Positions 1 through 64,000 of a DNA stretch of 64,000 nucleotides are shown piece after piece. Source of the stretch: Planctomycetota bacterium (GTDB lineage Bacteria > Planctomycetota > UBA1135 > GCA-002686595); contig JAJDEU010000013.1 of assembly GCA_029259635.1 (NCBI GenBank), positions 248,001 through 312,000 on the forward strand. Direction: 5' to 3'. Under the pieces are notes generated by a model, which made no database searches, was not told where the DNA came from, and saw only the letters and a program-made list of their open reading frames with translations. Numbering within the stretch: position 1 is the first letter of the stretch; every line of letters starts with the position of its first letter. Both the position numbers and the translations under genes were made by a program.

Positions 1-552
1 GCCGGTCTCCGTCGTGTAGAGCGCCTCGGAAATGCCCTCGGCAACAAGGCCCATGGTCTGGTCGCCTCCAGCGCCGGACGCGAGCGCGGCGAAGGTGGCG
101 AGCATGCCCGTCACCGTTCCGAGCAGTCCGACCAGTGGCGCCGCGCTGACGCAAATTTTCATCGCTCGCAGGTCGCGCTCGAACGGCGCACTCTCCGAAT
201 CCCGCAGCTTGCCGAAGCTGTCGACGATCTCGCCGAGCGAGGCGCCGCCGAGCGCAAAGTCGAGCAGGTCCCCCACCGGCCCCTGCCGCTCGCGCGGATG
301 GTGTATCCACCGACGCCAGGTGCGTTCGGGAACAACCTGAAAACCCTTCTGACGCAACTTCATGTGCGCATTGATTCCCATGCCGAACATCACCAAGCCG
401 ATCGCCGCGATCCCGACCATGGCCCAGCCTCCGGCGAGCCAAATTTCGAGCGCTTGATCCCAGAGCTTCCTCGCACCGAGAACGAGTGCGCTGTCCGCAG
501 GGTCGAAGAGTTCGAAGACTCCCCCCGGCTGCTCTACTTCCGCCGGAGCCAT
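1..552 (-). CDS. exbB2: MotA/TolQ/ExbB proton channel protein (second ExbB of a TonB system), 3' end outside window
   Basis: This is an inner-membrane proton-channel subunit that energises TonB. Translating the minus strand from the ATG at 552 gives an open frame to the window edge, so only the first ~184 residues are present. A hydrophobic segment (LAGGWAMVGIAAIGLVMFGM, about residues 40-59) is followed by a cytoplasmic stretch and then the family signature APLVGLLGTVTGMLATF, ending in EGISEALYTTETG at the edge. Its ATG overlaps the stop of the upstream TtpC-like gene (ATGA), so the two are translationally coupled. In Vibrio-type TonB2 operons the expected next genes are ExbD and TonB; they would lie beyond position 1. 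Family assignment is firm. The symbol is by analogy with TtpC-ExbB2-ExbD2-TonB2 operons. Confidence 0.9.
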   Translation of the reverse strand, partial: MAPAEVEQPGGVFELFDPADSALVLGARKLWDQALEIWLAGGWAMVGIAAIGLVMFGMGINAHMKLRQKGFQVVPERTWRRWIHHPRERQGPVGDLLDFALGGASLGEIVDSFGKLRDSESAPFERDLRAMKICVSAAPLVGLLGTVTGMLATFAALASGAGGDQTMGLVAEGISEALYTTETG

Positions 553-2249
553 CACGATTCGGAGCTCGCGCCCTCACCACCCGTCGATGATCGATCGTCG
601 TCGGCAGCGCCGACCCGCTCGGCCAACCGTTTGTACTCACGGTCCAGCTCCGCGATCTTTTGATTCAGCTCGCTGACCCCCATTGCCTCTGAGCGCAATT
701 GGCCCAGCTCAACCAAGCTCGCCTGCAGCTCGGGATCCATCGCGTGCGCGGGGTTCGGCGAGTCGGACTCGCGAGTTACGCGGGCCGTAGAGTGCTGGTC
801 GATCTGCCCCGTAACCTCCCGACTGGTGTAGCCGTAGGTCTTTGAGATTTGATTCACAAAAGCAACCGCCGCCGTCTCCATGTTGCTGACGACGGACCGC
901 GCCTTGCGCGAGAGAAAGGCGTGAATCAACAGCGACGGAATCGCGACGATCAGACCGTACTCCGTGGTGATCAACGCCTCGGAGATCCCGCCCGAGAGCG
1001 TCTTGACGTCGCCGGAGCCGAACACGGTGATCAGCTTGAAGGTATTGATGATGCCGGTCACCGTGCCGAGCAGTCCGAGCAGAGGCGCCGAAGCCGCGCA
1101 GATCGCGATGAAGGGCAAGTGCTTTTGCAGCTTCAATCGAGTGGTGAGCACGGTCTCGTACATGACCTCTTCGATCAGCTCGCGAGGTTCGCCGAGATGC
1201 ACGACTCCCGCGGAGAGCATCTTGCCCGCGCGTCCGCCGATCGCCTGCGCGGCGGCACGAGCTCCGTCGACGTCTCTCGCCTCCACAGCGTCGAGCAAGC
1301 GATTCATCTTCTTGGTCGAGGGTTTCCGGATAAAAGCCAGCCCCAGCCACTTGAAGATCGCGACGATGAGCGCGGCTCCTGCCATCGCAAAGATCGGGAT
1401 CATGATGTCCCCGCCCTTTTTGACGTGCTCGAGTAGAGTCTCCTCCGTCGACTCGAACTTGTGCGCGTTGCCGAGACTCGGGTCGAACGGAAACAGTCCT
1501 TCCCCGGTGCTGATCAACGCGGCCGCGGCCTCGGCGTCGTCCAGATTCGCGAATGCGATTTCCGCTGGCTCGACGGACCCGAGGCGCTGTTCAGCCGTGC
1601 CGGCCAAGTCGGATCCGCTCGCCTGGAAGAGCGCCGAAGGGCCGACCAATACGAACTGCCCCGGCTGAACCAGCCCTGCGGGGTCGACCGCCGTTCCGGC
1701 GAAGCGCGTTCCTCCGAGGAGGCCCTCCAAGCGACCGAGCGAGAGGTCGAGCAACGCCGTTTGCGCTTCGAAGACCTCGCCGACACTGGCGTCGGGATTA
1801 CTCAAGGTCGTGTCCAGTGATTCGAGCTCGACTCCATAGCGCTGGAGCTCGACCACGTGCAGGCCCGCCTCGAAGTTGCGGTAGTACTGATCGAAGAGAT
1901 TCGCGAGATAGTTCGATTCGTCGCGACGCGCTTTGATGTCGGTCCGGGCCGTACTCAGGTCGAGAGTGCTACGGTCGAGCGAGCGCGTCGTCTTTTGGTT
2001 CTCGGCGCGCGCATCGTTCAGAGCGCTCTCGTACTCACCCAGCGACCGACTGAGCAGGATCTTCTGCTCGGCGATGCGTTCGCGCAGTTCACTCAACTCA
2101 CGGATGCTCGCCTCCAGCCGCAGGTCGATTCCGATCGCCGCATCTTGAAAGGTCTTCGGCGAACCCTCTTGTGCGAGAGCGACGCCGGAGAACAACAGGA
2201 CGCAGAGGAGGCTGAGGGTCGGCATGACCGAAAAACGATCGCGTTTCAT
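552..2249 (-). CDS. ttpC: TtpC-like ExbB protein with periplasmic coiled-coil extension
   Basis: The product is 565 aa, far longer than a classical ExbB (~240 aa). A signal peptide (about 1-26, ending GVALA) precedes a long charged, Leu/Glu/Arg-rich region (about 30-140) that looks like a periplasmic coiled coil. After a non-repetitive linker come a membrane segment (about 280-305) and the MotA/TolQ/ExbB core, with APLLGLLGTVTGIINTF and the following helix EYGLIVAIPSLLIHAFL. This is the architecture of TtpC, the extra component of Vibrio TonB2 complexes needed for siderophore uptake. It starts 4 nt inside the DUF3450 gene (ATGA overlap) and overlaps the next ExbB the same way, so the three form one operon. 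The role as TonB energiser is established for the family; the substrate is unknown. Confidence 0.88.
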   Translation of the reverse strand: MKRDRFSVMPTLSLLCVLLFSGVALAQEGSPKTFQDAAIGIDLRLEASIRELSELRERIAEQKILLSRSLGEYESALNDARAENQKTTRSLDRSTLDLSTARTDIKARRDESNYLANLFDQYYRNFEAGLHVVELQRYGVELESLDTTLSNPDASVGEVFEAQTALLDLSLGRLEGLLGGTRFAGTAVDPAGLVQPGQFVLVGPSALFQASGSDLAGTAEQRLGSVEPAEIAFANLDDAEAAAALISTGEGLFPFDPSLGNAHKFESTEETLLEHVKKGGDIMIPIFAMAGAALIVAIFKWLGLAFIRKPSTKKMNRLLDAVEARDVDGARAAAQAIGGRAGKMLSAGVVHLGEPRELIEEVMYETVLTTRLKLQKHLPFIAICAASAPLLGLLGTVTGIINTFKLITVFGSGDVKTLSGGISEALITTEYGLIVAIPSLLIHAFLSRKARSVVSNMETAAVAFVNQISKTYGYTSREVTGQIDQHSTARVTRESDSPNPAHAMDPELQASLVELGQLRSEAMGVSELNQKIAELDREYKRLAERVGAADDDRSSTGGEGASSES

Positions 2250-3103
2250 TGGACTCGTTCCTCGAGCTGCAGGGGAACCTGAACGAACTCGGCGACCGCG
2301 CCGTCCTTGAGAATGGCGATGGCCTTCGCGATTTCACCCGCCGCCGAGTTGTGCGCCGTCCACCTCCAGCCGCTGGGGCCAGCCGTGCCGACTCCCGCGT
2401 TTCTGCCGTTCGGACTGACGTAGTAGCCCTGTCCCAACCCGACGTAGAGTGCGGCGACCTCGACGGAGGTACCGTTGTCGAGCTTGCGAACCTCACTGGT
2501 CACGATGACCTCTCGGTTGAACTTGTTGAGCTCGTTGATGATCCCGACCACGTTCAAGTAGCGATCGGAGAGCGAGAGCTTGGTCTCGGTGCCAGCCTTG
2601 GGCAGTCGGCCGACGAGCGGGACGATTCGGTCGCGAGCGGGTTCGGGCAGCCGCGCAATCAAGCCGCGAACCTTGGCCTCGAAGTCGACGACCGTGTCGA
2701 GCAGAGTCGCGGAGCTCGCCTTGAGTTCCGCCTGCTCGGCCTGAAGCTCGAGCAGCTTCTTCCCCGCCTCGCCGATACTCCCCTCGGCCTCTTTCCTCCG
2801 CTCGCGCAGATTCTCGATCTGCGCTGCGGTCAACTCAATTCGGTCGCGGAGAATCTCCTGTCCGAGAATCCAATCGCGCTTTTCCTGCGATGTAATTCGT
2901 CGGACCTCGACCCACTTTTCCAGTGCGGTTCGAGTGTTTTGGATCTCCTCCGTCTGTACGTCGTTCGAGGCTGCCCGGGGACTCAGCACGAGAACTGCGG
3001 CGACGAGCACGCCGGCCTTCTGCATTCCTCGAACCAATCGCGAGTCGCGGGTCGGCCGCACAATAGATCGCTTCAAAGCGGTCATCTTTGATTTCTTCTT
3101 CAT
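2246..3103 (-). CDS. DUF3450 family periplasmic protein of the TonB2-type operon
   Basis: The 285-aa product has a basic N-terminus, a hydrophobic stretch (GMQKAGVLVAAVLVLSPRAA) and a cleavage-like site, then a long heptad-rich coiled coil (about 45-145) with many Glu/Arg/Leu residues. The C-terminal part is globular (YVGLGQGYYVSPNGRNAGVG). This is the DUF3450 architecture, whose genes sit directly upstream of ttpC in TonB2-type operons. The ATG at 3103 (MKKKSKM) is preferred over the upstream GTG at 3142 because it begins the signal peptide. A TonB-dependent receptor lies 5' and TtpC 3' with a 4-nt overlap. The molecular function is unknown; a periplasmic partner of TtpC is the likely role. 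Confidence 0.82.
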   Translation of the reverse strand: MKKKSKMTALKRSIVRPTRDSRLVRGMQKAGVLVAAVLVLSPRAASNDVQTEEIQNTRTALEKWVEVRRITSQEKRDWILGQEILRDRIELTAAQIENLRERRKEAEGSIGEAGKKLLELQAEQAELKASSATLLDTVVDFEAKVRGLIARLPEPARDRIVPLVGRLPKAGTETKLSLSDRYLNVVGIINELNKFNREVIVTSEVRKLDNGTSVEVAALYVGLGQGYYVSPNGRNAGVGTAGPSGWRWTAHNSAAGEIAKAIAILKDGAVAEFVQVPLQLEERVQ

Positions 3104-3147
3104 AGTTTTTTGCTGAGATCCGGAATCGCCATCGGAGTGCACCGGCG

Positions 3148-6100
3148 CTAGAGCTGAAAACCCAAGCTGATCGAGAACTCGATGCCTTTCGTGTAAGAAG
3201 TCTTCGTCACGTCATCGCCCGGAAAGCCCCCCCTGTAGACCTCCCGGATCTCCGGGTTCGTCAAGTTCTTGGCTTGAAACTTCACGTCGATGTTCTTGCC
3301 GAAACGGTGCGAGGCGCTGAAATTGAGCGTCCCGAATTCCTCCTGGTAGACATCGGGAACGAAGTTCTTTCCGATCGACTGACCTGCACCAACCACCAGC
3401 GTGTCGCCCTGAACGGAGTAGAAGAGCGTGAACATCGTGCGTCCGTAGTCGTAGTTGATATAGGCGTTGTAGATGTGCTCCGGCGCGTTGGTCATCGGTC
3501 GATCCTTGACCTCGAAACCGATCGTCGCGAAGTCGTCGACCTCGCTCGCGGGCAGGTTCACGACCGAGTCGATGAAGGTCGCGTTCGCGCCCACCGACAT
3601 TCCGGTCAGGCTCTCCCAAAAATTGCCGAGCTTTTGGCGGACCTCGACCTCGATCCCTTTCAATTCGCCACTCGGAAAGTTGACCGGCGTCGAGTAGCTG
3701 AAGAGGACCGACCGCTGAACCAGCTCGATCGGATTCTCGACGTTCTTCTTGAAGGCCGAGACCGAGACGAGCGCCCCCTCGTAGGGCGTGTAGTCCATGC
3801 GCAGGTCGAAGTTGTCCAGCGCGCTCATTTGCAGGTCCGGGTTGCCGATGAAGATCGGGCCGCCCAAGAACTCCTGTTGGATGATGGGCGTGAGCTCCTT
3901 GAAAGTCTGACGCGCGACGGTCTGGCTGTAGGAGCCGCGGAAAGTCACCTCGTCACTGGGGCTGTAGCTCACGCCGAGCATCGGCAGGATGTCGCGCTGC
4001 TCGTAGTCGACGTCCGTGACTCCAGGTGTGAGGTCCACCTCGGTCAGCGAGCCGGGCGGGAAGTACTTCGAGTTCGCCTCGGGGACATTGACGATGCCGA
4101 TCTTCGTCGACTCGAAGCGAGCACCGCCGATGAGCTTGAGTTCTTCGTTCAGGGGCAGATCGATCATCGAGTAGAGCGCGAAGAGCTCCTGCTTGCCGCG
4201 ATAGTCGACGTCCGTAAGTGGGTCGAACAGCGGATGGTTCTCACCGGGCCAAGCGTCGGTCCAGAACTGATCGAAGGTCGCGGGTGAAAAGGAGAGCCCG
4301 GTCTCGCCGAGGTTGCTGAAGCTCTCCTGGTCGTAGTCGCGTTCGAGGTCATCGACGAAGAGGCCCGCCTTCAGGTAGCCCTCGTCGGAGCTCCACTGGT
4401 CGAAGGGCAACGTGAGGTCCGCGAAGTACTGCGCGCTCTCTTCCTCGATCTCTTTGAAGGTTCGCTGAAGGTTGCCGGCGGTGAAGTTCGCAGCCGGCTT
4501 GAACTCGGTGTAGCCCGGATCGGTCGTGCTGGGCGGAATGAACGGCGGAATGCCCGGATCATTCGAAGCGGGACGGAACAGCGAGCCGAACTGGCGCTTG
4601 TCGGGCTGCTTCAGGTCTGCCGAGCTGAGCGCGTAGGTCCACTCGAGCTTCGGATCGCGAAACTCGAACACTCCGATGTCGAAGCTCATCGGAGCGACGT
4701 GCGAGCCGTTGAGCTGAATGGTTTGCGTACTGCGCTCCGTGTACTCGAGGGTCTGTAGCCGAAGGTAGGGCGCGGTGTCGAGTTCGAACGGCCCGTTGCC
4801 GATGCCGTTCGGATCATCCGGGTCATAGCCGGGAAAGAAGAAAGCCTTGCCGCGCGTATCCTCGGACAGGGATGCCGAGTCGTCCGCCGCGCGTGTGTAG
4901 AGATAGGTCAGTCCGAGCGAGTGGTTGTCCGTCTCCAGCCCGAGCGTGCTGAGTGTTCCCCACTGAACCGACTGCACACCGCGAGTCACGTCGAAGAGTC
5001 GCGTCTTGAACGATCCGTCCGTGGACGTTCCCTGAACGGTCTCCGGAACGAGTTCGGGACCGTTGACCGGTTCGACCCAGTACGAGTCGCTGCGCCCGTT
5101 GTCGTAGAAGGAGCTATCCCGCTCGTAGAAGAAGCTCCCGAAGGCTCCGACTTTCACGCCATTGCCGAGCTCGTGTTTTCCGCCCGCAGCCAGCGTCATC
5201 TTCCAGTCGATCGGCGCGTCTTCGCGCGAGGTCCCGACGGCGCCATCCCAGTGCTGACCGATGTTCTCGAACTGAATGTCGCGGCCGCCGTCGTCCTGGC
5301 CGAAGGAGCTGACCCCGCCCCCCTTGTAGGTCAAGAAATCGTCGCGGCCCGTTACCTGGCTGTTGTAGCTGACCTGCGTGCTGATCTTGAAGATCGTCTC
5401 GTCCGGAACGTTCTTCAGCCGCACATCGACCGCTCCGCCCGAAGCATCGCCCTGCTGATCCGGCGTGAAGGTCTTGCTGACCTGCAGGCTCTCGATGACG
5501 GCCGCGGGAAACTGATCCAGCTGGACCGCGCGCTTGTCCTCGTCCGCCGTCGGCAAGCGCACGCCGTTCATCTGCGAACTGACGTACCGATCCGGAAGAC
5601 CGCGGATAACCGCAAACTTGCCGTCCTCGACCGAGGCACCGGTAACCAGTTTGAGGGCTCCCGCCGCGTCGCCCGCACCCGCTCGGCTCATCAAGTCCGC
5701 ACCGATCGAGTCCATCAGAGCGGGACTCTTGAACCGCAGGTTGAGGAGCGCCGACTCCGACCCCGCACCCAAGCGCAGATCCTGCACAATGAACTCCTCC
5801 ATGTCGGTGAAGTCACCGGCCAGGGAGATGTCGACGTCGGTGAGGCTATTCGTGGTGACCACCACGCCGCTTCGAATCTTCCGGACATAGCCGTCCTTGG
5901 AGAAGATCACCGTAAAAGTGCCCGGCGCGACGTCGCTCAAGAGGTAGGTCCCTTGATCGGTGGTTTCCGTGGACTGTCCCGTCTCGAGGAGCAGCACCTT
6001 CGCGAGCGCCAGCGGCGCATCGAAGTCGGCGTCGAACACGACTCCGCGGATGGAACCGACTCCCTCGTCTTGCGCGAAGACGGAACGAGAGCTCATGGTG

Positions 6101-6180
6101 ATGGTCAGGAACATCAGGATTAGAGTTCGCTTCTTCCGGAGGGGACGCCATCGCCCTCGAGCAAACTGAAAAGGCTTCAT
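3148..6180 (-). CDS. TonB-dependent outer-membrane receptor with CarboxypepD_reg-like domain
   Basis: The 1010-aa outer-membrane receptor uses energy from the adjacent TonB/ExbB/TtpC system to import a ligand. Order of parts: signal peptide (1-36, ending SRSVFAQ), a carboxypeptidase-regulatory-like beta-sandwich (about 43-120), a TonB-box-like segment (DMEEFIVQD), a plug domain (GALKLVTGASVEDGKFAVIRG and following residues) and a long beta-barrel ending in GIEFSISLGFQL, a typical hydrophobic barrel terminus. The Met at 6180 is chosen because it starts the signal peptide; the frame is open 22 codons further upstream. The gene precedes DUF3450-TtpC-ExbB on the same strand by ~45 nt. The substrate cannot be read from the sequence: no siderophore synthesis or sugar hydrolase gene is next to it. 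Confidence 0.92.
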   Translation of the reverse strand: MKPFQFARGRWRPLRKKRTLILMFLTITMSSRSVFAQDEGVGSIRGVVFDADFDAPLALAKVLLLETGQSTETTDQGTYLLSDVAPGTFTVIFSKDGYVRKIRSGVVVTTNSLTDVDISLAGDFTDMEEFIVQDLRLGAGSESALLNLRFKSPALMDSIGADLMSRAGAGDAAGALKLVTGASVEDGKFAVIRGLPDRYVSSQMNGVRLPTADEDKRAVQLDQFPAAVIESLQVSKTFTPDQQGDASGGAVDVRLKNVPDETIFKISTQVSYNSQVTGRDDFLTYKGGGVSSFGQDDGGRDIQFENIGQHWDGAVGTSREDAPIDWKMTLAAGGKHELGNGVKVGAFGSFFYERDSSFYDNGRSDSYWVEPVNGPELVPETVQGTSTDGSFKTRLFDVTRGVQSVQWGTLSTLGLETDNHSLGLTYLYTRAADDSASLSEDTRGKAFFFPGYDPDDPNGIGNGPFELDTAPYLRLQTLEYTERSTQTIQLNGSHVAPMSFDIGVFEFRDPKLEWTYALSSADLKQPDKRQFGSLFRPASNDPGIPPFIPPSTTDPGYTEFKPAANFTAGNLQRTFKEIEEESAQYFADLTLPFDQWSSDEGYLKAGLFVDDLERDYDQESFSNLGETGLSFSPATFDQFWTDAWPGENHPLFDPLTDVDYRGKQELFALYSMIDLPLNEELKLIGGARFESTKIGIVNVPEANSKYFPPGSLTEVDLTPGVTDVDYEQRDILPMLGVSYSPSDEVTFRGSYSQTVARQTFKELTPIIQQEFLGGPIFIGNPDLQMSALDNFDLRMDYTPYEGALVSVSAFKKNVENPIELVQRSVLFSYSTPVNFPSGELKGIEVEVRQKLGNFWESLTGMSVGANATFIDSVVNLPASEVDDFATIGFEVKDRPMTNAPEHIYNAYINYDYGRTMFTLFYSVQGDTLVVGAGQSIGKNFVPDVYQEEFGTLNFSASHRFGKNIDVKFQAKNLTNPEIREVYRGGFPGDDVTKTSYTKGIEFSISLGFQL

Positions 6181-6439
6181 GAGAGCTTCGACAAATCTCA
6201 GTGCTGCTTTCGTCAAGCAGACGGCACACCGGGAACCCCTAGTCATCGCGGTCGGATATTTCCGTTAGCTCGAAACGCGGTTCGGACCGGTTCCAATTCA
6301 GGTTTTGTCAGCGGAGGTTCGTCGCTCTTTCGTTCATCGATACGAGCGCAAGGTATTCAAGCCTTGCTGCCGCACGATGAACGCCAGATCAGGAACACAT
6401 CAATTTGACGAGCGTCCGCTTTCGGTTCTGGTTGTGGAG

Positions 6440-7681
6440 TTACCAGGGAGCCTTCAGGCTTTGAACCTTCGACGTCAGCTCGTTCCAGAGCTTCGAGTCG
6501 GGTTGAATACCGTGGAGGGCCATCGAGCGACAAACCCGCGTGAGGCACTCGGCTCGCGGACGCGAGTTTGGGTTGCTCCAAACTTCAGCGAGCGCCAAGC
6601 GATAGAACTTCAGCGCCTGCTCGAAGTCGAACAGCTGCACGTAGGCTTCCGCGACGGGAATCAGCGCGTCCGGGCGAAACACGTCGTAGATTTTCTCACG
6701 CTTCGCCTCGTAGTTGGCGACGGAAGACGCGAGCTCGACGCGAGCGCCGGCCTCGTCACCGGCCAGGCAACGGAGAGCAGCGGCTCTCGCCTGGAATCGA
6801 GTGAGGTCTTCGGGAAGCCAGTCGTTTCCATTTATGTGCTTCCGGCACTCATCGACCCAGGCCAGCGCCGCCACCTGATCTCCATTTTCGAGGGCCGTCT
6901 CGGCGAGCTGTGACTGAAGGCCGATCAATCGCTCGATCGGAAGGACCTTCCAGGACTCGCGCAGCTTCCCCTCGACTTGCTCCCGCAGCTCTCGGTCCGC
7001 GAAGACCCGGCCATAGAGACGCGCGTACTCCTCGAGAGCGCCAGCCGCCTGCTCGAACTCACCTGTCTCGATGACTCGGTCGAGGTCCGCCATCTCCCCC
7101 GGCTGAGGCAGGGCGTCGGTGGTCTCTAAGCGCTCCTGATCGCCGTCGAGACCGTGACGCCCTGCCCGGGTAAGAGCGGCCCAAGCTTCGTCGATTTTGG
7201 TGCGAATGCGAGCGGCCCTCCAACCCTGTTCATCCTCCAGACCGACGACTTCGGCTACGAGCTCCGCCTTCTCCAGGTATTTCTGCGCGGCACTTACATG
7301 GCCGTTCTGCGCGCAGAACAGCGCCAATTGAGCCATTCCCAACCCACTGCGCCAGTTTCGAATCCGGTCGAGAAAGCCGAGCGAGAGTTCCGCTTGTCCC
7401 AGCTCCAGGCAGGCATCCACAACGGTGGCCTGCGCGCGCGAACGATTCTTGATGTGCGGATCGGCCGGCAGAGCCGACGCCGCCTGAAAGGCCAACCGGA
7501 GCAGTTCGACCTGGAAATCTTCGATGGGCGCGTTCAACAGTTCGTCGCGCGTCTGCGTTTCCATCGCAGACGTGCGCGGATCGTGCGCCGCTCCGCCACT
7601 CGTCCTCGACTCTTCACCGCCACCGCTCACTGCCGTCGCTATCAGCGCGCACAGCACCGACGCTATTGTTCTGTTCTTCAT
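6440..7681 (-). CDS. TPR-like repeat secreted protein
   Basis: The 413-aa product has a signal peptide (MKNRTIASVLCALIATAVSG) followed by an all-helical, Ala/Leu/Glu-rich body with repeated ~35-residue helical pairs (for example LSLGFLDRIRNWRSGLGMAQ and ALKFYRLALAEVWSNPNSRP) typical of tetratricopeptide-like repeats. No catalytic motif is visible. It lies between the receptor and the beta-helix gene on the same strand. A TPR protein is a regular member of TtpC/TonB2-type loci, so a scaffolding role in that uptake system is likely but inferred. The ATG at 7681 is used rather than the in-frame TTG at 7690, since it starts directly at the signal peptide. Confidence 0.7.
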   Translation of the reverse strand: MKNRTIASVLCALIATAVSGGGEESRTSGGAAHDPRTSAMETQTRDELLNAPIEDFQVELLRLAFQAASALPADPHIKNRSRAQATVVDACLELGQAELSLGFLDRIRNWRSGLGMAQLALFCAQNGHVSAAQKYLEKAELVAEVVGLEDEQGWRAARIRTKIDEAWAALTRAGRHGLDGDQERLETTDALPQPGEMADLDRVIETGEFEQAAGALEEYARLYGRVFADRELREQVEGKLRESWKVLPIERLIGLQSQLAETALENGDQVAALAWVDECRKHINGNDWLPEDLTRFQARAAALRCLAGDEAGARVELASSVANYEAKREKIYDVFRPDALIPVAEAYVQLFDFEQALKFYRLALAEVWSNPNSRPRAECLTRVCRSMALHGIQPDSKLWNELTSKVQSLKAPW

Positions 7682-7799
7682 CACCGACAATCCGACCTTC
7701 GTTTCAGGAGTTGAGAGAAGTTCAAGAGGGAGAGTGGTTGCCCGGTCTCGCGCGGTGCGGACCGGGCTCCCGTCAAAATGTCTTACGACTCGATCTCAA

Positions 7800-9473
7800 C
7801 TAGAGACTGATCAGTTCAATGTGCGGCGCCCTCGGCTTCTTCGGCGGGGTCGGGCTGATGAGGATCCCGGGCTGAAGGCCGCAAGACTCATCCAAGTGAC
7901 CGGTCGAAGATTCGCAGCCCGTGAGGAAGCCAAACGCGTCCGCTGCGGACCAGCCGCAGAGCCAGTTGCTGCGGGGCGAGAAGGCACCGCGGAACTTGGA
8001 CGGCGAGAAGAATCCGTCGGCCGGAGCTTTGGCCACCGAGAGGCGAGCTTCGTGGGCAGGCCTCGGATCGATCAAGACCACCGGCAGGAGGCTCTTGCCA
8101 CCTTTGGTGACGAGCGGACCGCGAGTGAGGTGCTTGATCGGCGCGTCGGCCGGATCGAAGCCCGGAATCACGACGTTGTCGTTTGCGATGTCAAAGACAC
8201 CGCGCGCCGTGGCCTCGGTGTAACCCGAACCGAACAGGTTGCGGAAGAAGACGCTGTCCTTGATCTCGGCGAGGTTGCCGCTGGACTGAGCCTTGTAGAA
8301 GTCGGCGGGTACGCTCGGGGCGTTTACCGTCGAGTGCGTGGAGAAGGGCGTGGTCCAGGTGTCCGCCCAAGAGAGCGTTCCCATGTGCCCGTAGCCGCTT
8401 CCGCCGTCGCCATCGATGTTGTCGAACTTCACGACCTGCTCACCGACATCCATGAAGATGCAGTTTCGGTACTGGACACGAGCGTTGTCGCGCCAGGCCG
8501 TGCCGTGGTCGCCGGCTGCGGGCTGACCGATGACTGTGGCGTTGTAGATGGTCGCTGTCGTAACCGGCTGGTAGTGAGAATTCTCAGCACCGTCCGTCTC
8601 GAAGCAATTGTCTCCCACGCCCGAACCCTGAGAAGCGTCGAGGCTGTGGCCCTGAACGATGAAGATGAACTGCGCTTTGCCGCGCCAGCCCTGATCGACA
8701 TCGAAGCTATCGTCGCCGATGTTCCAGATGCTGATGTACTTCAAGTTGACGGTGCCACCCCAGATCTCGATACCGTCGTCGACGTTATTCATGATCTCGA
8801 TGTGGTGAATATCGGTCTCGCGACCGATGCCGCCCAGCGATAGGCCGTTCAACTCGTTGCCGAGGCCGATCACCTTTCCGCCATAGCGCATCGACAGGTA
8901 GCGAATGCTTCCGCTGTCGTCGTCGTCATCTCCGCCGCCGTAGAGCACGCGGGAATCCCCGGGGAAGGCCTCGGTGAGGCCTTCCATCGCGCCGACATTG
9001 GCCGTATCCGGAGTCTCGAGGTTACCGGGGGTCGCATCTTCGGAGATGTACCCGCGGCCCATGATGGTCAGGTTGCCCCACTCATTGGCCTCTTCGCGCC
9101 ACGTGCCCGTCTGCGGGCATCCATCGACCCAGGTCGCGACGTCCGCCGTGGACGTCATGATGACCGGGTTCGTTTTCGTTCCACGAACGAAGATTTGCGC
9201 ACCGCGGGTCACCGCGAGGCTGCCACCCAGATCCGTCGTGCTCGCCACGAGGGTTCCGGCCTGAATCGTCAGAGTCGCCCCCGGAAGAACGTAAATCTGA
9301 TCCTGTAGGTTGTAGGTATTGTCCGCGGTCCAAACCGTCGACACCGCAATATCACTCGTCACGAGCACCTCGCCCGCTTCCGCCGCTCCCGTCATTCCAA
9401 TTCCGACAATCGCCGTCAAAGCCGCACTCTTAAGGCTACTTCTCACAGTTTTTCTCCTTGCGTCATTCATCAT
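7800..9473 (-). CDS. Secreted beta-helix-like protein of the TonB receptor locus
   Basis: The 557-aa product has a signal peptide ending MTGAAEA. The body opens with the block TVWTADNTYNLQDQIYVLPG then ATLTIQAGTLVAS, and continues with short beta-rungs rich in Gly, Asn and Asp (YGGGDDDDDSGSIRYLSMRY, GIEIWGGTVNLKYISIWNIG). This pattern is seen in a family of secreted parallel-beta-helix proteins often found beside TonB-dependent receptors in Bacteroidetes and gammaproteobacteria, where database names are often misleading. The C-terminal ~90 residues contain three Cys. It is probably the promoter-proximal gene of the uptake locus. An accessory ligand-binding role is inferred from position. The start is uncertain: ATG codons at 9473 and 9470, with the frame open to 9524. 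Confidence 0.7.
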   Translation of the reverse strand: MMNDARRKTVRSSLKSAALTAIVGIGMTGAAEAGEVLVTSDIAVSTVWTADNTYNLQDQIYVLPGATLTIQAGTLVASTTDLGGSLAVTRGAQIFVRGTKTNPVIMTSTADVATWVDGCPQTGTWREEANEWGNLTIMGRGYISEDATPGNLETPDTANVGAMEGLTEAFPGDSRVLYGGGDDDDDSGSIRYLSMRYGGKVIGLGNELNGLSLGGIGRETDIHHIEIMNNVDDGIEIWGGTVNLKYISIWNIGDDSFDVDQGWRGKAQFIFIVQGHSLDASQGSGVGDNCFETDGAENSHYQPVTTATIYNATVIGQPAAGDHGTAWRDNARVQYRNCIFMDVGEQVVKFDNIDGDGGSGYGHMGTLSWADTWTTPFSTHSTVNAPSVPADFYKAQSSGNLAEIKDSVFFRNLFGSGYTEATARGVFDIANDNVVIPGFDPADAPIKHLTRGPLVTKGGKSLLPVVLIDPRPAHEARLSVAKAPADGFFSPSKFRGAFSPRSNWLCGWSAADAFGFLTGCESSTGHLDESCGLQPGILISPTPPKKPRAPHIELISL

Positions 9474-9698
9474 CTCAAGGGGAGAGCGAAGAGAAGACTT
9501 CCTCCTCTTTCGTAGCTCTTCCAATGGCGGGGAGAATAGGAGCTCTGTGTTGCTAGCCGGTGAAGTGCGAATGAGCCTTGAATCAATCTAAGTTCAAGTC
9601 CCCTTTGCGGGCGCCCATCGAATCCTTAAGAAGTGCGGCCTCCCCCGCGCACGCACTCGAGACGGCGCTTTCGAATCAAGAAAGCTTTGCGAGCCGAT

Positions 9699-10577
9699 TC
9701 AGAGAGCGGACAGTCGCGCGCGCTCGGCCAAGCAGGGACGCAGTCCGTCGCTCGGATCACTGCGCCACTTCCGCTCGTGCTCTTCAGATGCGGCGGGCCC
9801 GAGCGCACCACTTCCGTCAAAGTCCTCTATTTCGCTATTAGAGACCGTTTGCGGTAGTTTACGAATTATCTCGCCAATTCCGTCGGGCTGCCAACAGTGC
9901 CCGGATTCGTATTCCGCACCGGCGCCATCGAGGTCCAAGTGAAACTCGATCATCGAAGCACCAAAGCGGCTCACCGCTCGTTCGACGACTACCGGCGAAA
10001 CCGTGTGATCGGACCAACCGATCGGAAGGTCGTAGCGCGTTCGCAGCGTCTCGATCGCCGCCAGGTTCGCGAGCTCCGGTGGAGTCGGATAGTTCGAAAT
10101 GCAGTGCAAGAGCAACAGGTCTTCGCAACCCGCGCTCCGAATCGTCTCAACGGCCGCGTCGATCTCGGGCACCGTCGCCATCCCCACCGAGAGCACGACC
10201 GGTTTGCCCACGCTGGCGACTTCGCGGAGTAAGTCCAGCCAGGGCACTTGGTAAGAAGCGAGCTTGAAGAAGTCGACGTGCTCGGCGAGCAAGGCGACGG
10301 CGTCGCGGTAGAAGGGCGTGCTGGCGAACTCGAGGTCGAGCTCATGCGCGCGCGAGGCGAGCTCGGCGTTGAACGATTCGGGCAACTCCCAGGCTTCGCG
10401 TTCAAAGAGAGCGGGATTGGCGCGCAGAGCTTCCGGAGCGAACAGTTGGCGGACCTTGAACTGTTGAAACTTGACGGCGCTGCAACCGATGCGCGCCGAG
10501 ACATCGACGAACCGGAGCGAGCGCTCCAGGTCCGCGTGGTGGTTGCTCGAAACCTCCGCGACGAATCGCGCGTTCAC
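9699..10577 (-). CDS. NeuB-family sialic acid (nonulosonate) synthase-like protein, no SAF domain
   Basis: The 292-aa protein begins FVAEVSSNHHADLERSLRF and continues with the NeuB barrel motifs AVKFQQFKVRQLF, FASTPFYRDAV, FFKLASYQV, KPVVLSVGMAT, LLLHCISNYPTP, IGWSDHTVSP and IEFHLDLDG. Family members condense phosphoenolpyruvate with an N-acyl-hexosamine or related aldose to give nine-carbon 2-keto acids. Canonical NeuB (~340 aa) has a C-terminal antifreeze-like SAF domain; here only a short tail follows the barrel (ERKWRSDPSDGLRP), so it is the short form. The GTG start at 10577 overlaps the stop of the GH57 gene (GTGA), which couples the two. With the SDR and the cytidylyltransferase at 14398 it points to a CMP-activated acidic sugar. 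Substrate not determinable. Confidence 0.85.
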   Translation of the reverse strand: MNARFVAEVSSNHHADLERSLRFVDVSARIGCSAVKFQQFKVRQLFAPEALRANPALFEREAWELPESFNAELASRAHELDLEFASTPFYRDAVALLAEHVDFFKLASYQVPWLDLLREVASVGKPVVLSVGMATVPEIDAAVETIRSAGCEDLLLLHCISNYPTPPELANLAAIETLRTRYDLPIGWSDHTVSPVVVERAVSRFGASMIEFHLDLDGAGAEYESGHCWQPDGIGEIIRKLPQTVSNSEIEDFDGSGALGPAASEEHERKWRSDPSDGLRPCLAERARLSAL

Positions 10578-12508
10578 GGGCTCGGCTCCGCGAGCGGGCG
10601 CAGGCACAACGCAAAGTCGTAAGCGGGCGCGCCGTGTCGAAAGGTGTCGTCGATTTCGGAGAGCGAAAAGCCGAGTCGAAGGAGCACCCGCTCGCCGATC
10701 TCGCGGCGAAAGAGCAGCGGCAAGGCGGCGACCGCACTCGGATCCCATGAGAGCTCGAACGCGGCCGTCTCGCTCGCCACCCGCAACCTGCCATCGGTCG
10801 CGCCGAGCGCACCGCTTGCCGAGATCAGAGCGGAGACGGCGCTCCACTGATCGCACGAGCCCTTCGCGACAAAGCTCTCGAGGTCGCCCCCGTTCTCGCA
10901 CTGCAGCAGAGTTTCGGGTCCGCCAAAGGTTTTGGGATCGAGGGTCACAAAGCCCATGCGCAAGCTCCCGACCGGGCGCCGGTTCCACGCGGAGAGTCCG
11001 AAAGAGAGCTCAACGCGATCGGCAAAGACGCGATAGCGTTTTTGAAAAGCTCCCATCTCCGTGTCGATTTCCGTGCAAACCTCGATGTGATCGTCGGCCT
11101 CGCGAATGACCGGCGCAACGGGCACGAGGTCGGTCACGCGCATCGACGCGGGAACTTCCGCGACGAGGTGACCGCTGTAGAAGTCCGCGGCCCAATGAAT
11201 GTCGTCGAAGTAGCCGTGCGGCAGAGTCCCGAGCAACGGCGGTCCGTCCGGCGCCGCGAGGCGAGTGATCGCGAGTCCGCGGTTCGCGTCCAGTTGGAGC
11301 GCGATGCCCGCCGTGTTCACGAAGAGGTAGCGGCCTTCGCGCTCGACGCTGGAAGTCCGAAGCGTTGGACCCGGTTTCGCGGCTTCGATCGGGTCGGTGT
11401 TCAGCTGGTCAACCGTCTTCCAGCGCTTCGCGGTCAAGTGAGTGCGAAAGTCACTGCGCCAAGCGCGGCACAGCTCGCGCCAATCGTCGGCGTCGGTGGA
11501 GCCCGCCTTCGCGAGCGCACTCGCGCGTGCGAAACACATCGCGTTCAGACCGACGTCATTGCGACCGGAGAGTCCCCAACGCGCGATGTTGTACTTCGGC
11601 TGTTTTTTCACCGGGATTGGATTCGCAAAGCTGGTGAGTTCGACGGGCGGAAGGGCGCGCCGCGGCTCGCGCGCTCGCACTTCCCGCGGAGTCGTAAAGC
11701 GAAGCCCGCGCTCGTGCAGTCGATCGAGCACGGCCCCGATACGCGCCCACTCACAATTCGTATCCACGTCGCTCGAGTCGGTGCTCGGTAGCGGCGGCTC
11801 GGAGGAATAGCGCCCCGGTCGATAGTTGAAGACCTCGCCGTCACTCGCGTAGAGGAACAGGTGACGTTCGCTGCCGTTCTCCTGCGACTCGACCCAATCG
11901 CAATACTCGTCCGCCTCAAGATCGCCAATCGCCGCGCGCTGGAACTTTTGAAAGGCGATCGCATCGACGAAGAGCACATCGATCTTGCGTCCACGCGGAG
12001 ACTCCGAACTCGCGACTCCAAAGCGCCACTCGTCTTCCCACTCTGGGTGCGTACGGCGCGGGTTATTCCATTCCATCAAGAGCGTCCGGTAGCCGGCATC
12101 CAGGTAGTGATCGATCAAACCCTGCGACCAGGCCATCTCATTCACGAGCGCGGTCTCGGGACGCGCGCCCAGCCTGCTCGCGTAACTCTCGGCGCCGAGC
12201 TTTTGATTCCAGTGGTTGACCGCCCGGGGAACGAGCGGGCCGATCAACTGCGTATCGCCCGACCCGATGAACTCCACTCGTCCCGCGCCCATTTCATTAC
12301 GCAGACGCTCCATCCAAGCGGGTTCGAGTTCCGCGATGCGCTCGAGCGTGTGCGCGCTGGCCTCGATCGCGACTCGCAGCCACGGCCGGTCGTCCAGCAA
12401 TTCGAAGATCGGCCAGTAGCAACGCCGAATCACCTCCGCCCGCTCTTCGACTTCGATCGAGGAGTAGGACAGATTGAGGTGGAAGAGCAGCGAGCCCGAG
12501 AGCTTCAT
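10574..12508 (-). CDS. Glycoside hydrolase family 57-like protein
   Basis: The 644-aa protein starts MKLSGSLLFHLNLSYSSIEV and carries GH57-type conserved blocks: GRVEFIGSGDTQLIGPLVP (about 76-94), a nucleophile-type motif ALVNEMAWSQGL with Glu at about 124, and a later acidic motif YASDGEVFNYRPGRYSS with Asp/Glu at about 223/225. The C-terminal half is beta-rich, as in other GH57/GH38-like enzymes. Known GH57 members are alpha-amylases, 4-alpha-glucanotransferases and branching enzymes. Its translational coupling to a NeuB-like synthase argues for glycan assembly or remodelling rather than starch use. No signal peptide, so cytoplasmic. Family assignment is by motif and general layout; the exact reaction is unknown. 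Confidence 0.72.
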   Translation of the reverse strand: MKLSGSLLFHLNLSYSSIEVEERAEVIRRCYWPIFELLDDRPWLRVAIEASAHTLERIAELEPAWMERLRNEMGAGRVEFIGSGDTQLIGPLVPRAVNHWNQKLGAESYASRLGARPETALVNEMAWSQGLIDHYLDAGYRTLLMEWNNPRRTHPEWEDEWRFGVASSESPRGRKIDVLFVDAIAFQKFQRAAIGDLEADEYCDWVESQENGSERHLFLYASDGEVFNYRPGRYSSEPPLPSTDSSDVDTNCEWARIGAVLDRLHERGLRFTTPREVRAREPRRALPPVELTSFANPIPVKKQPKYNIARWGLSGRNDVGLNAMCFARASALAKAGSTDADDWRELCRAWRSDFRTHLTAKRWKTVDQLNTDPIEAAKPGPTLRTSSVEREGRYLFVNTAGIALQLDANRGLAITRLAAPDGPPLLGTLPHGYFDDIHWAADFYSGHLVAEVPASMRVTDLVPVAPVIREADDHIEVCTEIDTEMGAFQKRYRVFADRVELSFGLSAWNRRPVGSLRMGFVTLDPKTFGGPETLLQCENGGDLESFVAKGSCDQWSAVSALISASGALGATDGRLRVASETAAFELSWDPSAVAALPLLFRREIGERVLLRLGFSLSEIDDTFRHGAPAYDFALCLRPLAEPSP

Positions 12509-12524
12509 TCGGCGACCGGGCTCC

Positions 12525-13292
12525 TCATGAGAACAGCATCCCGCCGTTGAGATTGAGCGTCTGCCCCGTCACGTAGCCCGCCTCATTCGAGACGAGGTAA
12601 GCCACCGCCGCGCCGACCTCTTCGACAGTGCCGAGGCGACCGGCGGGAATGCCCGCGACTTTTTGTCGACCCGCTTCCGTCTCCAGCTCGTTCGCGCTCA
12701 TCGCAGTCGCGATCAAGCCCGGCGCAATCGCGTTGCACGTGATGCCCTCGCCGGAATACAGCTTGGCGATCGAGTGCGTCAGGCTGATCAGCGCGGCTTT
12801 GGACGCCGCGTAGTGAAGCTGGTTCATGCCGCCCCACTGACCGCCGATCGAGCTCAGGTTGACGATGCGTCCGAATTTGCGCGCGCACATCCCCGGTAGA
12901 GCGAGTCGAATCGTGCGCACGGCGCCGAGCAGGTTCACCGAGAGCATGTGCTCCCACTCCGCATCCGTGAGTTCGAGAAAGGGTTTTTCCTGAGCGATGC
13001 CCGCGTTGTTGACGAGCAGATCGACCGAGCCGAGCTCGGCGTTCACCGTCTCGAAAGCCGCCGCGACCGAACCGGGGTCCGCCACGTCGATTTTCACCGC
13101 CAGGGTGCGTTCGGAATCGCCCGCAATATCGCGCGCCTCGCTCTCCCGCTCGCGATAGCCGACCGCGACCTTGTAGCCCAGCTCGATCAGCTTGCGCGCA
13201 ATGCCCGCTCCCAGCCCCCGGCTGCCACCGGTCACCAGAGCCGTGCGTTCCGCAAATCCCGGACCTCGCCCCTCCTCCGTTTTCTCGACCAT
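12525..13292 (-). CDS. Short-chain dehydrogenase/reductase (FabG-like)
   Basis: The 255-aa classical SDR has a Rossmann NAD(P)-binding motif TALVTGGSRGLGAGIA (about 17-32), the DLLVNNAGIAQ motif, catalytic Ser in NLSSIGG and Tyr/Lys in LHYAASKAALI (YxxxK), and a terminal GYVTGQTLNLNGGM typical of FabG-like reductases. It reduces a keto group or oxidises a hydroxyl with NAD(P)H. It lies 16 nt upstream of the GH57 gene on the same strand and is divergent from the Gfo/Idh gene at 13384. In this setting it probably acts on a sugar intermediate; fatty-acid FabG is less likely because no other fab genes are near. The ATG at 13292 is chosen; an upstream in-frame ATG at 13349 is possible. Confidence 0.9.
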   Translation of the reverse strand: MVEKTEEGRGPGFAERTALVTGGSRGLGAGIARKLIELGYKVAVGYRERESEARDIAGDSERTLAVKIDVADPGSVAAAFETVNAELGSVDLLVNNAGIAQEKPFLELTDAEWEHMLSVNLLGAVRTIRLALPGMCARKFGRIVNLSSIGGQWGGMNQLHYAASKAALISLTHSIAKLYSGEGITCNAIAPGLIATAMSANELETEAGRQKVAGIPAGRLGTVEEVGAAVAYLVSNEAGYVTGQTLNLNGGMLFS

Positions 13293-13383
13293 AGGAAGCA
13301 GAATATCGCCCTCATCGGCATCCGCCAGAGCGCGGGAGCTTTCGAGCATGTGGAATCGGCGAATCCCGCTTATTCTGGAGCCT

Positions 13384-14388
13384 ATGCTTCGTCCCGCAGA
13401 TCGCGCTGAACCCGTCCGAGTGGCTGTCCTCGGCGCGTCGGGCATCGGTCGGTACCACGTGCGAGAGTTCGCGCGAGCGGGAGCCGAAATCACGGGCATT
13501 CTCGGAAGCAGCCCAGAATCTGCCGCTCGAACCGCCGACAAGCTCGCGCGGGACTACAACGAGTTTGGCGTAAAGCCCAAGGCCTTTTCCGACCTAGACG
13601 AATTGCTCGCGCAAGACCTCGACGCGATCGCCATCGCGACGCCGCACCACCTCCACCAGGAAGCCACGCTGCGCGCGCTGCTCGCCGGCCTGCATGTTTT
13701 TTGCGAGAAGCCGCTCTTCTGGCATCCCGGGATGACGTTGGCGGACGCGCACGTCGCGTTGGCCGATCTCTACATGGCTGGAGCGCGCGAGCGCGTCTGC
13801 GTCAACACGTCCAACGCGAGCTTCGTGCGAGCGCTGCGAGAACGCGGCCTGCTCCCGCGCCGCCCGCGCGAGTTCACCTTTCGCCTGCGCACCACCGGCA
13901 CCGACGAAGGCGCGGACATCGGCATCGACCTCTTGCCCCACGCGCTCTCTCTGCTCTACGAGTTTGCCGCGCCCGAGCTCAGCTCGCCCCACACCCAGTG
14001 CGAAAAGCTCTTCGTCCACTCTTCGCTCAACAACTTCAAGGCGTGTTTCCGTTTCAAGGTCGCGGGCGACATCGCTCGCGACGTCCAGTGCAGCTTCATC
14101 CTCTCCGAGTACCCGGAGAACTCCAAACGCATGACCTTCAAGGTCAACGAGCTCGCCTTCGAGCGCATCCAACGCCAGGACGACTCGGGCATGTATCGGG
14201 TCTTCCTCAAGACCGCCGATGAGGAGCACGAGGTCGAGGACCCCTTCTGCACCTACATCAGCTCCTTCCTCAAGGCCGTCCGCCACGGGACCTCGATGCC
14301 GGTCAGCTTCGACACCTCCGCGCGAATCCTGCTCGACTCCATGCGACTCCTCAAAGCCGCGAATGATTCTCGCCGGCAACGGCGGTAA
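13384..14388 (+). CDS. Gfo/Idh/MocA-family NAD(P)-dependent sugar oxidoreductase
   Basis: The 334-aa protein has an N-terminal dinucleotide-binding fold (RVAVLGASGIGRYHVREF, about 12-29), the family motif AIAIATPHHLHQEATLRAL and the EKP signature (HVFCEKPLFWHP) with the Lys used in catalysis. The C-terminal alpha/beta domain carries DIGIDLLPHALSLLYEF with a His in the substrate pocket. Family members oxidise or reduce sugars and nucleotide sugars. It is divergent from the SDR and only 9 nt upstream of the SpsF-like cytidylyltransferase, so the two form an operon. The ATG at 13384 is used; the frame is open upstream to 13192 but that part overlaps the divergent gene. Substrate unknown. Confidence 0.88.
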   Translation: MLRPADRAEPVRVAVLGASGIGRYHVREFARAGAEITGILGSSPESAARTADKLARDYNEFGVKPKAFSDLDELLAQDLDAIAIATPHHLHQEATLRALLAGLHVFCEKPLFWHPGMTLADAHVALADLYMAGARERVCVNTSNASFVRALRERGLLPRRPREFTFRLRTTGTDEGADIGIDLLPHALSLLYEFAAPELSSPHTQCEKLFVHSSLNNFKACFRFKVAGDIARDVQCSFILSEYPENSKRMTFKVNELAFERIQRQDDSGMYRVFLKTADEEHEVEDPFCTYISSFLKAVRHGTSMPVSFDTSARILLDSMRLLKAANDSRRQRR

Positions 14389-14397
14389 CGTCTCTCC

Positions 14398-15201
14398 ATG
14401 ACGATCGCGATCGCCGGAATCCAAGCCCGCATGGGCTCCTCGCGCCTGCCCGGCAAGTCGCTCGCCGACCTCGCGGGCAAACCGATGCTGCAGCGCGTGA
14501 TCGAGCGCGCGAACGCCGCTCACTCGCTCGACGCCGTCGTCGTCCTCACGTCGACGTCGCCCCTCGATGACGCGATCGCCAATTTCTGCCGCGAAGTCGG
14601 ATTCGAGTGTCGCCGTGGTTCCGAGACTGACGTGATGTCGCGCTATATCGATCTGGTCGACGAGTTCAACGCTGACTATCTCGTGCGCATCACCGGCGAC
14701 TGTCCGCTCATCTCGCCGGAACACATCGACTTCCAACTCGATGCTCTGCGAGCGAAGGACGCCGACTTCACGTGCCTTTCCCCCGGCAAGACCTCGACCG
14801 TCCTCGAAGGCCAAGGCGCCATGAGCGTACGAGCGCTGCGTCGAGCGGCCCAATCGCAAGACCCGCGCGATCGAGAGCACGTCGGTTCGTTTTTCTTTGT
14901 CTCGCACAATGAGGAGTTCCGGCACGTCGAGCTTCACCCTCCCGACTACTTTCTGCGGACGGACGTGCGCCTAGCCGTTGACCAACCCCAGGACCTCGAA
15001 TTTATCCGCGCGATTTTCGAGCAGTTCGCGCCGAATCACGGGAGCCTTGTCCCACTCGAGGAGGTGCTCCGCTGGCTCCTCATCAATCCATCCCTCTTGG
15101 CGATGAATCAAGCCGTCCAAAACAGCGCGGAGACCAGCCGTGCCCACGACCTGCGCGGGCAACTCCAGTTCGAGCCGGTCGGGCACTGGCCGGAGAGCTA
15201 G
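14398..15201 (+). CDS. SpsF/KdsB-like cytidylyltransferase family protein
   Basis: The 267-aa protein begins IAIAGIQARMGSSRLPGKSL, the nucleotide-binding signature of the CMP-sugar transferase fold. It continues with KPMLQRVIERA, the acidic block GSETDVMSRYIDL and the metal-binding motif YLVRITGDCPLISPEHID, where Asp holds the catalytic Mg2+. SpsF-type proteins and CMP-Kdo/CMP-sialate synthetases activate acidic keto-sugars with CTP, which fits the NeuB-like synthase at 9699. It follows the Gfo/Idh gene by 9 nt. The family is certain; whether it uses CTP or another nucleotide and which sugar it activates is inferred from context. Confidence 0.85.
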   Translation: MTIAIAGIQARMGSSRLPGKSLADLAGKPMLQRVIERANAAHSLDAVVVLTSTSPLDDAIANFCREVGFECRRGSETDVMSRYIDLVDEFNADYLVRITGDCPLISPEHIDFQLDALRAKDADFTCLSPGKTSTVLEGQGAMSVRALRRAAQSQDPRDREHVGSFFFVSHNEEFRHVELHPPDYFLRTDVRLAVDQPQDLEFIRAIFEQFAPNHGSLVPLEEVLRWLLINPSLLAMNQAVQNSAETSRAHDLRGQLQFEPVGHWPES

Positions 15202-15456
15202 CGCACCAAGAGGGGCCGCAACACGGTCGCCTACCCACGAGGGGCCTCCTGCGGGGCTCGTGTCGCGCCCCCGCCCCCTTGCCTGAAGATCCCCAATCTC
15301 CGGTGATCAGCCCCGCTTTTGGGAGCCATAAGGATTGGCTCCATAAGCGTTTACGAGCACTGGCGACATTGGACCCGAGCCCCGGAGAGCGAGGGACCGA
15401 ATCGGCTCAGGAACGCACGCTCGCGTACCCGATGAGCAGCGGAGCCCCACCCTCGC

Positions 15457-17808
15457 ATGCGGATTCTCCATAAGCTCCTCCTCGGCACCGTCTTACCGGC
15501 GGGGTCCATCGCTCTCGTCGGCCTGCACAGTGCAGGCGTGACGGAGTCGGCGCTACGCGAAGCGATTGTGACCGATCAGGCCGAGCACGCGACGGCCATC
15601 GCGCAGGAGTTGGGCCGCGTGCTCGAGACGCGACTCTCCGAGTGTCGCTGGTACTCGAGGATCGACCTCGTTCGGGAGGCGCTCATTGAATCGAACGCCG
15701 AGTACGCCGCGCTTCCCAATCGCGAAGCCATTATCGACGAGCGAGATGAAGAGTGGAGACAGTCCGGTAATAAGCACAACGCGTTCATGGAGTCGTTGCA
15801 GAGTTCGATCCTCTCCTCTGACTTGAAGTCGCGTCTCTTGACCTTGGAGGTCCAGCCCGGCTCGTTCGCCTTCGGTGAAGTTTTTATCACGAACCGATAC
15901 GGCGCCAACGTTGCACAGACGAACCCCACCTCTGACTTCAGACAGAACGACGAGGAGTGGTGGCAGTCGGCATGGAGCGCAAGCTCTTATGTCGGCGACG
16001 TTGAGTTCGATGAGAGCGCGGGGCTCTTTTCGGTTGCGCTCTGTCTTCGAATCGAGGACAGCGATGGTCCGCTCGGAGTGATGAAAGCGGTCCTCAGTAT
16101 GTCCGAAGCCGCGCGTGTCTTGGATGAGCGAGACCGGAGAGAGTCGCTTGGCGATTCAACCGACCTAGTGCTGCTCTCGAGAGACGGCAGCCTCATCCAC
16201 CACGCCGGTTTATCCGAGCAAAACGAAGTTCGGGAGTTTTCGGAGTTCGCTCCCCCGCCCGACTCTGCAGCTACCTACGAGCGACAAGATTCGCGCCGCG
16301 GCTCGCGCTTAGCCGCCTATTCTCAAGTCGAGACCAGCGAGCCCATTCAAAACCTCGGCTGGATTGTCGTCATCGAACGGGACCGAGACCTGATGCTGGC
16401 ACCTGCAACGGCAGTGAAACAACGAATCGTAGTAGCCAGTCTGTTCGCTTCTCTGATTGCCGCCCTTTTCGGGGGGTGGATCGCGCTCTCGCTCTCCAAT
16501 CGCATCAAACAACTGAGTACCGCGTCAGTAGCTCTCGGATCGGGAAATTACGAGACGCGCGTTCGAGTCGACTCGAGTGATGAGCTAGGTGAGCTCGCGA
16601 TAACCTTCAACCGGACGGCCAAACAGCTCCAGAAAAACGCGATCGAATTGGAAGAGCGTGCCATCGAATCCGAACTCGCTGCGAAAGCCAAGGGCGAATT
16701 CATGGCGAGCGTCAGCCACGAAATTCGCACACCCATGAATGGGATCATGGGGATGTCGGGCTATCTCCTCGATACCGAGCTGGACGAGGAACAAGAAGAG
16801 TGCGTTTCGACCGTCGTCAAATGCACGGAGTCCTTGCTCGTACTGATCAACGATGTCCTCGACCTCTCGAAGTTCGAGTCGGAACAAATGGTGTTCGAAC
16901 ACCTTCCCTTCGACGTCCGAAGCGAGGCTGCACTTGCGCTCGATATCGTTCAGGTCAGCGCGAAGAGCATGGGACTCGAACTAGAGCTCGAAGTCTCCCA
17001 CGATGTCCCGACTGTGATCGAGAGCGACCCGACGAGGATGAGGCAGGTGCTCCTGAACTTCTTGAGCAACGCGATTAAATTCACGTCGGAAGGGCGAATC
17101 CGACTCGCGATTTCACCCGCTCCAGGAGCAACTCCCGCGCTGCAGATTGAAGTCACGGACTCCGGAATCGGAATTCCAAAGGACCGCCTCGAACAGATCT
17201 TCGAGAGCTTCACGCAGGTCGACTCCTCGACCAGTCGCAAGTACGGCGGCACCGGTCTCGGCCTCGCGATCTGCAGCAAGATCATGGCCGGCCTCGGTGG
17301 CGAGATCGGAGTTCACAGCAAGCTCGGCGAAGGCAGCACCTTCTGGATTCGCTTGCCCTACTCCGTCTCCAGCATTCAGTCACTCGTCCCGACAAGGATT
17401 CACTCGAGTGAAGGGCACCAAATTCCCGACGATCTACGCGTACTGATCGCGGAGGACAACTCCGTCAACCGACTGGTCATGGAGAAGCAAATGGGTCAGC
17501 TCGGACTCACTCCGCACTTTGTCGAGAATGGTCGTGAAGCGGTCGAGGCCGTCTTACGAGAGGACTTTGACCTGGTGCTGATGGACTGTCAGATGCCGGT
17601 CATGGATGGTTACAGAGCGACAAAAGAGATTCGCAAGCTCACCACTGCGGCGCGCGAGATCCACATCATCGCACTAACGGCGAACGCGATGCCCGGAGAC
17701 CGAGAGCGTTGCTACGAGGTCGGTATGAACGACTACCTCAGTAAACCCCTGACTCTCGAGAGCATCCGCTCCACCATCGCAGGCTTCGTGGCGACGCGCG
17801 TCAGCTGA
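15457..17808 (+). CDS. Hybrid sensor histidine kinase/response regulator with Cache-like sensor
   Basis: The 783-aa inner-membrane sensor starts with TM1 (about 7-25), then a ~290-residue periplasmic domain with Cache-type features ([26 protein letters not shown]), TM2 (about 323-345) and a HAMP linker. The HisKA domain carries the phospho-accepting His421 ([17 protein letters not shown]). The HATPase domain has the N box ([10 protein letters not shown]) and G boxes ([17 protein letters not shown]). A receiver domain (about 660-775) has phospho-acceptor Asp710 ([13 protein letters not shown]) and Lys in YLSKPL. No Hpt or output domain is present and no partner regulator is adjacent, so the phosphate is passed on elsewhere. 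The ligand is unknown. All key catalytic residues are intact. Confidence 0.95.
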
Positions 17809-17909
17809 GCGGTCGGTAGCTCTGCGACTCCCGCCACGTCCGGCAGTCCGCAGGCTCCGCTACTAGCGCCCTCCCATCCGTGTTCGCGGAGGCCCGCCAG
17901 AAATCGCTT

Positions 17910-18500
17910 CTAGTTCACCTGCACTTCTTCGCCGTCTTTCATCACCTTCGCGCCTTCGATCATGTCGACCCACTTCGACCGCGACAAATTAGAGATGGTC
18001 GGCTTCTGGGTGAATGCGACCCGGTGTAAACCGTCGTTGCCCCGCAGGAGGCGGACGATCTCTTCCTGATCGTCTTGATTGGAACAGCCAGAAATGCTCC
18101 ACACGTAAGTCACGCTGTTCGGCTGCTCGCTTAACACCTTCCAGACGAGGTCGGGACAAAGCCCTGCTAAGTCCGCGCGCGCCCGCTCGGCATAATCCTC
18201 CGGAGCCTCCATCACACCTTCGAAAAACTGGATGGTAATGAGCCGGGTCCATCTTTCGATGTGCTCGTTTTCGCGAATAAATTCCACAATCGTGCCTTGC
18301 CCATATCCGGGCCCCGGCAAGAATCCGAAGAGCTTTCGGTTGAAATCGTGAGCGAAACCCACCCTCCAATTGCTCTCGGGTATTTGCATTCCGGTCGTCT
18401 CGAGTGGTGTCGCGCATCCCGGAGCAACTCCGAGCCCGAGCACGACCAAGACGAGCATCCTCGCGAGGACATTTCCAATGTAGCGTTCAGCGCGCGTCAT
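17910..18500 (-). CDS. Hypothetical secreted or lipoprotein, unknown family
   Basis: The 196-aa product has a hydrophobic N-terminal segment (VLARMLVLVVLGLGVAPGC) ending at a Cys that could be lipidated, though the lipobox (APGC) is poor. The mature part is mixed alpha/beta with two more Cys (GLCPDL and SGCSNQ) that could form a disulfide, and Trp-rich stretches. I do not recognise the family. It lies between the convergent histidine kinase and the peroxiredoxin gene on its own strand, ~100 nt downstream of the latter. Regular codon use and a clear export signal support a real gene. Confidence 0.65.
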   Translation of the reverse strand: MTRAERYIGNVLARMLVLVVLGLGVAPGCATPLETTGMQIPESNWRVGFAHDFNRKLFGFLPGPGYGQGTIVEFIRENEHIERWTRLITIQFFEGVMEAPEDYAERARADLAGLCPDLVWKVLSEQPNSVTYVWSISGCSNQDDQEEIVRLLRGNDGLHRVAFTQKPTISNLSRSKWVDMIEGAKVMKDGEEVQVN

Positions 18501-18602
18501 CGATTCGCATCTTTCGGTTCGAGGGTGTGGGTTTCTGCTGTCGAATCACGAGAAGCCAATCCCGCCCAAAGGCGTTGCGCTGCCGAAGCAACCGGGACTC
18601 GC

Positions 18603-19127
18603 TTATTTCTTTAATTCGCGAATCAGCTCGACCAAGTCCTCGCCATGAGCGTCGACCTTCACCTTGTTGTCGATCGCTCGCAAAACGCCGGCATTATCGA
18701 TCACGAAGGTTGTGCGGCTGGTCCAAGAGGCGCCCTCGGGGAGGACGCCGAACTTCTTCGCCGCACTCCCATCGGGATCGGAGAGGAGTTGGAAGTTGAG
18801 CTTCTGGCTGGTCACGAACCGCGCTTGGTCTTCGACGGAATCGAGACTAATGCCGTAGACCGTGACGCCGAGCTCGTTCAGGGTTCCCGCTGCGTCCCGC
18901 AGCGAGCAGACTTCGCGAGTTCAGCCGGGCGTAAGCGCCTTGGGATAAAAGGCCACGACAGCCCAACGCTCGCTCGCACCGCCGATCTCGACGAGACTGC
19001 CGGTGTGGTCGTTGAGGCGGAAGCTGGGCGCGGGCTTGCCGATCTCGGGAGTGTCAGGGGCGGTCTTCGATGGGGACATAAGCGAGAGTGCGGCGACGCA
19101 ACCCAAAATGATGAGGCGTGTTTTCAT
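18603..19127 (-). CDS. Predicted selenocysteine-containing periplasmic peroxiredoxin (BCP/PrxQ type)
   Basis: This thiol peroxidase reduces peroxides with a selenocysteine in place of the catalytic Cys. The minus-strand frame runs from ATG 19127 (ribosome site GGAG, 7 nt upstream) to 18603, broken only by TGA at 18923-18921, codon 69. It falls exactly at the peroxidatic position: FYPKALTPG, then TGA, then TREVCSLRD, matching the P-x3-T-x2-C signature of BCP peroxiredoxins, with the second Cys five residues on (resolving Cys in BCP). After the TGA the frame stays typical (SLDSVEDQARFVTSQKLNF, LLSDPDGSAAKKFGV, TTFVIDNAGVLRAI). Total 174 aa. An N-terminal signal sequence suggests a periplasmic enzyme. 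A bSECIS-like hairpin follows the TGA. A nonsense mutation is possible but would have to hit precisely this codon. Confidence 0.9.
18888..18904 (-). promoter_or_regulatory. Predicted bacterial SECIS element of the selenoperoxiredoxin
   Basis: On the minus strand a perfect 7-bp hairpin, arms CGCTGCG and CGCAGCG around loop GGA, begins 16 nt after the in-frame TGA, so the loop starts 23 nt after it. Two further flanking pairs (T-G, C-G) extend the stem. A short stem with a G among the first loop bases about 16-37 nt after UGA is the published consensus for bacterial SECIS elements, which bind SelB. It lies inside the coding region, as expected in bacteria. Confidence 0.8.
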
Positions 19128-19383
19128 GAGTTCTCCGGTGGTGAGGATCCTAGCCTGAGAGTCGCGCGAGCTGGGAGAATAAAGAGCGCGAACCGCACGC
19201 CTCGTTGTCGGTCAAGCCAAGGACCTCGATTGCATGCGATCGATGTCTGGATTTTTCACGGTCGCGGAAGATCACTCGCCCTTGCTCGTCAGTGTTCGCC
19301 GATACGAATGGAAACAATCGCGGTTTGTCCGAGACCGCGAACGTCGACCGCGGTTGCATGTCCAACTGAGAGGATCGACGGAT

Positions 19384-20793
19384 ATGAACTACTTATTTCT
19401 ATGCGCAGCCGCATTGATTGGCTCCCCCCCCGCGAGTGGCGGATCACTCTTTCAGCCCGGAGGAGCATCGGATTTCTTCGGCGGTGCCGTCGTCGGAATG
19501 GGCGACATTGATAACGATGGAGTCGATGATCTCGCAGTATCTGACCCGTTACATAAACCCGGCGAGCTCGCAAAATCCTCTAGGAGGTTTGGAGGAGCCG
19601 GCAAAGTCTGGGTTGTTTCGGGTCGAGACAATTCGGTACTAGCTTCAGTCGAGGGTCTGGCAAGAGGCGACGTGTTTGGAGCCGAGTTACTAGCGCCGGG
19701 GGATCTCGATGGAGACGGCGTGCCCGACCTCATCATCAACGCTCCGCGCTTCGACCCGACTGATTGGAAAGGCTCGAACGAGAGGCCCTCAGGCGAAGCC
19801 GAACGGCCCGGGTATGTCCTCGCCTACTCGATCGGCAAGAACGAGACCATCTTCAAAATAGAGACGACGTATGGGTTCTATCACACGATGTGGCACGGCG
19901 CACATCCGGCGCCAAGCATCGCTCTTGTCGGTGATTTCAATGGTGATGAAATCCCGGAGCTTGCGATCGGGCTACCGCACGCAGACTCAGACAAGCTAGA
20001 ACACGCCGGAGCCGTTCGCTTGCACAATGGCAAGACCGGTCAGCTAATCGGCGCACTCTACGGGACTCAATCCCACGAACACTTAGGCGTCCGAGTTGCG
20101 CCGATCGACGACCTTGATGGCGATCATCTCGGAGAGATTCTGACCCTCGGTGGCAGATCGCGTTGCGACTCAGCAGTCGCCGAATTCGAAACGAGCAGCT
20201 ACGCCATGGCGATCTCTTCCAGGAGCATGAAGCCTGTTTTGACCATAGCCCAGGATCCCGAGGCTAGGTTTGGGCGCTCGATTTGCGGCATGGATGACAC
20301 GAATCGCGACGGTTACCCGGACATTGCGATTAGCACGTGGAACGATCAGGACTTTCCTGTTTCACGGTATTCAGGCTTCGACGGTTCACTGTTGGGCAAG
20401 TGGCCTCGTCGCACCGGCAATTATCCTATCGATATCTTCCCAGTTGGAGACCTCGACCAAGACGGCGTCTGCGACCTTGGCTTTAGCGCATTCGACCGAA
20501 TCATAACGCCCAAGCCCAGATTGGCCGTTGTGGCTTCGGGTCGAGGAGACTCAATCATCCGGGAGTTTTTGCACCCCGACGGCCCGCTGACAAATGCTTC
20601 AGATGAAACTTCGCCGCTGAACCCGAGTGTCTCGTACTCCGTCTCTAAATGGAACGCATCCCGAGTTGCGACTGAGCTTCTAATCGGGACGCCGACCTTT
20701 AGAGGCGACGAATCATGCAATGGAGTAGTCTTTCGCATAGACGTAGCCACATCGAAGGTTCTATCAACGTTGAGGAAATCCGACCTTGAGTAG
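19384..20793 (+). CDS. FG-GAP/integrin-alpha-like repeat secreted protein (paralogue 1)
   Basis: The 469-aa exported protein has a short signal peptide (MNYLFLCAAALIGSPPASG) followed by at least six FG-GAP repeats, each with a calcium-type acidic loop such as GDIDNDGVDDLAV, GDLDGDGVPDLII, GDFNGDEIPELAI and GDLDQDGVCDLGF. These build a seven-bladed beta-propeller. A distinctive block (YHTMWHGAHPAPSIAL) recurs almost unchanged in the paralogue at 57032. No catalytic residues are evident. Adhesion, surface display or calcium-dependent binding is likely. The ATG at 19384 is preferred to upstream in-frame starts because it begins the signal peptide. The gene looks less GC-biased than its neighbours. 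Confidence 0.85.
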   Translation: MNYLFLCAAALIGSPPASGGSLFQPGGASDFFGGAVVGMGDIDNDGVDDLAVSDPLHKPGELAKSSRRFGGAGKVWVVSGRDNSVLASVEGLARGDVFGAELLAPGDLDGDGVPDLIINAPRFDPTDWKGSNERPSGEAERPGYVLAYSIGKNETIFKIETTYGFYHTMWHGAHPAPSIALVGDFNGDEIPELAIGLPHADSDKLEHAGAVRLHNGKTGQLIGALYGTQSHEHLGVRVAPIDDLDGDHLGEILTLGGRSRCDSAVAEFETSSYAMAISSRSMKPVLTIAQDPEARFGRSICGMDDTNRDGYPDIAISTWNDQDFPVSRYSGFDGSLLGKWPRRTGNYPIDIFPVGDLDQDGVCDLGFSAFDRIITPKPRLAVVASGRGDSIIREFLHPDGPLTNASDETSPLNPSVSYSVSKWNASRVATELLIGTPTFRGDESCNGVVFRIDVATSKVLSTLRKSDLE

Positions 20794-20888
20794 AGCCGTA
20801 ACATTCATTCGGCAAGAGCCCGCATCGGTAGCACGGAACAACGTTCGTCTCACCCGATACGAATCCCCCACCCAAAGAAGCCCACAGC

Positions 20889-21590
20889 GTGACGAACGCC
20901 AAAAACAGCCTGCACCCTGCCGTCGTCGAGCTCCGCCAACTGTTTATCTCGCGCCTGGTCGCGCAGACTCCCGTCTCGGTCGTCGATGTGGCTTTCGGCG
21001 ACGCACACTTGCTCGCAGCACTTCGCGTGCACGAGATCCCCGCGGTTGGGCTTGAGGATTCGGAGACGCGCGTAGCCGAAGCGACCGAGCGCGACTTCGA
21101 CGTGCGGCTCGCCAGCGCCGAGCACTTGCCCTACGACGATCGCTCATTCGATTGGGGCGCTATGCGTCACGCTGCTCATCACTTGCCCGACCCCGTTCTC
21201 GGAATTCTCGAGCTCGCGCGCGTCGCGAAGACGGGCGTCATCATCGCGGAGCCCTGGCGCGAGACCGCGATCGCGAGTCAGCGCTTGGCCGCCGAGTGGG
21301 ACGCCTTCACGCGCGTGCTCGAGCGCCGACGCGGCGACATTCATCATGACAATATTGTCATCGCCTCGATGCTCGAGTGGATCGGGCAGCCGAACGAATG
21401 GGTCGCCGAGTTCAACTACTATCAGCCTGTGGGACTGCGGCCCCACGAAGATATCGAGCTGCAAGCCGAGGCGCTGACTCCCTTTGCAACCGCGGACGAG
21501 CTGCGTGAGCGCGATCGGCTGCTCGCGTCCGCCCGCAAAACCGGCATCGGAATCGCCGGGACCGCGATCCTCGTCGCGCGCCGGGCGTAA
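20889..21590 (+). CDS. Class I SAM-dependent methyltransferase
   Basis: The 233-aa protein has a SAM-binding motif I in VSVVDVAFGDAHLLAAL (about 29-45), an acidic residue in GLEDSETRVAEA and the methyltransferase-11 block LASAEHLPYDDRSFDWGAMR, followed by HAAHHLPDPVLGILELARV. Motif I is degenerate (VAFGDA instead of the usual GxGxG), so cofactor binding may be altered. It starts with GTG at 20889. A palindromic repeat begins 16 nt after its stop and a split transketolase follows. The target is unknown; sugar or small-molecule methylation fits the neighbourhood. Confidence 0.78.
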   Translation: MTNAKNSLHPAVVELRQLFISRLVAQTPVSVVDVAFGDAHLLAALRVHEIPAVGLEDSETRVAEATERDFDVRLASAEHLPYDDRSFDWGAMRHAAHHLPDPVLGILELARVAKTGVIIAEPWRETAIASQRLAAEWDAFTRVLERRRGDIHHDNIVIASMLEWIGQPNEWVAEFNYYQPVGLRPHEDIELQAEALTPFATADELRERDRLLASARKTGIGIAGTAILVARRA

Positions 21591-21606
21591 GCCTCTTGAG
21601 CGCGCG

Positions 21607-21773
21607 CTAGCTGTCCGTGGTGAAAGTGCTTTGCTTTATAAGCAGCAAATTTTTGGTCAGGTAGGTGCCCGGAAACGAAGCCGAATCCGTGGATTCGGTG
21701 AGGCTTTCGGGCGCCGACCTGGCCGAAAATCGGCCGCTTATAGAGTGAATGACTTTCACCACGGGCTGCTAGT
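21607..21773 (+). repeat. ~167-bp imperfect palindromic repeat, copy 1 (MITE/REP-like)
   Basis: The stretch starts CTAGCTGTCCGTGG and ends CCACGGGCTGCTAG, and its two halves are imperfect inverted repeats of each other (for example TGGTGAAAGTGCTTTGC against TGGTGAAAGTCATTCAC read from the other end). It could fold into one long hairpin. A highly similar copy lies in the opposite orientation at 35572-35737. The only open frames are short readings of the repeat itself. It is a dispersed non-autonomous element; no transposase is present in the window. Confidence 0.82.
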
Positions 21774-21803
21774 CCGCGCGCTCGTTCGCGCTACACTGCG
21801 CGG

Positions 21804-22673
21804 ATGAGCGCCACAACAACGGAAACGCACGAGCTCGCGACGCGCGCTCGGAGGCTGCAACTCGCTGCGATCTATCACGCGGGGTCCGGGCATCCGGGCG
21901 GATCGCTCTCGTGCACCGACCTCTTGGTTTGGTTGTGGCAAAACGCGTATCGCGAGGCGGTGCCGAACGACGCGGCGGGCGGCGAACAGTTCATTCTCTC
22001 GAAGGGACACGCGGCGCCAGCGCTCTACGCGGTCGGCGCGGAGTTCGGGTTGATGACGCGCGACGAGGCGCTGACTCTGCGCAAGCTCGGCAGCCCGTGT
22101 CAGGGACATCCGCACGTCGTCGACCTGCCGTGGACCGGCGCGAGCACCGGCTCACTCGGTCAGGGCTTTTCGGTTGGAGTCGGCAAAGCGCTGGCCATGA
22201 AGCACCGCAAGCTCGCCGGTTTCGTCACCGTCATCCTCGGCGACGGTGAACTGCAAGAGGGCGAATGCTGGGAAGCGGCAATGAGCGCAGCGCACCACAA
22301 GCTCGGCAATCTGATCGCGGTGGTCGACTACAACAAGCTGCAGAGCGATGACTGGAATAGTGCGATCTGCGGGCTCGAACCGCTGACCGACAAGTGGCGC
22401 TCTTTCGGTTGGCGCGTACTCGAGGTCGACGGCCACGACTATGACGAGCTCGATCGCGTGTTCGCCGAGGCTCGCGACGGTTGCTCGCCGGCACCGACCT
22501 GCATTATCGCGCACACGCACAAGGGACAAGGCGTGAGCTTCATGGAAGACTCGCCGCTGTGGCACGGGAGTGTCTGCTTGACGGAGGAACAACTGCGCGA
22601 CTCCTTGCGCGACCTCGGAACCCCAGACGACGAAATCAACAGCTGGCTCGAAGGGAGCGCCCCCCGTGGTTGA
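21804..22673 (+). CDS. Split transketolase, N-terminal (TPP-binding) subunit, copy 1
   Basis: The 289-aa subunit carries the pyrophosphate-binding half of transketolase: GSGHPGGSLSCTDLLVWLW near the N-terminus, ILSKGHAAPALYA, STGSLGQGFSVGVGKA and the thiamine-diphosphate motif GDGELQEG (about 146) with Asn/Lys in VVDYNKLQSDD. It pairs with the C-terminal subunit encoded next (8-nt overlap), together making a full enzyme that transfers two-carbon ketol units. Split transketolases occur in central metabolism of some bacteria and in biosynthesis of unusual sugars. A second pair at 38932-40820 sits in a glycan-like operon, so a specialised role for at least one pair is likely. Confidence 0.92.
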   Translation: MSATTTETHELATRARRLQLAAIYHAGSGHPGGSLSCTDLLVWLWQNAYREAVPNDAAGGEQFILSKGHAAPALYAVGAEFGLMTRDEALTLRKLGSPCQGHPHVVDLPWTGASTGSLGQGFSVGVGKALAMKHRKLAGFVTVILGDGELQEGECWEAAMSAAHHKLGNLIAVVDYNKLQSDDWNSAICGLEPLTDKWRSFGWRVLEVDGHDYDELDRVFAEARDGCSPAPTCIIAHTHKGQGVSFMEDSPLWHGSVCLTEEQLRDSLRDLGTPDDEINSWLEGSAPRG

Positions 22674-23637
22674 AGCGACACAGACCGAAGCTCCGACACT
22701 GATCGGAAAGAGCGGCGACTCGATGCGCGAGGCCTTCGGGCACGCGCTGGTCGAACTCGCGGGCGAGCGCGAGGACCTGGTCGTGCTCGACGCCGACATC
22801 GCAGGCGGAACCGGCGTTCACAACTTTCGCGACGCGTGCCCCGAGCGCTTCTTCCAGTTCGGAATCGCCGAACAGAACATGATGGCGGTCGCCGGCGGAA
22901 TGGCGAGCATGGGACTCCGGCCCGTCGTCACCACCTTCGCGGTGTTCTGCTTGCGCGCCGTCGAACAGGCGCGACTCTCGATCGCCTACTCGAAGCGCAA
23001 GGTTCTGATTGCCGCCAGCCATCCCGGCCTCGACGTCGGACCGGACGGCGGCTCGGCGCAGTGTTTTGAAGACATGGCGGCCTACCGCGCGATTCCCGGC
23101 ATGACGGTGCTCTCCCCCGCCGACCCGGTCGAGATGCGACTCGCAACGCGCGCGGCGATCGCACACGACGGTCCGGTCTACATGCGCACCGGTCGCAGCC
23201 CGGTACGGCGGCTGTTCGACGAGACTCACCAATTCGCGATCGGTCGCGGAACGCAGCTCCGCGACGGGACCGACGTCACGCTGGTAGCCTGCGGCGTCGA
23301 GGTGGCGCGCGCGCTCGACGCTGCGGAACTCTTGGCGGCGGACGGAGTCTCCGCGCGCGTCGTCAATATGCCGAGCATCGAGCCCGTCGATCACGAGCTG
23401 CTCGCCGCTTGTGCCCGCGAGACCCGCGCCTTTGTCACCGCCGAAGATCACAGCGTTCGCGGCGGCCTCGGCAGCGCCGTGGCCGAGTCTCTCGCGACAC
23501 ACCTTCCACGTCCGATCCAGTTCGTGGGAATGCGCGATGAGTTCGGAACATCGGCCGAGCCGGACGAGCTCGCCGCGCACTACGGAATTGACGCACACGG
23601 AATCGCAGCCGCAGCGCGGCTCGCGCTCACTCGCTAA
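22666..23637 (+). CDS. Split transketolase, C-terminal subunit, copy 1
   Basis: The 323-aa subunit holds the pyrimidine-binding and C-terminal transketolase domains. It has the catalytic Glu in FQFGIAEQNMMAVAGGMAS, followed by RPVVTTFAVFCLRAVEQ, the SHPGLDVGPDGGSAQ loop, MTVLSPADPVEMRLATR and VYMRTGRSPVRRL. The C-terminal domain has the conserved block TAEDHSVRGGLGSAVAE. It overlaps the N-terminal subunit gene by 8 nt, ensuring equal synthesis. It is clearly paralogous to the gene at 39837. Substrate specificity cannot be read from the sequence. Confidence 0.92.
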   Translation: MVEATQTEAPTLIGKSGDSMREAFGHALVELAGEREDLVVLDADIAGGTGVHNFRDACPERFFQFGIAEQNMMAVAGGMASMGLRPVVTTFAVFCLRAVEQARLSIAYSKRKVLIAASHPGLDVGPDGGSAQCFEDMAAYRAIPGMTVLSPADPVEMRLATRAAIAHDGPVYMRTGRSPVRRLFDETHQFAIGRGTQLRDGTDVTLVACGVEVARALDAAELLAADGVSARVVNMPSIEPVDHELLAACARETRAFVTAEDHSVRGGLGSAVAESLATHLPRPIQFVGMRDEFGTSAEPDELAAHYGIDAHGIAAAARLALTR

Positions 23638-23693
23638 GGCACCAAGTCCGCTCCCCGAAACACGAGACCACCAGCCCGCCCTCACCGTTCGAC

Positions 23694-24110
23694 ATGTCGC
23701 TCAAGAAAAAAATCCTCCTCTCCCTGCTCGCGCTCTTCGTCCTGATTCAGCTCAAGACGATCGACCGCAGCAATCCGCCGGTAACCGCAGAACTCAATGC
23801 AAGTCCCGAAGTGATGGAGGTCCTACGGCGCTCTTGTTACGACTGCCACTCGAACGAGAGTGTGTGGCCGTGGTACTCCTACGTGGCGCCGGTCTCCTGG
23901 CTGGTCGAGCACGATGTCGAGGAGGCGCGCGAGCACATGAATTTTTCCGAATGGGAGAGCTGGGACAAAGAGAAGCAAGACCACAAGCGCGAGGAGTGCT
24001 GGGAAGAAGTCGAGGAGGGCGAGATGCCGCTGTGGTTCTACGTCCCGCTTCACTCCGAGGCGGAGCTCTCGGACGACGACCTCAAGGTCTTGAAGAACTG
24101 GGCGCTCTAG
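23694..24110 (+). CDS. Haem-binding domain protein (Haem_bd), membrane-anchored cytochrome-like
   Basis: The 138-aa protein has one N-terminal hydrophobic segment (ILLSLLALFVLIQL) that can serve as an anchor or signal. A single c-type haem motif CYDCH follows at about residue 48 (VLRRSCYDCHSNES), then the family block WPWYSYVAPVSWLVEHDVEE, NFSEW and MPLWFYVPLHSEAELSDDDL. This is the pattern of the small haem-binding domain family found in Bacteroidetes and Planctomycetota. It is probably an exported electron carrier. It stands alone between the transketolase genes and the AAA_14 gene. Confidence 0.88.
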   Translation: MSLKKKILLSLLALFVLIQLKTIDRSNPPVTAELNASPEVMEVLRRSCYDCHSNESVWPWYSYVAPVSWLVEHDVEEAREHMNFSEWESWDKEKQDHKREECWEEVEEGEMPLWFYVPLHSEAELSDDDLKVLKNWAL

Positions 24111-24130
24111 CCTCCCCTGCTCAGACTCCA

Positions 24131-24210
24131 AGCCGCGAGAGGTCGAGGCGACGACCAGTGACCGGCGGGCACCAGATGTAGCTCTTCGCGGATGCCATCG
24201 TCGAGTCCGG
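24131..24210 (-). pseudogene. Fragment of a DyP-type peroxidase gene 3' end (duplicated, decayed)
   Basis: On the minus strand this stretch matches the last part of the intact DyP gene at 25890-26771. The 22 bases AGCCGCGAGAGGTCGAGGCGAC have an identical core at 25904-25925, and the downstream block CGCGGATGCCATCGTCGAG is also shared, but ~30 bp between them are missing. The readable peptide FAGLDDGIREELH resembles VGLDDGIRDELF of the intact protein. It is a partial duplication left on the other side of the AAA_14 gene, which may mark the boundary of an insertion. Confidence 0.6.
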
Positions 24211-24383
24211 CAAACTCACGGGTAGCATCGGCATCGACAAGCGCGGTATCGACAAGCGCGGTATCGCGATCGCGGCGCGACGGACGCTCGGCCAGCTCGC
24301 GGAGTGGAGCGCTAATTCGGCCCCTACAGGCCGAGGACACGGCAGCGGCTCGTGTTTCTTCCACCCCCTCTAATGGCCTCTCT

Positions 24384-24417
24384 GAGGGGGATCGAGAGTA
24401 AAGACCCTCTTTTTTTT
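24384..24417 (+). terminator. Possible rho-independent terminator
   Basis: A weak stem (GAGGG paired with CCCTC, 16-nt loop) is followed directly by eight T residues. It lies ~275 nt downstream of the haem-binding gene and just upstream of the AAA_14 gene. The poly-T run is clear; the stem is short, so the call is tentative. Confidence 0.35.
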
Positions 24418-24503
24418 GTACATTAAGCGATAAAAGATGATCATGTTCTCTTCATTTTAAGCCGATTCCAGCTGGTAGGAAGACCTAACTCGAGGAGCCC
24501 ATT

Positions 24504-25865
24504 TTGACATTCACCCGAACCTGTGACGGCCTGCTGGCCACTTGGATGAGAAGCGGGCGACGAAAGCCGTTGATCATTCGGGGGGCTCGGCAAACCGGGA
24601 AGACGACCGCGGTTCGAAGCCTGGGAGAGGGAACGCCGCTGTACCTGGAGCTGAACCTGGAGCGGCATGACGATCTCGCGGTGATCCGTACGTGCCGGTC
24701 GGCGAATGAACTCTTGGAGAGATTGAAGCAACGGAACAACTTGAGCGATCTTCCAGAGGGCACGCTTTTGTTCCTGGATGAAATTCAGGAACACCCCGAC
24801 GCGATTGAATGGCTGCGATTCTTATACGAGGACTCCCCCGAACTAGCGGTGGTCGCCGCGGGCTCGCTACTTGAGGTGCGATTGCGCGAGGAGGCTCTTT
24901 CGTTTCCTGTCGGGCGCGTCGAATTTTTGCGCTTGGAGCCGCTGAGCTTTATCGAGTTTCTTCGGGCGACGAATGACTCGCGAATCGCGGATGATTTAAC
25001 GAGCCAGTTAGAGAGAGCTGGAGAAATCGACGAGGGCTTGCACGAGCTGGCTATGGAAAGGTTTCGGCAGTTCTTGCTCGTCGGAGGTCTGCCCGAAGCC
25101 GTCGACGTATGGCGAGAGACAAGAGACCTCGTCGCCGTAGGGGCTGTGCACAGCGCGTTGCGGCAAGCCTACTCCGAGGATCTTCTAAAGTACCGGACGC
25201 GCGGTACTCGGCATCTCGAAGCCGTTCTCGCTGGTGCCCCGCCATTCTTTGGAACTCGTTTCAAACGGAGAAATCTGGCTCCTGGTGAGAAAGATAAGCC
25301 TGTTGCAGAGGCACTCAAACTGCTCGAGCAAGCCATGGTGATCTACTGCGTGACACCGACGACCTCGGTGTCACTTCCGCTCGTTCCACGTCCAAGGGCC
25401 GCACGAAAGCTACTCCCGCTCGATATCGGCCTCGCCTTATCGGAGCTCGGCGTGCGCCCCGAACACCTCGCCGCTCAAGCGGTCGAATCCTTACTTGGCG
25501 GTCGGCTCGCAGAGGCTTTCGTCGGAATTCAGTTGTTAGCGCGAAATCCGCGGGACTCCCGCGCACTCTCCTTTTGGACACGCGAAGGCAGTGCGAAGTC
25601 CAATGCCGAAGTCGACTATCTGGTTCCTTCGGATGGAGGAGTTCTTCCGGTCGAAGTGAAATCCGGATCCGCCGGCTCCCTCAAATCTCTGCACCGGTTC
25701 CTCGACGCCTCGGGCAACGGACTAGGTGTTCGCCTCGCGTCCATGCGAGGAGGATCAGAGCAGCTACAAGTCAATCTCGGCGAAGGCCGAGTGTTGTCCT
25801 ATACGCTTCGAACGGTCCCCATCTACCTCGCTGAGCTCGTGGGTACCGTGACGATGCGAGCCTAA
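24504..25865 (+). CDS. AAA_14/DUF4143 family ATPase
   Basis: The 453-aa protein has a Walker A motif in IIRGARQTGKTTAV (about 24-37), a Walker B-like motif TLLFLDEIQEHPDAIEWLRF (about 89-108) and sensor-type AVVAAGSLLEV. The C-terminal half is a DUF4143 domain (restriction-endonuclease-like fold) containing EVDYLVP and LPVEVKSGSAGSLKSL, with the E and K typical of this fold. It starts at TTG 24504 with a strong Shine-Dalgarno GAGGAG 6 nt upstream. Such ATPases are widespread, patchily distributed and often transferred horizontally; their role is poorly known. Flanking DyP fragments suggest it was inserted here. Confidence 0.9.
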   Translation: MTFTRTCDGLLATWMRSGRRKPLIIRGARQTGKTTAVRSLGEGTPLYLELNLERHDDLAVIRTCRSANELLERLKQRNNLSDLPEGTLLFLDEIQEHPDAIEWLRFLYEDSPELAVVAAGSLLEVRLREEALSFPVGRVEFLRLEPLSFIEFLRATNDSRIADDLTSQLERAGEIDEGLHELAMERFRQFLLVGGLPEAVDVWRETRDLVAVGAVHSALRQAYSEDLLKYRTRGTRHLEAVLAGAPPFFGTRFKRRNLAPGEKDKPVAEALKLLEQAMVIYCVTPTTSVSLPLVPRPRAARKLLPLDIGLALSELGVRPEHLAAQAVESLLGGRLAEAFVGIQLLARNPRDSRALSFWTREGSAKSNAEVDYLVPSDGGVLPVEVKSGSAGSLKSLHRFLDASGNGLGVRLASMRGGSEQLQVNLGEGRVLSYTLRTVPIYLAELVGTVTMRA

Positions 25866-25889
25866 GCGAGTCCGGCTCACCCCTCCGCT

Positions 25890-26771
25890 CTAGCCTTTCA
25901 GCCGCGAGAGGTCGAGGCGACCGCCCTCTACCGGAGGGCACCAGAAGTAGCTCCCGGTTAAAGGCCGAGTAAAACAGAACAGCTCGTCGCGGATGCCATC
26001 GTCGAGCCCGACCATTCGGTTGAGCAGAGCCTCGAACGCGTCGAAGCTCTTCCCGAAGGCGACGAAGACCAGTCCTTCTCGCGCGGCATCCGCCCAGGGC
26101 ATCGAGCGTCGCAGAACAAAGGCCTCCGGCTCGAAGTCCTCCTGTGCCGTGCGCTTGACGTGCGCGGAAGCCGGCGCGGACTCCAGCTCTTCGTTGTCCG
26201 AGATGCGCCGCCCGATCACGTGGTCGCGCTGGTCATTATCGAGCGCCGAAAAAGTATCGAGGTCGTGCACCCACTGCTGGACGGCGACAAAACTGCCGCC
26301 GTCGAGCCCCGCACCCGCGCCGTGAACGTAAGCCGCCGCGTTCGCCGCATCGCCCTCGGGGTTCTCCGTTCCATCTTCATAGCCCGAGAGATCGAGGCCC
26401 GATCCGTATCGGAACGCGTCGATGACTTCGTCCAAGAGGAAGGCCTCTTCCACGGCGGCACAGACGGCACGAGTCGTGTGCACGAGCTCCCCGCGATCAT
26501 CGCCGCGCAACCAACACCACAGCGCGACCGGCGTCGAGGGGATGTCGATCCCGGCGCCGACCAGCGCGGGAAAGTTCCGCATGCCCTCGATGTCCACGTC
26601 GAGCTGGGCGAGTAGAGAGGGCCCCAATCCGATCACGATGGAGTCATCGACCGCTAGGTCCGCGAGTGCTTCCAGTGCCTCGAGCGGCGCGCTCTCGGGA
26701 AGCAGACTGAAGGAGAGATAGCGCGCGTCCTCGGGGACCGGCGCGGAGATTCCAGGTTGAGAGTGAGTCAT
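25890..26771 (-). CDS. DyP-type haem peroxidase
   Basis: The 293-aa protein has the DyP signature G-x2-DG in SGYEDGTENPEG (Asp/Arg distal chemistry), the proximal haem-ligand His in SAHVKRTAQ and the conserved Arg in FVLRRSMPW. The C-terminal FVAFGKSFDAFEALLNRMVG and SYFWCPP blocks are typical. It oxidises substrates with H2O2. No signal peptide or Tat motif is seen, so it is cytoplasmic or encapsulin-borne, but no encapsulin gene or obvious C-terminal targeting tail was found. The ATG at 26771 is chosen because the upstream in-frame extension (to 26927) lacks family similarity. It converges with the AAA_14 gene. Confidence 0.92.
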   Translation of the reverse strand: MTHSQPGISAPVPEDARYLSFSLLPESAPLEALEALADLAVDDSIVIGLGPSLLAQLDVDIEGMRNFPALVGAGIDIPSTPVALWCWLRGDDRGELVHTTRAVCAAVEEAFLLDEVIDAFRYGSGLDLSGYEDGTENPEGDAANAAAYVHGAGAGLDGGSFVAVQQWVHDLDTFSALDNDQRDHVIGRRISDNEELESAPASAHVKRTAQEDFEPEAFVLRRSMPWADAAREGLVFVAFGKSFDAFEALLNRMVGLDDGIRDELFCFTRPLTGSYFWCPPVEGGRLDLSRLKG

Positions 26772-27086
26772 CACAGGCACATTTTTCGAAGGGAGTCGGG
26801 CTCTGGTTCTTGGGCTCGCCCAGCATAGAAAAAGCGTGGTATTATTCCGCGGCTCAGTTCCGGCCACCCGGCGGAACCGATCGAGCCGCGCGCTCTCGCC
26901 CCGCCTCACCGCTATGTTCAACCTCACTGTCTACTGCCGCCGCACGCTGAACACGATTCCCCCGGAATCGCGAGCCACCGATCGGATTTCGAAAAGTAAA
27001 CCCGCCGCTGCAGACCCGAATGGACTCGACGCGCGGGTTTTCTCGTGCACCGACGCTCGCGCGAACTCGGACCAGGGAGCGTCGAG
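26772..27086. other. Intergenic region between DyP and the Sec ABC-transporter operon
   Basis: This 315-bp gap separates divergent genes and must hold both promoters. No coding signal is seen. A weak dyad AACCCGC (26999-27005) / GCGGGTT (27033-27039) followed by TTTC lies ~47 nt before the transporter start and could be an attenuator or leader structure; it does not match a riboswitch class I can recognise by eye. Confidence 0.4.
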
Positions 27087-28151
27087 ATGAAGCGCAAGGT
27101 CATGATCGGAGCGCTCGTCTGGGCGCTGCTCCTCACGGTCGCTCACATCCAGCTGAACGTGGGCTGGAAAGCGCTGTCCGATGAGGCGCAGGTCCGTCTG
27201 GGACAGAAGCGACGCGAGCTCACGGTCGGCTTCCTACCCGTGACATGACACCTCACCTGCCCGGTCACCAGTTGGGTGACCGACCACTCCGATGAGGGCA
27301 CGCTCTTTCGCTCACGCAAGTTCACCGACTGGCCGACGGTCAAAGAAGCGCTGATCTCCAAGGACATTGGCGGCGTCTTCATTCTCGCTCCGATGGCAAT
27401 GCAGCTCGTCGCGGACGGCATTCCGATCAAGGTCGTCTACCTCGGTCACCGCGACGGAACCGCGATCATTGTCGGCAAGGACTCCGGCATCAACGACTTC
27501 AAAGGCCTAGCCGGCAAGACGATCGCGATCCCCAGTCGCTATGCCAACCAGAACATCTTGATGCACAAGTCGATGAAGGAGTGGGGCATGCCCTACGACT
27601 CGATCGACTTGCGCGAGCTTCCGCCGCCGGAACACCCGACCGCGTTGCAGGCAGGGACGATTGACGGCTACATCGTCGGTGAGCCTTTTGCCGCGAAGGC
27701 GGAGGTCGACGGGTTCGGCAAGGTGCTCTATCACACCAAGGATATCTGGCCCGAGTTCATCTCCTGCGTCCTGGTTGTGCAGGAAGATCTCATCGAAGGA
27801 CGCCGCGAACTGATTCAAGAACTGGTCGACGGCATCGCCAAGTCGGGCAAGTGGCTCGACGAAGACATCGAGCATCGCATGGATGCCGCGGAGGTCTCGG
27901 CGAAGAACTATTACTTCCAGGATCCCGAGCTCTTGAAGTACGTGCTCTCCAAACCGGTCGACCGCGTGAAGTACACGAACCTCGCGCCGCTGAAGCCGGA
28001 CTTCGACGAGATCATGGAGCTGGCCCACGAGATCGGCGTGCTGTCGCGGCGAGTCGGGTTCGACGAGTACGCCGATCCATCCTTTGTGCGCGACCTGGAA
28101 GAGCTCGATTGGAACATGGACCGATTGCCCAGCGCGGAGAGCAAGCCGTGA
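27087..28151 (+). CDS. Predicted selenocysteine-containing ABC-transporter substrate-binding protein (NMT1/NrtA-like)
   Basis: The frame runs from ATG 27087 (GGGAG upstream) to 28151 with a single in-frame TGA at 27246-27248, codon 54. Upstream: an N-terminal signal or anchor segment (MIGALVWALLLTVAHIQLNV) and the start of the NitT/TauT-type binding domain, ELTVGFLPVT. Then TGA, HLTCPVTSWVTD and a full NMT1-like domain: GVFILAPMAMQLVADGIPIK, ALQAGTIDGYIVGEPFAAKA, ELIQELVDGIAKSGKWLDED. In relatives such as NrtA/SsuA the residue after the GFxPxT-type strand lines the ligand pocket, so U54-x3-C58 would sit there. The protein has 354 aa with Sec. A near-perfect SECIS-like hairpin follows the TGA. 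The permease (GTGA overlap) and ATPase genes follow, so the transporter is complete. Two separate genes or a pseudogene are unlikely because codon structure is continuous across the TGA. Confidence 0.88.
27262..27282 (+). promoter_or_regulatory. Predicted bacterial SECIS element in the ABC binding-protein gene
   Basis: A perfect 8-bp hairpin, arms CGGTCACC (27262-27269) and GGTGACCG (27275-27282) with loop AGTTG, starts 13 nt after the in-frame TGA, so its loop lies 21 nt after it. Position, stem length and a G in the first two loop bases meet the bacterial SECIS consensus. It overlaps the codons for PVTSWVTD. Confidence 0.82.
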
Positions 28152-28972
28152 CTACTCCGCTCATCGTCATCGCCGTTGCCGCGCTGTGCTTCCTGATCGG
28201 TACGCGCGGGAGTGCACGCGTTCAAAACATCCTGTTGCCGCTCTCGGTCACCGCGATCTTGGTCGGTCTGTGGGACCTGGCCTGCGTACTAACCGATACT
28301 CAAGTCTTCCCGACGCCCGCCAAGACCTGGGCGGCCTTCGGCGAGATTGTCGAGAGCGAGCGCCTCTGGGGCGACACCGTCGCGAGCCTGTTCCGCGTCA
28401 CCTGGGGCTTCCTGCTCGCCGCCGCGGTCGGCATCCCGCTCGGACTCGTCGTCGGTTGGTCCACGCGCACCTTCCGCGCGCTCAACCCAATCATCCAAGG
28501 TCTGCGCCCGATCTCCCCCATCGCGTGGATTCCCATCGCGATCCTGTGGTTCGGCATCGGCGATGGCGCCGGCATCTTTCTGATCTTTCTGTCCTCCTTC
28601 TTTCCGATCACCGTCGGAACGATGGCGGCTGTGCGCAACATCTCGCTCGTGCATCAACGCTCGGCGATGAACTTTCAAATGACGGGCCTGGAGCTCTTTC
28701 GCCGCGTCGTCTTCCCGGCCTCCCTGCCGCAGATCATTACGAGCTTGCGAATTTCTCTCGGCGTGGCCTGGCTCGTGATCGTCGCCGCCGAGATGGTCGG
28801 CATGGATTCGGGACTCGGCTATCTCATCAACGACGCGCGCAACGCGGGCAGCCGCTATGACCTCGTCGTCGCCACCATGATCATTATTGGACTGATCGGA
28901 ATCGTGCTCGATCTCTTGATTCGCCAGCTCGAAAAGTTTGACGAAGTGCGCTGGGGGTACGTGAACCGATGA
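28148..28972 (+). CDS. ABC transporter permease (NitT/TauT type)
   Basis: The 274-aa inner-membrane protein has about six hydrophobic segments and the BPD_transp_1 fold. The EAA-type cytoplasmic loop is in MTGLELFRRVVFPASLPQII, and the region GLRPISPIAWIPIAILWFGI is typical of SsuC/TauC/NrtB permeases. It starts with GTG overlapping the stop of the Sec-containing binding protein gene and its stop overlaps the ATPase start (ATGA), so all three are one translationally coupled operon. Confidence 0.93.
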   Translation: MTTPLIVIAVAALCFLIGTRGSARVQNILLPLSVTAILVGLWDLACVLTDTQVFPTPAKTWAAFGEIVESERLWGDTVASLFRVTWGFLLAAAVGIPLGLVVGWSTRTFRALNPIIQGLRPISPIAWIPIAILWFGIGDGAGIFLIFLSSFFPITVGTMAAVRNISLVHQRSAMNFQMTGLELFRRVVFPASLPQIITSLRISLGVAWLVIVAAEMVGMDSGLGYLINDARNAGSRYDLVVATMIIIGLIGIVLDLLIRQLEKFDEVRWGYVNR

Positions 28973-29730
28973 GTGAGCGAACTCCAAAGGTCATCTTCGA
29001 GAACGTCTCGAAGAGCTTCGATGTCAAAGGTGACAAGCTTGAGGTGCTCGAGAGCATCGACCTCACCGTCGGCGAGGGCGAGCTGGTCTGTTTGCTCGGT
29101 CCGTCGGGCTGTGGCAAGTCGACTCTGCTCAACATCGCGGGCGGTTTCGAACAGCCGAGTTCCGGCACGATCAAGATCGACGGCGAACTGATCACCGCAC
29201 CCGATCCGCGCCGCGTCTTCGTCTTCCAAGAGTACGGCATCTTTCCGTGGGCTTCGGTCTGGGACAACGTCGTCTTGGGCCTGCGCCATCTCTCGAAGGA
29301 TAAGCAGTACGAGATCGCCTCGGAGATCATCGACCTGGTCGGACTGTCCGGCTTCGAAAAGACCTATCCCATGGCGCTCTCGGGTGGCATGAAGCAACGC
29401 GTCGAAGTGGCGCGCGCGCTCGCCGTCTCGCCCGACGTGCTCTACATGGACGAACCTTTCGGCGCGCTCGATTCGCTCACGCGACTGACCATGCGCTCGG
29501 AACTGATTCGCATCTGGAAAGACCGCAAGCCGACGATTCTCTTCGTCACCCATGACGTCGATGAAGCGATCCAACTCGCCGAACGCGTGGTCGTCTTCAC
29601 AGGTCGTCCCGGCAGCATCGCCGGTGTCATCCCGATCGACCTCGAGCACCCGCGCGATTTGGGCAGCGCGCAGTACGGCGTGATCAAGAACAAGCTCTAT
29701 GAGCTACTCGGCGTCAGCCACTTGATCTAG
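28969..29730 (+). CDS. ABC transporter ATPase (NitT/TauT type)
   Basis: The 253-aa protein contains Walker A (LGPSGCGKSTLLN), the Q-loop (VFQEYGIFPW), the signature LSGGMKQRVEVARAL, Walker B (VLYMDEPFGALDSLTR) and the switch His (FVTHDVDEAIQLAERV). It is most like SsuB/TauB/NrtD ATPases. It powers the transporter with the Sec-containing binding protein. Its 3' end overlaps the convergent CPBP protease gene by 27 nt. Confidence 0.94.
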   Translation: MSERTPKVIFENVSKSFDVKGDKLEVLESIDLTVGEGELVCLLGPSGCGKSTLLNIAGGFEQPSSGTIKIDGELITAPDPRRVFVFQEYGIFPWASVWDNVVLGLRHLSKDKQYEIASEIIDLVGLSGFEKTYPMALSGGMKQRVEVARALAVSPDVLYMDEPFGALDSLTRLTMRSELIRIWKDRKPTILFVTHDVDEAIQLAERVVVFTGRPGSIAGVIPIDLEHPRDLGSAQYGVIKNKLYELLGVSHLI

Positions 29731-30567
29731 TCGGGAGTGGGTTGACGCGGGGCGACACCCATCTTTGAGGATTCGCGCCATCCAAGCGATCACCGCTCCG
29801 GCGATGGCGATGATGAGGAGATAGCCGAGCCACTCCCACGGACTCGAAGATTGAATCATTTGCCGCGGCTCTTCCGGCCCAATCTGATCTCGCCCACTCC
29901 ACGCGACGATCGTGACGAAAGCGTTGTGAATGAAGTGACAGATCACACCGGGCCAAATCGATTCGGAGATGTAGGCGACATAGCCGAACCACATTGCGAG
30001 CGGAAAAATCGCACAGGCATACCGGACATCTCCATGAGCGACCGCAAAGAAAAAGCTCGAGATCAAGATCGCTGCCCGCGCTGGGTACCGCTTCAACAAT
30101 CGACTTTGAATGTAGCCGCGAAAGATCAGCTCTTCCGAGATCGCCGGCACAAGGGCCATGGAGATCAGGAGACTCAACAACCCACCACCTTCACCGGACT
30201 GAACCACGTTTTGGAGTTCCCGCACGCGTGGACTGTGGGCGCCGAACGCGATCAGCGTCATCATCCCTCCAATCGCAACCGCCGCGAAGCCACCCGCGTA
30301 GATGAGCGGTGAATACCAGAGCGAGAGTCGTCCTTCTCGAAGCAGCAATCGATCTGCGAGCTTTTCACTCGAACGCCGAACAAGCAGAACCAAGAGCCCG
30401 ACGTCGACCGCTATTTCGATGAACACACCGAACAAAACGTGATCGGATCGCTCTAAACCTGCCGACTCGAGGATCGTGACCACGAGTCTGATGCAGAAGA
30501 CAACGATGGGCACGTACAGTGCTCCAAGGACGAGCACGTGCCAGACGCGCGGACGCTTGGCCCCCAT
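29704..30567 (-). CDS. CPBP-family intramembrane metalloprotease
   Basis: The 287-aa integral membrane protein has about seven hydrophobic segments. The CPBP (Abi/CAAX-like) motifs are intact: EE-x3-R in ISEELIFRGYIQ, F-x3-H in FFFAVAHGD and H-x3-N in CHFIHNAFV. Members cleave prenylated or membrane peptides or act in bacteriocin self-immunity. The ATG at 30567 is used; the frame stays open upstream. It follows the pterin dehydratase gene by 20 nt on the same strand. The tail overlaps the ABC ATPase gene by 27 nt. Confidence 0.88.
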   Translation of the reverse strand: MGAKRPRVWHVLVLGALYVPIVVFCIRLVVTILESAGLERSDHVLFGVFIEIAVDVGLLVLLVRRSSEKLADRLLLREGRLSLWYSPLIYAGGFAAVAIGGMMTLIAFGAHSPRVRELQNVVQSGEGGGLLSLLISMALVPAISEELIFRGYIQSRLLKRYPARAAILISSFFFAVAHGDVRYACAIFPLAMWFGYVAYISESIWPGVICHFIHNAFVTIVAWSGRDQIGPEEPRQMIQSSSPWEWLGYLLIIAIAGAVIAWMARILKDGCRPASTHSRLDQVADAE

Positions 30568-30587
30568 CGGCAAATCGCTCGAACTCG

Positions 30588-30887
30588 TTAGACCACCTCT
30601 GCCATGCGCCCCGCCAACTTGAAGTCGAGTTCGGTCAGTCCACCTGCGGAGTGGGTCGAGAGTCGCACTTCCAACTTGTTGTAGACATTGAACCACTCGG
30701 GGTGGTGATTCATGCGCTCTGCGATCAATGCCACTTTGGTCATGAAACCAAACGCGGCGACGAAGTCTTTGAACTCCGTCTTCATCGAGATCCCGTTGTC
30801 CGAGAGGGTCCAGGTGAAGGCGCCCTTCTCGTTGAGGTCATCGAGCGCTCGTTCGATTTCGGATTCGCTTAGTTTATGGATGCTCAT
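30588..30887 (-). CDS. phhB: 4a-hydroxytetrahydrobiopterin dehydratase (pterin-4-alpha-carbinolamine dehydratase)
   Basis: The 99-aa protein has the family motif [20 protein letters not shown] (about 59-78) with the catalytic His pair and the second motif [12 protein letters not shown]. It dehydrates 4a-hydroxytetrahydrobiopterin in pterin recycling, or acts in molybdopterin-related metabolism in bacteria lacking phenylalanine hydroxylase; no hydroxylase gene is near. The length is typical. It is divergent from the osmoprotectant ABC operon (67-nt gap). Confidence 0.92.
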
Positions 30888-30954
30888 CGGTATTCCGAAC
30901 GAGTGTACGGGCTCCCCCCTGAAAAGGCATGGATGACCGCGTACACTCGCGAGG

Positions 30955-31752
30955 ATGACGACTGCATCCACGGAAGGGTCCGCAGGCGAGCTGCGTCACG
31001 CCATCGAGTTCACGCGAACCACCGTGAGATTCGGCGCGACGACCGCTGTGAACGGAATCGAGCTCTCCGTTCCCGCGGGACGCACAACGGCACTAATTGG
31101 TCCCAGCGGTTGCGGAAAGACGACACTGCTTCGGTTGGCCGTCGGGCTTCAGCGCGCCGACTTGGGCGACGTTCGCGTGCTCGGACGGAGGATCGAGAGC
31201 AACAGTTTGGCGGAACTGCGCCACTCCATCGGCTACGTCGTCCAAGAGGGCGGGCTCTTCCCCCACCTCTCCTGCGAGAAGAACGTCTCGATCGTCGCCG
31301 AGTTCTTGGGTTGGGATTCCGAGCGCATTCGCGCGCGCATGTCGGAGTTGTGCGCTCTGGTCCAGCTCCCCGAAGACTTAATCGCACGCGCGCCTTCCAA
31401 ACTGTCGGGAGGCCAACGTCAACGCGTCGGCTTGATGCGCGCGCTCTTTCTCGACCCCGAGCTCTTGTTACTCGACGAGCCGCTCGCCGCGCTCGACCCG
31501 ATGGTGCGCGCTGAACTGCAAGACGACCTGAAACAGATCTTCGCGCGACTCGAAAAATCCGTACTGCTCGTCACGCATGATCTCGCGGAAGCGGGCTATC
31601 TCGGTGACGAGCTCGTTCTCATGCGCGCGGGACAAGTCGTACAACGCGGCAGCCTGCGCGAGCTCTTCGAAGAGCCGACCGATCCTTTCGTCACCAGCTT
31701 CGTCTCCGCGCAACGCGGCGCGCGCGACGTTCTTGCGGAGGCTGCCCAGTGA
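30955..31752 (+). CDS. Osmoprotectant (glycine betaine/choline type) ABC transporter ATPase
   Basis: The 265-aa ATPase contains Walker A ([19 protein letters not shown]), the Q-loop ([13 protein letters not shown]), the signature [15 protein letters not shown], Walker B ([13 protein letters not shown]) and the switch His ([17 protein letters not shown]). It has no CBS domains, unlike OpuCA. It overlaps the fused binding-protein/permease gene by 4 nt (GTGA), giving a two-gene transporter. Confidence 0.9.
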
Positions 31753-33227
31753 GAGCGCTCGCACTCCTGCTGTGTCTCGCCGCCTGTGCGCCGGTCTCGC
31801 GCGACTTGCGAGTCGGATCGAAACGCTTTACCGAATCGCGCGTCCTGGGCGAGCTCGGTGTCATCGTCGCGAGAGGCACCGGCGCCACCGTCGCACCGCG
31901 CACCGAGTTCGGCGGAACGATGCTCGCCTGGAATGCGCTGCGAACCGGCGCCATCGACCTCTACCCCGACTACACCGGGACGATCATCAATGAGATCCTC
32001 GCGGGCGAATCGATCGAGAGCGCGGAGGAGCTGACCGAGGCCCTCGCGCAACACGGGATCCGGAGCACGGCGCCGCTCGGATTCAACAACACCTATGCGA
32101 TCGGGTTGCGCGAAGAGCGAGCGCATGAGCTCGGCATCGAACGCGTCTCCGATCTCGCCCAGCATCCCGACTTAAAACTCGGCTTCAGTAACGAGTTCAT
32201 GGATCGCGCCGACGGCTGGCCCGGATTGCGCGAGACCTATGGCCTTCCGCAGAGCGACGTGCGTGGTCTCGATCACGACGTTGCCTACCGCGCGCTTGAG
32301 AGCGGCGCCCTCGACGCGATCGACCTCTATTCGACCGACGCCGAGATCGACTATTACGCGCTGCGCGTTCTCGAGGATGATCGCGCGTATTTTCCGCGCT
32401 ACGACGCCGTGTTCTTGTATCGCGCGGAGCTCGCCACGACCGCGCCGACGCTCGTCCGCGAACTCGATCGGCTCGCGGGAAAGATTTCTGAAGACGCGAT
32501 GGTCGCGATGAACGCGCGCGCCAAGCTCGAGCTTGTCCCCGCAGCCACCGTCGCTTCCGAGTTCGCCGCGAGCCAGCTCGACCTGCACGTCTTGACGACC
32601 GAGCGAACCCTCGCCGAGCGCCTTTGGCTTCGAACGAAAGAGCACCTAACGCTTGTACTGATCTCGCTCTTCGCCGCGATCGTCATCGCGATTCCGCTCG
32701 GAATTCTCGCCGCCCGTCGCGAGCGTCTCGGCCAAGTCGTGCTCGCCATCACAGGTATCCTCCAGACGGTTCCTTCGCTCGCGCTGCTCGTCGTGATGAT
32801 CCCGCTGCTGAAACTCCTCGGCGCACCCTCGACCTACCTGATCGGATCCGCGCCCGCGATTCTCGCGCTCTTCCTCTACGGCTTGCTGCCGATCGTGCGG
32901 AACACTCACCAGGGCCTGAAGGACATCCCCGGCGACCTCCGCGATGCAGCCGAAGCGCTCGGTCTCTCCGCGCGCGCCAAGCTCTGGCGCATCGAACTCC
33001 CGCTCGCCTCGACCTCGATTCTCGCCGGCATCAAGACCTCGGCCGTGATCAACATCGGGACCGCGACACTGGGAGCCCTCATCGGGGCCGGCGGCTACGG
33101 CCAGGCGATCCTGACCGGCATCACCCTCGACGACACTGCGCTGATCCTCGAAGGCGCGCTTCCCGCCGCGCTCCTGGCGCTCATTGTCGAGTACGGAGTC
33201 CGGTCAAAAACCCGCGACTATTCCTGA
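31749..33227 (+). CDS. Fused osmoprotectant-binding lipoprotein and ABC permease
   Basis: The 492-aa protein carries its substrate-binding domain at the N-terminus and its permease at the C-terminus. It begins with a lipobox (LLLCLAACAP), then an OpuAC/OsmX-like domain (LRVGSKRFTESRVLGEL, AIDLYPDYTGTIINEIL, SNEFMDRADGWPGL) to about residue 275. An OpuCB-type permease with five to six hydrophobic segments and the loop DIPGDLRDAAEALGLSARAK follows. In many fused osmoprotectant transporters the permease comes first; here the order is reversed. A lipidated N-terminus followed by a membrane domain needs one extra crossing. The gene follows the ATPase by GTGA overlap; an MscS channel gene is next. 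Confidence 0.88.
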   Translation: MRALALLLCLAACAPVSRDLRVGSKRFTESRVLGELGVIVARGTGATVAPRTEFGGTMLAWNALRTGAIDLYPDYTGTIINEILAGESIESAEELTEALAQHGIRSTAPLGFNNTYAIGLREERAHELGIERVSDLAQHPDLKLGFSNEFMDRADGWPGLRETYGLPQSDVRGLDHDVAYRALESGALDAIDLYSTDAEIDYYALRVLEDDRAYFPRYDAVFLYRAELATTAPTLVRELDRLAGKISEDAMVAMNARAKLELVPAATVASEFAASQLDLHVLTTERTLAERLWLRTKEHLTLVLISLFAAIVIAIPLGILAARRERLGQVVLAITGILQTVPSLALLVVMIPLLKLLGAPSTYLIGSAPAILALFLYGLLPIVRNTHQGLKDIPGDLRDAAEALGLSARAKLWRIELPLASTSILAGIKTSAVINIGTATLGALIGAGGYGQAILTGITLDDTALILEGALPAALLALIVEYGVRSKTRDYS

Positions 33228-33254
33228 CTCCCCCCACTCGGTAACTTCTTTCCC

Positions 33255-34385
33255 GTGGAAGACGTCGAGACCCAATCTGCCTGGCAAAACCTGCTCGATC
33301 AATTCCTGTACGGGGAAGAGCCGTGGTTTGAGCGACCGATCATCCTCGCACTCGCCTACGTAGTCGGGTCCTTCATCGCCGCGCAGTTTGTCGACAAGCT
33401 TGTCTGCGGCACCATCCATCTGCTCGCGAAGCGGACGAAGACGGAAGTCGATGATCGTCTCATCGATTCGCTTCACGGCCCGATCGTCAAGACCGTCGTC
33501 CTAATCGGGCTCTGGTTCGCCTGCGATGCTCTGCGTTCTGGGGACGCGAGCGTCCACTGGGTTCATCGAACAATCATCTCGGTCGCCATCATCGTCTGGC
33601 TGGTCGCGTCACTGAAAATCAGCGGCCTGCTCTTGCGAGCGCTAGCCGGACACCCGACGCGCTTCCAGACGGTGGAAGACCGCACGCTCCCGCTGTTCGA
33701 CAACCTCGCCAAGATCCTGATCTTCGGCTTTGCGGTCTACTTCCTCATCGAAGCCTGGCAGCTCGACGCGACCGGCTGGCTCGCCTCCGCCGGTGTCGCG
33801 GGTATCGCGCTCGGCTTCGCCGCCAAGGACACGCTGGCCAACTTGTTCGCGGGCGTTTTTGTCATCGCCGATGGTCCCTATCACGTCGGTGACTACATCG
33901 TGCTCGAGTCGGGGCATCGCGGCCGCGTGCTCCACATCGGCCTGCGTTCGACGCGCATCCTCACGCGCGACGACGTTCAGATCACGGTTCCCAACTCGAT
34001 CATCGGAAACGGAGCGATCGTCAACGAGACTTCGGGTACTCCGCAGTATCGCTTGCGCGTCAAAGTCGGCGTGGCTTATGAGAGCGATGTCGACCTGGTG
34101 CGCAAGGTGCTGCTCGAAGTTGCCGAGGCCGCGGAAGCGCCGTTGAGTAACCCCGAACCGCGCGTGCGCTTCCGAAGCTTCGGCGCGTCCAGCCTGGACT
34201 TCGAGCTCCTGGTCTGGATTCGCGAACCGGAACTGCGTGGCCGCATCCTGGATTCGCTCAATACGGCCGTCTTCAAGCGCTTTCAGGCGGAAGGCATCTC
34301 GATCGCTTTCCCGCAGCAAGACCTGCATGTACGCTCGTTGCCCGACAACTGGACTTCCCCACCGAGCGAAGACCTCACCTCATGA
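33255..34385 (+). CDS. MscS-family mechanosensitive ion channel
   Basis: The 376-aa protein has several N-terminal hydrophobic segments and the MscS pore-lining helix region (WLASAGVAGIALGFAAKDTL, NLFAGVFVIADGPYHVGD). The beta-domain has VLHIGLRSTRILTRDDVQ and ITVPNSIIGNGAIVNE. It opens on hypo-osmotic shock to release solutes. Lying 27 nt after an osmoprotectant importer, it makes an osmotic up- and down-shock unit. It starts at GTG 33255 and overlaps a tiny membrane-protein gene by ATGA. Confidence 0.93.
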   Translation: MEDVETQSAWQNLLDQFLYGEEPWFERPIILALAYVVGSFIAAQFVDKLVCGTIHLLAKRTKTEVDDRLIDSLHGPIVKTVVLIGLWFACDALRSGDASVHWVHRTIISVAIIVWLVASLKISGLLLRALAGHPTRFQTVEDRTLPLFDNLAKILIFGFAVYFLIEAWQLDATGWLASAGVAGIALGFAAKDTLANLFAGVFVIADGPYHVGDYIVLESGHRGRVLHIGLRSTRILTRDDVQITVPNSIIGNGAIVNETSGTPQYRLRVKVGVAYESDVDLVRKVLLEVAEAAEAPLSNPEPRVRFRSFGASSLDFELLVWIREPELRGRILDSLNTAVFKRFQAEGISIAFPQQDLHVRSLPDNWTSPPSEDLTS

Positions 34386-34549
34386 CGACCGAAGCGACCA
34401 AGCCAAAGAATCTCCGAATCGCCGTCCGCCTGCTGGGTCTGATTCTGATCGCCTACGGAGCGCTCGCAGATTTCCATTCCGAGTGGTTGAGTCCCATCAT
34501 CATCGTTCTCGGATTGCTCTTCTTGATTACCGGCAAGGGCATTTTGTGA
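34382..34549 (+). CDS. Small two-helix membrane protein
   Basis: A 55-aa frame starts with ATG overlapping the MscS stop (ATGA). The peptide has a basic, charged N-terminus (MTTEATKPKNLRIAVR) and two hydrophobic segments (LLGLILIAYGALADF and WLSPIIIVLGLLFLI) ending in TGKGIL. The overlap with mscS and membrane character suggest a real small protein working with the channel. Family not recognised. Confidence 0.65.
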   Translation: MTTEATKPKNLRIAVRLLGLILIAYGALADFHSEWLSPIIIVLGLLFLITGKGIL

Positions 34550-34661
34550 ACCATCAATAGCTTGCTCAGTTCGAGCAAGACTTGCGACAAGTAGACCGCT
34601 TCGAACTTAAGTGGATCGCGTTTCACATCTCGAGAAGCAACACGCCGTCTAGCCGCCCATC

Positions 34662-35213
34662 GTGAGCTCGTCCGCCGAATCCGGTCTCGCACAAATTCTC
34701 CAGCTGGCCTACTCCGGTGAGTTGGCTGCCGCCTACGCCTATCGCGGTCACTGGAAGTCGTCGCTGCGGAAAGAGGATCGCGAGCGCATTCGCGAAATCG
34801 AGGAAGAGGAGTGGGACCACCGGCGGCTCGTTGGCGAGATGCTCGCCACGCTAGGTCAAAAAATCTCCCCCTTGCGCGAGCTGCGAGCGCATTGCATCGG
34901 CCGCACGCTCGGCGCGCTCTGCTGGATCACCGGCTGGCTCGCACCGATGATCGGAGCGGGCGCACTCGAGCGCCGCAACGTCTTCGAGTACATCACGGCC
35001 GCCGAGTTCGCGCGCGACTCGGGCCACGAAGAGTGGATCGACTGCCTGCTCGAAATGGCCGAAGTCGAGTGGGAGCATGAGGCCTACTTCCGAGGAGGCG
35101 TCGATCGACACTGGCTCGGCCGCCACCTCCCGCTGTGGGAGCGTCCCGGACAAAAGGCCGACATTCGAGCCCAGTTCGGACACTCTGGGCCCGAGCTACG
35201 GACACAGTCCTAA
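34662..35213 (+). CDS. Ferritin-like diiron protein, COQ7/demethoxyubiquinone hydroxylase-like
   Basis: The 183-aa, mostly helical protein contains two E-x2-H-type carboxylate-bridge motifs, EIEEEEWDHRRLVGEML (about 47-63) and EMAEVEWEHEAYFRGGV (about 128-144), with additional Glu in YSGELAAAYAYRGHW and NVFEYITAAEFARD. This is the four-helix ferritin-like diiron arrangement of COQ7. It starts at GTG 34662. The function may be quinone hydroxylation or another O2-dependent reaction. Confidence 0.72.
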   Translation: MSSSAESGLAQILQLAYSGELAAAYAYRGHWKSSLRKEDRERIREIEEEEWDHRRLVGEMLATLGQKISPLRELRAHCIGRTLGALCWITGWLAPMIGAGALERRNVFEYITAAEFARDSGHEEWIDCLLEMAEVEWEHEAYFRGGVDRHWLGRHLPLWERPGQKADIRAQFGHSGPELRTQS

Positions 35214-35263
35214 CCCGCTCGACGGTCCAGCGAGAATTTGCGCTCTCGGGTATTCTCGGGGGC

Positions 35264-35575
35264 GTGAGCGAATTCAGGTTTTACCCCGAGCTGTTTGAGG
35301 ACCGGACGCGGGTGATGGAGTCGCTCAGTTCGCGGGGGTTCGAGTGGCTCTCGCACTACTCGTCGGTGGATATCATTCACGAAGAGCACGGGCTCGAAGT
35401 GTGCGGGATCCACGACGAAGAAGACGCCGAGTCCATTCGAGCACTCCTCCACCGGCTGTATCCGAGCTGGCATCGAGGCTGACTTCAGTTCAAGGACTAC
35501 GGCCGTGAGCCGGGTTTCAAAGCCAAAGTCTATCGGGATTTGCCCGCGCGCGACGACGACTGGCAGACGACCTAA
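35264..35575 (+). CDS. Small predicted selenoprotein of unknown function (in-frame TGA)
   Basis: The frame starts at GTG 35264 (MSEFRFYPELFEDRTRV) and has one in-frame TGA at 35480-35482, codon 73, then continues with clearly coding sequence LQFKDYGREPGFKAKVYRDL to TAA at 35573-35575, giving 103 aa with Sec. The first part is acidic and well structured (LSHYSSVDIIHEEHGLEVCG, HDEEDAESIRALLHRLYP). A SECIS-like hairpin follows the TGA at 35496-35515. I do not recognise the family. If the TGA is a true stop the protein has 72 aa and ends SWHRG, but then the coding-like 30-codon tail would be unexplained. The stop codon TAA lies in the terminal repeat of a palindromic element. Confidence 0.6.
35496..35515 (+). 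promoter_or_regulatory. Possible bacterial SECIS element in the small selenoprotein gene
   Basis: A 7-bp stem with one bulged A (ACT-A-CGGC paired with GCCGGGT, one T-G wobble) encloses loop CGTGA. It starts 13 nt after the TGA and the loop lies 21 nt after it, the same spacing as in the ABC binding-protein gene. G is the second loop base. The stem is weaker than in the other two cases. Confidence 0.5.
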
Positions 35576-35737
35576 CAGCCCGTGGCAAAAGTCATTCACT
35601 CCATAAGCGGCCGATTTTTGGCCAGGTCGGCACCCGAAAGCCTCCCCGAATCTATGGATTCGGCTTCGTTTCCGAGCTCCAACCCGACCAAAACTTTGCT
35701 GCTTATCGAGCAAAGCACTTTCACCACGGACTGTTAG
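35572..35737 (-). repeat. ~166-bp imperfect palindromic repeat, copy 2 (opposite orientation to copy 1)
   Basis: It begins CTAACAGCCCGTGG and ends CCACGGACTGTTAG; read on the minus strand it aligns along its length with copy 1 at 21607-21773 (shared blocks such as GTGGTGAAAGTGCTTTGCT, GGAAACGAAGCCGAATCC and GGCCGCTTAT). Each copy is itself an imperfect inverted repeat. The first bases, CTAA, provide the stop codon of the preceding small gene. It is mobile-element-like but carries no gene. Confidence 0.82.
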
Positions 35738-35780
35738 TCCGTCGTAGTCGTCGGCGAGCACGAAGCGCAGAATATTCGCT

Positions 35781-36290
35781 ATGGACTCCCCCGCCGGACT
35801 GACCGTCAGAGATGCCACTCGCCAAGACTTGGCAAAGATTGTCGACATCTACAATCAATCGGTGGCCGGCGGCTGGTCTACCGCGGACACCGAACCCGTC
35901 ATGGAGGCCGATCGCGTCGAGTGGTTCGAGCGGCACAACAACAGTCACCGACCACTGTGGGTCGCGGAGTTGGACGATCGCATCGTCGCTTGGATCAGCC
36001 TGACTTCATTCTACGAAGGTCGACCGGCCTACGACGCGACCGCCGAAGTCAGCACCTACATCGACTCGGACTATCAACGCCGCGGCATCGGACGATTCCT
36101 TAAAGAGCGCATGATCGAAGCCTGTCCGCGGCTGGGCGTGACAACCATGCTGAGCTTCCACTTCGACCACAACGACGGCACGCGACGCATCAACGAAGCG
36201 CTCGGTTTTGAGCGCATGGCCCACCTCAAAGGGATCGCGCGGATCGCCGGCAAGCCGCACGACCTGGTCATCTCGAGTTTACGCATTTAG
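35781..36290 (+). CDS. GNAT-family N-acetyltransferase (phosphinothricin acetyltransferase-like)
   Basis: The 169-aa protein has the GNAT fold: LTVRDATRQDLAKIVDIYNQ at the N-terminus, the substrate-side block WVAELDDRIVAWISLTSFY and the acetyl-CoA-binding motif DYQRRGIGRFLKERMIE (R-x2-G-x-G) at about 95-112, then NEALGFERMAHLKGIARIAG. This spacing resembles PAT/bar-like amino-acid acetyltransferases. The ATG at 35781 follows copy 2 of the palindromic repeat by 43 nt. Substrate unknown. Confidence 0.9.
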   Translation: MDSPAGLTVRDATRQDLAKIVDIYNQSVAGGWSTADTEPVMEADRVEWFERHNNSHRPLWVAELDDRIVAWISLTSFYEGRPAYDATAEVSTYIDSDYQRRGIGRFLKERMIEACPRLGVTTMLSFHFDHNDGTRRINEALGFERMAHLKGIARIAGKPHDLVISSLRI

Positions 36291-36313
36291 CGCATAACCC
36301 AGAGAGTCGCGCT

Positions 36314-37492
36314 CTATTCGCGAGTTCGCAACGCGAGCATCACCGCGTTGCGTGCGCGTTCGACTCCGAGATACAGCCCTCGCGAGACGCCGAAGATTCG
36401 CTCGATCTCGAAGTGCGTCTCGACCAACTCCAGAAGAGCGGGAACGCGATACTCGCGGACGTGCCCCTCGCCGAGCGGGATGTCGATTCCCGGAAAGGGC
36501 GAATCCATGACCAAGGGAACCTCAAGGATGAACTGACCGCCGGGTCGCAACCAGTGCGCGCAGGCATTTAAGAAAGCGCGATCGTCTTGGAAGTGTTCCA
36601 TCGAGTGGATCGAGACGATCGCGTCGAAGCTGGCCTGGCGAAACAACTCGGGCGAAGTTGCGTCGCCCGAGAGGAAGCTCGCACCGGGGTGCGCTTCGCG
36701 ATTGCGCTCGACCTGCGCCGCGTTGTAGTCGGCGCCCGTCGCGGAGTCGAATCGCTCGGCCAGCAGCGCGGTGCCATCGCCCCAACCGCAGGCGACGTCG
36801 AGCACGCTCTTCGTTCCGGAGTCGAGCAGCTCGACCGCTTGCTCATAGCCGGGCAAAGGCATCGCGGTCTTGCGGCTGTTCTCGGGATAGAGAGCGTTGG
36901 TCGTCGCGCGCACCTCCTGAAATCGCTCCCGTCCCCAGGCCGGAACGTCGGTGAATTGCGAGAGCGAAAAGCGCTCGGGCGCAAGCTCGGCGGCGGCCCA
37001 CGGTGTGTGCGTCAGTCGTTGACGGTGCGCGGGTTCGGCCTCGGCGGTGACGCGGCGCGCGACCTCCAAGAAGTCCGCGTGAAAGACATCGCAGCTAAAC
37101 CGAAGGTCGAAGTCGGTCGGCAGCATGACGTACTGCGAGTCCTCGCGCTCCAGCTGGTCGAAAGCGCGCAGGACGGAGTCCAAGTCGACGGTGAAGTGGT
37201 GCGCGAGTGCGCGAGCGGCGCGCGACCAACCGAAGTGCTCGAGACAGGCGCTCATGCGCAGGCCGACATCGCGATCGTGGCCGGCGAAGCTGTGGACGCC
37301 CATCTCGCGTGCGAACTCGTGCACGCGCTCGTTGCGCGAGTCTTCGCCGCAAACCAGGACGACCTCCTCGAAGACCTTCTTGGCTCGAGCGACCAAGCCG
37401 ACCTTCGGATCGGTGATGAGAGCGCCGAAGGAGTCGAAGTCGCTCCAGTGGCTCTGGACCAGGAGCGGCCGTTCTTTCACTCGTTCGATCAC
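36314..37492 (-). CDS. Fusion of a cytidylyltransferase-like domain and a SAM methyltransferase
   Basis: The 392-aa protein has two parts. Residues ~1-150 resemble the later half of SpsF/KdsB-type nucleotidyltransferases (GHDRDVGLRMSACLEHFGW, YVMLPTDFDLRFSCDVFHAD) but lack the N-terminal NTP signature QARMGSSRLPGK seen in the protein at 14398. Residues ~195-392 form a class I methyltransferase with motif I SVLDVACGWGDGTALL at about 228, motif II/III region ATGADYNAAQVERN and the block VSIHSMEHFQDDRAFLNACA. It is the last gene before a divergent Fe-ADH/transketolase operon. It may methylate a sugar while the first domain binds a related nucleotide sugar; that is inference. Confidence 0.75.
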   Translation of the reverse strand: MIERVKERPLLVQSHWSDFDSFGALITDPKVGLVARAKKVFEEVVLVCGEDSRNERVHEFAREMGVHSFAGHDRDVGLRMSACLEHFGWSRAARALAHHFTVDLDSVLRAFDQLEREDSQYVMLPTDFDLRFSCDVFHADFLEVARRVTAEAEPAHRQRLTHTPWAAAELAPERFSLSQFTDVPAWGRERFQEVRATTNALYPENSRKTAMPLPGYEQAVELLDSGTKSVLDVACGWGDGTALLAERFDSATGADYNAAQVERNREAHPGASFLSGDATSPELFRQASFDAIVSIHSMEHFQDDRAFLNACAHWLRPGGQFILEVPLVMDSPFPGIDIPLGEGHVREYRVPALLELVETHFEIERIFGVSRGLYLGVERARNAVMLALRTRE

Positions 37493-37731
37493 GAGAGGAC
37501 CATCCCTTGCGCCAACGGTCGAGTCAAGAGAGCGGCGAGCCCAAGCCTCGTCGCCGTTCTCAACTTCGGGCGAAAAAGTGCATCGGACTCCACTCGATAC
37601 GGGAGTTAGGGCCGCTCGCTTGGCAGAATCTAGTCGCGCTCAAAGGGCGGAGAATCCCGAGGGGAAACGCTCACTCGAGCAGCGACGGCTCAGCTCTACA
37701 ACTAAAGATACGACAACTCAAAAGACGGACA

Positions 37732-38907
37732 ATGGATTTTAGAGCACACCTCCCGGTCCAATTGGAATTCGGCGCGGGCAAGATCGATCAGTTGGGCGAG
37801 CTCGCCGCTCGTTACGGGAAGCGCGTCTTCCTCGTCACGATGACCGACATGGTCGAGCTGGGCTTTGTCGAGCGCGCCTTCCTCTCACTGAACCGCGCGG
37901 GGCTGGAAACCGTTCTCTACGACTCGGCCCAACCCGAACCGAAGTCCGATCAAATCGACTCCGCTGCCGCCGTCCTGCGCGAGTCGAAGTGCGACGTGGT
38001 CGTCGGACTCGGCGGCGGCAGCGCGATCGATGTTGCGAAGGCCGTTGCGATCTGCGCCAAGCACACGGGTCCCGTCTGGGACTACGTCAACCTGTCGAAC
38101 CGTCCGCCGCAGCCGGTCGACGCGAGCATCACGTTGCCGATCATCGCGATCCCCACGACCGCGGGTACCGGATCCGAGACGACGCCCTACTCGGTCGTCA
38201 CGAACACCGAAACGGTTCAGAAGGGCACGATCAAAGAGCCGGCGATTTTCCCGCGCGTCGCCATCGTCGACCCGGAGCTCTCCTGTCGCATGCCGCAAAA
38301 GTTGACCGGCGCAACGGGCATCGACGCTTTCGCTCACTCGCTCGAGTCCTACCTCAACGTCCCGAACCGCTCGCCGCTCTCCGACGCACTGGCCGAGACG
38401 GCCATGAGCGCGCTGATCCAACACCTGCCGAACGCCTACGCCGACGGCAACGACCTCGACGCTCGCGCGGGCGTGGCCTGGGCCGCAAGCGTGTCGGGAA
38501 TGGTCATCGCGAACGCCGGAACGACCGTCACGCACGCGATCGCGCAGCCGCTCGGCGCGCGCCTCGGAACTTCGCACGCCGACTCGGTCGCCTTGTTCAC
38601 GGTTCCGGTCTTGCGCCACACCCTGCCCGCCGACGCCGAGCGCATCGCGCGCATCGGCTCGCTGTTCCCGGACTTCAAGGGTCGCGGCAAGAGCGCCGAA
38701 GTCGCGGCCGAACTCGCCATCGACGCGATCGAAGAGCTGCTCATCTCGGTCGGCATCACAACGCGCCTCTCCGACCTGGGCGCGAGTGACTCGCTCGTCG
38801 ACGAGCTCGCCGAAGACGTCACGACCTACATGTCGCGACCGCTCGCGCAACACCCCGTGCTCTTCAGCGCGGAGGACATTCGATCCATCGTCCGCTCGGT
38901 GATGTAG
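37732..38907 (+). CDS. Iron-containing alcohol dehydrogenase (group III-like)
   Basis: The 391-aa protein has the NAD-binding GGGS motif in VVVGLGGGSAIDVAKA (about 84-99), the GTGSE motif in PTTAGTGSETTPYSVV, and metal-binding residues in ATGIDAFAHSLESYL (Asp, His) and GTTVTHAIAQPLGARLGTSH (two further His). It oxidises or reduces an alcohol/aldehyde with Fe or Zn. The ATG at 37732 begins family similarity; the frame is open upstream. The gene heads a four-gene operon with the second split transketolase and a radical SAM enzyme (24-nt gap, then ATGA overlaps), so its substrate is probably a sugar-derived intermediate. A 13-bp direct repeat covers its stop codon. Confidence 0.92.
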   Translation: MDFRAHLPVQLEFGAGKIDQLGELAARYGKRVFLVTMTDMVELGFVERAFLSLNRAGLETVLYDSAQPEPKSDQIDSAAAVLRESKCDVVVGLGGGSAIDVAKAVAICAKHTGPVWDYVNLSNRPPQPVDASITLPIIAIPTTAGTGSETTPYSVVTNTETVQKGTIKEPAIFPRVAIVDPELSCRMPQKLTGATGIDAFAHSLESYLNVPNRSPLSDALAETAMSALIQHLPNAYADGNDLDARAGVAWAASVSGMVIANAGTTVTHAIAQPLGARLGTSHADSVALFTVPVLRHTLPADAERIARIGSLFPDFKGRGKSAEVAAELAIDAIEELLISVGITTRLSDLGASDSLVDELAEDVTTYMSRPLAQHPVLFSAEDIRSIVRSVM

Positions 38908-38931
38908 CTCGGTGATGTAGGAGCACGAACT

Positions 38932-39840
38932 ATGAATGCCACCACAACCGCCTGGCCGACGCTCAACCGCGACGGCGTTCCCCTTCCGGACAGCCTGCCG
39001 CGCGAAGTGCTGACCCGTCTGCTCGCGCGCTTTTCCGCCAAGCTGCGCGCTCGCGCCTTGGTGATGATCAAGGACGGCGGCTCGGGACATCCCGGCGGAT
39101 CTTTCTCCGCAATGGACATCATGGTGGCGCTCTACTTCGCCACCATGCGCGCGCGTCCGACCGAGCCCGACTGGCCCGAGCGCGATCGCTTCATTCTCTC
39201 GAAGGGCCACGCCTGCCCCGCCCTCTACGTGATTCTGGCCGAGCTCGGTTACTACGATTCGTCCGAACTCGACGGCTTTCGCGCCATCGGGCGCATGCTC
39301 CAAGGTCACCCCTCGACGAGCACGCCCGGCGTCGAGTGCGTCAGCGGATCACTCGGCCAAGGCTTTTCCGCTGCGCTCGGAATGGCCGTGGGTCTCCGGC
39401 TCGCGGGCAAAAACGAGCCGCGCGTCTTCTGCGTCACCGGCGACGGCGAGCTGCAAGAAGGTCAGTGCTGGGAGACGATCATGGCGGCCGGGCATCGGCG
39501 CCAGTCGAACTTCACGGTCTTCGTGGATGCGAACGGTTTGCAGGGCGACACGCGCATCGAAGACACGCTCAACCTCGAGCCGCTGCCCGACAAGTGGCGG
39601 GCTTTCGGCTGGGCGGTTCGCGAGATTGACGGGCACGACCTAAACGCGATTCTCGACGCGATCGAGTGGGCGAAGGGAGTGGACGATGCGCCGCAGGTCG
39701 TGATCGCGCGGACGATCAAGGGCAAGGGCGTCTCGTACATGGAAGATGTTCCGAAGTGGCACGGCACGGCGCCGCCGAATGACGAAGAGATGGCGATCGC
39801 GTTGGCGGAGCTCGGCGAGCAGGAGCGCGCGAACTCATGA
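38932..39840 (+). CDS. Split transketolase, N-terminal subunit, copy 2
   Basis: The 302-aa protein has the TPP-binding half: KDGGSGHPGGSFSAMDIMVA, FILSKGHACPALYVILAELG, VSGSLGQGFSAALGMAVGL and GDGELQEGQCWETIMAA (about 173) with Asn in FVDANGLQGDTR. It differs from copy 1 (21804) by a longer N-terminus of ~30 residues and by the substrate-channel loops. It overlaps the C-terminal subunit gene by ATGA. As part of the Fe-ADH operon it likely serves a biosynthetic two-carbon transfer. Confidence 0.92.
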   Translation: MNATTTAWPTLNRDGVPLPDSLPREVLTRLLARFSAKLRARALVMIKDGGSGHPGGSFSAMDIMVALYFATMRARPTEPDWPERDRFILSKGHACPALYVILAELGYYDSSELDGFRAIGRMLQGHPSTSTPGVECVSGSLGQGFSAALGMAVGLRLAGKNEPRVFCVTGDGELQEGQCWETIMAAGHRRQSNFTVFVDANGLQGDTRIEDTLNLEPLPDKWRAFGWAVREIDGHDLNAILDAIEWAKGVDDAPQVVIARTIKGKGVSYMEDVPKWHGTAPPNDEEMAIALAELGEQERANS

Positions 39841-40820
39841 GTTCCACCATCACCGCGGTCGAGCCGCTCTCGCTGAGGCAGTCCTTCACAGATGCGTTGA
39901 TCGCTTGCGGGAAAGAGCGCGACGACTTCGTGCTGCTCGAGGCCGACGCCACCGGCGCGACCTTCACCGGGCAATTCACCGAGCGCTTTTCCGATCGCCA
40001 CGTCGCCTGCGGCATTGCCGAACAGAACATGATCGGTATGGCCGCCGGCATGGCGACCACCGGTGTCACGCCCGTCGCGACGACCATGGCTGTGTTTGTC
40101 AGTCTGCGCGCGCTCGAACAGTTCCGCACTTCGGTCTGTTACGGCAATCGCAACGTCAAGCTGGTCGTCAGTCACCTCGGTATCGACATTGGCGAGGATG
40201 GTCCGACCGCGGCCGCGATCGAAGACCTGGGAGTGCTCGGCGCGATTCCAAACCTGACCGTGCTCTCCCCTTCCGACGACGTCGAGATGCACGCGATGGT
40301 GCGTTGGATGCTCGAGCACGACGGGCCGGTTTACTTGCGCACCGGGCGCAGTCCGGTGCCGCGCGTTCTGCCGGACGACTATCGGTATGTCGCCGGGCAC
40401 TGGCCGACGGTGCGCGAGGGCAGCGACGTGACCCTGGTCGGAATCGGCATCACGGTTCACCTGTGCGTTCGCGCGTCAGAGTTGCTTTCGCGCGAGGGTA
40501 TCTCCGCGCAGGTCATTGCCGCGAGTTGTTTCAAGCCGACCGACGAGGTGGGTTTTGCTGAGCGCGCCACGACCACAAAGGGCGTTGTCACCCTGGAAGA
40601 TCACAACCGGCGCGGCGGGCTCGGCTCGCGCGTGGCAGAAATCCTCGGTTGGAACGCGCCCATGCCGCTCGAGTCGATCGGACTCGAAGATCGTTTCGCA
40701 GAGAGTGGCGCGACCGGCGCGCTGTTCGAGAAGTACGGCATTACGCCCGAGAACGTCGCCGAACGCGCGCGCCGCGTCCTCGCTCGGCAATCATCCACAC
40801 ACACCTCGAGCACTTCATGA
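39837..40820 (+). CDS. Split transketolase, C-terminal subunit, copy 2
   Basis: The 327-aa subunit has the catalytic Glu in VACGIAEQNMIGMAAGMAT, the block VVSHLGIDIGEDGPTAAAIE, LTVLSPSDDVEMHAMVRW, YLRTGRSPVPRVLPDDY and the C-terminal TLEDHNRRGGLGSRVAEIL. It matches copy 1 (22666) in layout. The start overlaps the N-terminal subunit gene, and its stop overlaps the radical SAM start (ATGA). The two subunits plus Fe-ADH and radical SAM form one transcription unit. Confidence 0.92.
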   Translation: MSSTITAVEPLSLRQSFTDALIACGKERDDFVLLEADATGATFTGQFTERFSDRHVACGIAEQNMIGMAAGMATTGVTPVATTMAVFVSLRALEQFRTSVCYGNRNVKLVVSHLGIDIGEDGPTAAAIEDLGVLGAIPNLTVLSPSDDVEMHAMVRWMLEHDGPVYLRTGRSPVPRVLPDDYRYVAGHWPTVREGSDVTLVGIGITVHLCVRASELLSREGISAQVIAASCFKPTDEVGFAERATTTKGVVTLEDHNRRGGLGSRVAEILGWNAPMPLESIGLEDRFAESGATGALFEKYGITPENVAERARRVLARQSSTHTSSTS

Positions 40821-42277
40821 AAATTCTGCTGGTCTGGCCCTACAACCAGCACGCGCTCGATATCCCCGAGACGATTCCGCTCGGGCTCGGCTATCTCGCA
40901 GCCAACATTCGCGCGCCTCACGAGGCGAGCATGCTCGACGCGACGATCGATCGGCTCGCGCCGGACTCTCCCGAGTTCGCCGAGCGCTTGATCCAAGAGG
41001 CACCCGACGTCGTCGGCATCAGCTTTTGGTCGAGCAACGCGCGCTCGGTCTACGCGAGCTGCGACGTCATTCGCCGCGTACTCCCGAACGCCGTCATCGT
41101 GTTCGGTGGCCCCCACGCGACTTCCTATGCCACCCGCGAAGTCTCCGAAGGCCGTTGCGACTACGCGCTCAAAGGCGATGCCGAGCTCTCGCTCCCGCAG
41201 TTGCTCGACGAATTGCAAAGGCCCGGAAGCGTCGACCTCGCCAAACTTCCGGGGCTCGTGCGCAAGGACACCGGTGGCGAGATCCTCGAGAACGAAGTTG
41301 AGTTCACTGCCGATCTCGACGACCTCGGTATGGTCGACTACGACCTCTTGCGTCTCGATGACTACTTCGCGATGGGTTACGGCTATCGCGGCAAGGCGGT
41401 CCTCAACGAACACCTGAAGAGCGCCATGATGATGGCGACGCGCGGCTGTCCTTTCCGCTGCACGTTTTGTTCGGCGCCGTTCATCAGCGGTCGCCCGCTG
41501 CGCCACCACTCGCCGCGCCATGTCGCCGATGTGATTCAGTCGCTGTACGACGATCAGGACGTGCGCCTCGTCAGTCTGGGCGATGATCAGTTCACGCTCG
41601 ACACGACCTATGCGCGCGAGGTCTGCGAGGCGATCGTCGAGCGCAAGCTCGAAGGCCTCGTGATGGTCACGCCCAACGGCGTGCGTATGCGCGACAGCAT
41701 GACGACGGAGTTCCTCGCGTTGATGATGCGCGCCGGTTGGCAGGAGCTCACGGTCGCACCCGAGACCGGCTCGGAACACACGCTCGAGATCATGTCGAAG
41801 GACCTCGACCTCAGCGTCGTAAAGCCTTTCGTCGAGCGCTGTCACGAGGTCGGCATGAAGGTCAAGGCGAACTTCATCCTCGGCTATCCCGGTGAGCGCG
41901 AGGAGGACATCCTCATGACCGCGCGCTTCATCGAAGACAACAACTTCGACAACATCAGCGTGTGCTTCTTCCAGCCCCTACCGGGCACGCCGATCTTCGA
42001 CGACCTGATCGAGCGCGGCGAGATCCAGCCCGACTTCGTGCCCGCGCGCTACAGCCAGCTGACTTACACGCCGCTCGGCATGTCGGCCGATTGGCTGTGC
42101 GACCAGTTCAACGAGATCCTGAACAACTTCCGCGACAGCAAGGGCTGGAACTACCAGAACGCGCGCGTCGGAACGATTCGCCAGTCCGTGGACGAGGAGG
42201 AGCGCAACACCGAGGGCAGCGGAATCCTCGGAGCTCTGCCGCATACGGTCATGACCAACGGCTCGGCCTTCGAATAG
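40817..42277 (+). CDS. B12-binding-domain radical SAM protein
   Basis: The 486-aa protein has an N-terminal cobalamin-binding-like Rossmann domain (MKILLVWPYNQHALDIPETI, IGLGYLA-type start, VGISFWSSN, AVIVFGGPHAT) to about residue 150. No DxHxxG motif is visible, so any B12 would bind base-off or not at all. The radical SAM domain has the cluster motif C211-x3-C215-x2-C218 (TRGCPFRCTFCSAPF), LVSLGDDQFTLD, LTVAPETGSEHTLE and VKANFILGYPGEREED. Such class B enzymes perform C- or P-methylation, ring contraction or other radical steps. It closes the Fe-ADH/transketolase operon by ATGA overlap. Reaction unknown; C-methylation or rearrangement of a sugar is plausible. Confidence 0.88.
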   Translation: MKILLVWPYNQHALDIPETIPLGLGYLAANIRAPHEASMLDATIDRLAPDSPEFAERLIQEAPDVVGISFWSSNARSVYASCDVIRRVLPNAVIVFGGPHATSYATREVSEGRCDYALKGDAELSLPQLLDELQRPGSVDLAKLPGLVRKDTGGEILENEVEFTADLDDLGMVDYDLLRLDDYFAMGYGYRGKAVLNEHLKSAMMMATRGCPFRCTFCSAPFISGRPLRHHSPRHVADVIQSLYDDQDVRLVSLGDDQFTLDTTYAREVCEAIVERKLEGLVMVTPNGVRMRDSMTTEFLALMMRAGWQELTVAPETGSEHTLEIMSKDLDLSVVKPFVERCHEVGMKVKANFILGYPGEREEDILMTARFIEDNNFDNISVCFFQPLPGTPIFDDLIERGEIQPDFVPARYSQLTYTPLGMSADWLCDQFNEILNNFRDSKGWNYQNARVGTIRQSVDEEERNTEGSGILGALPHTVMTNGSAFE

Positions 42278-42300
42278 GCTCTAGGAAACCAGTCGTCCTT

Positions 42301-42340
42301 TAACGGAAGACAAGTAACGGAAGACCATGTAGCGGAGGAT
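42301..42340. repeat. Short degenerate tandem repeat
   Basis: Just after the radical SAM gene the unit TAACGGAAGAC appears twice, followed by the degenerate copy TAGCGGAGGA, at a 14-15 bp period. No function is evident. Confidence 0.5.
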
Positions 42341-42479
42341 TCAGGACTAACTCAGCCGTCGTGAAGCTGGGTTGAGGCAACGCCCCAAAGGGCTAGACCG
42401 AAACTTCCGCGAAGAGAATGAGCCCGAATCGACTCCGGCGGCAACTACAGTCGTATTGGATCCCCCTTCGAGCCCAACG

Positions 42480-43814
42480 ATGAACAACATTCCGAGCAGC
42501 ATTTGTCCACTTCTGAAGGTCGCGTTCTTTTTGATGGCAGCGATTGCCGCTCCAGTCTTGGCGCGGCAACAGGCGGATGACGAAGCGCTCTTCAAAGAGA
42601 CCTTTGATACACACTGGGAAAACCTACGCGACAATTATCCCTACTTCGAGCTCTACGGAGTGGACTGGGAAGCCGAGCGCGCCGAGCACCGACCGCTCGC
42701 ACTGGCAGCCGAGTCGGTGGACGAATTTGCCTGGGAACTGGCGAAGCTGATCGCGACGCTCCCGGATCCACACGTTTCCTTTGTGCCTTCCATGACGACG
42801 GTCTCGGAGCGCTGGTCGGTTCCAGAAATCAATACCGTGACGATCGAACGGCGGCCGTACTTAATGGAGTGGCCCCGCGATGCGAGCCCCGCACCCCCTG
42901 ATCCGTTCGCCGGAGATCCGCTCGCCTATCCCGAGATCGTGACTTTGCAGGGAGAGCCCGCAGTGGGAGCCATTGCTATTCTCGCCGGAGGCCCCCTCGG
43001 CACAAGCTTCGAGATCGGGATGCGTTGGCCCGACGGCCAAGAGACGGTGCACGAATTCAAGCGGCCGGACACGACGAACCTGCCTCCGCCCACGAGTCAC
43101 CTCGGCGATAGCTGGCTGGTGACGGGTCGAGTCGGACCGATCGGCTACATGCGGATCCGAACGTTCTCACCGGAGATGGCGACTCTCGGGCCGGATGGAA
43201 AGATTACGACCATGTTGCGAGCGGCCTTGGCGGAGTTGAAGGACACGGAGGGGCTCGTGCTCGATCTTCAGGGCAACGGTGGAGGGCTCGTCGCGGCCTC
43301 GGATCCGTTTCTGCGCCACCTCATCAAACGCACCATCAGCTATCGGTGGGGAAACTCCGGCGGAAAGAGTCGGCGACTAACACCGAACAAGCCTCACTAC
43401 GGCGGGAGGATCGTCGCGATCGTCGATCGTCGTAGTGCTAGCGGAGGAGAGTGGGCCGCTCGCATTCTTCGAGACGCCGATCGTGCCGTGGTCGTCGGCG
43501 AGCGCACAGCTGGCGCCGAGGCGGCCGTGTTGACCTCCGAGGGTCCGGACGGCTCCGTAGTTTCTTACAGCGGCTGGCCCATGATCGAACCGGGAGTTAC
43601 GTCCTTCCAAGAAGTCGGGATCGAGCTCGACTACGAGCTTCCCCTGACGATCGAGGATCTTCGCTCGTTCGGCTACAAGGCCGCCATGAAACGAATCACC
43701 CGCGCCCGGCTCGCTAAAGCTCTTGAAGTCCTTGACCGACCCCAGCAGGACATCGATGCGCTGATGGAATTGGCCTCGGAAAGCGACGACGTCCTCGGCG
43801 CTGCGAAGAAGTAA
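42480..43814 (+). CDS. S41-family (tail-specific protease-like) secreted peptidase
   Basis: The 444-aa exported protein has a signal peptide (LLKVAFFLMAAIAAPVLARQ) and an N-terminal helical domain (THWENLRDNYPYFELYGVDW). The S41 core has LVLDLQGNGGGLVAASDPFL, the nucleophile motif VDRRSASGGEWAARIL with the likely catalytic Ser in SASGGE and GERTAGAEAAVLTSEG. The usual catalytic Lys of the bacterial CtpA subgroup (GxxTxGK) is replaced by Ala-Glu, which suggests the IRBP/tricorn-like subgroup or altered activity. The ATG at 42480 begins the signal peptide. It has no operon partner. Confidence 0.85.
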   Translation: MNNIPSSICPLLKVAFFLMAAIAAPVLARQQADDEALFKETFDTHWENLRDNYPYFELYGVDWEAERAEHRPLALAAESVDEFAWELAKLIATLPDPHVSFVPSMTTVSERWSVPEINTVTIERRPYLMEWPRDASPAPPDPFAGDPLAYPEIVTLQGEPAVGAIAILAGGPLGTSFEIGMRWPDGQETVHEFKRPDTTNLPPPTSHLGDSWLVTGRVGPIGYMRIRTFSPEMATLGPDGKITTMLRAALAELKDTEGLVLDLQGNGGGLVAASDPFLRHLIKRTISYRWGNSGGKSRRLTPNKPHYGGRIVAIVDRRSASGGEWAARILRDADRAVVVGERTAGAEAAVLTSEGPDGSVVSYSGWPMIEPGVTSFQEVGIELDYELPLTIEDLRSFGYKAAMKRITRARLAKALEVLDRPQQDIDALMELASESDDVLGAAKK

Positions 43815-43848
43815 CTCGGGATTGCGCTTCGACCAAAGAGAAGTCGAG

Positions 43849-43983
43849 CTAGTCCTCAGGGGACAACGCGATCGCGAGAGCCTGGCTGGCGACGTCGGCG
43901 ACCCCCTTCCAGCCCTCAAAACGCACGGGCCTGGGGATCACGTTCAGCACGTGCGCATAGCGCGGAGCCGAATTGTAGTCCCC
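43849..43983 (-). pseudogene. C-terminal remnant of an unidentified gene (A)
   Basis: The minus strand is open for 44 codons between TAA (43984-43986) and TAG (43849-43851) and reads like protein: NSAPRYAHVLNVIPRPVRFE, then GWKGVADVASQALAIALSPED. There is no convincing start codon or ribosome site, so it is probably the tail of a truncated gene. Family not recognised. Confidence 0.4.
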
Positions 43984-44224
43984 TTATCGTTGGGCTCGCT
44001 CCTGAGGCACCTGCCTAACCCGCGGCGTAATGAGCTTTCTCGCACTCGGAATCCCCTGTGGCTATTCCACGAGTTGAAGCGGTGAACGCACCCGACTGTT
44101 GCTTGCATCCCCGATGCCCTAGCCGGATTTGCCGAACCCATTAGCGCGAGATCTAGCTTCTTCTCGAAGTCACGCTTCGGCTCGCTCGTTGAGCGGAGAT
44201 ATAGTGGAGGCTCCTGCCGCACCC

Positions 44225-44301
44225 ATGAAGATCACCGAAGTTGTACTCACCGCTCCCGGGCGCAGCGAAGCTCGCGACGTCGAGCTTGCGCCACTCGGGC
44301 G
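44225..44301 (+). pseudogene. Duplicated 5' end of the adjacent MDR dehydrogenase gene
   Basis: From ATG 44225 the sequence encodes MKITEVVLTAPGRSEARDVE and LAPL, nearly identical to the first ~24 codons of the intact gene at 44579 (a few substitutions), including a few upstream bases (ACCC before ATG). The similarity ends abruptly after GCCACTCG. It is a truncated copy, not expressed as a working enzyme. Confidence 0.85.
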
Positions 44302-44370
44302 ATACAGAGTCAGGCTCCCATCGCAACCTCAACCGTTGATGAGTACCGCACAAGCTTTTCTTGTTGAACT

Positions 44371-44523
44371 TTATTTCAAGAGCGACAAGACATAGCTTGC
44401 GTACGACATCTGCTCCGCAGTTCCGCGATTGATGACCTGATGCCAAGTGTCGGTCGAATCTCTTATCAGTTGGTGAGCCTGGCCTGCGAGATGACGGACA
44501 CAGAGATTGCGGTTTGTGCGGTA
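44371..44523 (-). pseudogene. C-terminal remnant of an unidentified gene (B)
   Basis: The minus strand is open for 50 codons between TAG (44524-44526) and TAA (44371-44373): NLCVRHLAGQAHQLIRDSTD, then TWHQVINRGTAEQMSYASYV and LSLLK. It looks like the end of a protein but has no plausible start. Codon use is less GC-biased than in neighbouring genes. Family not recognised. Confidence 0.4.
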
Positions 44524-44578
44524 CTATTGCACGGCTGAGGTTTGGAGTGGAGCCTGGCTCCGTACCCTGACCGTACCC

Positions 44579-45646
44579 ATGAAGATCACCGAAATTGTAC
44601 TGACCGCACCCGGGCGCAGCGAAGCTCGCGACGTCGAGCTTGCGCCACTCGCGCCGCGCGACGTGCTGGTCGAGGTGGTCTCCTGCGGGGTTTGCTCGAG
44701 TGAGCAACCGGTCTGGCGCGGGGAGACGAAAGGCGTTCCCGGCGTCTCCTTTCGCTATGCCGACTATCCGGCCTCGCTCGGACACGAAATCACCGGGCTG
44801 GTTGCGGAGGTTGGCGCGGAAGTGACCGGCTTTCGAGCGGGCGATCGCGTCACGGGCATCGCCTATCGCGGTTCGGGCTTCGCGAGCCACGTCGTCGACG
44901 ACGAGGCGATGTTTATTCGAGCGCCCAAGAACGTCCCGCTGGAAGTCGCGCTCGGCGAACCGCTGATGGCCGTCACGAATATCGTTCGCCAGGCCGATGC
45001 CGGCGACGGCGACTTTGCGCTCATCATCGGTGACGGTTTTCTCTCACTCTTGACCGTCGCGCTACTCGCACGCCAGTCGTTGCGCGGTTTGGTTGTCGCG
45101 GGCCACCACGACGATCGGTTGGCGCTCGCGCGCGAGTTCGGCGCCACTGCGATCATCAACGGCAAGCGCGAAGACGCCTACTGGGCCGTGCGCAAATTGG
45201 TGGACGGCGAGCATCACGACGCCGACCTCACACCTTGGAAGGGCGGCGTCGAGCTGGCCTTCGAGTACGCGGGAAATATGAAAGCGCTCCAACTCGCCGC
45301 CAGCCTTTGCAAAGCGAAGTCGCGCGCGAAACTCGTCATGCCGAGCTTCTACGGCGAAGAGCCCTTCACGATCGGTCACTATCTGATGAACCGCGGACCG
45401 TCGCTGCTCGTGTGTCACCCGGCGCACTCGCCCGACCTCCACGACGATCTTCGCCTCGCCATCGAATCGCTTGAAGCGGGCCACTTCCCGATCGAATCGC
45501 TCGTCACTCACGCGTTCGACCTGAGCGGCGTCGATCGCGCTATGGCGATGGCCGCCGCGCGCGAAGACGGCTACATCAAGGGCATCGTCGTGCCGAACTT
45601 CGAGCGGCTCGAGAGCCCGAACAGCTATCGACACGTGACCTCATGA
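44579..45646 (+). CDS. Zinc-type medium-chain dehydrogenase/reductase
   Basis: The 355-aa MDR protein has catalytic-zinc ligands in SCGVCSSEQPVWRGE (Cys) and ASLGHEITGLVAEVG (His, Glu), the QOR/ADH core and the Rossmann region (FALIIGDGFLSLLTVALLAR, LAREFGATAIINGKREDAYW). The four-Cys structural-zinc lobe of classical ADH is missing. It heads an operon with two ATP-grasp genes joined by ATGA/TTGA overlaps, suggesting oxidation or reduction of an intermediate that is later ligated. The ATG at 44579 is supported by the exact duplication of this start at 44225. Confidence 0.9.
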   Translation: MKITEIVLTAPGRSEARDVELAPLAPRDVLVEVVSCGVCSSEQPVWRGETKGVPGVSFRYADYPASLGHEITGLVAEVGAEVTGFRAGDRVTGIAYRGSGFASHVVDDEAMFIRAPKNVPLEVALGEPLMAVTNIVRQADAGDGDFALIIGDGFLSLLTVALLARQSLRGLVVAGHHDDRLALAREFGATAIINGKREDAYWAVRKLVDGEHHDADLTPWKGGVELAFEYAGNMKALQLAASLCKAKSRAKLVMPSFYGEEPFTIGHYLMNRGPSLLVCHPAHSPDLHDDLRLAIESLEAGHFPIESLVTHAFDLSGVDRAMAMAAAREDGYIKGIVVPNFERLESPNSYRHVTS

Positions 45647-46935
45647 GTTCCGGCAAGCGTCGCCTCCTGATCATCGGCGCTGGCGTCGAGCAGATCCGCG
45701 CCTACGAGCTAGCGCGCGAGATGGGGCTCGAAGTGATCGGCACCGATCGCAATCCGGACGCACCGGCGCTCGCCTACGCCGACCATCAGCTGATCTCTGA
45801 CACGCACGACCCGGGCGCGAACGTGAAGGCCGCGCTCGCCTTTCACGCCGAGCACCCGATTCACGGCGTGATGACCATCGCGCACGACGTGCCGCTGACG
45901 GTCGCGCGCGTCGCGGAAGCGCTCGACCTGCCGCACATTCCGATCGAGGCCGCCGAACTCGCGATCGACAAGCTCGCGATGAAGGATCGTTTTCGTCGGG
46001 ATGGCATCGCGGTCCCCCGCTATCGCGAGATCCGAAGTGCGAGCGAGCTGGACACCTGCATCGCCGAGTGGGGACTTCCCGTCGTCACCAAACCGATCGA
46101 CAGCTGCGGAGCGCGCGGCGTCATGCGCATCACCGAAGCCATCGATCCGAAGGAGGCCTTTGCCACATCCCTCGCGCACTCGGCGCGCGGAGTCGTCATC
46201 GCCGAAGAGTTCATCGAAGGACTCCAGCTCTCCACCGAAGGCATGGCCTGGCGCGGAAAGACCACGACCGTGTCCTGGTCCGAGCGCAACTACGATCGCC
46301 TCGGAGAGTTCGCGCCACACATCATCGAGGACGGCGGTGTCCTGCCCGCGACCTTGACCGACGCCGACATCGCCGCCGTCTGCGAGCTGATGGATCGCGC
46401 CGCGCGCTCGCTCGGGATCGACAACGGACCGGTCAAGGGCGACATCGTGATGACCGCGGATGGCCCGGTGGTGATCGAGCTCGCGGCTCGGCTGTCCGGC
46501 GGCTACTTGTGTACGCATCAGATTCCTTTCGCGCGCGGCGTCGATTTGGTGCGCCAGACCATTCGTGTCGCACTCGGTGAAGAGCTCACCCCCGCAGACC
46601 TCGCCGCCGAACATCGCTGCTTCCTCGGCGTGCGCTTCTTCTTTCCCGAGCCGGGCATCGTCGAGTCGATCGAGGGCTTTGACGAACTCGCGCAAGAACC
46701 GTGGATCAACATGAGCGTGCTCTATGTCGCGCCCGGCGACGTGATCGAACCGACGACGAGTCACCCGACTCGCGCGGGATTTGTCTTCACCGTTGGCGAG
46801 ACGAGCGAACAGGCGGAAGCGCGCGCGCGCGAATGCGTGGAGCGCGTTCGGATTCACACGCGTCCGCTCGCCGCTGATTCGCAAGCAGCCCAGACGTCGA
46901 CAACCGAAACTCCCTCGCCCCTCTCGCATCCTTGA
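45643..46935 (+). CDS. ATP-grasp carboxylate-amine ligase-like protein (1)
   Basis: The 430-aa protein has a pre-ATP-grasp Rossmann domain (RLLIIGAGVEQIRAYELARE, VIGTDRNPDAPALAYAD, HGVMTIAHDVPLTVA) and the ATP-grasp core (WGLPVVTKPIDSCGARGVMR, VIAEEFIEGLQLSTEGMAW). Metal-binding residues are in VKGDIVMTADGPVVIELAAR with the Glu/Asn-type position ELAARLSGGY. A C-terminal domain contains LGVRFFFPEPGIVESIEGFD. Members ligate a carboxylate to an amine, thiol or other nucleophile with ATP. It overlaps the MDR gene by ATGA and the next ATP-grasp gene by TTGA. Substrate unknown; an acidic sugar or peptide is plausible. Confidence 0.88.
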   Translation: MSSGKRRLLIIGAGVEQIRAYELAREMGLEVIGTDRNPDAPALAYADHQLISDTHDPGANVKAALAFHAEHPIHGVMTIAHDVPLTVARVAEALDLPHIPIEAAELAIDKLAMKDRFRRDGIAVPRYREIRSASELDTCIAEWGLPVVTKPIDSCGARGVMRITEAIDPKEAFATSLAHSARGVVIAEEFIEGLQLSTEGMAWRGKTTTVSWSERNYDRLGEFAPHIIEDGGVLPATLTDADIAAVCELMDRAARSLGIDNGPVKGDIVMTADGPVVIELAARLSGGYLCTHQIPFARGVDLVRQTIRVALGEELTPADLAAEHRCFLGVRFFFPEPGIVESIEGFDELAQEPWINMSVLYVAPGDVIEPTTSHPTRAGFVFTVGETSEQAEARARECVERVRIHTRPLAADSQAAQTSTTETPSPLSHP

Positions 46936-48140
46936 AACCCGCCGTTCTGATGATCGGTGGCGGCTTCCAGCAAGTCGACGCCGCGCGAATAGTCAGTGCC
47001 GCCGGTCTGCGCGTCATCGTCAGCGACCGGAACGAGCGCGCCCCCGCGTTTCGCTTTGCCGACGAGTCCTGGGTCGTCGATGGCCGCGACACGTCCGAGC
47101 TCTCGAGCCGCGCCATCGAAGCACGGGAGCACGGGCTGGCCGGCGTCTTCACTCTCACCGAATTGGTCGAGTCCGTCGCACACGTCGCCGAAGCCGCCGG
47201 ACTCCCGGGCGTCTCCCCCGACGCCGCGCGCGCCTGCCAGGACAAGTCGCGAGCGAAGAAGCTCTGGGTCGGAAGAGGCATCGCGACCGCGCGCGCCGGA
47301 GTCGTCGCGGACCTCGACAAAGCGCGAGCGCTCTTCTGCGAACTGGGCGAAGCGGCCTTTCTCAAACCCTGCACGGGCGCGGGCGGACTGGGCGCTTCCT
47401 CCGCCGACTCGATGGAACAGCTCGAGACCGCCTTCGCGAATGCCATCGACGTGGACGACCGCGTCTTGATCGAAGAGCGCCTGATGGGCACCCACCACGA
47501 CGTCAACGGCATCTTCGATGAGCATGGCGAGTTTCACTCCGCCGGCCTGGCGGATCGCAGCTTCGCCCTCGATGCGCCAGTCGAGCTCACCGCCTCCGCT
47601 CCGACCGTCCTCTCCGAGAAACAACAACGCCGCGCACTCGAGCTCACGCGCGACGCCGCGCTGGCTCTCGGCATTCGATTCGGCCCCGTCAAATCCGACC
47701 TGATCCTCACGCAGAGCGGCTTTCGCATTCTCGAGCTCGCGCCGCGACTGCACGGTCCCAAAGGCACTTTGCACCTGCTTCCGCTCGCCTTCGGATTCCA
47801 CCCACTCATCGCCGCGCTGCGCGTCATGACCGGCATGTCGCTGCGCGACCAAGACCTCCGACCCAAGCACAAACGCGCCGCACTGATCGTCGCCATCCCA
47901 CCCTCTCCGGGCTGCGTCCTCAAAGCGATCGGCGGGCTCCAAGAAGCGTCCGCGCTTCCCGGCATTCAGGGAGTTCGAATTCTCATGAAGCTGGGCACCG
48001 AGATGCGGAGTCCGAAGAGCAACGCCGACATTGTCGGGCACGTCTTCTCGGCGGCTCCGGACATGCAGGCCGCGCGCTATGCGGCGGATCGCGCGATGGA
48101 TCGAATCGAGCTCATCACGGATCAGACTCCGCGCGACTGA
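46932..48140 (+). CDS. ATP-grasp carboxylate-amine ligase-like protein (2)
   Basis: The 402-aa protein has the same layout as the preceding one: Rossmann domain (VLMIGGGFQQVDAARIVSAA, VIVSDRNERAPAFRFADESW, GVFTLTELVESVAHVAEAAG), ATP-binding block (AAFLKPCTGAGGLGASSADS, VLIEERLMGTHHDVNGIFDE) and metal site (VKSDLILTQSGFRILELAPR). It starts with TTG at 46932 overlapping the upstream stop. The paired ATP-grasp genes may act in sequence on one product or form a heteromer. It converges with the DUF1501 gene (5-nt gap). Confidence 0.87.
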   Translation: MKPAVLMIGGGFQQVDAARIVSAAGLRVIVSDRNERAPAFRFADESWVVDGRDTSELSSRAIEAREHGLAGVFTLTELVESVAHVAEAAGLPGVSPDAARACQDKSRAKKLWVGRGIATARAGVVADLDKARALFCELGEAAFLKPCTGAGGLGASSADSMEQLETAFANAIDVDDRVLIEERLMGTHHDVNGIFDEHGEFHSAGLADRSFALDAPVELTASAPTVLSEKQQRRALELTRDAALALGIRFGPVKSDLILTQSGFRILELAPRLHGPKGTLHLLPLAFGFHPLIAALRVMTGMSLRDQDLRPKHKRAALIVAIPPSPGCVLKAIGGLQEASALPGIQGVRILMKLGTEMRSPKSNADIVGHVFSAAPDMQAARYAADRAMDRIELITDQTPRD

Positions 48141-48145
48141 ATTCG

Positions 48146-49570
48146 CTAGGCCAAGAGCTCGTACTTCACTTCGCCCGCGACATCCGTCAGTCGGAAGTTG
48201 CGACCCTGCGACGGGTAGGTCAGTCGCAGGTGGTCGATGCCGAGCAGGTGCAGAATCGTCGCTTGCAGATCGTGAACGTGCACCGCGCCCTCGACCGTCG
48301 AGAACCCGAGCTCGTCCGTCACGCCATGAACGTAGCCGGACTTCACGCCCCCACCGGCGAGCCACATGCTGTAGGCATCGATGTGATGATCGCGGCCGGG
48401 AGCCAGTTGGGACTGGCGCATGGGAGTGCGTCCAAACTCGCCACCCCAGATCACCAGAGTGTCTTCGAGTAGGCCGTGCTGTTTGAGGTCGGTGATGAGT
48501 GCGGCCGAGGCTTGGTCGACGCTCTTCGCAATACGCTCGAGCGGACTGCCGAGGTTGAGGAAGGGCGTTCCGTGGTGATCCCAGTCGGTGTGGTAGAGCT
48601 GCACAAAGCGCGTGCCGCGTTCGACCAAGCGCCGTGCGAGCAAGCAGTTCCTCGCAAAGCCCGTTTCGCCCGGCTCGATGCCGTACAGGTCGAGCACCGA
48701 TTGCGGTTCGCTCCGAAGGTCGATCAGCTCCGGCCCCGAAACCTGCATGCGCGCGGCCATCTCGTAGGCCGCGATGCGCGTCGTAATCTCGTCGTCACCC
48801 GCGCGCTGGTGCCCGAGTTGATTCAGCCTTCCGACCGTCTCGAAGAACTGCGCTTGCCGCCCGTCATCGATGCCGGGCGGACTCTTCAGGTCGAGAACGG
48901 GCTCGCTGCCCCCGCGCAAGGCGACGCCTTGATAGCGCGTCGGCAAGAAGCCGCTGCTCCACAAATTCTTGCCACCGTTGGGTCCGCGATCGCCAGAGGA
49001 CATCACGACGAAGCCGGGCAGGTCGCGGCTCTCCGAACCGATTCCGTAGTTCACCCAGGCGCCCATGCTCGGGCGGCCGAGCTGCTGAATGCCGGTGTTG
49101 ACGAACAGCTTCGCCGGCCCGTGGTTGATGATGTCGGTCGCCATCGTCCGGATCATGCACAGCTCATCGGCGACGCCGCCCATGTGCGGAACCAGCTCGC
49201 TGAAGTCCATGCCCGACTCGCCGTACTTCTTGAACTTGCGCGGCGATCCCATCAAACGCGCGTCGTTGTCGATGAAGGCAAAGCGCTTGCCCTCGGTCAG
49301 TGACGGCGGAACCGGCTCGCCATCTAGCTCCTTCAACTTCGGCTTCGGGTCGAACAGATCGAGCTGGCTCGGACCTCCGCCCATGAAGAGAAAGATGACG
49401 TTCTTGGCCTTCGGCGTGTGGTGCGGTTTGGGGTTCGCTCCGAATTGCGGTTGGCCTTCGCCGCGCAGGAGAGGTCCGAGCGCAAGAGAACCCAAACCAG
49501 CACCGACTCCGGAGAGAAACTGGCGACGCGAGAGAGGATCGAAGGGATTAGCCACGGGTGAGGAACTCAT
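48146..49570 (-). CDS. DUF1501 protein with Tat-type signal
   Basis: The 474-aa protein begins with a twin-arginine signal (PLSRRQFLSGVGAGLGSLAL) and contains DUF1501/sulfatase-fold blocks NVIFLFMGGGPSQLDLFDPK, MRTMATDIINHGPAKLFVNT, SMGAWVNYGIGSESRDLPGF, LYHTDWDHHGTPFLN and VIWGGEFGRTPMRQS with metal-binding-type Asp/His residues. These proteins are usually encoded next to DUF1549/DUF1553 cytochrome-type proteins in Planctomycetota and Verrucomicrobia, as here (23-nt overlap). They are exported; function is not established, although hydrolysis of sulfated or phosphorylated polymers has been suggested. Confidence 0.93.
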   Translation of the reverse strand: MSSSPVANPFDPLSRRQFLSGVGAGLGSLALGPLLRGEGQPQFGANPKPHHTPKAKNVIFLFMGGGPSQLDLFDPKPKLKELDGEPVPPSLTEGKRFAFIDNDARLMGSPRKFKKYGESGMDFSELVPHMGGVADELCMIRTMATDIINHGPAKLFVNTGIQQLGRPSMGAWVNYGIGSESRDLPGFVVMSSGDRGPNGGKNLWSSGFLPTRYQGVALRGGSEPVLDLKSPPGIDDGRQAQFFETVGRLNQLGHQRAGDDEITTRIAAYEMAARMQVSGPELIDLRSEPQSVLDLYGIEPGETGFARNCLLARRLVERGTRFVQLYHTDWDHHGTPFLNLGSPLERIAKSVDQASAALITDLKQHGLLEDTLVIWGGEFGRTPMRQSQLAPGRDHHIDAYSMWLAGGGVKSGYVHGVTDELGFSTVEGAVHVHDLQATILHLLGIDHLRLTYPSQGRNFRLTDVAGEVKYELLA

Positions 49571-52500
49571 CGAGGTTGAACAGGACGCGAGCGAGCGCGG
49601 TCCAGGCGGCGGCTTCGGTCGCGTCGATGCCTTCCGGCGAGTCGGCTGCGGCGGCGGCCGACTCGGGAGCGGCGCGGAAGCTCACGCGCTGGTCGTTCAA
49701 AAAGACCTGCAAGATGTCGAGCTCTTCGCTCGTCGGTTGGCGTGAGAGGCAGAGCTCGAAGGCCAGCTCTAGTGCTGCTGCATCGCTCGACGGACTCGCG
49801 GCGAGGACGCGATTGGCGAGCGCTTGTGCCAGCTCAAAGATCATCGGGTCATTCGCCATCACCAACGCTTGCAGAGGCGTGTTGGAGTTCGCGCGTCGCG
49901 TGCAGGCATCGTTCGAACCCGCGCCATCGAAGGTGCTGACGAAAGGATAGGGACTGTTGCGCCAGTGGAAGGTGTAGAGCGTGCGGCGGAAGCGATCCTC
50001 GCCGGTGCTCTCGGGCCACTCTTTCTTTGCGGCGAGAACGGAGTCGAAGGCCGGCATCGGCGGAAAAACCGGCGGGCCACCGAACTTGCGGCTCAAGCGT
50101 CCGCTCGCGAGCAAGGCGCTGTCCCGAACGACTTCACCCTCGAGCCGTATCCTGGACTGTCGCGCAAGCCAGCGGTTCTCCGGGTCGCGCCCCTCCAAGT
50201 CGTCGCGTCGCGTTGAGCTCTGACGATAAGTCGCGGAGAGCACCATGCGCCGGAGCGTCGCCTTGAAACTCCAACCGCTCTCCATCAACTCGACAGCCAA
50301 CCAGTCGAGCAGTTCGGGGTGCGACGCCGCTTGGCCTCGCGTACCAAAGTCGTTCTCGCTCTTCACGATCCCCAAGCCGAAGAAGCGCTGCCACCACCGA
50401 TTGACCTGGACTCGCGCGGTCAGAGGATTGTCGCGGTGCACCAGCCACTCGGCGAGTTCCGTTCGAGTCGCGGACTCTCGAGAACTTGCGAGCGGAAGCA
50501 GAAAGTCGGGTACACCAGGCTTGAGCTCTTCGCCTGGCGTCAAGAAACTGCCGCGCTTGAGGAGGTGCGTCTTTCTCGGCTTTGCGAGCGTCTCCATAAC
50601 CAGAGTCGTATCGGGCTTCGGGCGTTCCGCCAGCAGGCGCTCGCGCTCGGCTCGAACCTCATCCAGCTCGGGAGTGATCGTGAAGAAGAACCAGTCGAGT
50701 TGCTGCTTCTGTTCCGCCGTTCGTTCGTCCTTGGGAGTTTCCAGAATCTCTTCGAGCAGCTCGCGCGGAATCACGGCGGCGGGCGGCGGATCTTCGACAC
50801 TCGTCAGCGCGAGGTGAAAGCGTCCGATCGTCAGCTTGTCACCGAAGAGTTGCTCCAGGTCGATACTGAGCCGCGTGCCCTCCGGCAACACGAGCGGCTC
50901 GGCCAACGTGAACACCGCCTCGTGTCCGTAGCCCGTGCGGGGTGTGACCGCCCAACCCGTCCCGGAGTCGTTATCGATGGTTGCCAGGATCGGTCCGCGC
51001 TTGTGAGCAAAGCTCGCCGTCACATTTCGAATCGCGAGCGGCGGCGCGGGCTCGAGCTCGCCTTCACTGACGGTGGAGACCACGAACTCCGTCAACGCGA
51101 AGTTGCCAGCGCCCTCGCGCCCGGGTCCCGCCAGCGGCAAGCTCGGATCCGTCAAGACCTGAAGGCGAATGCCCGTGATGCGGCGTTCCTTCGGGTTCGC
51201 GAGAATCGAGTACACCGCTTCGATGGGCGTCGAACCGACGGCCAAATACGAACCGTCATCGAGCGCCTCGAACTCAACGCCGTCGGTCGAAGAGACGCGC
51301 TCCGGCCGCAGGGTGTGCCAGTCACCATCACCGTTATATTCGCTGACCCACTTGTCTTGAGCGATCTGCAGCTCGGGCGTCATCGTGATGAGCTGCTTGT
51401 CGAGCGCCGCGACCATCGGATCGATCTGCGCGGTAATCGCCGCCTGTTCCGGCGTCGGAAGCTCCATGCGCGGAACCGTCGAACGCCCGCGATCGCTCGT
51501 CTGGTTAAAGAACGCGAACATCTGATAGTAGTCGCGATGTTCAAACGGGTCGTACTTATGGTCGTGACATTGAGCGCAGAACATCGTGCTGCCGAGCCAG
51601 ACCGTCGACGTCGTGTCCACGCGGTTCTTCACCGCCTCGACCCGAAACTCCTCGTCGTCCGCGCCACCTTCGTTTTGAACGAGAGTATTGCGATGAAAAC
51701 CCGTCGCGATGAGTTGGGCGCGCGTCGCGTTCGGAATCAAGTCACCGGCCAGCTGCTCCAGGGTGAATTGATCGAAGGGCATGTCGGCATTGAGTGCATC
51801 GACGACCCAGTCGCGGAAGGGCCAGATCGAGCGCTTGAAGTCGCGCGAGTAACCGTTCGAGTCGGAGTAGCGCGCGAGGTCGAGCCAGTGACGCGCCCAA
51901 CGTTCGCCGAAGTGCGGCGAGGCGAGCAGGCGCTCGACCGCTCGTTCGTAGGCGTCCTCGCTCGAGTCCGCCAAGAACGATGCCAGCTCTTCGGTCGTGG
52001 GCGGCAGTCCGATCAGGTCCAGGCTCAACCGGCGCAGTAGAGTCGCGCGGTCCGCTTCGGGCGAGGGCGCGACGCCGAGAGCCTCCAACCGCGCCAAGAC
52101 GAATCGGTCGATCTCATTGCGCACCCAAGAGGCATCCGCAACTTGCGGCAACGCCGGCCGAATCGGCGCGACGTACGACCAGTGCCGAGCTTCCATCCCG
52201 TCGGGCCACTCTGCGCCGCGATCGATCCATGCCGCGAGAGTCTCGATATCCGCTTCGGACAGTCGCTCGCTGTTCGCGGGCATCGCGTCGTCATCGGTGA
52301 GGCGCACGCGCCGAATCAGCTCACTCGTCGCGCTCGAACCGGGAACGACGGCCGCACGCCCGGACTCGAGCAGAGCGAGGGCACTCGCCTCTTGATCCAA
52401 TCGAAGTCCGGCCCGTTGGCGAACCTCGCCGTGGCATGAGTAGCAGTTCTCGCTCAAGATGCCGCGCACCGCATCGAGTTCGGCCGTGGCGTTCTGTGCA

Positions 52501-52907
52501 TCGGACCCCGCCCGCTCGGGGTAGAGAGCGCCGGAATCGATCCAGCGTTTGAGCAGCTCGACTTGATCCGGCGAGAGCGGCTCGCCCTTCGGCGGCATGA
52601 TGTCGTCATCGCGCAACTGAACGCGACGGATCACTTCACTCGCGGCGCTGTCTCCCGGAACGATCGCGGCGCCCGCGCCTTCGATTGTCTGGATCGCTCG
52701 CTCTCGGAGGTCGAGTCGTAACTCCGACTTCTGCTTGCGCGGACCGTGGCACTTGAAACAGCGCTCGGCCAAGAGCGCCGTGGCCGCTTGCGCGTCGCCA
52801 TCCTCGTCGCTTGCCGTCGAGCGCGCCAGTTCTCTGGCAAAGGCGCCGGAGACGAGCGAAACGGCCGCAGCCGAGAGGAGCACGGTTGTGAGGACGGAGA
52901 ACTTCAC
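49548..52907 (-). CDS. Planctomycete-type DUF1549/DUF1553 protein with two cytochrome-c motifs
   Basis: The 1119-aa secreted protein has a signal peptide (FSVLTTVLLSAAAVSLVSGA), then two PSCyt1-type domains with CxxCH motifs (RCFKCHGPRKQKSELRLDL at about 49, NCYSCHGEVRQRAGLRLDQ at about 153). A DUF1549 domain (VRNEIDRFVLARLEALGVAP, RWARHWLDLARYSDSNGYSR) and a C-terminal DUF1553 domain (NPLTARVQVNRWWQRFFGLG, SNTPLQALVMANDPMIFELA) follow. The gene heads a pair with DUF1501. Roles in polymer binding or electron transfer are suspected but unproven. This gene is the best taxonomic marker in the window. Confidence 0.94.
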   Translation of the reverse strand: MKFSVLTTVLLSAAAVSLVSGAFARELARSTASDEDGDAQAATALLAERCFKCHGPRKQKSELRLDLRERAIQTIEGAGAAIVPGDSAASEVIRRVQLRDDDIMPPKGEPLSPDQVELLKRWIDSGALYPERAGSDAQNATAELDAVRGILSENCYSCHGEVRQRAGLRLDQEASALALLESGRAAVVPGSSATSELIRRVRLTDDDAMPANSERLSEADIETLAAWIDRGAEWPDGMEARHWSYVAPIRPALPQVADASWVRNEIDRFVLARLEALGVAPSPEADRATLLRRLSLDLIGLPPTTEELASFLADSSEDAYERAVERLLASPHFGERWARHWLDLARYSDSNGYSRDFKRSIWPFRDWVVDALNADMPFDQFTLEQLAGDLIPNATRAQLIATGFHRNTLVQNEGGADDEEFRVEAVKNRVDTTSTVWLGSTMFCAQCHDHKYDPFEHRDYYQMFAFFNQTSDRGRSTVPRMELPTPEQAAITAQIDPMVAALDKQLITMTPELQIAQDKWVSEYNGDGDWHTLRPERVSSTDGVEFEALDDGSYLAVGSTPIEAVYSILANPKERRITGIRLQVLTDPSLPLAGPGREGAGNFALTEFVVSTVSEGELEPAPPLAIRNVTASFAHKRGPILATIDNDSGTGWAVTPRTGYGHEAVFTLAEPLVLPEGTRLSIDLEQLFGDKLTIGRFHLALTSVEDPPPAAVIPRELLEEILETPKDERTAEQKQQLDWFFFTITPELDEVRAERERLLAERPKPDTTLVMETLAKPRKTHLLKRGSFLTPGEELKPGVPDFLLPLASSRESATRTELAEWLVHRDNPLTARVQVNRWWQRFFGLGIVKSENDFGTRGQAASHPELLDWLAVELMESGWSFKATLRRMVLSATYRQSSTRRDDLEGRDPENRWLARQSRIRLEGEVVRDSALLASGRLSRKFGGPPVFPPMPAFDSVLAAKKEWPESTGEDRFRRTLYTFHWRNSPYPFVSTFDGAGSNDACTRRANSNTPLQALVMANDPMIFELAQALANRVLAASPSSDAAALELAFELCLSRQPTSEELDILQVFLNDQRVSFRAAPESAAAAADSPEGIDATEAAAWTALARVLFNLDEFLTRG

Positions 52908-52994
52908 CGGGCTAGTGTATCGGTTCCCGCGCCGACCGGAGTGGATCGCAATCCGTTCTTCGCGGCCCCTCGAATCACGGTCTGGCGCCCGGCG

Positions 52995-54443
52995 TCACTC
53001 GCTCTTCTCGCGCTCTTCGCGCTGTGCTTTTTCGCGCTCGAGGAACGGTTTCGAGCGCTCCTGCCATTCCTCATGCGGAAGCATCTTCCCGGTGAATAGA
53101 GTCGAACCGAGCTCCTGCCACTGGGGGATCGCCGCGAGCTGCGTCGCGAGCAGCAAGATCCCGACCGAGACGGCGACCCAGCGCCGGATCGGCGCCAAGA
53201 GTTCGAGCGAGGAGGCGGCCGCCAGGACGAAGATCCACTCGTGCGGCATCCGGAAGCGCATCGGCCCCGCGTTCGCCACTGTGTGTACTGCGAAAGCGAA
53301 AACTACGTAGCTGAGTGGCAGCAGCGCCGGCCCGAACAACCTCCAGCGCGCCAGTCCGATCGGCAGCAGGAGCAGAAGAAGCGCGTGCATCGGAAGGCCG
53401 AGCCCCAGGGTCGCGATGCGCGTGACCGTCGACTGCGCGGACGAATCCGAAGCGCTCCACAGCTGTGGGGTTTGCACGCCCGGCCGAAGCATGGCCGGAA
53501 GGTTCGACGCGAGCTTCTCAAAAGCCCAATTGGGCTGGCGATCATGGATGCTCTTCCACGCCTCTTCTCGGTAGCGCTTGTTCTGTGCGAGCTTCGTGCG
53601 CGCTCCCTCACGTCGGAACTCGTGATATAGGTTCCAGCGCTCTTGTTTGACCTCGCGTCCCACCCACTTGCCCGTCACGCGACTCAACTTTTCCGGCGGA
53701 ACGAAGTTGCCTTCGAAGAGCGGGATGCCGTCGGCGAATCCGATCAATACGAACTCTTCATGTTGAGCGGTGGCCTTCACGCTCCAAGGCAAGATCACCA
53801 GAGCTGCACCGCCGACGATCAGAAACCCTTTCGCAAAAGCCCGCCGCAGTTCTGCTCGCTCTAAAAAAACCACGGCCACGGCGAGCAGTGGCACGAACCC
53901 GACCAGCATCTCTCGCGTGAGAGCGCCGATGCCCAAGACGACTCCCGTCGCGAGCGCAGCAGGCCAGCGCGAACCCAAGCAACGCAGTGCCAAGTACACC
54001 GCCCCCGCGACGCAGACGAGAAAGAGGTTTTCGGCCAGGAGATAGAGCGGGAAGCTGACGTAGTTCGGGTGGATCGCGAGGAAGCCCCCTGCGATCAGCC
54101 CAACCCGAGGGCTAGCGATCCGGCGACCAATTGCCCACACCAGTATCAGCAGCAGCAGCGAGAGGAACAGGTTCCCGATCCGAGGTGCAAGCAGGCCGCC
54201 ACCATCGTCACCCGTCACCCTCCAAAGCAAAGCGATAAACGCCGAGTAGCCGGGCCCGCGCGAGCGCGAATAGCTCTCGCCCGAATGGATCTCGTTCGCA
54301 CCGCCAAGATAGGCGAGCTGATCCCCGATCGGCTCTTCAGCGGAGAACACCGCCAGCACCACGACGCGCAAAACAAGCGCGACCAGCAAGATGCCCGCGA
54401 GTCCCATAAACTCACGCTTCCTAGATTCCGTTGGATCACTCAC
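52995..54443 (-). CDS. ArnT/PMT-like membrane glycosyltransferase (GT39/GT83-like)
   Basis: The 482-aa polytopic protein has ~10 hydrophobic segments. After the first helix comes an acidic loop (AEEPIGDQLAYLGGANEIHS) with the Asp expected of GT-C transferases, then SRSRGPGYSAFIALLWRV, and further segments FLAIHPNYVSFPLYLLAENL and LATGVVLGIGALTREMLVGF. The C-terminal tail is charged. GT-C proteins transfer sugar from polyprenyl phosphate to lipid or protein in the periplasm. It stands alone, fitting a role in surface glycosylation. Acceptor unknown. Confidence 0.85.
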   Translation of the reverse strand: MSDPTESRKREFMGLAGILLVALVLRVVVLAVFSAEEPIGDQLAYLGGANEIHSGESYSRSRGPGYSAFIALLWRVTGDDGGGLLAPRIGNLFLSLLLLILVWAIGRRIASPRVGLIAGGFLAIHPNYVSFPLYLLAENLFLVCVAGAVYLALRCLGSRWPAALATGVVLGIGALTREMLVGFVPLLAVAVVFLERAELRRAFAKGFLIVGGAALVILPWSVKATAQHEEFVLIGFADGIPLFEGNFVPPEKLSRVTGKWVGREVKQERWNLYHEFRREGARTKLAQNKRYREEAWKSIHDRQPNWAFEKLASNLPAMLRPGVQTPQLWSASDSSAQSTVTRIATLGLGLPMHALLLLLLPIGLARWRLFGPALLPLSYVVFAFAVHTVANAGPMRFRMPHEWIFVLAAASSLELLAPIRRWVAVSVGILLLATQLAAIPQWQELGSTLFTGKMLPHEEWQERSKPFLEREKAQREEREKSE

Positions 54444-54627
54444 AGCTGCTTGAGTCTAACCACAATTCGAACCCAAGTTCACACGGACACATCCAATACC
54501 GACCTGCTCCCAGTCAACTATCTGAGTGCCTGATCGAACGGCAAGCCTCGCGGAATCGCAGCGACTGAGGTTTCCACATCTGAATTCATCCCGACGAGAG
54601 TGGACCGTCGGAGTGGAGGTTCCACCC

Positions 54628-56100
54628 TTACCAGTCGTCCCCTCGCGTCAATACTCTAATGACCGGTTTGGTATTGAAATCGGATGATCCGTCAACTCGC
54701 GAACCCAACGAGTCCTTTGAAGCGTTAGCTTCACGCTCCTTGCTCCATTCCCCATCACGATGGATGTCTACATCCCATCCAGTAACAAACGGGTCAAACT
54801 CGAAATCGGCTTGAAGACTATCGGCGAGGGGGCCGCAGGGCAAAAACCAGACCTCGCCGACACGCGAATAGATGTCTATGGAGCTTATCGCGAGGTCATC
54901 GTGACCGTCCCCATCGAAGTCAGCGATACGAGTAGCTCTAGCACCCCATCCGGTCTTCGGAATGTAGTGGCCACCGAATTCGACATCCCCAGGTACTCCA
55001 AGAAGAAATTGATCACCCTGAGGCGTTATTGCCATATAGCTCCCGACAATATTTCTCCATCGCTCGACAACAATCGCGATATCGTCAAAGGCGACTGCCT
55101 GCGAGGCCAGACGCCCAAATTGATGTCCCCACCGCCGCTTTCCAGCGTCGAGCACTTTGCCCGTTCCATAGGAGATATAGAAGACTCCCGAATCGCAATC
55201 CTCACCGGTCGGGCTCGTCCACATTGTCACGACAAGGTCGCGTAGCCCGTCATCATCCATGTCCGCGTACAACGCAACCGACTCGACTACGGAAGTTCCA
55301 GAGCAGACGTCTTCGAATCGGCGAACCGATACGCCAGTATCGACGCGGAACGCCTCCATACTCCCTTGTTTCGTTCTTGTGAACGATCCGCTACCCACGA
55401 GCAGTTCGCCCGAAGACCGATCCTCAGTAGAGGGCACATAAGCGATTGGCGTTCCTTTCGCGCCCCATCCACCAGATGAGTGCATCCAGACAATCTCACC
55501 GTTTTCGCCACCTACGACCCCACAGGTCCCGCCAAAACGCCAGGTCCCGGCAAAACTCCCCTCACCCGTAAAGGAAGCTCCAAACGCAACATCTCTATTG
55601 CCATCACCGGTTACGTCTTCAATGACCGCAAGCTCGAGTTCAACACACCAGACTTTTGAAGTTTCATCCTCCAGTGGAACGCCACCCACGCTCGCCGACC
55701 AAATCAACCTTCCCGATTTGAGGCTATATCCCAGAACGACGGGCGGATGACTTTCATCGCCGAGCGCTGAAATGAATAGGTCATCGCAACCATCTCCGTC
55801 TATATCGTCTCCCAAGACAATCGATTCACCAAAGCCGAGTTGATCGCCTCGAATTTTCCGAATCAGCTCGAAACTTCTTCCAGAAACGATCCAAACAACG
55901 TTCTGGCCTCGGCCCCCCCCCGCAGGATCCCCAATAGCGAAATCGCTAACGCCGTCACCGTCAACATCTCCTATCGAAGCCACTGAGGTTCCGAATCGCT
56001 CAGAACTACTAGCGGAGGCGACCTCGCCAACAGACGCAACGCCGACCACAGCCCATACTTTCAGCGCGACCAGGCAGCCGCTCACTATTAATCTATTCAT
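54628..56100 (-). CDS. FG-GAP/integrin-alpha-like repeat secreted protein (paralogue 2)
   Basis: The 490-aa exported protein has a signal peptide (IVSGCLVALKVWAVVGVASV) and FG-GAP repeats with calcium-type loops GDVDGDGVSDFAIGDPAG, DDIDGDGCDDLFISALGD, EDVTGDGNRDVAFGASF, ADMDDDGLRDLVVTMW and ADFDGDGHDDLAISSID. Six or seven such repeats give a beta-propeller. The similarity to the genes at 19384 and 57032 is clear, though sequence outside the loops has diverged. The ATG at 56100 is preferred to 56118. AT-richer than most genes here. Confidence 0.85.
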   Translation of the reverse strand: MNRLIVSGCLVALKVWAVVGVASVGEVASASSSERFGTSVASIGDVDGDGVSDFAIGDPAGGGRGQNVVWIVSGRSFELIRKIRGDQLGFGESIVLGDDIDGDGCDDLFISALGDESHPPVVLGYSLKSGRLIWSASVGGVPLEDETSKVWCVELELAVIEDVTGDGNRDVAFGASFTGEGSFAGTWRFGGTCGVVGGENGEIVWMHSSGGWGAKGTPIAYVPSTEDRSSGELLVGSGSFTRTKQGSMEAFRVDTGVSVRRFEDVCSGTSVVESVALYADMDDDGLRDLVVTMWTSPTGEDCDSGVFYISYGTGKVLDAGKRRWGHQFGRLASQAVAFDDIAIVVERWRNIVGSYMAITPQGDQFLLGVPGDVEFGGHYIPKTGWGARATRIADFDGDGHDDLAISSIDIYSRVGEVWFLPCGPLADSLQADFEFDPFVTGWDVDIHRDGEWSKEREANASKDSLGSRVDGSSDFNTKPVIRVLTRGDDW

Positions 56101-56444
56101 CGCTTCACCGGTCATCACTTCACCAGCGTCGGTTTTCCATTAGGTAATCCCACCCGGAGACTCAGAATGGAATTCGTTCTGCCCCCTCTGAAGGATACCG
56201 GTCCTGAACTTTCCCTGGGGACCTAACCTTTCCAACCTTGCCCTCCCTGATGTTCGCTCTTTGCAATAGGGTCAATCAGTCGGAAGGCACAGCAATGGGT
56301 GGCTTCACTTCCGGGAGCCCGGCATTCCCCCTCAACGACCCGACCCTTACGAGAGTCGCTCTGGCCCCCCTAAGAGCCCAGATGTGCAGGATTCCGAAAG
56401 GCCGAACGGATAGTAGCCAGGACTGCGTAGTATTGGGATTAAGC
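56101..56444. other. Divergent intergenic region, nothing recognised
   Basis: The gap separates the FG-GAP gene (minus) and the hydroxylase gene (plus). The plus frame of the hydroxylase is open through most of it, but the peptide has no family similarity and no ribosome site. No hairpin terminator or repeat was seen. Confidence 0.4.
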
Positions 56445-56978
56445 ATGCTCCTGAATAAAGCGCAATTCTGGTTTAGCGAAGTCATCGAGAGCGGTTTCGA
56501 GATCTTTTTTCGTGAGCTTGCCGCACTGCCGAACGACGCCTTCGACGTCTATCCAGTCGCCGACGCCTACTCAGGCACTTGGGCCATTTTTCCACTCATT
56601 GGCACTCGCCCGCCGGAGGGCTACTCGGTGGACCTAGAAGCGAATCGCGCGCTCTGTCCGGAGTCCTTCGCACTGCTCAGGGATGTACCTAAAATCCAGC
56701 AAGCCGCTTTCTCTCGACTCGATCCGGGCACCCAAATTTATCCGCATCAGGATCACAGGATCCCTCGCAATATTCGGTGCCACCTGGGTTTGATCACTTC
56801 TCCCGAAGCGGAACTGACTGTGGGAGGCACTGCACATCAATGGAAGTCCGGCGAACTCCTTTTGTTCGATGGCCAAATCGAACACAGCGCGAAGAACGGC
56901 GCAGACGAACCGAGGGTCGTCTTACTGGTCGACATGGAGCTCACTCCCGCTGAGTGCGTGATTGCGGGCATTTCGTAG
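56445..56978 (+). CDS. Aspartyl/asparaginyl beta-hydroxylase-like Fe(II)/2-oxoglutarate dioxygenase
   Basis: The 177-aa protein contains the HxD iron-binding motif in IYPHQDHRIPRNIRCHLGLI (about 108-127) and the distal His in FDGQIEHSAKNGADEPRVVL with a following Arg for 2-oxoglutarate. This is the pattern of the Asp/Asn hydroxylase domain (PF05118). It hydroxylates Asp/Asn residues, often in EGF-like domains, or small molecules. It lies between two FG-GAP protein genes, which are Asp/Asn-rich secreted proteins and could be substrates (speculative). Start uncertain; ATG 56445 begins family-like sequence. Confidence 0.75.
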   Translation: MLLNKAQFWFSEVIESGFEIFFRELAALPNDAFDVYPVADAYSGTWAIFPLIGTRPPEGYSVDLEANRALCPESFALLRDVPKIQQAAFSRLDPGTQIYPHQDHRIPRNIRCHLGLITSPEAELTVGGTAHQWKSGELLLFDGQIEHSAKNGADEPRVVLLVDMELTPAECVIAGIS

Positions 56979-57031
56979 GCGCTCGTTCGCTACCGTCGCT
57001 TCGCTTTAGCGCGGCAAGTCTTCGAGCAACT

Positions 57032-58354
57032 TCACTTCAGCAAATCACTCTGATTCGTTCGCGACTTGATCTTGAGAGTTTGCAGATCGACGATATGCAC
57101 CGATCCCTCAGAGCTTGGGTTCCTGATCGATGCTGTACCGACGAGCACGAACCCTGGATTATCGGTATTCGCGCGAGGAAGAATCGACAAGGCGACACCT
57201 GGTCGAAGGAAATTCCACACTTCCCACTCGACCTCAGCGAGAAGCTCATTGGAAGAACCTGAGACCACGTACAGGAGAGCTCGGGAATTATCGTACTTGG
57301 GATCGAGAGAGTGTTTCACGGAGATACCGAGGTCATCGGTTTGATCACCGTTCACGTCGTCGAGCCGAATGAGCTCCAGACTGATTCGCGGGAGCCGTGA
57401 CTCCCACTCTCCCAAGAGAGCACCGTCCCGGCCAGAGTACCTGAATACCGCCGAACGATGATCGCCTACAGCAAAGTCGGGAATGCCGTCATTATTTGTG
57501 TCACCCAGGCCGCATAGAGATCGCCCGAAACTACTTGATTCTTGCGGCGCCTCGATTCTAAAAAGTTCCGAGAGCTCACCCGAGGAGCACGCCAATACAA
57601 ATCCCCATGCATGCCTTTCGGGCACAGTCTCGCACCCAACAGCCCCGCCACCAATCAACACGTCGTTCAAATCGTCGCCATCGAGATCATCAATTACCGC
57701 GAGGCGTGTTCCGAGATGGGAGTGAGGGCGTGAACCGAATTTCTCTCGAAGAACTTCTCCGTCCCGCCCGCTGTAAATCCGCACGGCACCAGCGTGGTCG
57801 TCTCCCTCAGAACGGACAAATGGCGAGCCAATCGCGAAGTCAGAGATACCGTCGCCGTTCAGGTCATCGAGGGCAACCAACGTCGGTAGAGCGTGGGCGC
57901 CATGCCACATCGTTTGATATTTCCCAGCTGGAGTATCGATCCTGTAGAGCTCTTGCCCGCTAGCCAGGGAAACGGCCACTACGTAACCCGCCACATCGAC
58001 TTCCGAGCTTGTCCACTTCGCCATGCTCCCCTGTGCGCCAATTATTAGGTCAGGTTCACCGTCACCATCCAAGTCGCCAGGGGAGATCATTGTTGCCCCG
58101 AAACGATCCGTCTTTGATTTTCCATCGAAGACACGAATGACCTTGTTGGTTGGAGCCGAGACTACCTGAACTCGTCCGGTCCCCCATCGCTCATCATCGG
58201 AGCCGAAAAAGGGATCCGCCACCGCGTACTCGAATCCGCCGTCCTCATTGATGTCGCCGAGCGACACAACCGCCGCGCCATAGAAGTCCGCTGACAATGG
58301 GGACAATGGGTTGGCCAGGAAGATAGCGGCGATAATAGTTAGAGTTCGAAACAT
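57032..58354 (-). CDS. FG-GAP/integrin-alpha-like repeat secreted protein (paralogue 3)
   Basis: The 440-aa protein has a signal peptide (MFRTLTIIAAIFLANPLSPL) and FG-GAP repeats: GDINEDGGFEYAVADPFFG, GDLDGDGEPDLIIGAQG, DDLNGDGISDFAIGSPFVR, DDLDGDDLNDVLIGGGAVG and GDTNNDGIPDFAVGDHRS. It shares the block YQTMWHGAHALPTL with the protein at 19384 (YHTMWHGAHPAP), showing that the two are close paralogues although ~37 kb apart. Likely surface or secreted beta-propeller. Function unknown. Confidence 0.86.
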   Translation of the reverse strand: MFRTLTIIAAIFLANPLSPLSADFYGAAVVSLGDINEDGGFEYAVADPFFGSDDERWGTGRVQVVSAPTNKVIRVFDGKSKTDRFGATMISPGDLDGDGEPDLIIGAQGSMAKWTSSEVDVAGYVVAVSLASGQELYRIDTPAGKYQTMWHGAHALPTLVALDDLNGDGISDFAIGSPFVRSEGDDHAGAVRIYSGRDGEVLREKFGSRPHSHLGTRLAVIDDLDGDDLNDVLIGGGAVGCETVPERHAWGFVLACSSGELSELFRIEAPQESSSFGRSLCGLGDTNNDGIPDFAVGDHRSAVFRYSGRDGALLGEWESRLPRISLELIRLDDVNGDQTDDLGISVKHSLDPKYDNSRALLYVVSGSSNELLAEVEWEVWNFLRPGVALSILPRANTDNPGFVLVGTASIRNPSSEGSVHIVDLQTLKIKSRTNQSDLLK

Positions 58355-58446
58355 GGCGTGGGTGGCGGGCTAATCTTCTGCGATCCTCAACCTGAGCAAA
58401 ACTCGACGCGAAATGCCTGGAGTTCGCAGTGGAACCCGCACCCCGT

Positions 58447-58938
58447 TCAATAGTCACAGCACTTTTTGAACTTTCTACCGCTTCCGCATGGGCAGGGATC
58501 GTTTCGGCCGGGCTTATGAGCGGGCGCGGAGGGATCGGACTTGAGTACCGACCCGACGTCGAAGAACCACGAGCCGCCGCGTCGCTCAAAGCGCGAGCGC
58601 TCCTGGTGCACTTGCCGCTGCCCCCCCACTTCGAAGGTCGCTTCGAACTCGACAAAGGCCTCGTCGGGATCCGCACCGTCTTCGGCCTTCAAGACCTTCA
58701 GACCCAGCCAGTTCGATTGGGTCGCCCACTCCCGAATCGCCTCTCGATCCAATCCGGCCTGCTGCTCGGGCAAGGTCGTACGGACGATGTGCTCGATGTC
58801 GGCCCGGACGTGCGCGGAGTATCGGGAGCGCATCAGCTCTTCTGCGGTTCCGGCATCGCGCTCGCCGGCGAGGATTGGCGCGCAGCAGTCGCGAGCTTCT
58901 CTCGATGAACCGCACGGACAGGAGAGCGCGTCGGTCAT
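58447..58938 (-). CDS. YchJ-family protein with two SEC-C zinc motifs
   Basis: The 163-aa protein has an N-terminal SEC-C-like motif (SCPCGSSREARDCCAPIL), the YchJ NTF2-like central domain (LMRSRYSAHVRADIEHIVRT, EAFVEFEATFEVGGQRQVHQ, SRFERRGGSWFFDVG) and a C-terminal SEC-C motif (RNDPCPCGSGRKFKKCC). Cys residues bind zinc. The second ATG (58938) is chosen over 58953 because GGAGGAG lies at the right distance upstream of it. The function of YchJ is not established. It is followed by the UDP-galactopyranose-mutase-like gene's 3' side (opposite order, same strand, 19-nt gap). Confidence 0.9.
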   Translation of the reverse strand: MTDALSCPCGSSREARDCCAPILAGERDAGTAEELMRSRYSAHVRADIEHIVRTTLPEQQAGLDREAIREWATQSNWLGLKVLKAEDGADPDEAFVEFEATFEVGGQRQVHQERSRFERRGGSWFFDVGSVLKSDPSAPAHKPGRNDPCPCGSGRKFKKCCDY

Positions 58939-58972
58939 GGCGCACTCCTCCATCGCCCGGACGCGTTCGCCA

Positions 58973-60082
58973 TCAGCTCAACTTCGCGGCGACGTCCATG
59001 GACTGCTTGATGCAATCGTCGATGTCCACTTCGTAGAGGTAGCTGCCGTTTCGCCCGATCGAAAAGACGTTGTCCGGCAGGTCGGCGAGGTAGCGCTGGG
59101 CCTTCTTGATCTCGGACTGAATCGGAACTGGATAGTGACGGCCGTTCTTGGACGGGATCTCGAGACCGATCAGAGTCGTCGGCGACTGGTGCTGGGTGAA
59201 GCGCTTGTACTCGACGAGGCGCGTGAACTTTTCCTTGCCCGCGTAGTAGATGAAGAAGACGTCCTTGGGAAAGCACTCCTCCATCGGCAGGACGAACTTG
59301 TGCAGGTCGCGACCGACGAAGGGCAGCTCGCCGTAGCAGTGCTCGAACAACACGTCCGGCGAGATCGTGTTCACGATGACGTCGTACTGCTCCTTCTGAC
59401 CGTCGATCACGACGGTTCGATTCGGAATGTCGTACTGCTCGATCGTCGTCGAGAGCCGCACGTTCGCGTCGGCGGTTCCGATATCGAAGTAAGCGTTGTA
59501 GCCATCCGGCGCGAGCGGGTACGCGGAGATTCGCTCTTCCCATGCTTCGCGCGGCCCCTCTTTGATCGTCACGCCCTTCGGCGACCAGGAGAAAGTGTCG
59601 ATCTCCTTGTTGTCCTCGACCATCCACATCTTCTTGGAGTACTCATCGACGTACTTGGCGTAGAGCGTCTCCCCGACGGCCTGAATCCAATACTCTTCGA
59701 AGTTGCTCGGCTGTTCGATCGTCTTGCGCGCGTCGAGCTCCGCGTGAACTTTTTCGCGATCCGGCATCGTCTCGATGTCGTCCATGTGGATCGGAAAGTT
59801 GTAAAAGGCCTCGTCTTGTTCGACGTAGGTGATGAACTCGTGCTTGAGTTTGCGCAGCGGTAGGTACTCGTGCAGAAATCCAAAGACTTCCTCCCAGGGT
59901 GTGAGGAAGTGGCGCGGACCAAAGGTGTAGGGATGACCGCCGTACCAGGAAGTGCGAACGCCGGCGCCGAGGAAGGGCAGCTTTTCGACCAGAGTGACTT
60001 TCCACCCGCCCTGCAAGGCGAGCTGGTGAGCCGCTGCGCAACCCGCGAATCCGCCGCCAATAATTAGTGCTGTCTTTGCCAA
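58973..60082 (-). CDS. UDP-galactopyranose mutase-like flavoprotein
   Basis: The 369-aa protein has the FAD-binding motif ALIIGGGFAGCAAAHQL (about 5-21) and the UGM-type blocks YGGHPYTFGPRHFLTPWEEV, FYNFPIHMDDIE, EYSKKMWMVEDNKEIDTFSW and IGRNGSYLYEVDIDDCIKQS. UGM converts UDP-galactopyranose to UDP-galactofuranose; related enzymes act on other UDP-sugars. Together with the ATP-grasp, C-methyltransferase and aminotransferase that follow it belongs to a surface-glycan cluster. The exact sugar is uncertain because the sequence is a divergent member. Confidence 0.82.
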   Translation of the reverse strand: MAKTALIIGGGFAGCAAAHQLALQGGWKVTLVEKLPFLGAGVRTSWYGGHPYTFGPRHFLTPWEEVFGFLHEYLPLRKLKHEFITYVEQDEAFYNFPIHMDDIETMPDREKVHAELDARKTIEQPSNFEEYWIQAVGETLYAKYVDEYSKKMWMVEDNKEIDTFSWSPKGVTIKEGPREAWEERISAYPLAPDGYNAYFDIGTADANVRLSTTIEQYDIPNRTVVIDGQKEQYDVIVNTISPDVLFEHCYGELPFVGRDLHKFVLPMEECFPKDVFFIYYAGKEKFTRLVEYKRFTQHQSPTTLIGLEIPSKNGRHYPVPIQSEIKKAQRYLADLPDNVFSIGRNGSYLYEVDIDDCIKQSMDVAAKLS

Positions 60083-60176
60083 AGAAGTGCTCGTCCCTGT
60101 TGAAAGTCTCGGATCTAGTTGGGGTGCGCGCGCCTACGGAGCCGCCCACTCGGCGCGACAATCCACCGGTCGCGGA

Positions 60177-61394
60177 TCAATCGCCGTCGCGTCCGAGCCC
60201 GAGCAGGACCGCGACACGATTCGTCAAGCTCTCCGCCCGCTCGCGGGCCTCGGCGCCCGACTTGCCCTTGCAGATAATCCAGCCGACGGTATCCGCGAGC
60301 GAACGCGCGAGATGTATCTCGGTACCGGCCTGAACCTGCCACTCGAGCCGCGCGTCTTCGGAGTTCACGAGATCTTCCGCGGCAGTCATCTGTTCCGCCG
60401 TCAGCCTCATCAGCCGATCGGTATAGAGAAAGCGCAAGCTCACGCCCTCGCGCATCGGCTTCCACTCCGTCGGAACTTCGCCCACCGCGATTTGACAGAG
60501 CCCGCCGTAGACGTCGCGCCCGCCGAAGTGGAGCAGTCGATCGATCTTGGCATCGAGCTGACAACCCACTTCGATGACGACCGGTCCATTCGCCGTGCAG
60601 ATCACATCGAGGTTGAAGGCACAGTGCTTCAGGTCGAGCGCCTGGACTACCATGTCCGCCAGCTCGTAGAAGAGCGAGCAACGCGAGCGCTCTTCAGCGG
60701 TACTCGCGACGGTCGAGAAGGCGATCGGAAGCGGCGGGTTCGTCGCCGTCTCCTTGCGCGTGATCGAGACCACGCGCGCGCTCTTGTCGAAGGCAAAAGC
60801 GTCGATGGAATACTCGTCACCGGTCAAGATCTCTTCGACGACGATGCGACCGTCGCCGGCGGCCTCTGCCGCGCGCGCGCGAAGCTCCAGATTGGGACCG
60901 GGCTCGACGAAGGCTACGCCGGTGGAGCCGCTCGTACCGGCGGCCGGCTTGAGAACGGCGCGGCCCAATCGCTCGACGTTGTGCACCGCTTCCTCGATGC
61001 CGAGCACGATGGTCGCTGGCGGCAGAGGAACGGAGTGCGCCAAGAGCGCCGTGCGTTGGGCGCCGCGATCGAGAACTTTTTTAAGCGCGTTGTGCTTCGT
61101 CGTCTTCAAGCCGAGCGAGGCACCGACGAGAGACGCAGCGAGTAGAGCGCCCGGCGCGGCGGAACCGCTCAAAACTCCGGCGGGCTTTTGCTCATTCGCC
61201 CAAGGCCGTAGACGCGAGAGAATCGCATCCGCATCGCGCGCACTCACCGCCGCAAAACGGCTCGCCGCGCTGGCACCGGGAGCCTCGGGATCTTGATCGA
61301 AGGCCCAGCTCTCGAAGCCGAGCTCGTTCGCGCGCTCGATCAGGGGAAGTTGGGATGGACCGGCGGCGAGAACGATGATGGGGCGCTGATTCAT
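60177..61394 (-). CDS. ATP-grasp ligase-like protein (3)
   Basis: The 405-aa protein has a Rossmann domain (PIIVLAAGPSQLPLIERANE, LGFESWAFDQDPEAPGA), ATP-grasp motifs (LGRAVLKPAAGTSGSTGVAF, RIVVEEILTGDEYSIDAFAF) and metal-binding residues in CAFNLDVICTANGPVVIEVG, and a C-terminal LAL-like domain. It ligates an unknown carboxylate to a nucleophile with ATP. It is upstream of the UGM-like gene on the same strand (94-nt gap). The ATG at 61394 is chosen; the frame is open to 61787 but overlaps the divergent methyltransferase. It is distinct from the ATP-grasp pair at 45643-48140. Confidence 0.85.
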   Translation of the reverse strand: MNQRPIIVLAAGPSQLPLIERANELGFESWAFDQDPEAPGASAASRFAAVSARDADAILSRLRPWANEQKPAGVLSGSAAPGALLAASLVGASLGLKTTKHNALKKVLDRGAQRTALLAHSVPLPPATIVLGIEEAVHNVERLGRAVLKPAAGTSGSTGVAFVEPGPNLELRARAAEAAGDGRIVVEEILTGDEYSIDAFAFDKSARVVSITRKETATNPPLPIAFSTVASTAEERSRCSLFYELADMVVQALDLKHCAFNLDVICTANGPVVIEVGCQLDAKIDRLLHFGGRDVYGGLCQIAVGEVPTEWKPMREGVSLRFLYTDRLMRLTAEQMTAAEDLVNSEDARLEWQVQAGTEIHLARSLADTVGWIICKGKSGAEARERAESLTNRVAVLLGLGRDGD

Positions 61395-61523
61395 AACGGG
61401 CTCCAGCCTACCCCTTGTTCGAGTTCGGTTCGAGTTACCAAAGGCCACCGAAGAGCGATATCTCGCCCATATTCCCATTGGAAGGGATACTTGCCCGCCC
61501 CCGATTCCCGTTAGTCTGCCCGC

Positions 61524-62675
61524 GTGAACCGCTCCTGCTTTCTCTGCTCGGCCAACATCGAAGTCGCGGACCGCAATGAGTGGTCCCTCCCCGACCTCGA
61601 ACCGCTCGAGCTGGGCTTCGGCCACTGCCCGCAGTGCGGCCTGGTTATGCAGTCCCCCAGCGCATCGTCCGAGCAGATGAGCGCCTGGTATCGCGATCAA
61701 GCGGTCTACACCAGCCCGGGCCGAGCGGGCCAGCCGCACCCGCGTAAGGTCCGCGGAACCACGCGACTGATTCGCGCGGTCGAACACGCCTTGGGCCGAC
61801 CGGCTGCGAGCGTTTTTCAGATCGGCTGCTCGGATGGTTACGCGCTGTCGCGATTCCGGGAAGCCGGGGCTAAGACCCTAGTCGGCCTCGATCCGAGCCC
61901 GGCTTCCGCAGCGCTCGCCCTCGAACGCAACTCGATCGAGGTCATCAATGGGACGATCGAAGATCAGAGCGAGCTGCCGAGCTGCGAGCTTTTTCTGATG
62001 ACGCACGTCCTCGAACACCTCTTCGATCCCCTCGCCGCTCTGCGCCGAGTGCGCGAAACCGGTCCCGACTGGCTTGTGATCGAAGTGCCGCTCTTCGAAC
62101 GCCCCGACAGCTGGCCGCCCGGCTATCTCAGTTTCGAGCACCTCAACTACTTCACCGAAGACAGCCTCGTTCGCATGCTCGCCATGGCCGGCTTCGAAGT
62201 CGTCTCGCTCGACAAGCAGTACGCCGACGACATCTATCCGGTCGTCGCGGTGGTCGCTCGCGCGGGTCAAGCACACACTCCGAACGCACAACCCGGAGAG
62301 CCGGAACGCGCGCGCGCTTGCCTGCAGGACTATCTCGATCGGGAGCGCGCGACTTGGGCTCGAATCGAAAATCGATTGCGCGAAGAGATTCGCGAACCGA
62401 AGCGACTCTTCCTCTTCGGCGGCGGCGTCTTCGCCTCGCAGCTACTCGCCAACGTCGAGCACCCGGCGTTCGATTCGCTCGCAGGCATTCTCGACTCCTC
62501 CGAGCAACGCTGGGGTTCAACCCTCGGCACTCACCTCGTCCTCTCTCCCGCGAAAGCCTCACTCAAAGACGGCGACTGCGTGGTGATCTCCTCGTTCGCC
62601 TCCGAACTCGAGATCTGGAACGCGCTCGCGCCCGAACGCGAGCGCGGCGTCCAAGTCATTCGCTTGCACGGATAA
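61524..62675 (+). CDS. SAM C-methyltransferase with N-terminal zinc-binding domain (TylC3/NovU-like)
   Basis: The 383-aa protein has an N-terminal zinc-ribbon-like domain with CFLCSA and CPQCGLVM (two C-x2-C), a methyltransferase core with motif I VFQIGCSDGYALSRF (about 94-108), LVGLDPSPASAALALERN and HVLEHLFDPLAALRRVRETG. A C-terminal C-methyltransferase domain follows (RLFLFGGGVFASQLLANVEH). This three-domain layout is typical of NDP-hexose 3-C-methyltransferases. It starts at GTG 61524. The target is probably a deoxysugar of the surface glycan. Confidence 0.88.
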   Translation: MNRSCFLCSANIEVADRNEWSLPDLEPLELGFGHCPQCGLVMQSPSASSEQMSAWYRDQAVYTSPGRAGQPHPRKVRGTTRLIRAVEHALGRPAASVFQIGCSDGYALSRFREAGAKTLVGLDPSPASAALALERNSIEVINGTIEDQSELPSCELFLMTHVLEHLFDPLAALRRVRETGPDWLVIEVPLFERPDSWPPGYLSFEHLNYFTEDSLVRMLAMAGFEVVSLDKQYADDIYPVVAVVARAGQAHTPNAQPGEPERARACLQDYLDRERATWARIENRLREEIREPKRLFLFGGGVFASQLLANVEHPAFDSLAGILDSSEQRWGSTLGTHLVLSPAKASLKDGDCVVISSFASELEIWNALAPERERGVQVIRLHG

Positions 62676-62721
62676 TCGCCTTCACTCGTCGGGCAACGCC
62701 CACCATCCCAACGCTCTCACC

Positions 62722-63660
62722 ATGAACTGCGCCCGTTTGATTCTGCTGCTCTCGCTCGCGCCCCTCTTCGCGGCTTGCAAGAGCGAGCCCATCGCGCTCG
62801 GTCTCCGGCTCGAACCCGGACACCAACTCGATGTCGCGCTCGCCATGTCCCAAGTGGTCACGGAAGAGCGAGAGGGCGCCGAGTTCGAGAGCGATCAAAA
62901 CGTCCTGCTTCAGTGGCGCCAGACGATCGAGGATGTCCGTCCCGACGGAAGCGCCGTGCTCTCGCTCGCCTACCAACGCGCGCGGCTGTCGGCGAGCAAT
63001 CCGAGCTTTGGCACAATCAGCTACGACTCGAAGAACCCTCCGGCGACGATTCCGATGCTCGCGATCGGTCTTCATGCCGCCGTCGGCGAGACGGTTCGGC
63101 TTCGACTCAATGAGCGCGGCGAGATCTTAAGCGTGCCGGGTATCGAGAGCTTTGCGGACCGCATCTTCAACAAGCTCGAGTTGCCCCCCACCGTCAATTC
63201 GAACGTGGCGCGATCCGCACTTCGCCAGTGGTTCAGCGAGGACGCGATGCGTGAGATGATGCGACCGATTTTTTCGATCTATCCGGATGGACTCGTGCAG
63301 ACCGGCGACAGCTGGCAGCGCGAGGCGGCCATCCAACAACCGTTTCCCCACCGTCAAATTAACGAGTACAAGCTCGTCGACGTGGACGAGAAAACGGCGA
63401 CGATTCGCGTGCGCTCGGAGCTCGAGCCCGAAGAGGACGCCATCGTTCGATACGACCGCGGATCGTCCGCTCGGTTCGATGTCGAAGGCGGCGTCGAGGG
63501 AAAGCTCGTGATCGATCGCGCCACGGGCTTTGTCGTTCTCGGCGAGCTGACGCAGGAGCTAGAGGGAACCGTGACCTTCACCGATCAGAACGGCGAGAGC
63601 GTGGAGTCGTCACTCAGTCTGGAAGGTCGCGTCGAGTACGCCGCCGACCAAGGCGAGTAG
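62722..63660 (+). CDS. Lipoprotein, DUF6263-like
   Basis: The 312-aa protein has a clear lipobox (ILLLSLAPLFAACKSE, Cys19) and a beta-rich mature domain with repeated strands (LGLRLEPGHQLDVALAMSQV, LSLAYQRARLSAS, GETVRLRLNERGEILSVPGI, TIRVRSELEPEEDAIVRYDR, GFVVLGELTQELEGTVTFTD). The layout resembles the DUF6263 family, common in Planctomycetota. It is an envelope lipoprotein of unknown function. It stands between the C-methyltransferase and a convergent aminotransferase gene. Confidence 0.8.
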   Translation: MNCARLILLLSLAPLFAACKSEPIALGLRLEPGHQLDVALAMSQVVTEEREGAEFESDQNVLLQWRQTIEDVRPDGSAVLSLAYQRARLSASNPSFGTISYDSKNPPATIPMLAIGLHAAVGETVRLRLNERGEILSVPGIESFADRIFNKLELPPTVNSNVARSALRQWFSEDAMREMMRPIFSIYPDGLVQTGDSWQREAAIQQPFPHRQINEYKLVDVDEKTATIRVRSELEPEEDAIVRYDRGSSARFDVEGGVEGKLVIDRATGFVVLGELTQELEGTVTFTDQNGESVESSLSLEGRVEYAADQGE

Positions 63661-63686
63661 TCGCAGTTCGTTGCGACTAGCCTGGG

Positions 63687-64000
63687 TTAGTTCGCCCAGT
63701 CGGCGAAGGCCGCGATGACGCGCTCGACATCTTCGTCGGACAGGCTCGGATAGATCGGGAGACTGATCGCACCTCGCGCGTGGGCGACGGCCTTCGCGAA
63801 GGTGCGTTCCGGATCCGCGTCGGCATGAGGAGCATCGCGAAAGAGCGGCTGCAACGGCACCGGGTAGTAGTGGAGCTGGGTTCCGATGCCCCCCTCGCGC
63901 AGCCAAGCCATTCGCTCGTCGCGACTCTCCGACTCGACGTGCACGACGTAGAGATGCCAAGCGTGACCCGGGCTTTGCGCCGGTTTCTCGCAGCCGACCA
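63687..64000 (-). CDS. DegT/DnrJ/EryC1/StrS-family aminotransferase, C-terminal part
   Basis: Only the last ~104 residues lie in the window; the 5' part is beyond 64000. The end reads HAWHLYVVHVESESRDERM, IGTQLHYYPVPLQPLF and AVAHARGAISLPIYPSLSDE, then DVERVIAAFADW, the typical C-terminus of PLP-dependent sugar aminotransferases (PglE/PseC/ArnB-like). The active-site Lys is off the edge. It adds an amino group to a nucleotide keto-sugar, matching the NeuB-like and glycan genes in the window. Confidence 0.93.
   Translation of the reverse strand, partial: VGCEKPAQSPGHAWHLYVVHVESESRDERMAWLREGGIGTQLHYYPVPLQPLFRDAPHADADPERTFAKAVAHARGAISLPIYPSLSDEDVERVIAAFADWAN

What the first reader, a model, noticed from the sequence alone, without database searches (positions are those of the whole stretch)
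27087..28151. ABC-transporter binding protein with selenocysteine at its predicted ligand site (U-x3-C)
Seen: one frame from 27087 to 28151 with a single TGA at codon 54, flanked by GFLPVT and HLTC, followed by a perfect 8-bp hairpin whose loop is 21 nt downstream. The rest is a complete NMT1/NrtA-like domain, and permease and ATPase genes follow with GTGA/ATGA overlaps. Known: in NitT/TauT-type binding proteins the N-terminal strand carrying a GFxPxT-like motif leads into the ligand pocket. Inference: the selenol plus Cys58 may bind a soft metal, a thiol- or selenium-reactive ligand, or do redox chemistry. A Sec residue used in solute recognition by a transporter would be a new role for selenoproteins, which are almost all redox enzymes. 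From memory, related proteins may carry Cys here; this must be verified.
Basis: partly seen in the sequence, partly recalled or inferred. Interest (0 to 1): 0.95.

Follow-up and report, generated by a model that had tools for sequence, protein, structure and literature searches.

The report
Selenocysteine in a nutrient importer's receptor
A group of Planctomycetota bacteria appear to build the rare amino acid selenocysteine into the protein that catches cargo for a membrane importer, perhaps to grip a cargo that binds selenium or sulfur strongly; the cargo is not yet known.

Summary
Frame 27087-28151 has one TGA (codon 54) and a hairpin within the published bacterial SECIS limits; the genome has selA, selB, tRNA-Sec and selD. 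Of 67 distinct relatives 53 have TGA here, 11 Cys, 3 Asp; the tree needs at least 8 Sec/Cys changes. Stem plus AGTTG loop is intact in 51 of 53 TGA genes and 0 of 11 Cys genes, and one stem pair of silent codon positions is C-G or G-C in 52 of 53. This is a selenoprotein family: the probably membrane-anchored receptor of a NitT/TauT-type importer, with permease and ATPase behind it in 30 of 31 neighbourhoods. Cys58 accompanies Sec/Cys54 in 64 of 64 and is absent from the 3 Asp forms. Inferred, not shown: Sec54 and Cys58, with His121 and Cys227, capture a soft metal(loid) or thiol-reactive ligand. The general idea has precedent: a 2026 review lists predicted Sec-containing receptors SaoX, SaoB and BtuF. 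This family falls outside SaoX by score and motif.

The parts
27087..28151 (+). Sec-containing substrate-binding protein gene (354 aa when TGA54 is read as Sec)
27087..27161 (+). N-terminal hydrophobic helix (residues 2-25), likely uncleaved membrane anchor; no Cys in residues 1-53 of the window protein, so no lipobox
   Evidence: Model secondary structure; anchor role inferred
27246..27248 (+). UGA codon for Sec54
   Evidence: 53 of 67 relatives TGA, 11 Cys, 3 Asp
27258..27260 (+). Cys58, partner of Sec54 (U-x3-C)
   Evidence: 64 of 64 with Sec/Cys54, 0 of 3 with Asp54
27262..27282 (+). SECIS hairpin: stem 27262-27269 / 27275-27282, loop AGTTG 27270-27274
   Evidence: rules from PMC13188914 section 5
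27447..27452 (+). His121-Arg122 in the first hinge crossing (LGHRDG), 67 of 67
   Evidence: hinge position inferred
27765..27767 (+). Cys227 at the start of a strand (227-232), present in the 65 of 67 rows that are not gapped there
28148..28972 (+). ABC permease (BPD_transp_1)
28969..29730 (+). ABC ATPase

Best explanation
The gene encodes a probably membrane-anchored periplasmic substrate-binding selenoprotein of a three-gene NitT/TauT-type ABC importer. SelB reads UGA54 as Sec using the hairpin directly downstream. Sec54 sits between strand 1 and helix 1, at the edge of the ligand cleft in this fold. Together with Cys58 one helical turn on, and the conserved His55, His121 and Cys227, it captures a soft ligand (a metal or metalloid complex, or a thiol-reactive sulfur or selenium compound). 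The loaded receptor then docks on the permease and the ligand is taken up at the cost of ATP. Shown by sequence: the Sec codon and its SECIS, the family, the operon and the predicted fold. Inferred: Sec54 in the cleft, its chemistry, the ligand class and the direction of transport.
For: Own genome has selA, selB, tRNA-Sec and selD, itself with an internal TGA. TGA in 53, Cys in 11, Asp in 3 of 67 distinct relatives, with at least 8 Sec/Cys changes on the tree. Six inner pairs plus AGTTG loop intact in 51 of 53 TGA genes and 0 of 11 Cys genes. The pair formed by the third bases of codons 60 and 64 is C-G in 45, G-C in 7 and mismatched in 1 of 53; 6 changes on the tree, and in independent comparisons both sides changed together, 6 of 6 in nearly all of 200 pairings, p 0.03-0.06. 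Codon 62 is AGT in 52 of 53 TGA genes, though AGT is 38 of 657 other serines in 41 of them. Codons 44-53, before the TGA, show 95 silent to 8 changing single differences against 27:63 possible, over 26 relatives. selB found in 25 of 25 TGA genomes tested. Model pLDDT 93, pTM 0.87; best solved match 3un6, E 5e-28, TMt 0.89, title cut off at 'with Zin'. In its alignment His stands at position 54, and His121 and Cys227 are kept. Permease and ATPase follow in 30 of 31 neighbourhoods; receptor and permease are one frame in L061.
Against: The tool gave no coordinates, so distances among Sec54, Cys58, His121 and Cys227 were not measured. No ligand is known. No gene beyond permease and ATPase was found in four or more neighbourhoods, apart from opposite-strand ORFs over the operon, and no riboswitch in the window or the 30 fetched neighbourhoods, so context names no substrate. 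The hairpin contrast is not complete: 3 of 11 Cys genes (L044, L086, L112) keep the six pairs and 2 of 11 (L026, L049) keep the loop, though none keeps both; among TGA genes L111 has lost the hairpin and L108 one pair. selB against non-TGA genomes is only suggestive (25 of 25 vs 16 of 19, p 0.07). 3un6 has Ser at position 55 and His at 122, so His55 is not part of a shared site. Where the zinc sits in 3un6 was not seen.
Confidence: 0.6

Rival explanations
1. Redox switch: Sec54 and Cys58 form a reversible selenenylsulfide that gates an ordinary ligand (sulfonate, taurine, nitrate-like) without contacting it.
For: U-x3-C is always paired, 64 of 64; the i/i+4 spacing would put both on one helical face (for the helix; inferred); related structures are named for taurine, sulfonates, nitrate and bicarbonate.
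Against: His121, Arg122 and Cys227 are also fixed, which suggests a specific soft-ligand site; no further gene is shared by four or more neighbourhoods.
Confidence: 0.25
2. It is a selenium importer feeding selenoprotein synthesis.
For: Sec dependence would tie the receptor to selenium status; [quoted passage not shown]
Against: Cys forms are kept in two genomes where no selB was found, G268 and G270 (G270 is 98% complete); six of six tested genomes without the gene at E 1e-40 have selB.
Confidence: 0.06
3. It is an organometal receptor that works like SaoX of the SAO system without being SaoX.
For: All 51 rows of A1 match NF040735 weakly, best E 3.5e-22; permease and ATPase also score best against SaoP and SaoA in NCBIfam, below cut-off.
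Against: 64.9 bits against a cut-off of 300; motif U-x3-C-P, not UxP; no SAO lyase, thioredoxin or other partner among 10 neighbouring genes of the window scanned.
Confidence: 0.12
4. The TGA is a true stop: pseudogene, sequencing error, or a shorter protein from GTG27276.
For: A start-to-stop ORF listing at 90 aa or more shows only the 291-aa frame 27276-28151.
Against: Same TGA in 53 of 67 relatives and Cys at the codon in 11; hairpin and loop together only with TGA; protein-level selection before the TGA.
Confidence: 0.01
5. It is an enzyme built on the receptor fold, with Sec54 as nucleophile, as in the desulfinase DszB.
For: DszB structures match the model (2de2, E 6.3e-15) and a C27S mutant was crystallised with 2'-hydroxybiphenyl-2-sulfinic acid (titles). 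That Cys27 lies in the equivalent loop is recalled, not tested.
Against: Permease and ATPase follow in 30 of 31 neighbourhoods and receptor and permease are one frame in L061.
Confidence: 0.04

Closest known systems
SaoX and SaoB, predicted Sec-containing ABC substrate-binding proteins of the SAO system (Haft and Gwadz 2023, seen only as cited and tabulated in PMC13188914)
   Same: Sec in an ABC substrate-binding protein; weak homology to SaoX
   Different: Far below the SaoX cut-off; motif U-x3-C instead of UxP or CUxxT; no SAO partner among 10 scanned neighbours in the window; relatives seen here are all Planctomycetota, but outside that phylum only looked
3un6, Staphylococcus aureus ABC ligand-binding component (title cut off at 'with Zin')
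   Same: Closest solved structure by sequence and fold; keeps His121 and Cys227
   Different: His at the Sec54 position, Ser at 55, Leu at 58; no Sec
NitT/TauT-type receptors SsuA, TauA, NrtA, CmpA and the receptor-like domains of NrtC and CmpC
   Same: Fold; GF-x-P-x-T strand-1 motif in NrtC and CmpC; operon type
   Different: NrtC and CmpC have Asp or Ala at 54 and no Cys at 58; CmpC has a Cys at 55. The SsuA and TauA alignments did not reach this site. Window protein is below the SsuA_fam and taurine cut-offs
Cobalamin-binding protein BtuF, selenoprotein form (table in PMC13188914)
   Same: A Sec-containing receptor is predicted
   Different: Different domain (cd01144) and motif CxxU

Membership tests
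Bacterial selenoproteins | In-frame UGA at a fixed position in homologues, with Cys homologues | tested here: met
   53 TGA, 11 Cys, 3 Asp of 67; at least 8 Sec/Cys changes
[quoted passage not shown]
   5-nt loop AGUUG, 8 bp, 21 nt, -15.1 kcal/mol (rules); pairs and loop kept in 51 of 53 TGA genes
Bacterial selenoproteins | selA, selB, selC, selD in the genome | tested here: met
Bacterial selenoproteins | Selenium present in the purified protein | not testable with these tools
   Needs 75Se labelling or mass spectrometry
NMT1_2 / NitT-TauT ABC substrate-binding proteins | Domain match and two-lobed binding-protein fold | tested here: met
   PF13379 116 bits vs cut-off 24.7; predicted fold matches 3un6, TauA, SsuA, NrtA
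NMT1_2 / NitT-TauT ABC substrate-binding proteins | Co-encoded permease and ATPase | tested here: met
   30 of 31 neighbourhoods, the exception being the distant Asp row L084
NMT1_2 / NitT-TauT ABC substrate-binding proteins | Binds and delivers a solute | not testable with these tools
   Ligand unknown
SaoX (NF040735) | Score above curated cut-off 300 | tested here: not met
   64.9 bits for the window protein; best of 8 further rows scanned one by one 78.9, an Asp row
SaoX (NF040735) | UxP motif | tested here: not met
   U-H-L-T-C-P in the window; motif from the table in PMC13188914. Whether the two Sec positions align was not tested
SaoX (NF040735) | SAO operon partners | tested here: inconclusive
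   None among 10 neighbouring genes of the window (one 35.7-bit SaoP match in the separate importer at 31749-33224); other neighbourhoods were not scanned with SAO models
SsuA_fam (TIGR01728) | Score above cut-off 163.5 | tested here: not met
   106 bits
DszB-type desulfinases | Nucleophilic Cys in the equivalent loop | tested here: inconclusive
   Sequence alignment covered only residues 185-268

The most novel reading that the evidence does not exclude
Selenocysteine is used here as a ligand-binding residue of a high-affinity importer: Sec54, with Cys58, His121 and Cys227, forms a soft-ligand site that lets Planctomycetota take up a trace metal(loid) or reactive sulfur or selenium nutrient at concentrations a Cys site cannot reach. 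That would be a non-enzymatic, affinity-setting role for Sec in nutrient uptake.
Probability: 0.4. Interest if true: 0.85.

Novelty: new variant of a known kind. Interest (0 to 1): 0.66.

Why it matters
Selenoproteins of known function are mostly redox enzymes (general knowledge; the review says much the same of the rest). A receptor family that has changed between Sec and Cys at least eight times gives a natural test of what Sec adds to solute recognition: native Sec and Cys forms can be purified and compared, including close pairs such as L112 (Cys) beside L107 and L110 (Sec). The gene is also easy to miss, because a start-to-stop ORF listing shows only a 291-aa frame that lacks the anchor, strand 1 and the Sec itself.

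Tried and rejected
Pseudogene, sequencing error or general recoding of TGA: rejected, and because 38 of 42 TGA genes extracted end in TGA (3 in TAG, 1 runs off its contig). Rfam SECIS_1 in the own genome gave nothing, but its control genomes also gave nothing, so it says nothing. A cmscan of the hairpin region gave only two chance miRNA-like hits. Riboswitch search of the window and all 30 fetched neighbourhoods gave only tRNAs. Conserved-neighbour search in 31 neighbourhoods: six gene clusters in four or more, namely receptor, permease and ATPase frames and opposite-strand ORFs overlapping them, which I take for shadow ORFs by position; some clusters shared by two or three neighbourhoods were not followed up. 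The gene caller was a crude longest-ORF one, so small genes may be missed. SaoX search in 382 phylum genomes: none at E 1e-40, but its controls rang nowhere either. Paper search on 3un6 and its recalled locus tags: five papers listed, none opened, none with a ligand in title or abstract start. PDB sequence search at E up to 10 aligned DszB only over residues 185-268. Passages on pocket residues in PMC5623697 did not settle the strand-1 loop. First extraction of homologues misread strands of several loci and was redone. Taxonomy look-up of Pla163 found no name.

Full report
Observation. The frame 27087-28151 holds one in-frame TGA, codon 54 at 27246-27248, between GFLPVT and HLTC. Twenty-one bases after it lies the loop AGTTG closed by eight perfect pairs, 27262-27282. 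The hairpin alone folds at -15.1 kcal/mol. The 71-nt region is not unusual in total energy (z -1.03), so I did not rest on energy. It meets the published bacterial SECIS limits for loop size, G in the first two loop bases, stem length, distance and energy (PMC13188914 section 5, read). Permease and ATPase start with GTGA and ATGA overlaps. The gene's own stop is TGA, so TGA has not been reassigned.

Sec machinery. The genome holding the window has selA over cut-off, selB over cut-off, a tRNA-Sec over the gathering score, and selD over cut-off with an internal TGA.

Relatives. A scan of GTDB contigs found 9 relatives, all Planctomycetota: 8 with TGA at codon 54 and one, Rhodopirellula solitaria, with TGC. 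That scan used peptide patterns from this one protein, so it does not show that the family is limited to this phylum. A search of 392 genomes of the phylum found 29 with a match at E 1e-40; 49 of 81 genomes of the same family have one; 13 genomes are in both. With the two contigs that were not among these genomes, and after dropping seven loci that were the same contigs twice, 67 distinct genes remain: 53 TGA, 11 Cys (TGC or TGT), 3 Asp (GAC in L053; Asp by alignment in L054 and L055). On a quick maximum-likelihood tree of the 67 proteins (SH-aLRT support only) Sec and Cys need at least 8 changes, and the three Asp rows form one group.

SECIS conservation. The six inner pairs and the AGTTG loop are all intact in 51 of 53 TGA genes and in 0 of 11 Cys genes. 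Taken apart, the contrast is softer: the six pairs survive in 3 of 11 Cys genes (L044, L086, L112) and the loop in 2 of 11 (L026, L049). Among TGA genes L108 loses one pair through a change in codon 64, and L111 has the loop GACTG and broken pairs; I did not resolve how L111 would be decoded. The most telling pair is formed by the third bases of codons 60 and 64, where any base is silent for Val: C-G in 45, G-C in 7, C-C in 1 (L111). The tree needs 6 changes between C-G and G-C, and in independent comparisons both sides changed together, 6 of 6 in nearly all of 200 random pairings (median p 0.031, range 0.031-0.0625). Codon 62 is AGT in 52 of 53 TGA genes, whereas AGT makes up 38 of 657 other serines in 41 of them. 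In 9 of 11 Cys genes codon 62 is AGC or not serine.

Protein-level evidence before the TGA. Between the window and 26 relatives with Sec at codon 54, counting only codons with one differing base, codons 44-53 show 95 silent and 8 changing differences against 27 and 63 possible ones; codons 1-26 show 139 and 116 against 59 and 175. So the stretch before the TGA is translated as part of the same protein. An annotation from GTG27276 (291 aa) would lose the anchor, strand 1 and Sec54.

selB and the TGA form. I gave 44 genomes: 25 with TGA genes, 10 with Cys, 3 with Asp and 6 without a match. selB was found in 25 of 25, 8 of 10, 2 of 3 and 6 of 6. The three without are G268 (Cys), G270 (Cys, 98% complete) and G097 (Asp). 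TGA genomes against the rest give p 0.07: in the expected direction, but weak.

What the protein is. Pfam NMT1_2 (116 bits, cut-off 24.7), with NMT1 second. AlphaFold2 on the 51-row alignment A1 gives pLDDT 93 and pTM 0.87. Foldseek's best solved match is 3un6 (E 5e-28, TMt 0.89), then TauA, a CmpBCD domain, SsuA and NrtA. There is an N-terminal helix of 24 residues and no Cys before Sec54, so I infer a membrane-anchored receptor rather than a lipoprotein. Permease and ATPase follow on the same strand in 30 of 31 neighbourhoods, window included (21 Sec, 8 Cys, 2 Asp); the exception is the distant Asp row L084. In L061 the receptor frame runs straight into a permease-like sequence (660 aa). This argues for an importer subunit and against a free enzyme. 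No other gene was found in four or more neighbourhoods except opposite-strand ORFs over the operon (crude ORF calling), and no riboswitch in the window or the 30 fetched neighbourhoods.

Where Sec54 lies. In the model strand 44-49 is followed by a short helical turn 53-55, which holds Sec54, and by helix 57-66. In two-lobed binding proteins this region borders the cleft (established for the fold; not measured here because the tool gives no coordinates). In the profile alignments shown, Sec54 faces His in 3un6, Asp in NrtC and Ala in CmpC; in the three outgroup rows it faces Asp. Cys58 is present in 64 of 64 Sec or Cys rows and 0 of 3 Asp rows. His55, His121 and Arg122 are present in 67 of 67, and Cys227 in the 65 rows not gapped there. 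3un6 keeps His121 and Cys227 but has Ser at 55. Its title, cut off in the listing, ends 'with Zin'; from memory it reads 'with Zinc bound', and where the metal sits I do not know.

Mechanism. The most likely reading is a soft-ligand site: Sec54 and Cys58, which occur together on a background of conserved His121 and Cys227, hold a metal or metalloid complex or a thiol-reactive sulfur or selenium compound, and the receptor delivers it to the permease. Shown: Sec coding by comparative evidence, SECIS, family, operon, predicted fold. Inferred: cleft position, ligand class, direction of transport (import, from the receptor-dependent type). The main rival is a Sec54-Cys58 redox switch gating an ordinary ligand. 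A dedicated selenium importer is unlikely because Cys forms are kept in two genomes in which selB was not found.

Known relatives and novelty. The review PMC13188914 (passages, outline, section 5, and parts 1-2 of 3 of section 7, which hold the whole table) counts 119 prokaryotic selenoprotein families or subfamilies. Among them are the ABC binding proteins SaoX (UxP), SaoB (CUxxT) and BtuF (CxxU), and the permease SaoP. [quoted passage not shown] So Sec in an ABC receptor has precedent by prediction. I saw no NMT1-type U-x3-C receptor in that table. Paper searches gave no report of one: one search found no paper, searches listed four and two; the deep-Sep paper lacks the terms I looked for. 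Haft and Gwadz 2023 and a second paper of that group were not held. The family fails SaoX membership by score (64.9 bits against 300) and motif; partner genes were tested only around the window. It can still work like SaoX. I file it as a new variant of a known kind.

Noticed in passing
L061:1287-3266: Receptor and permease appear as one 660-aa frame joined by a Gly/Ala/Glu-rich linker, still with TGA54.
   Followed up: partly
window 30955-33224: A second ABC importer close by: ATPase, then a protein with an OpuAC glycine-betaine-type binding domain in front of a permease domain.
   Followed up: no
L111 (G410:C65): TGA at codon 54 but no intact hairpin (loop GACTG); its two nearest rows on the tree, L086 and L113, carry Cys. 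Perhaps a different SECIS or a decaying one.
   Followed up: partly
L118, G000:C1:124619-125548: selD of the same genome has an internal TGA, so it is probably a selenoprotein itself.
   Followed up: no
G192: Two selB matches over cut-off on different contigs of one genome.
   Followed up: no
window 21804-23637: Transketolase is encoded as two adjacent genes, N-terminal domain and pyrimidine/C-terminal domains.
   Followed up: no
window 23694-24107 (+) and 25893-26927 (-): Haem-binding-domain protein and Dyp-type peroxidase near the operon; not among the clusters shared by four or more neighbourhoods.
   Followed up: partly
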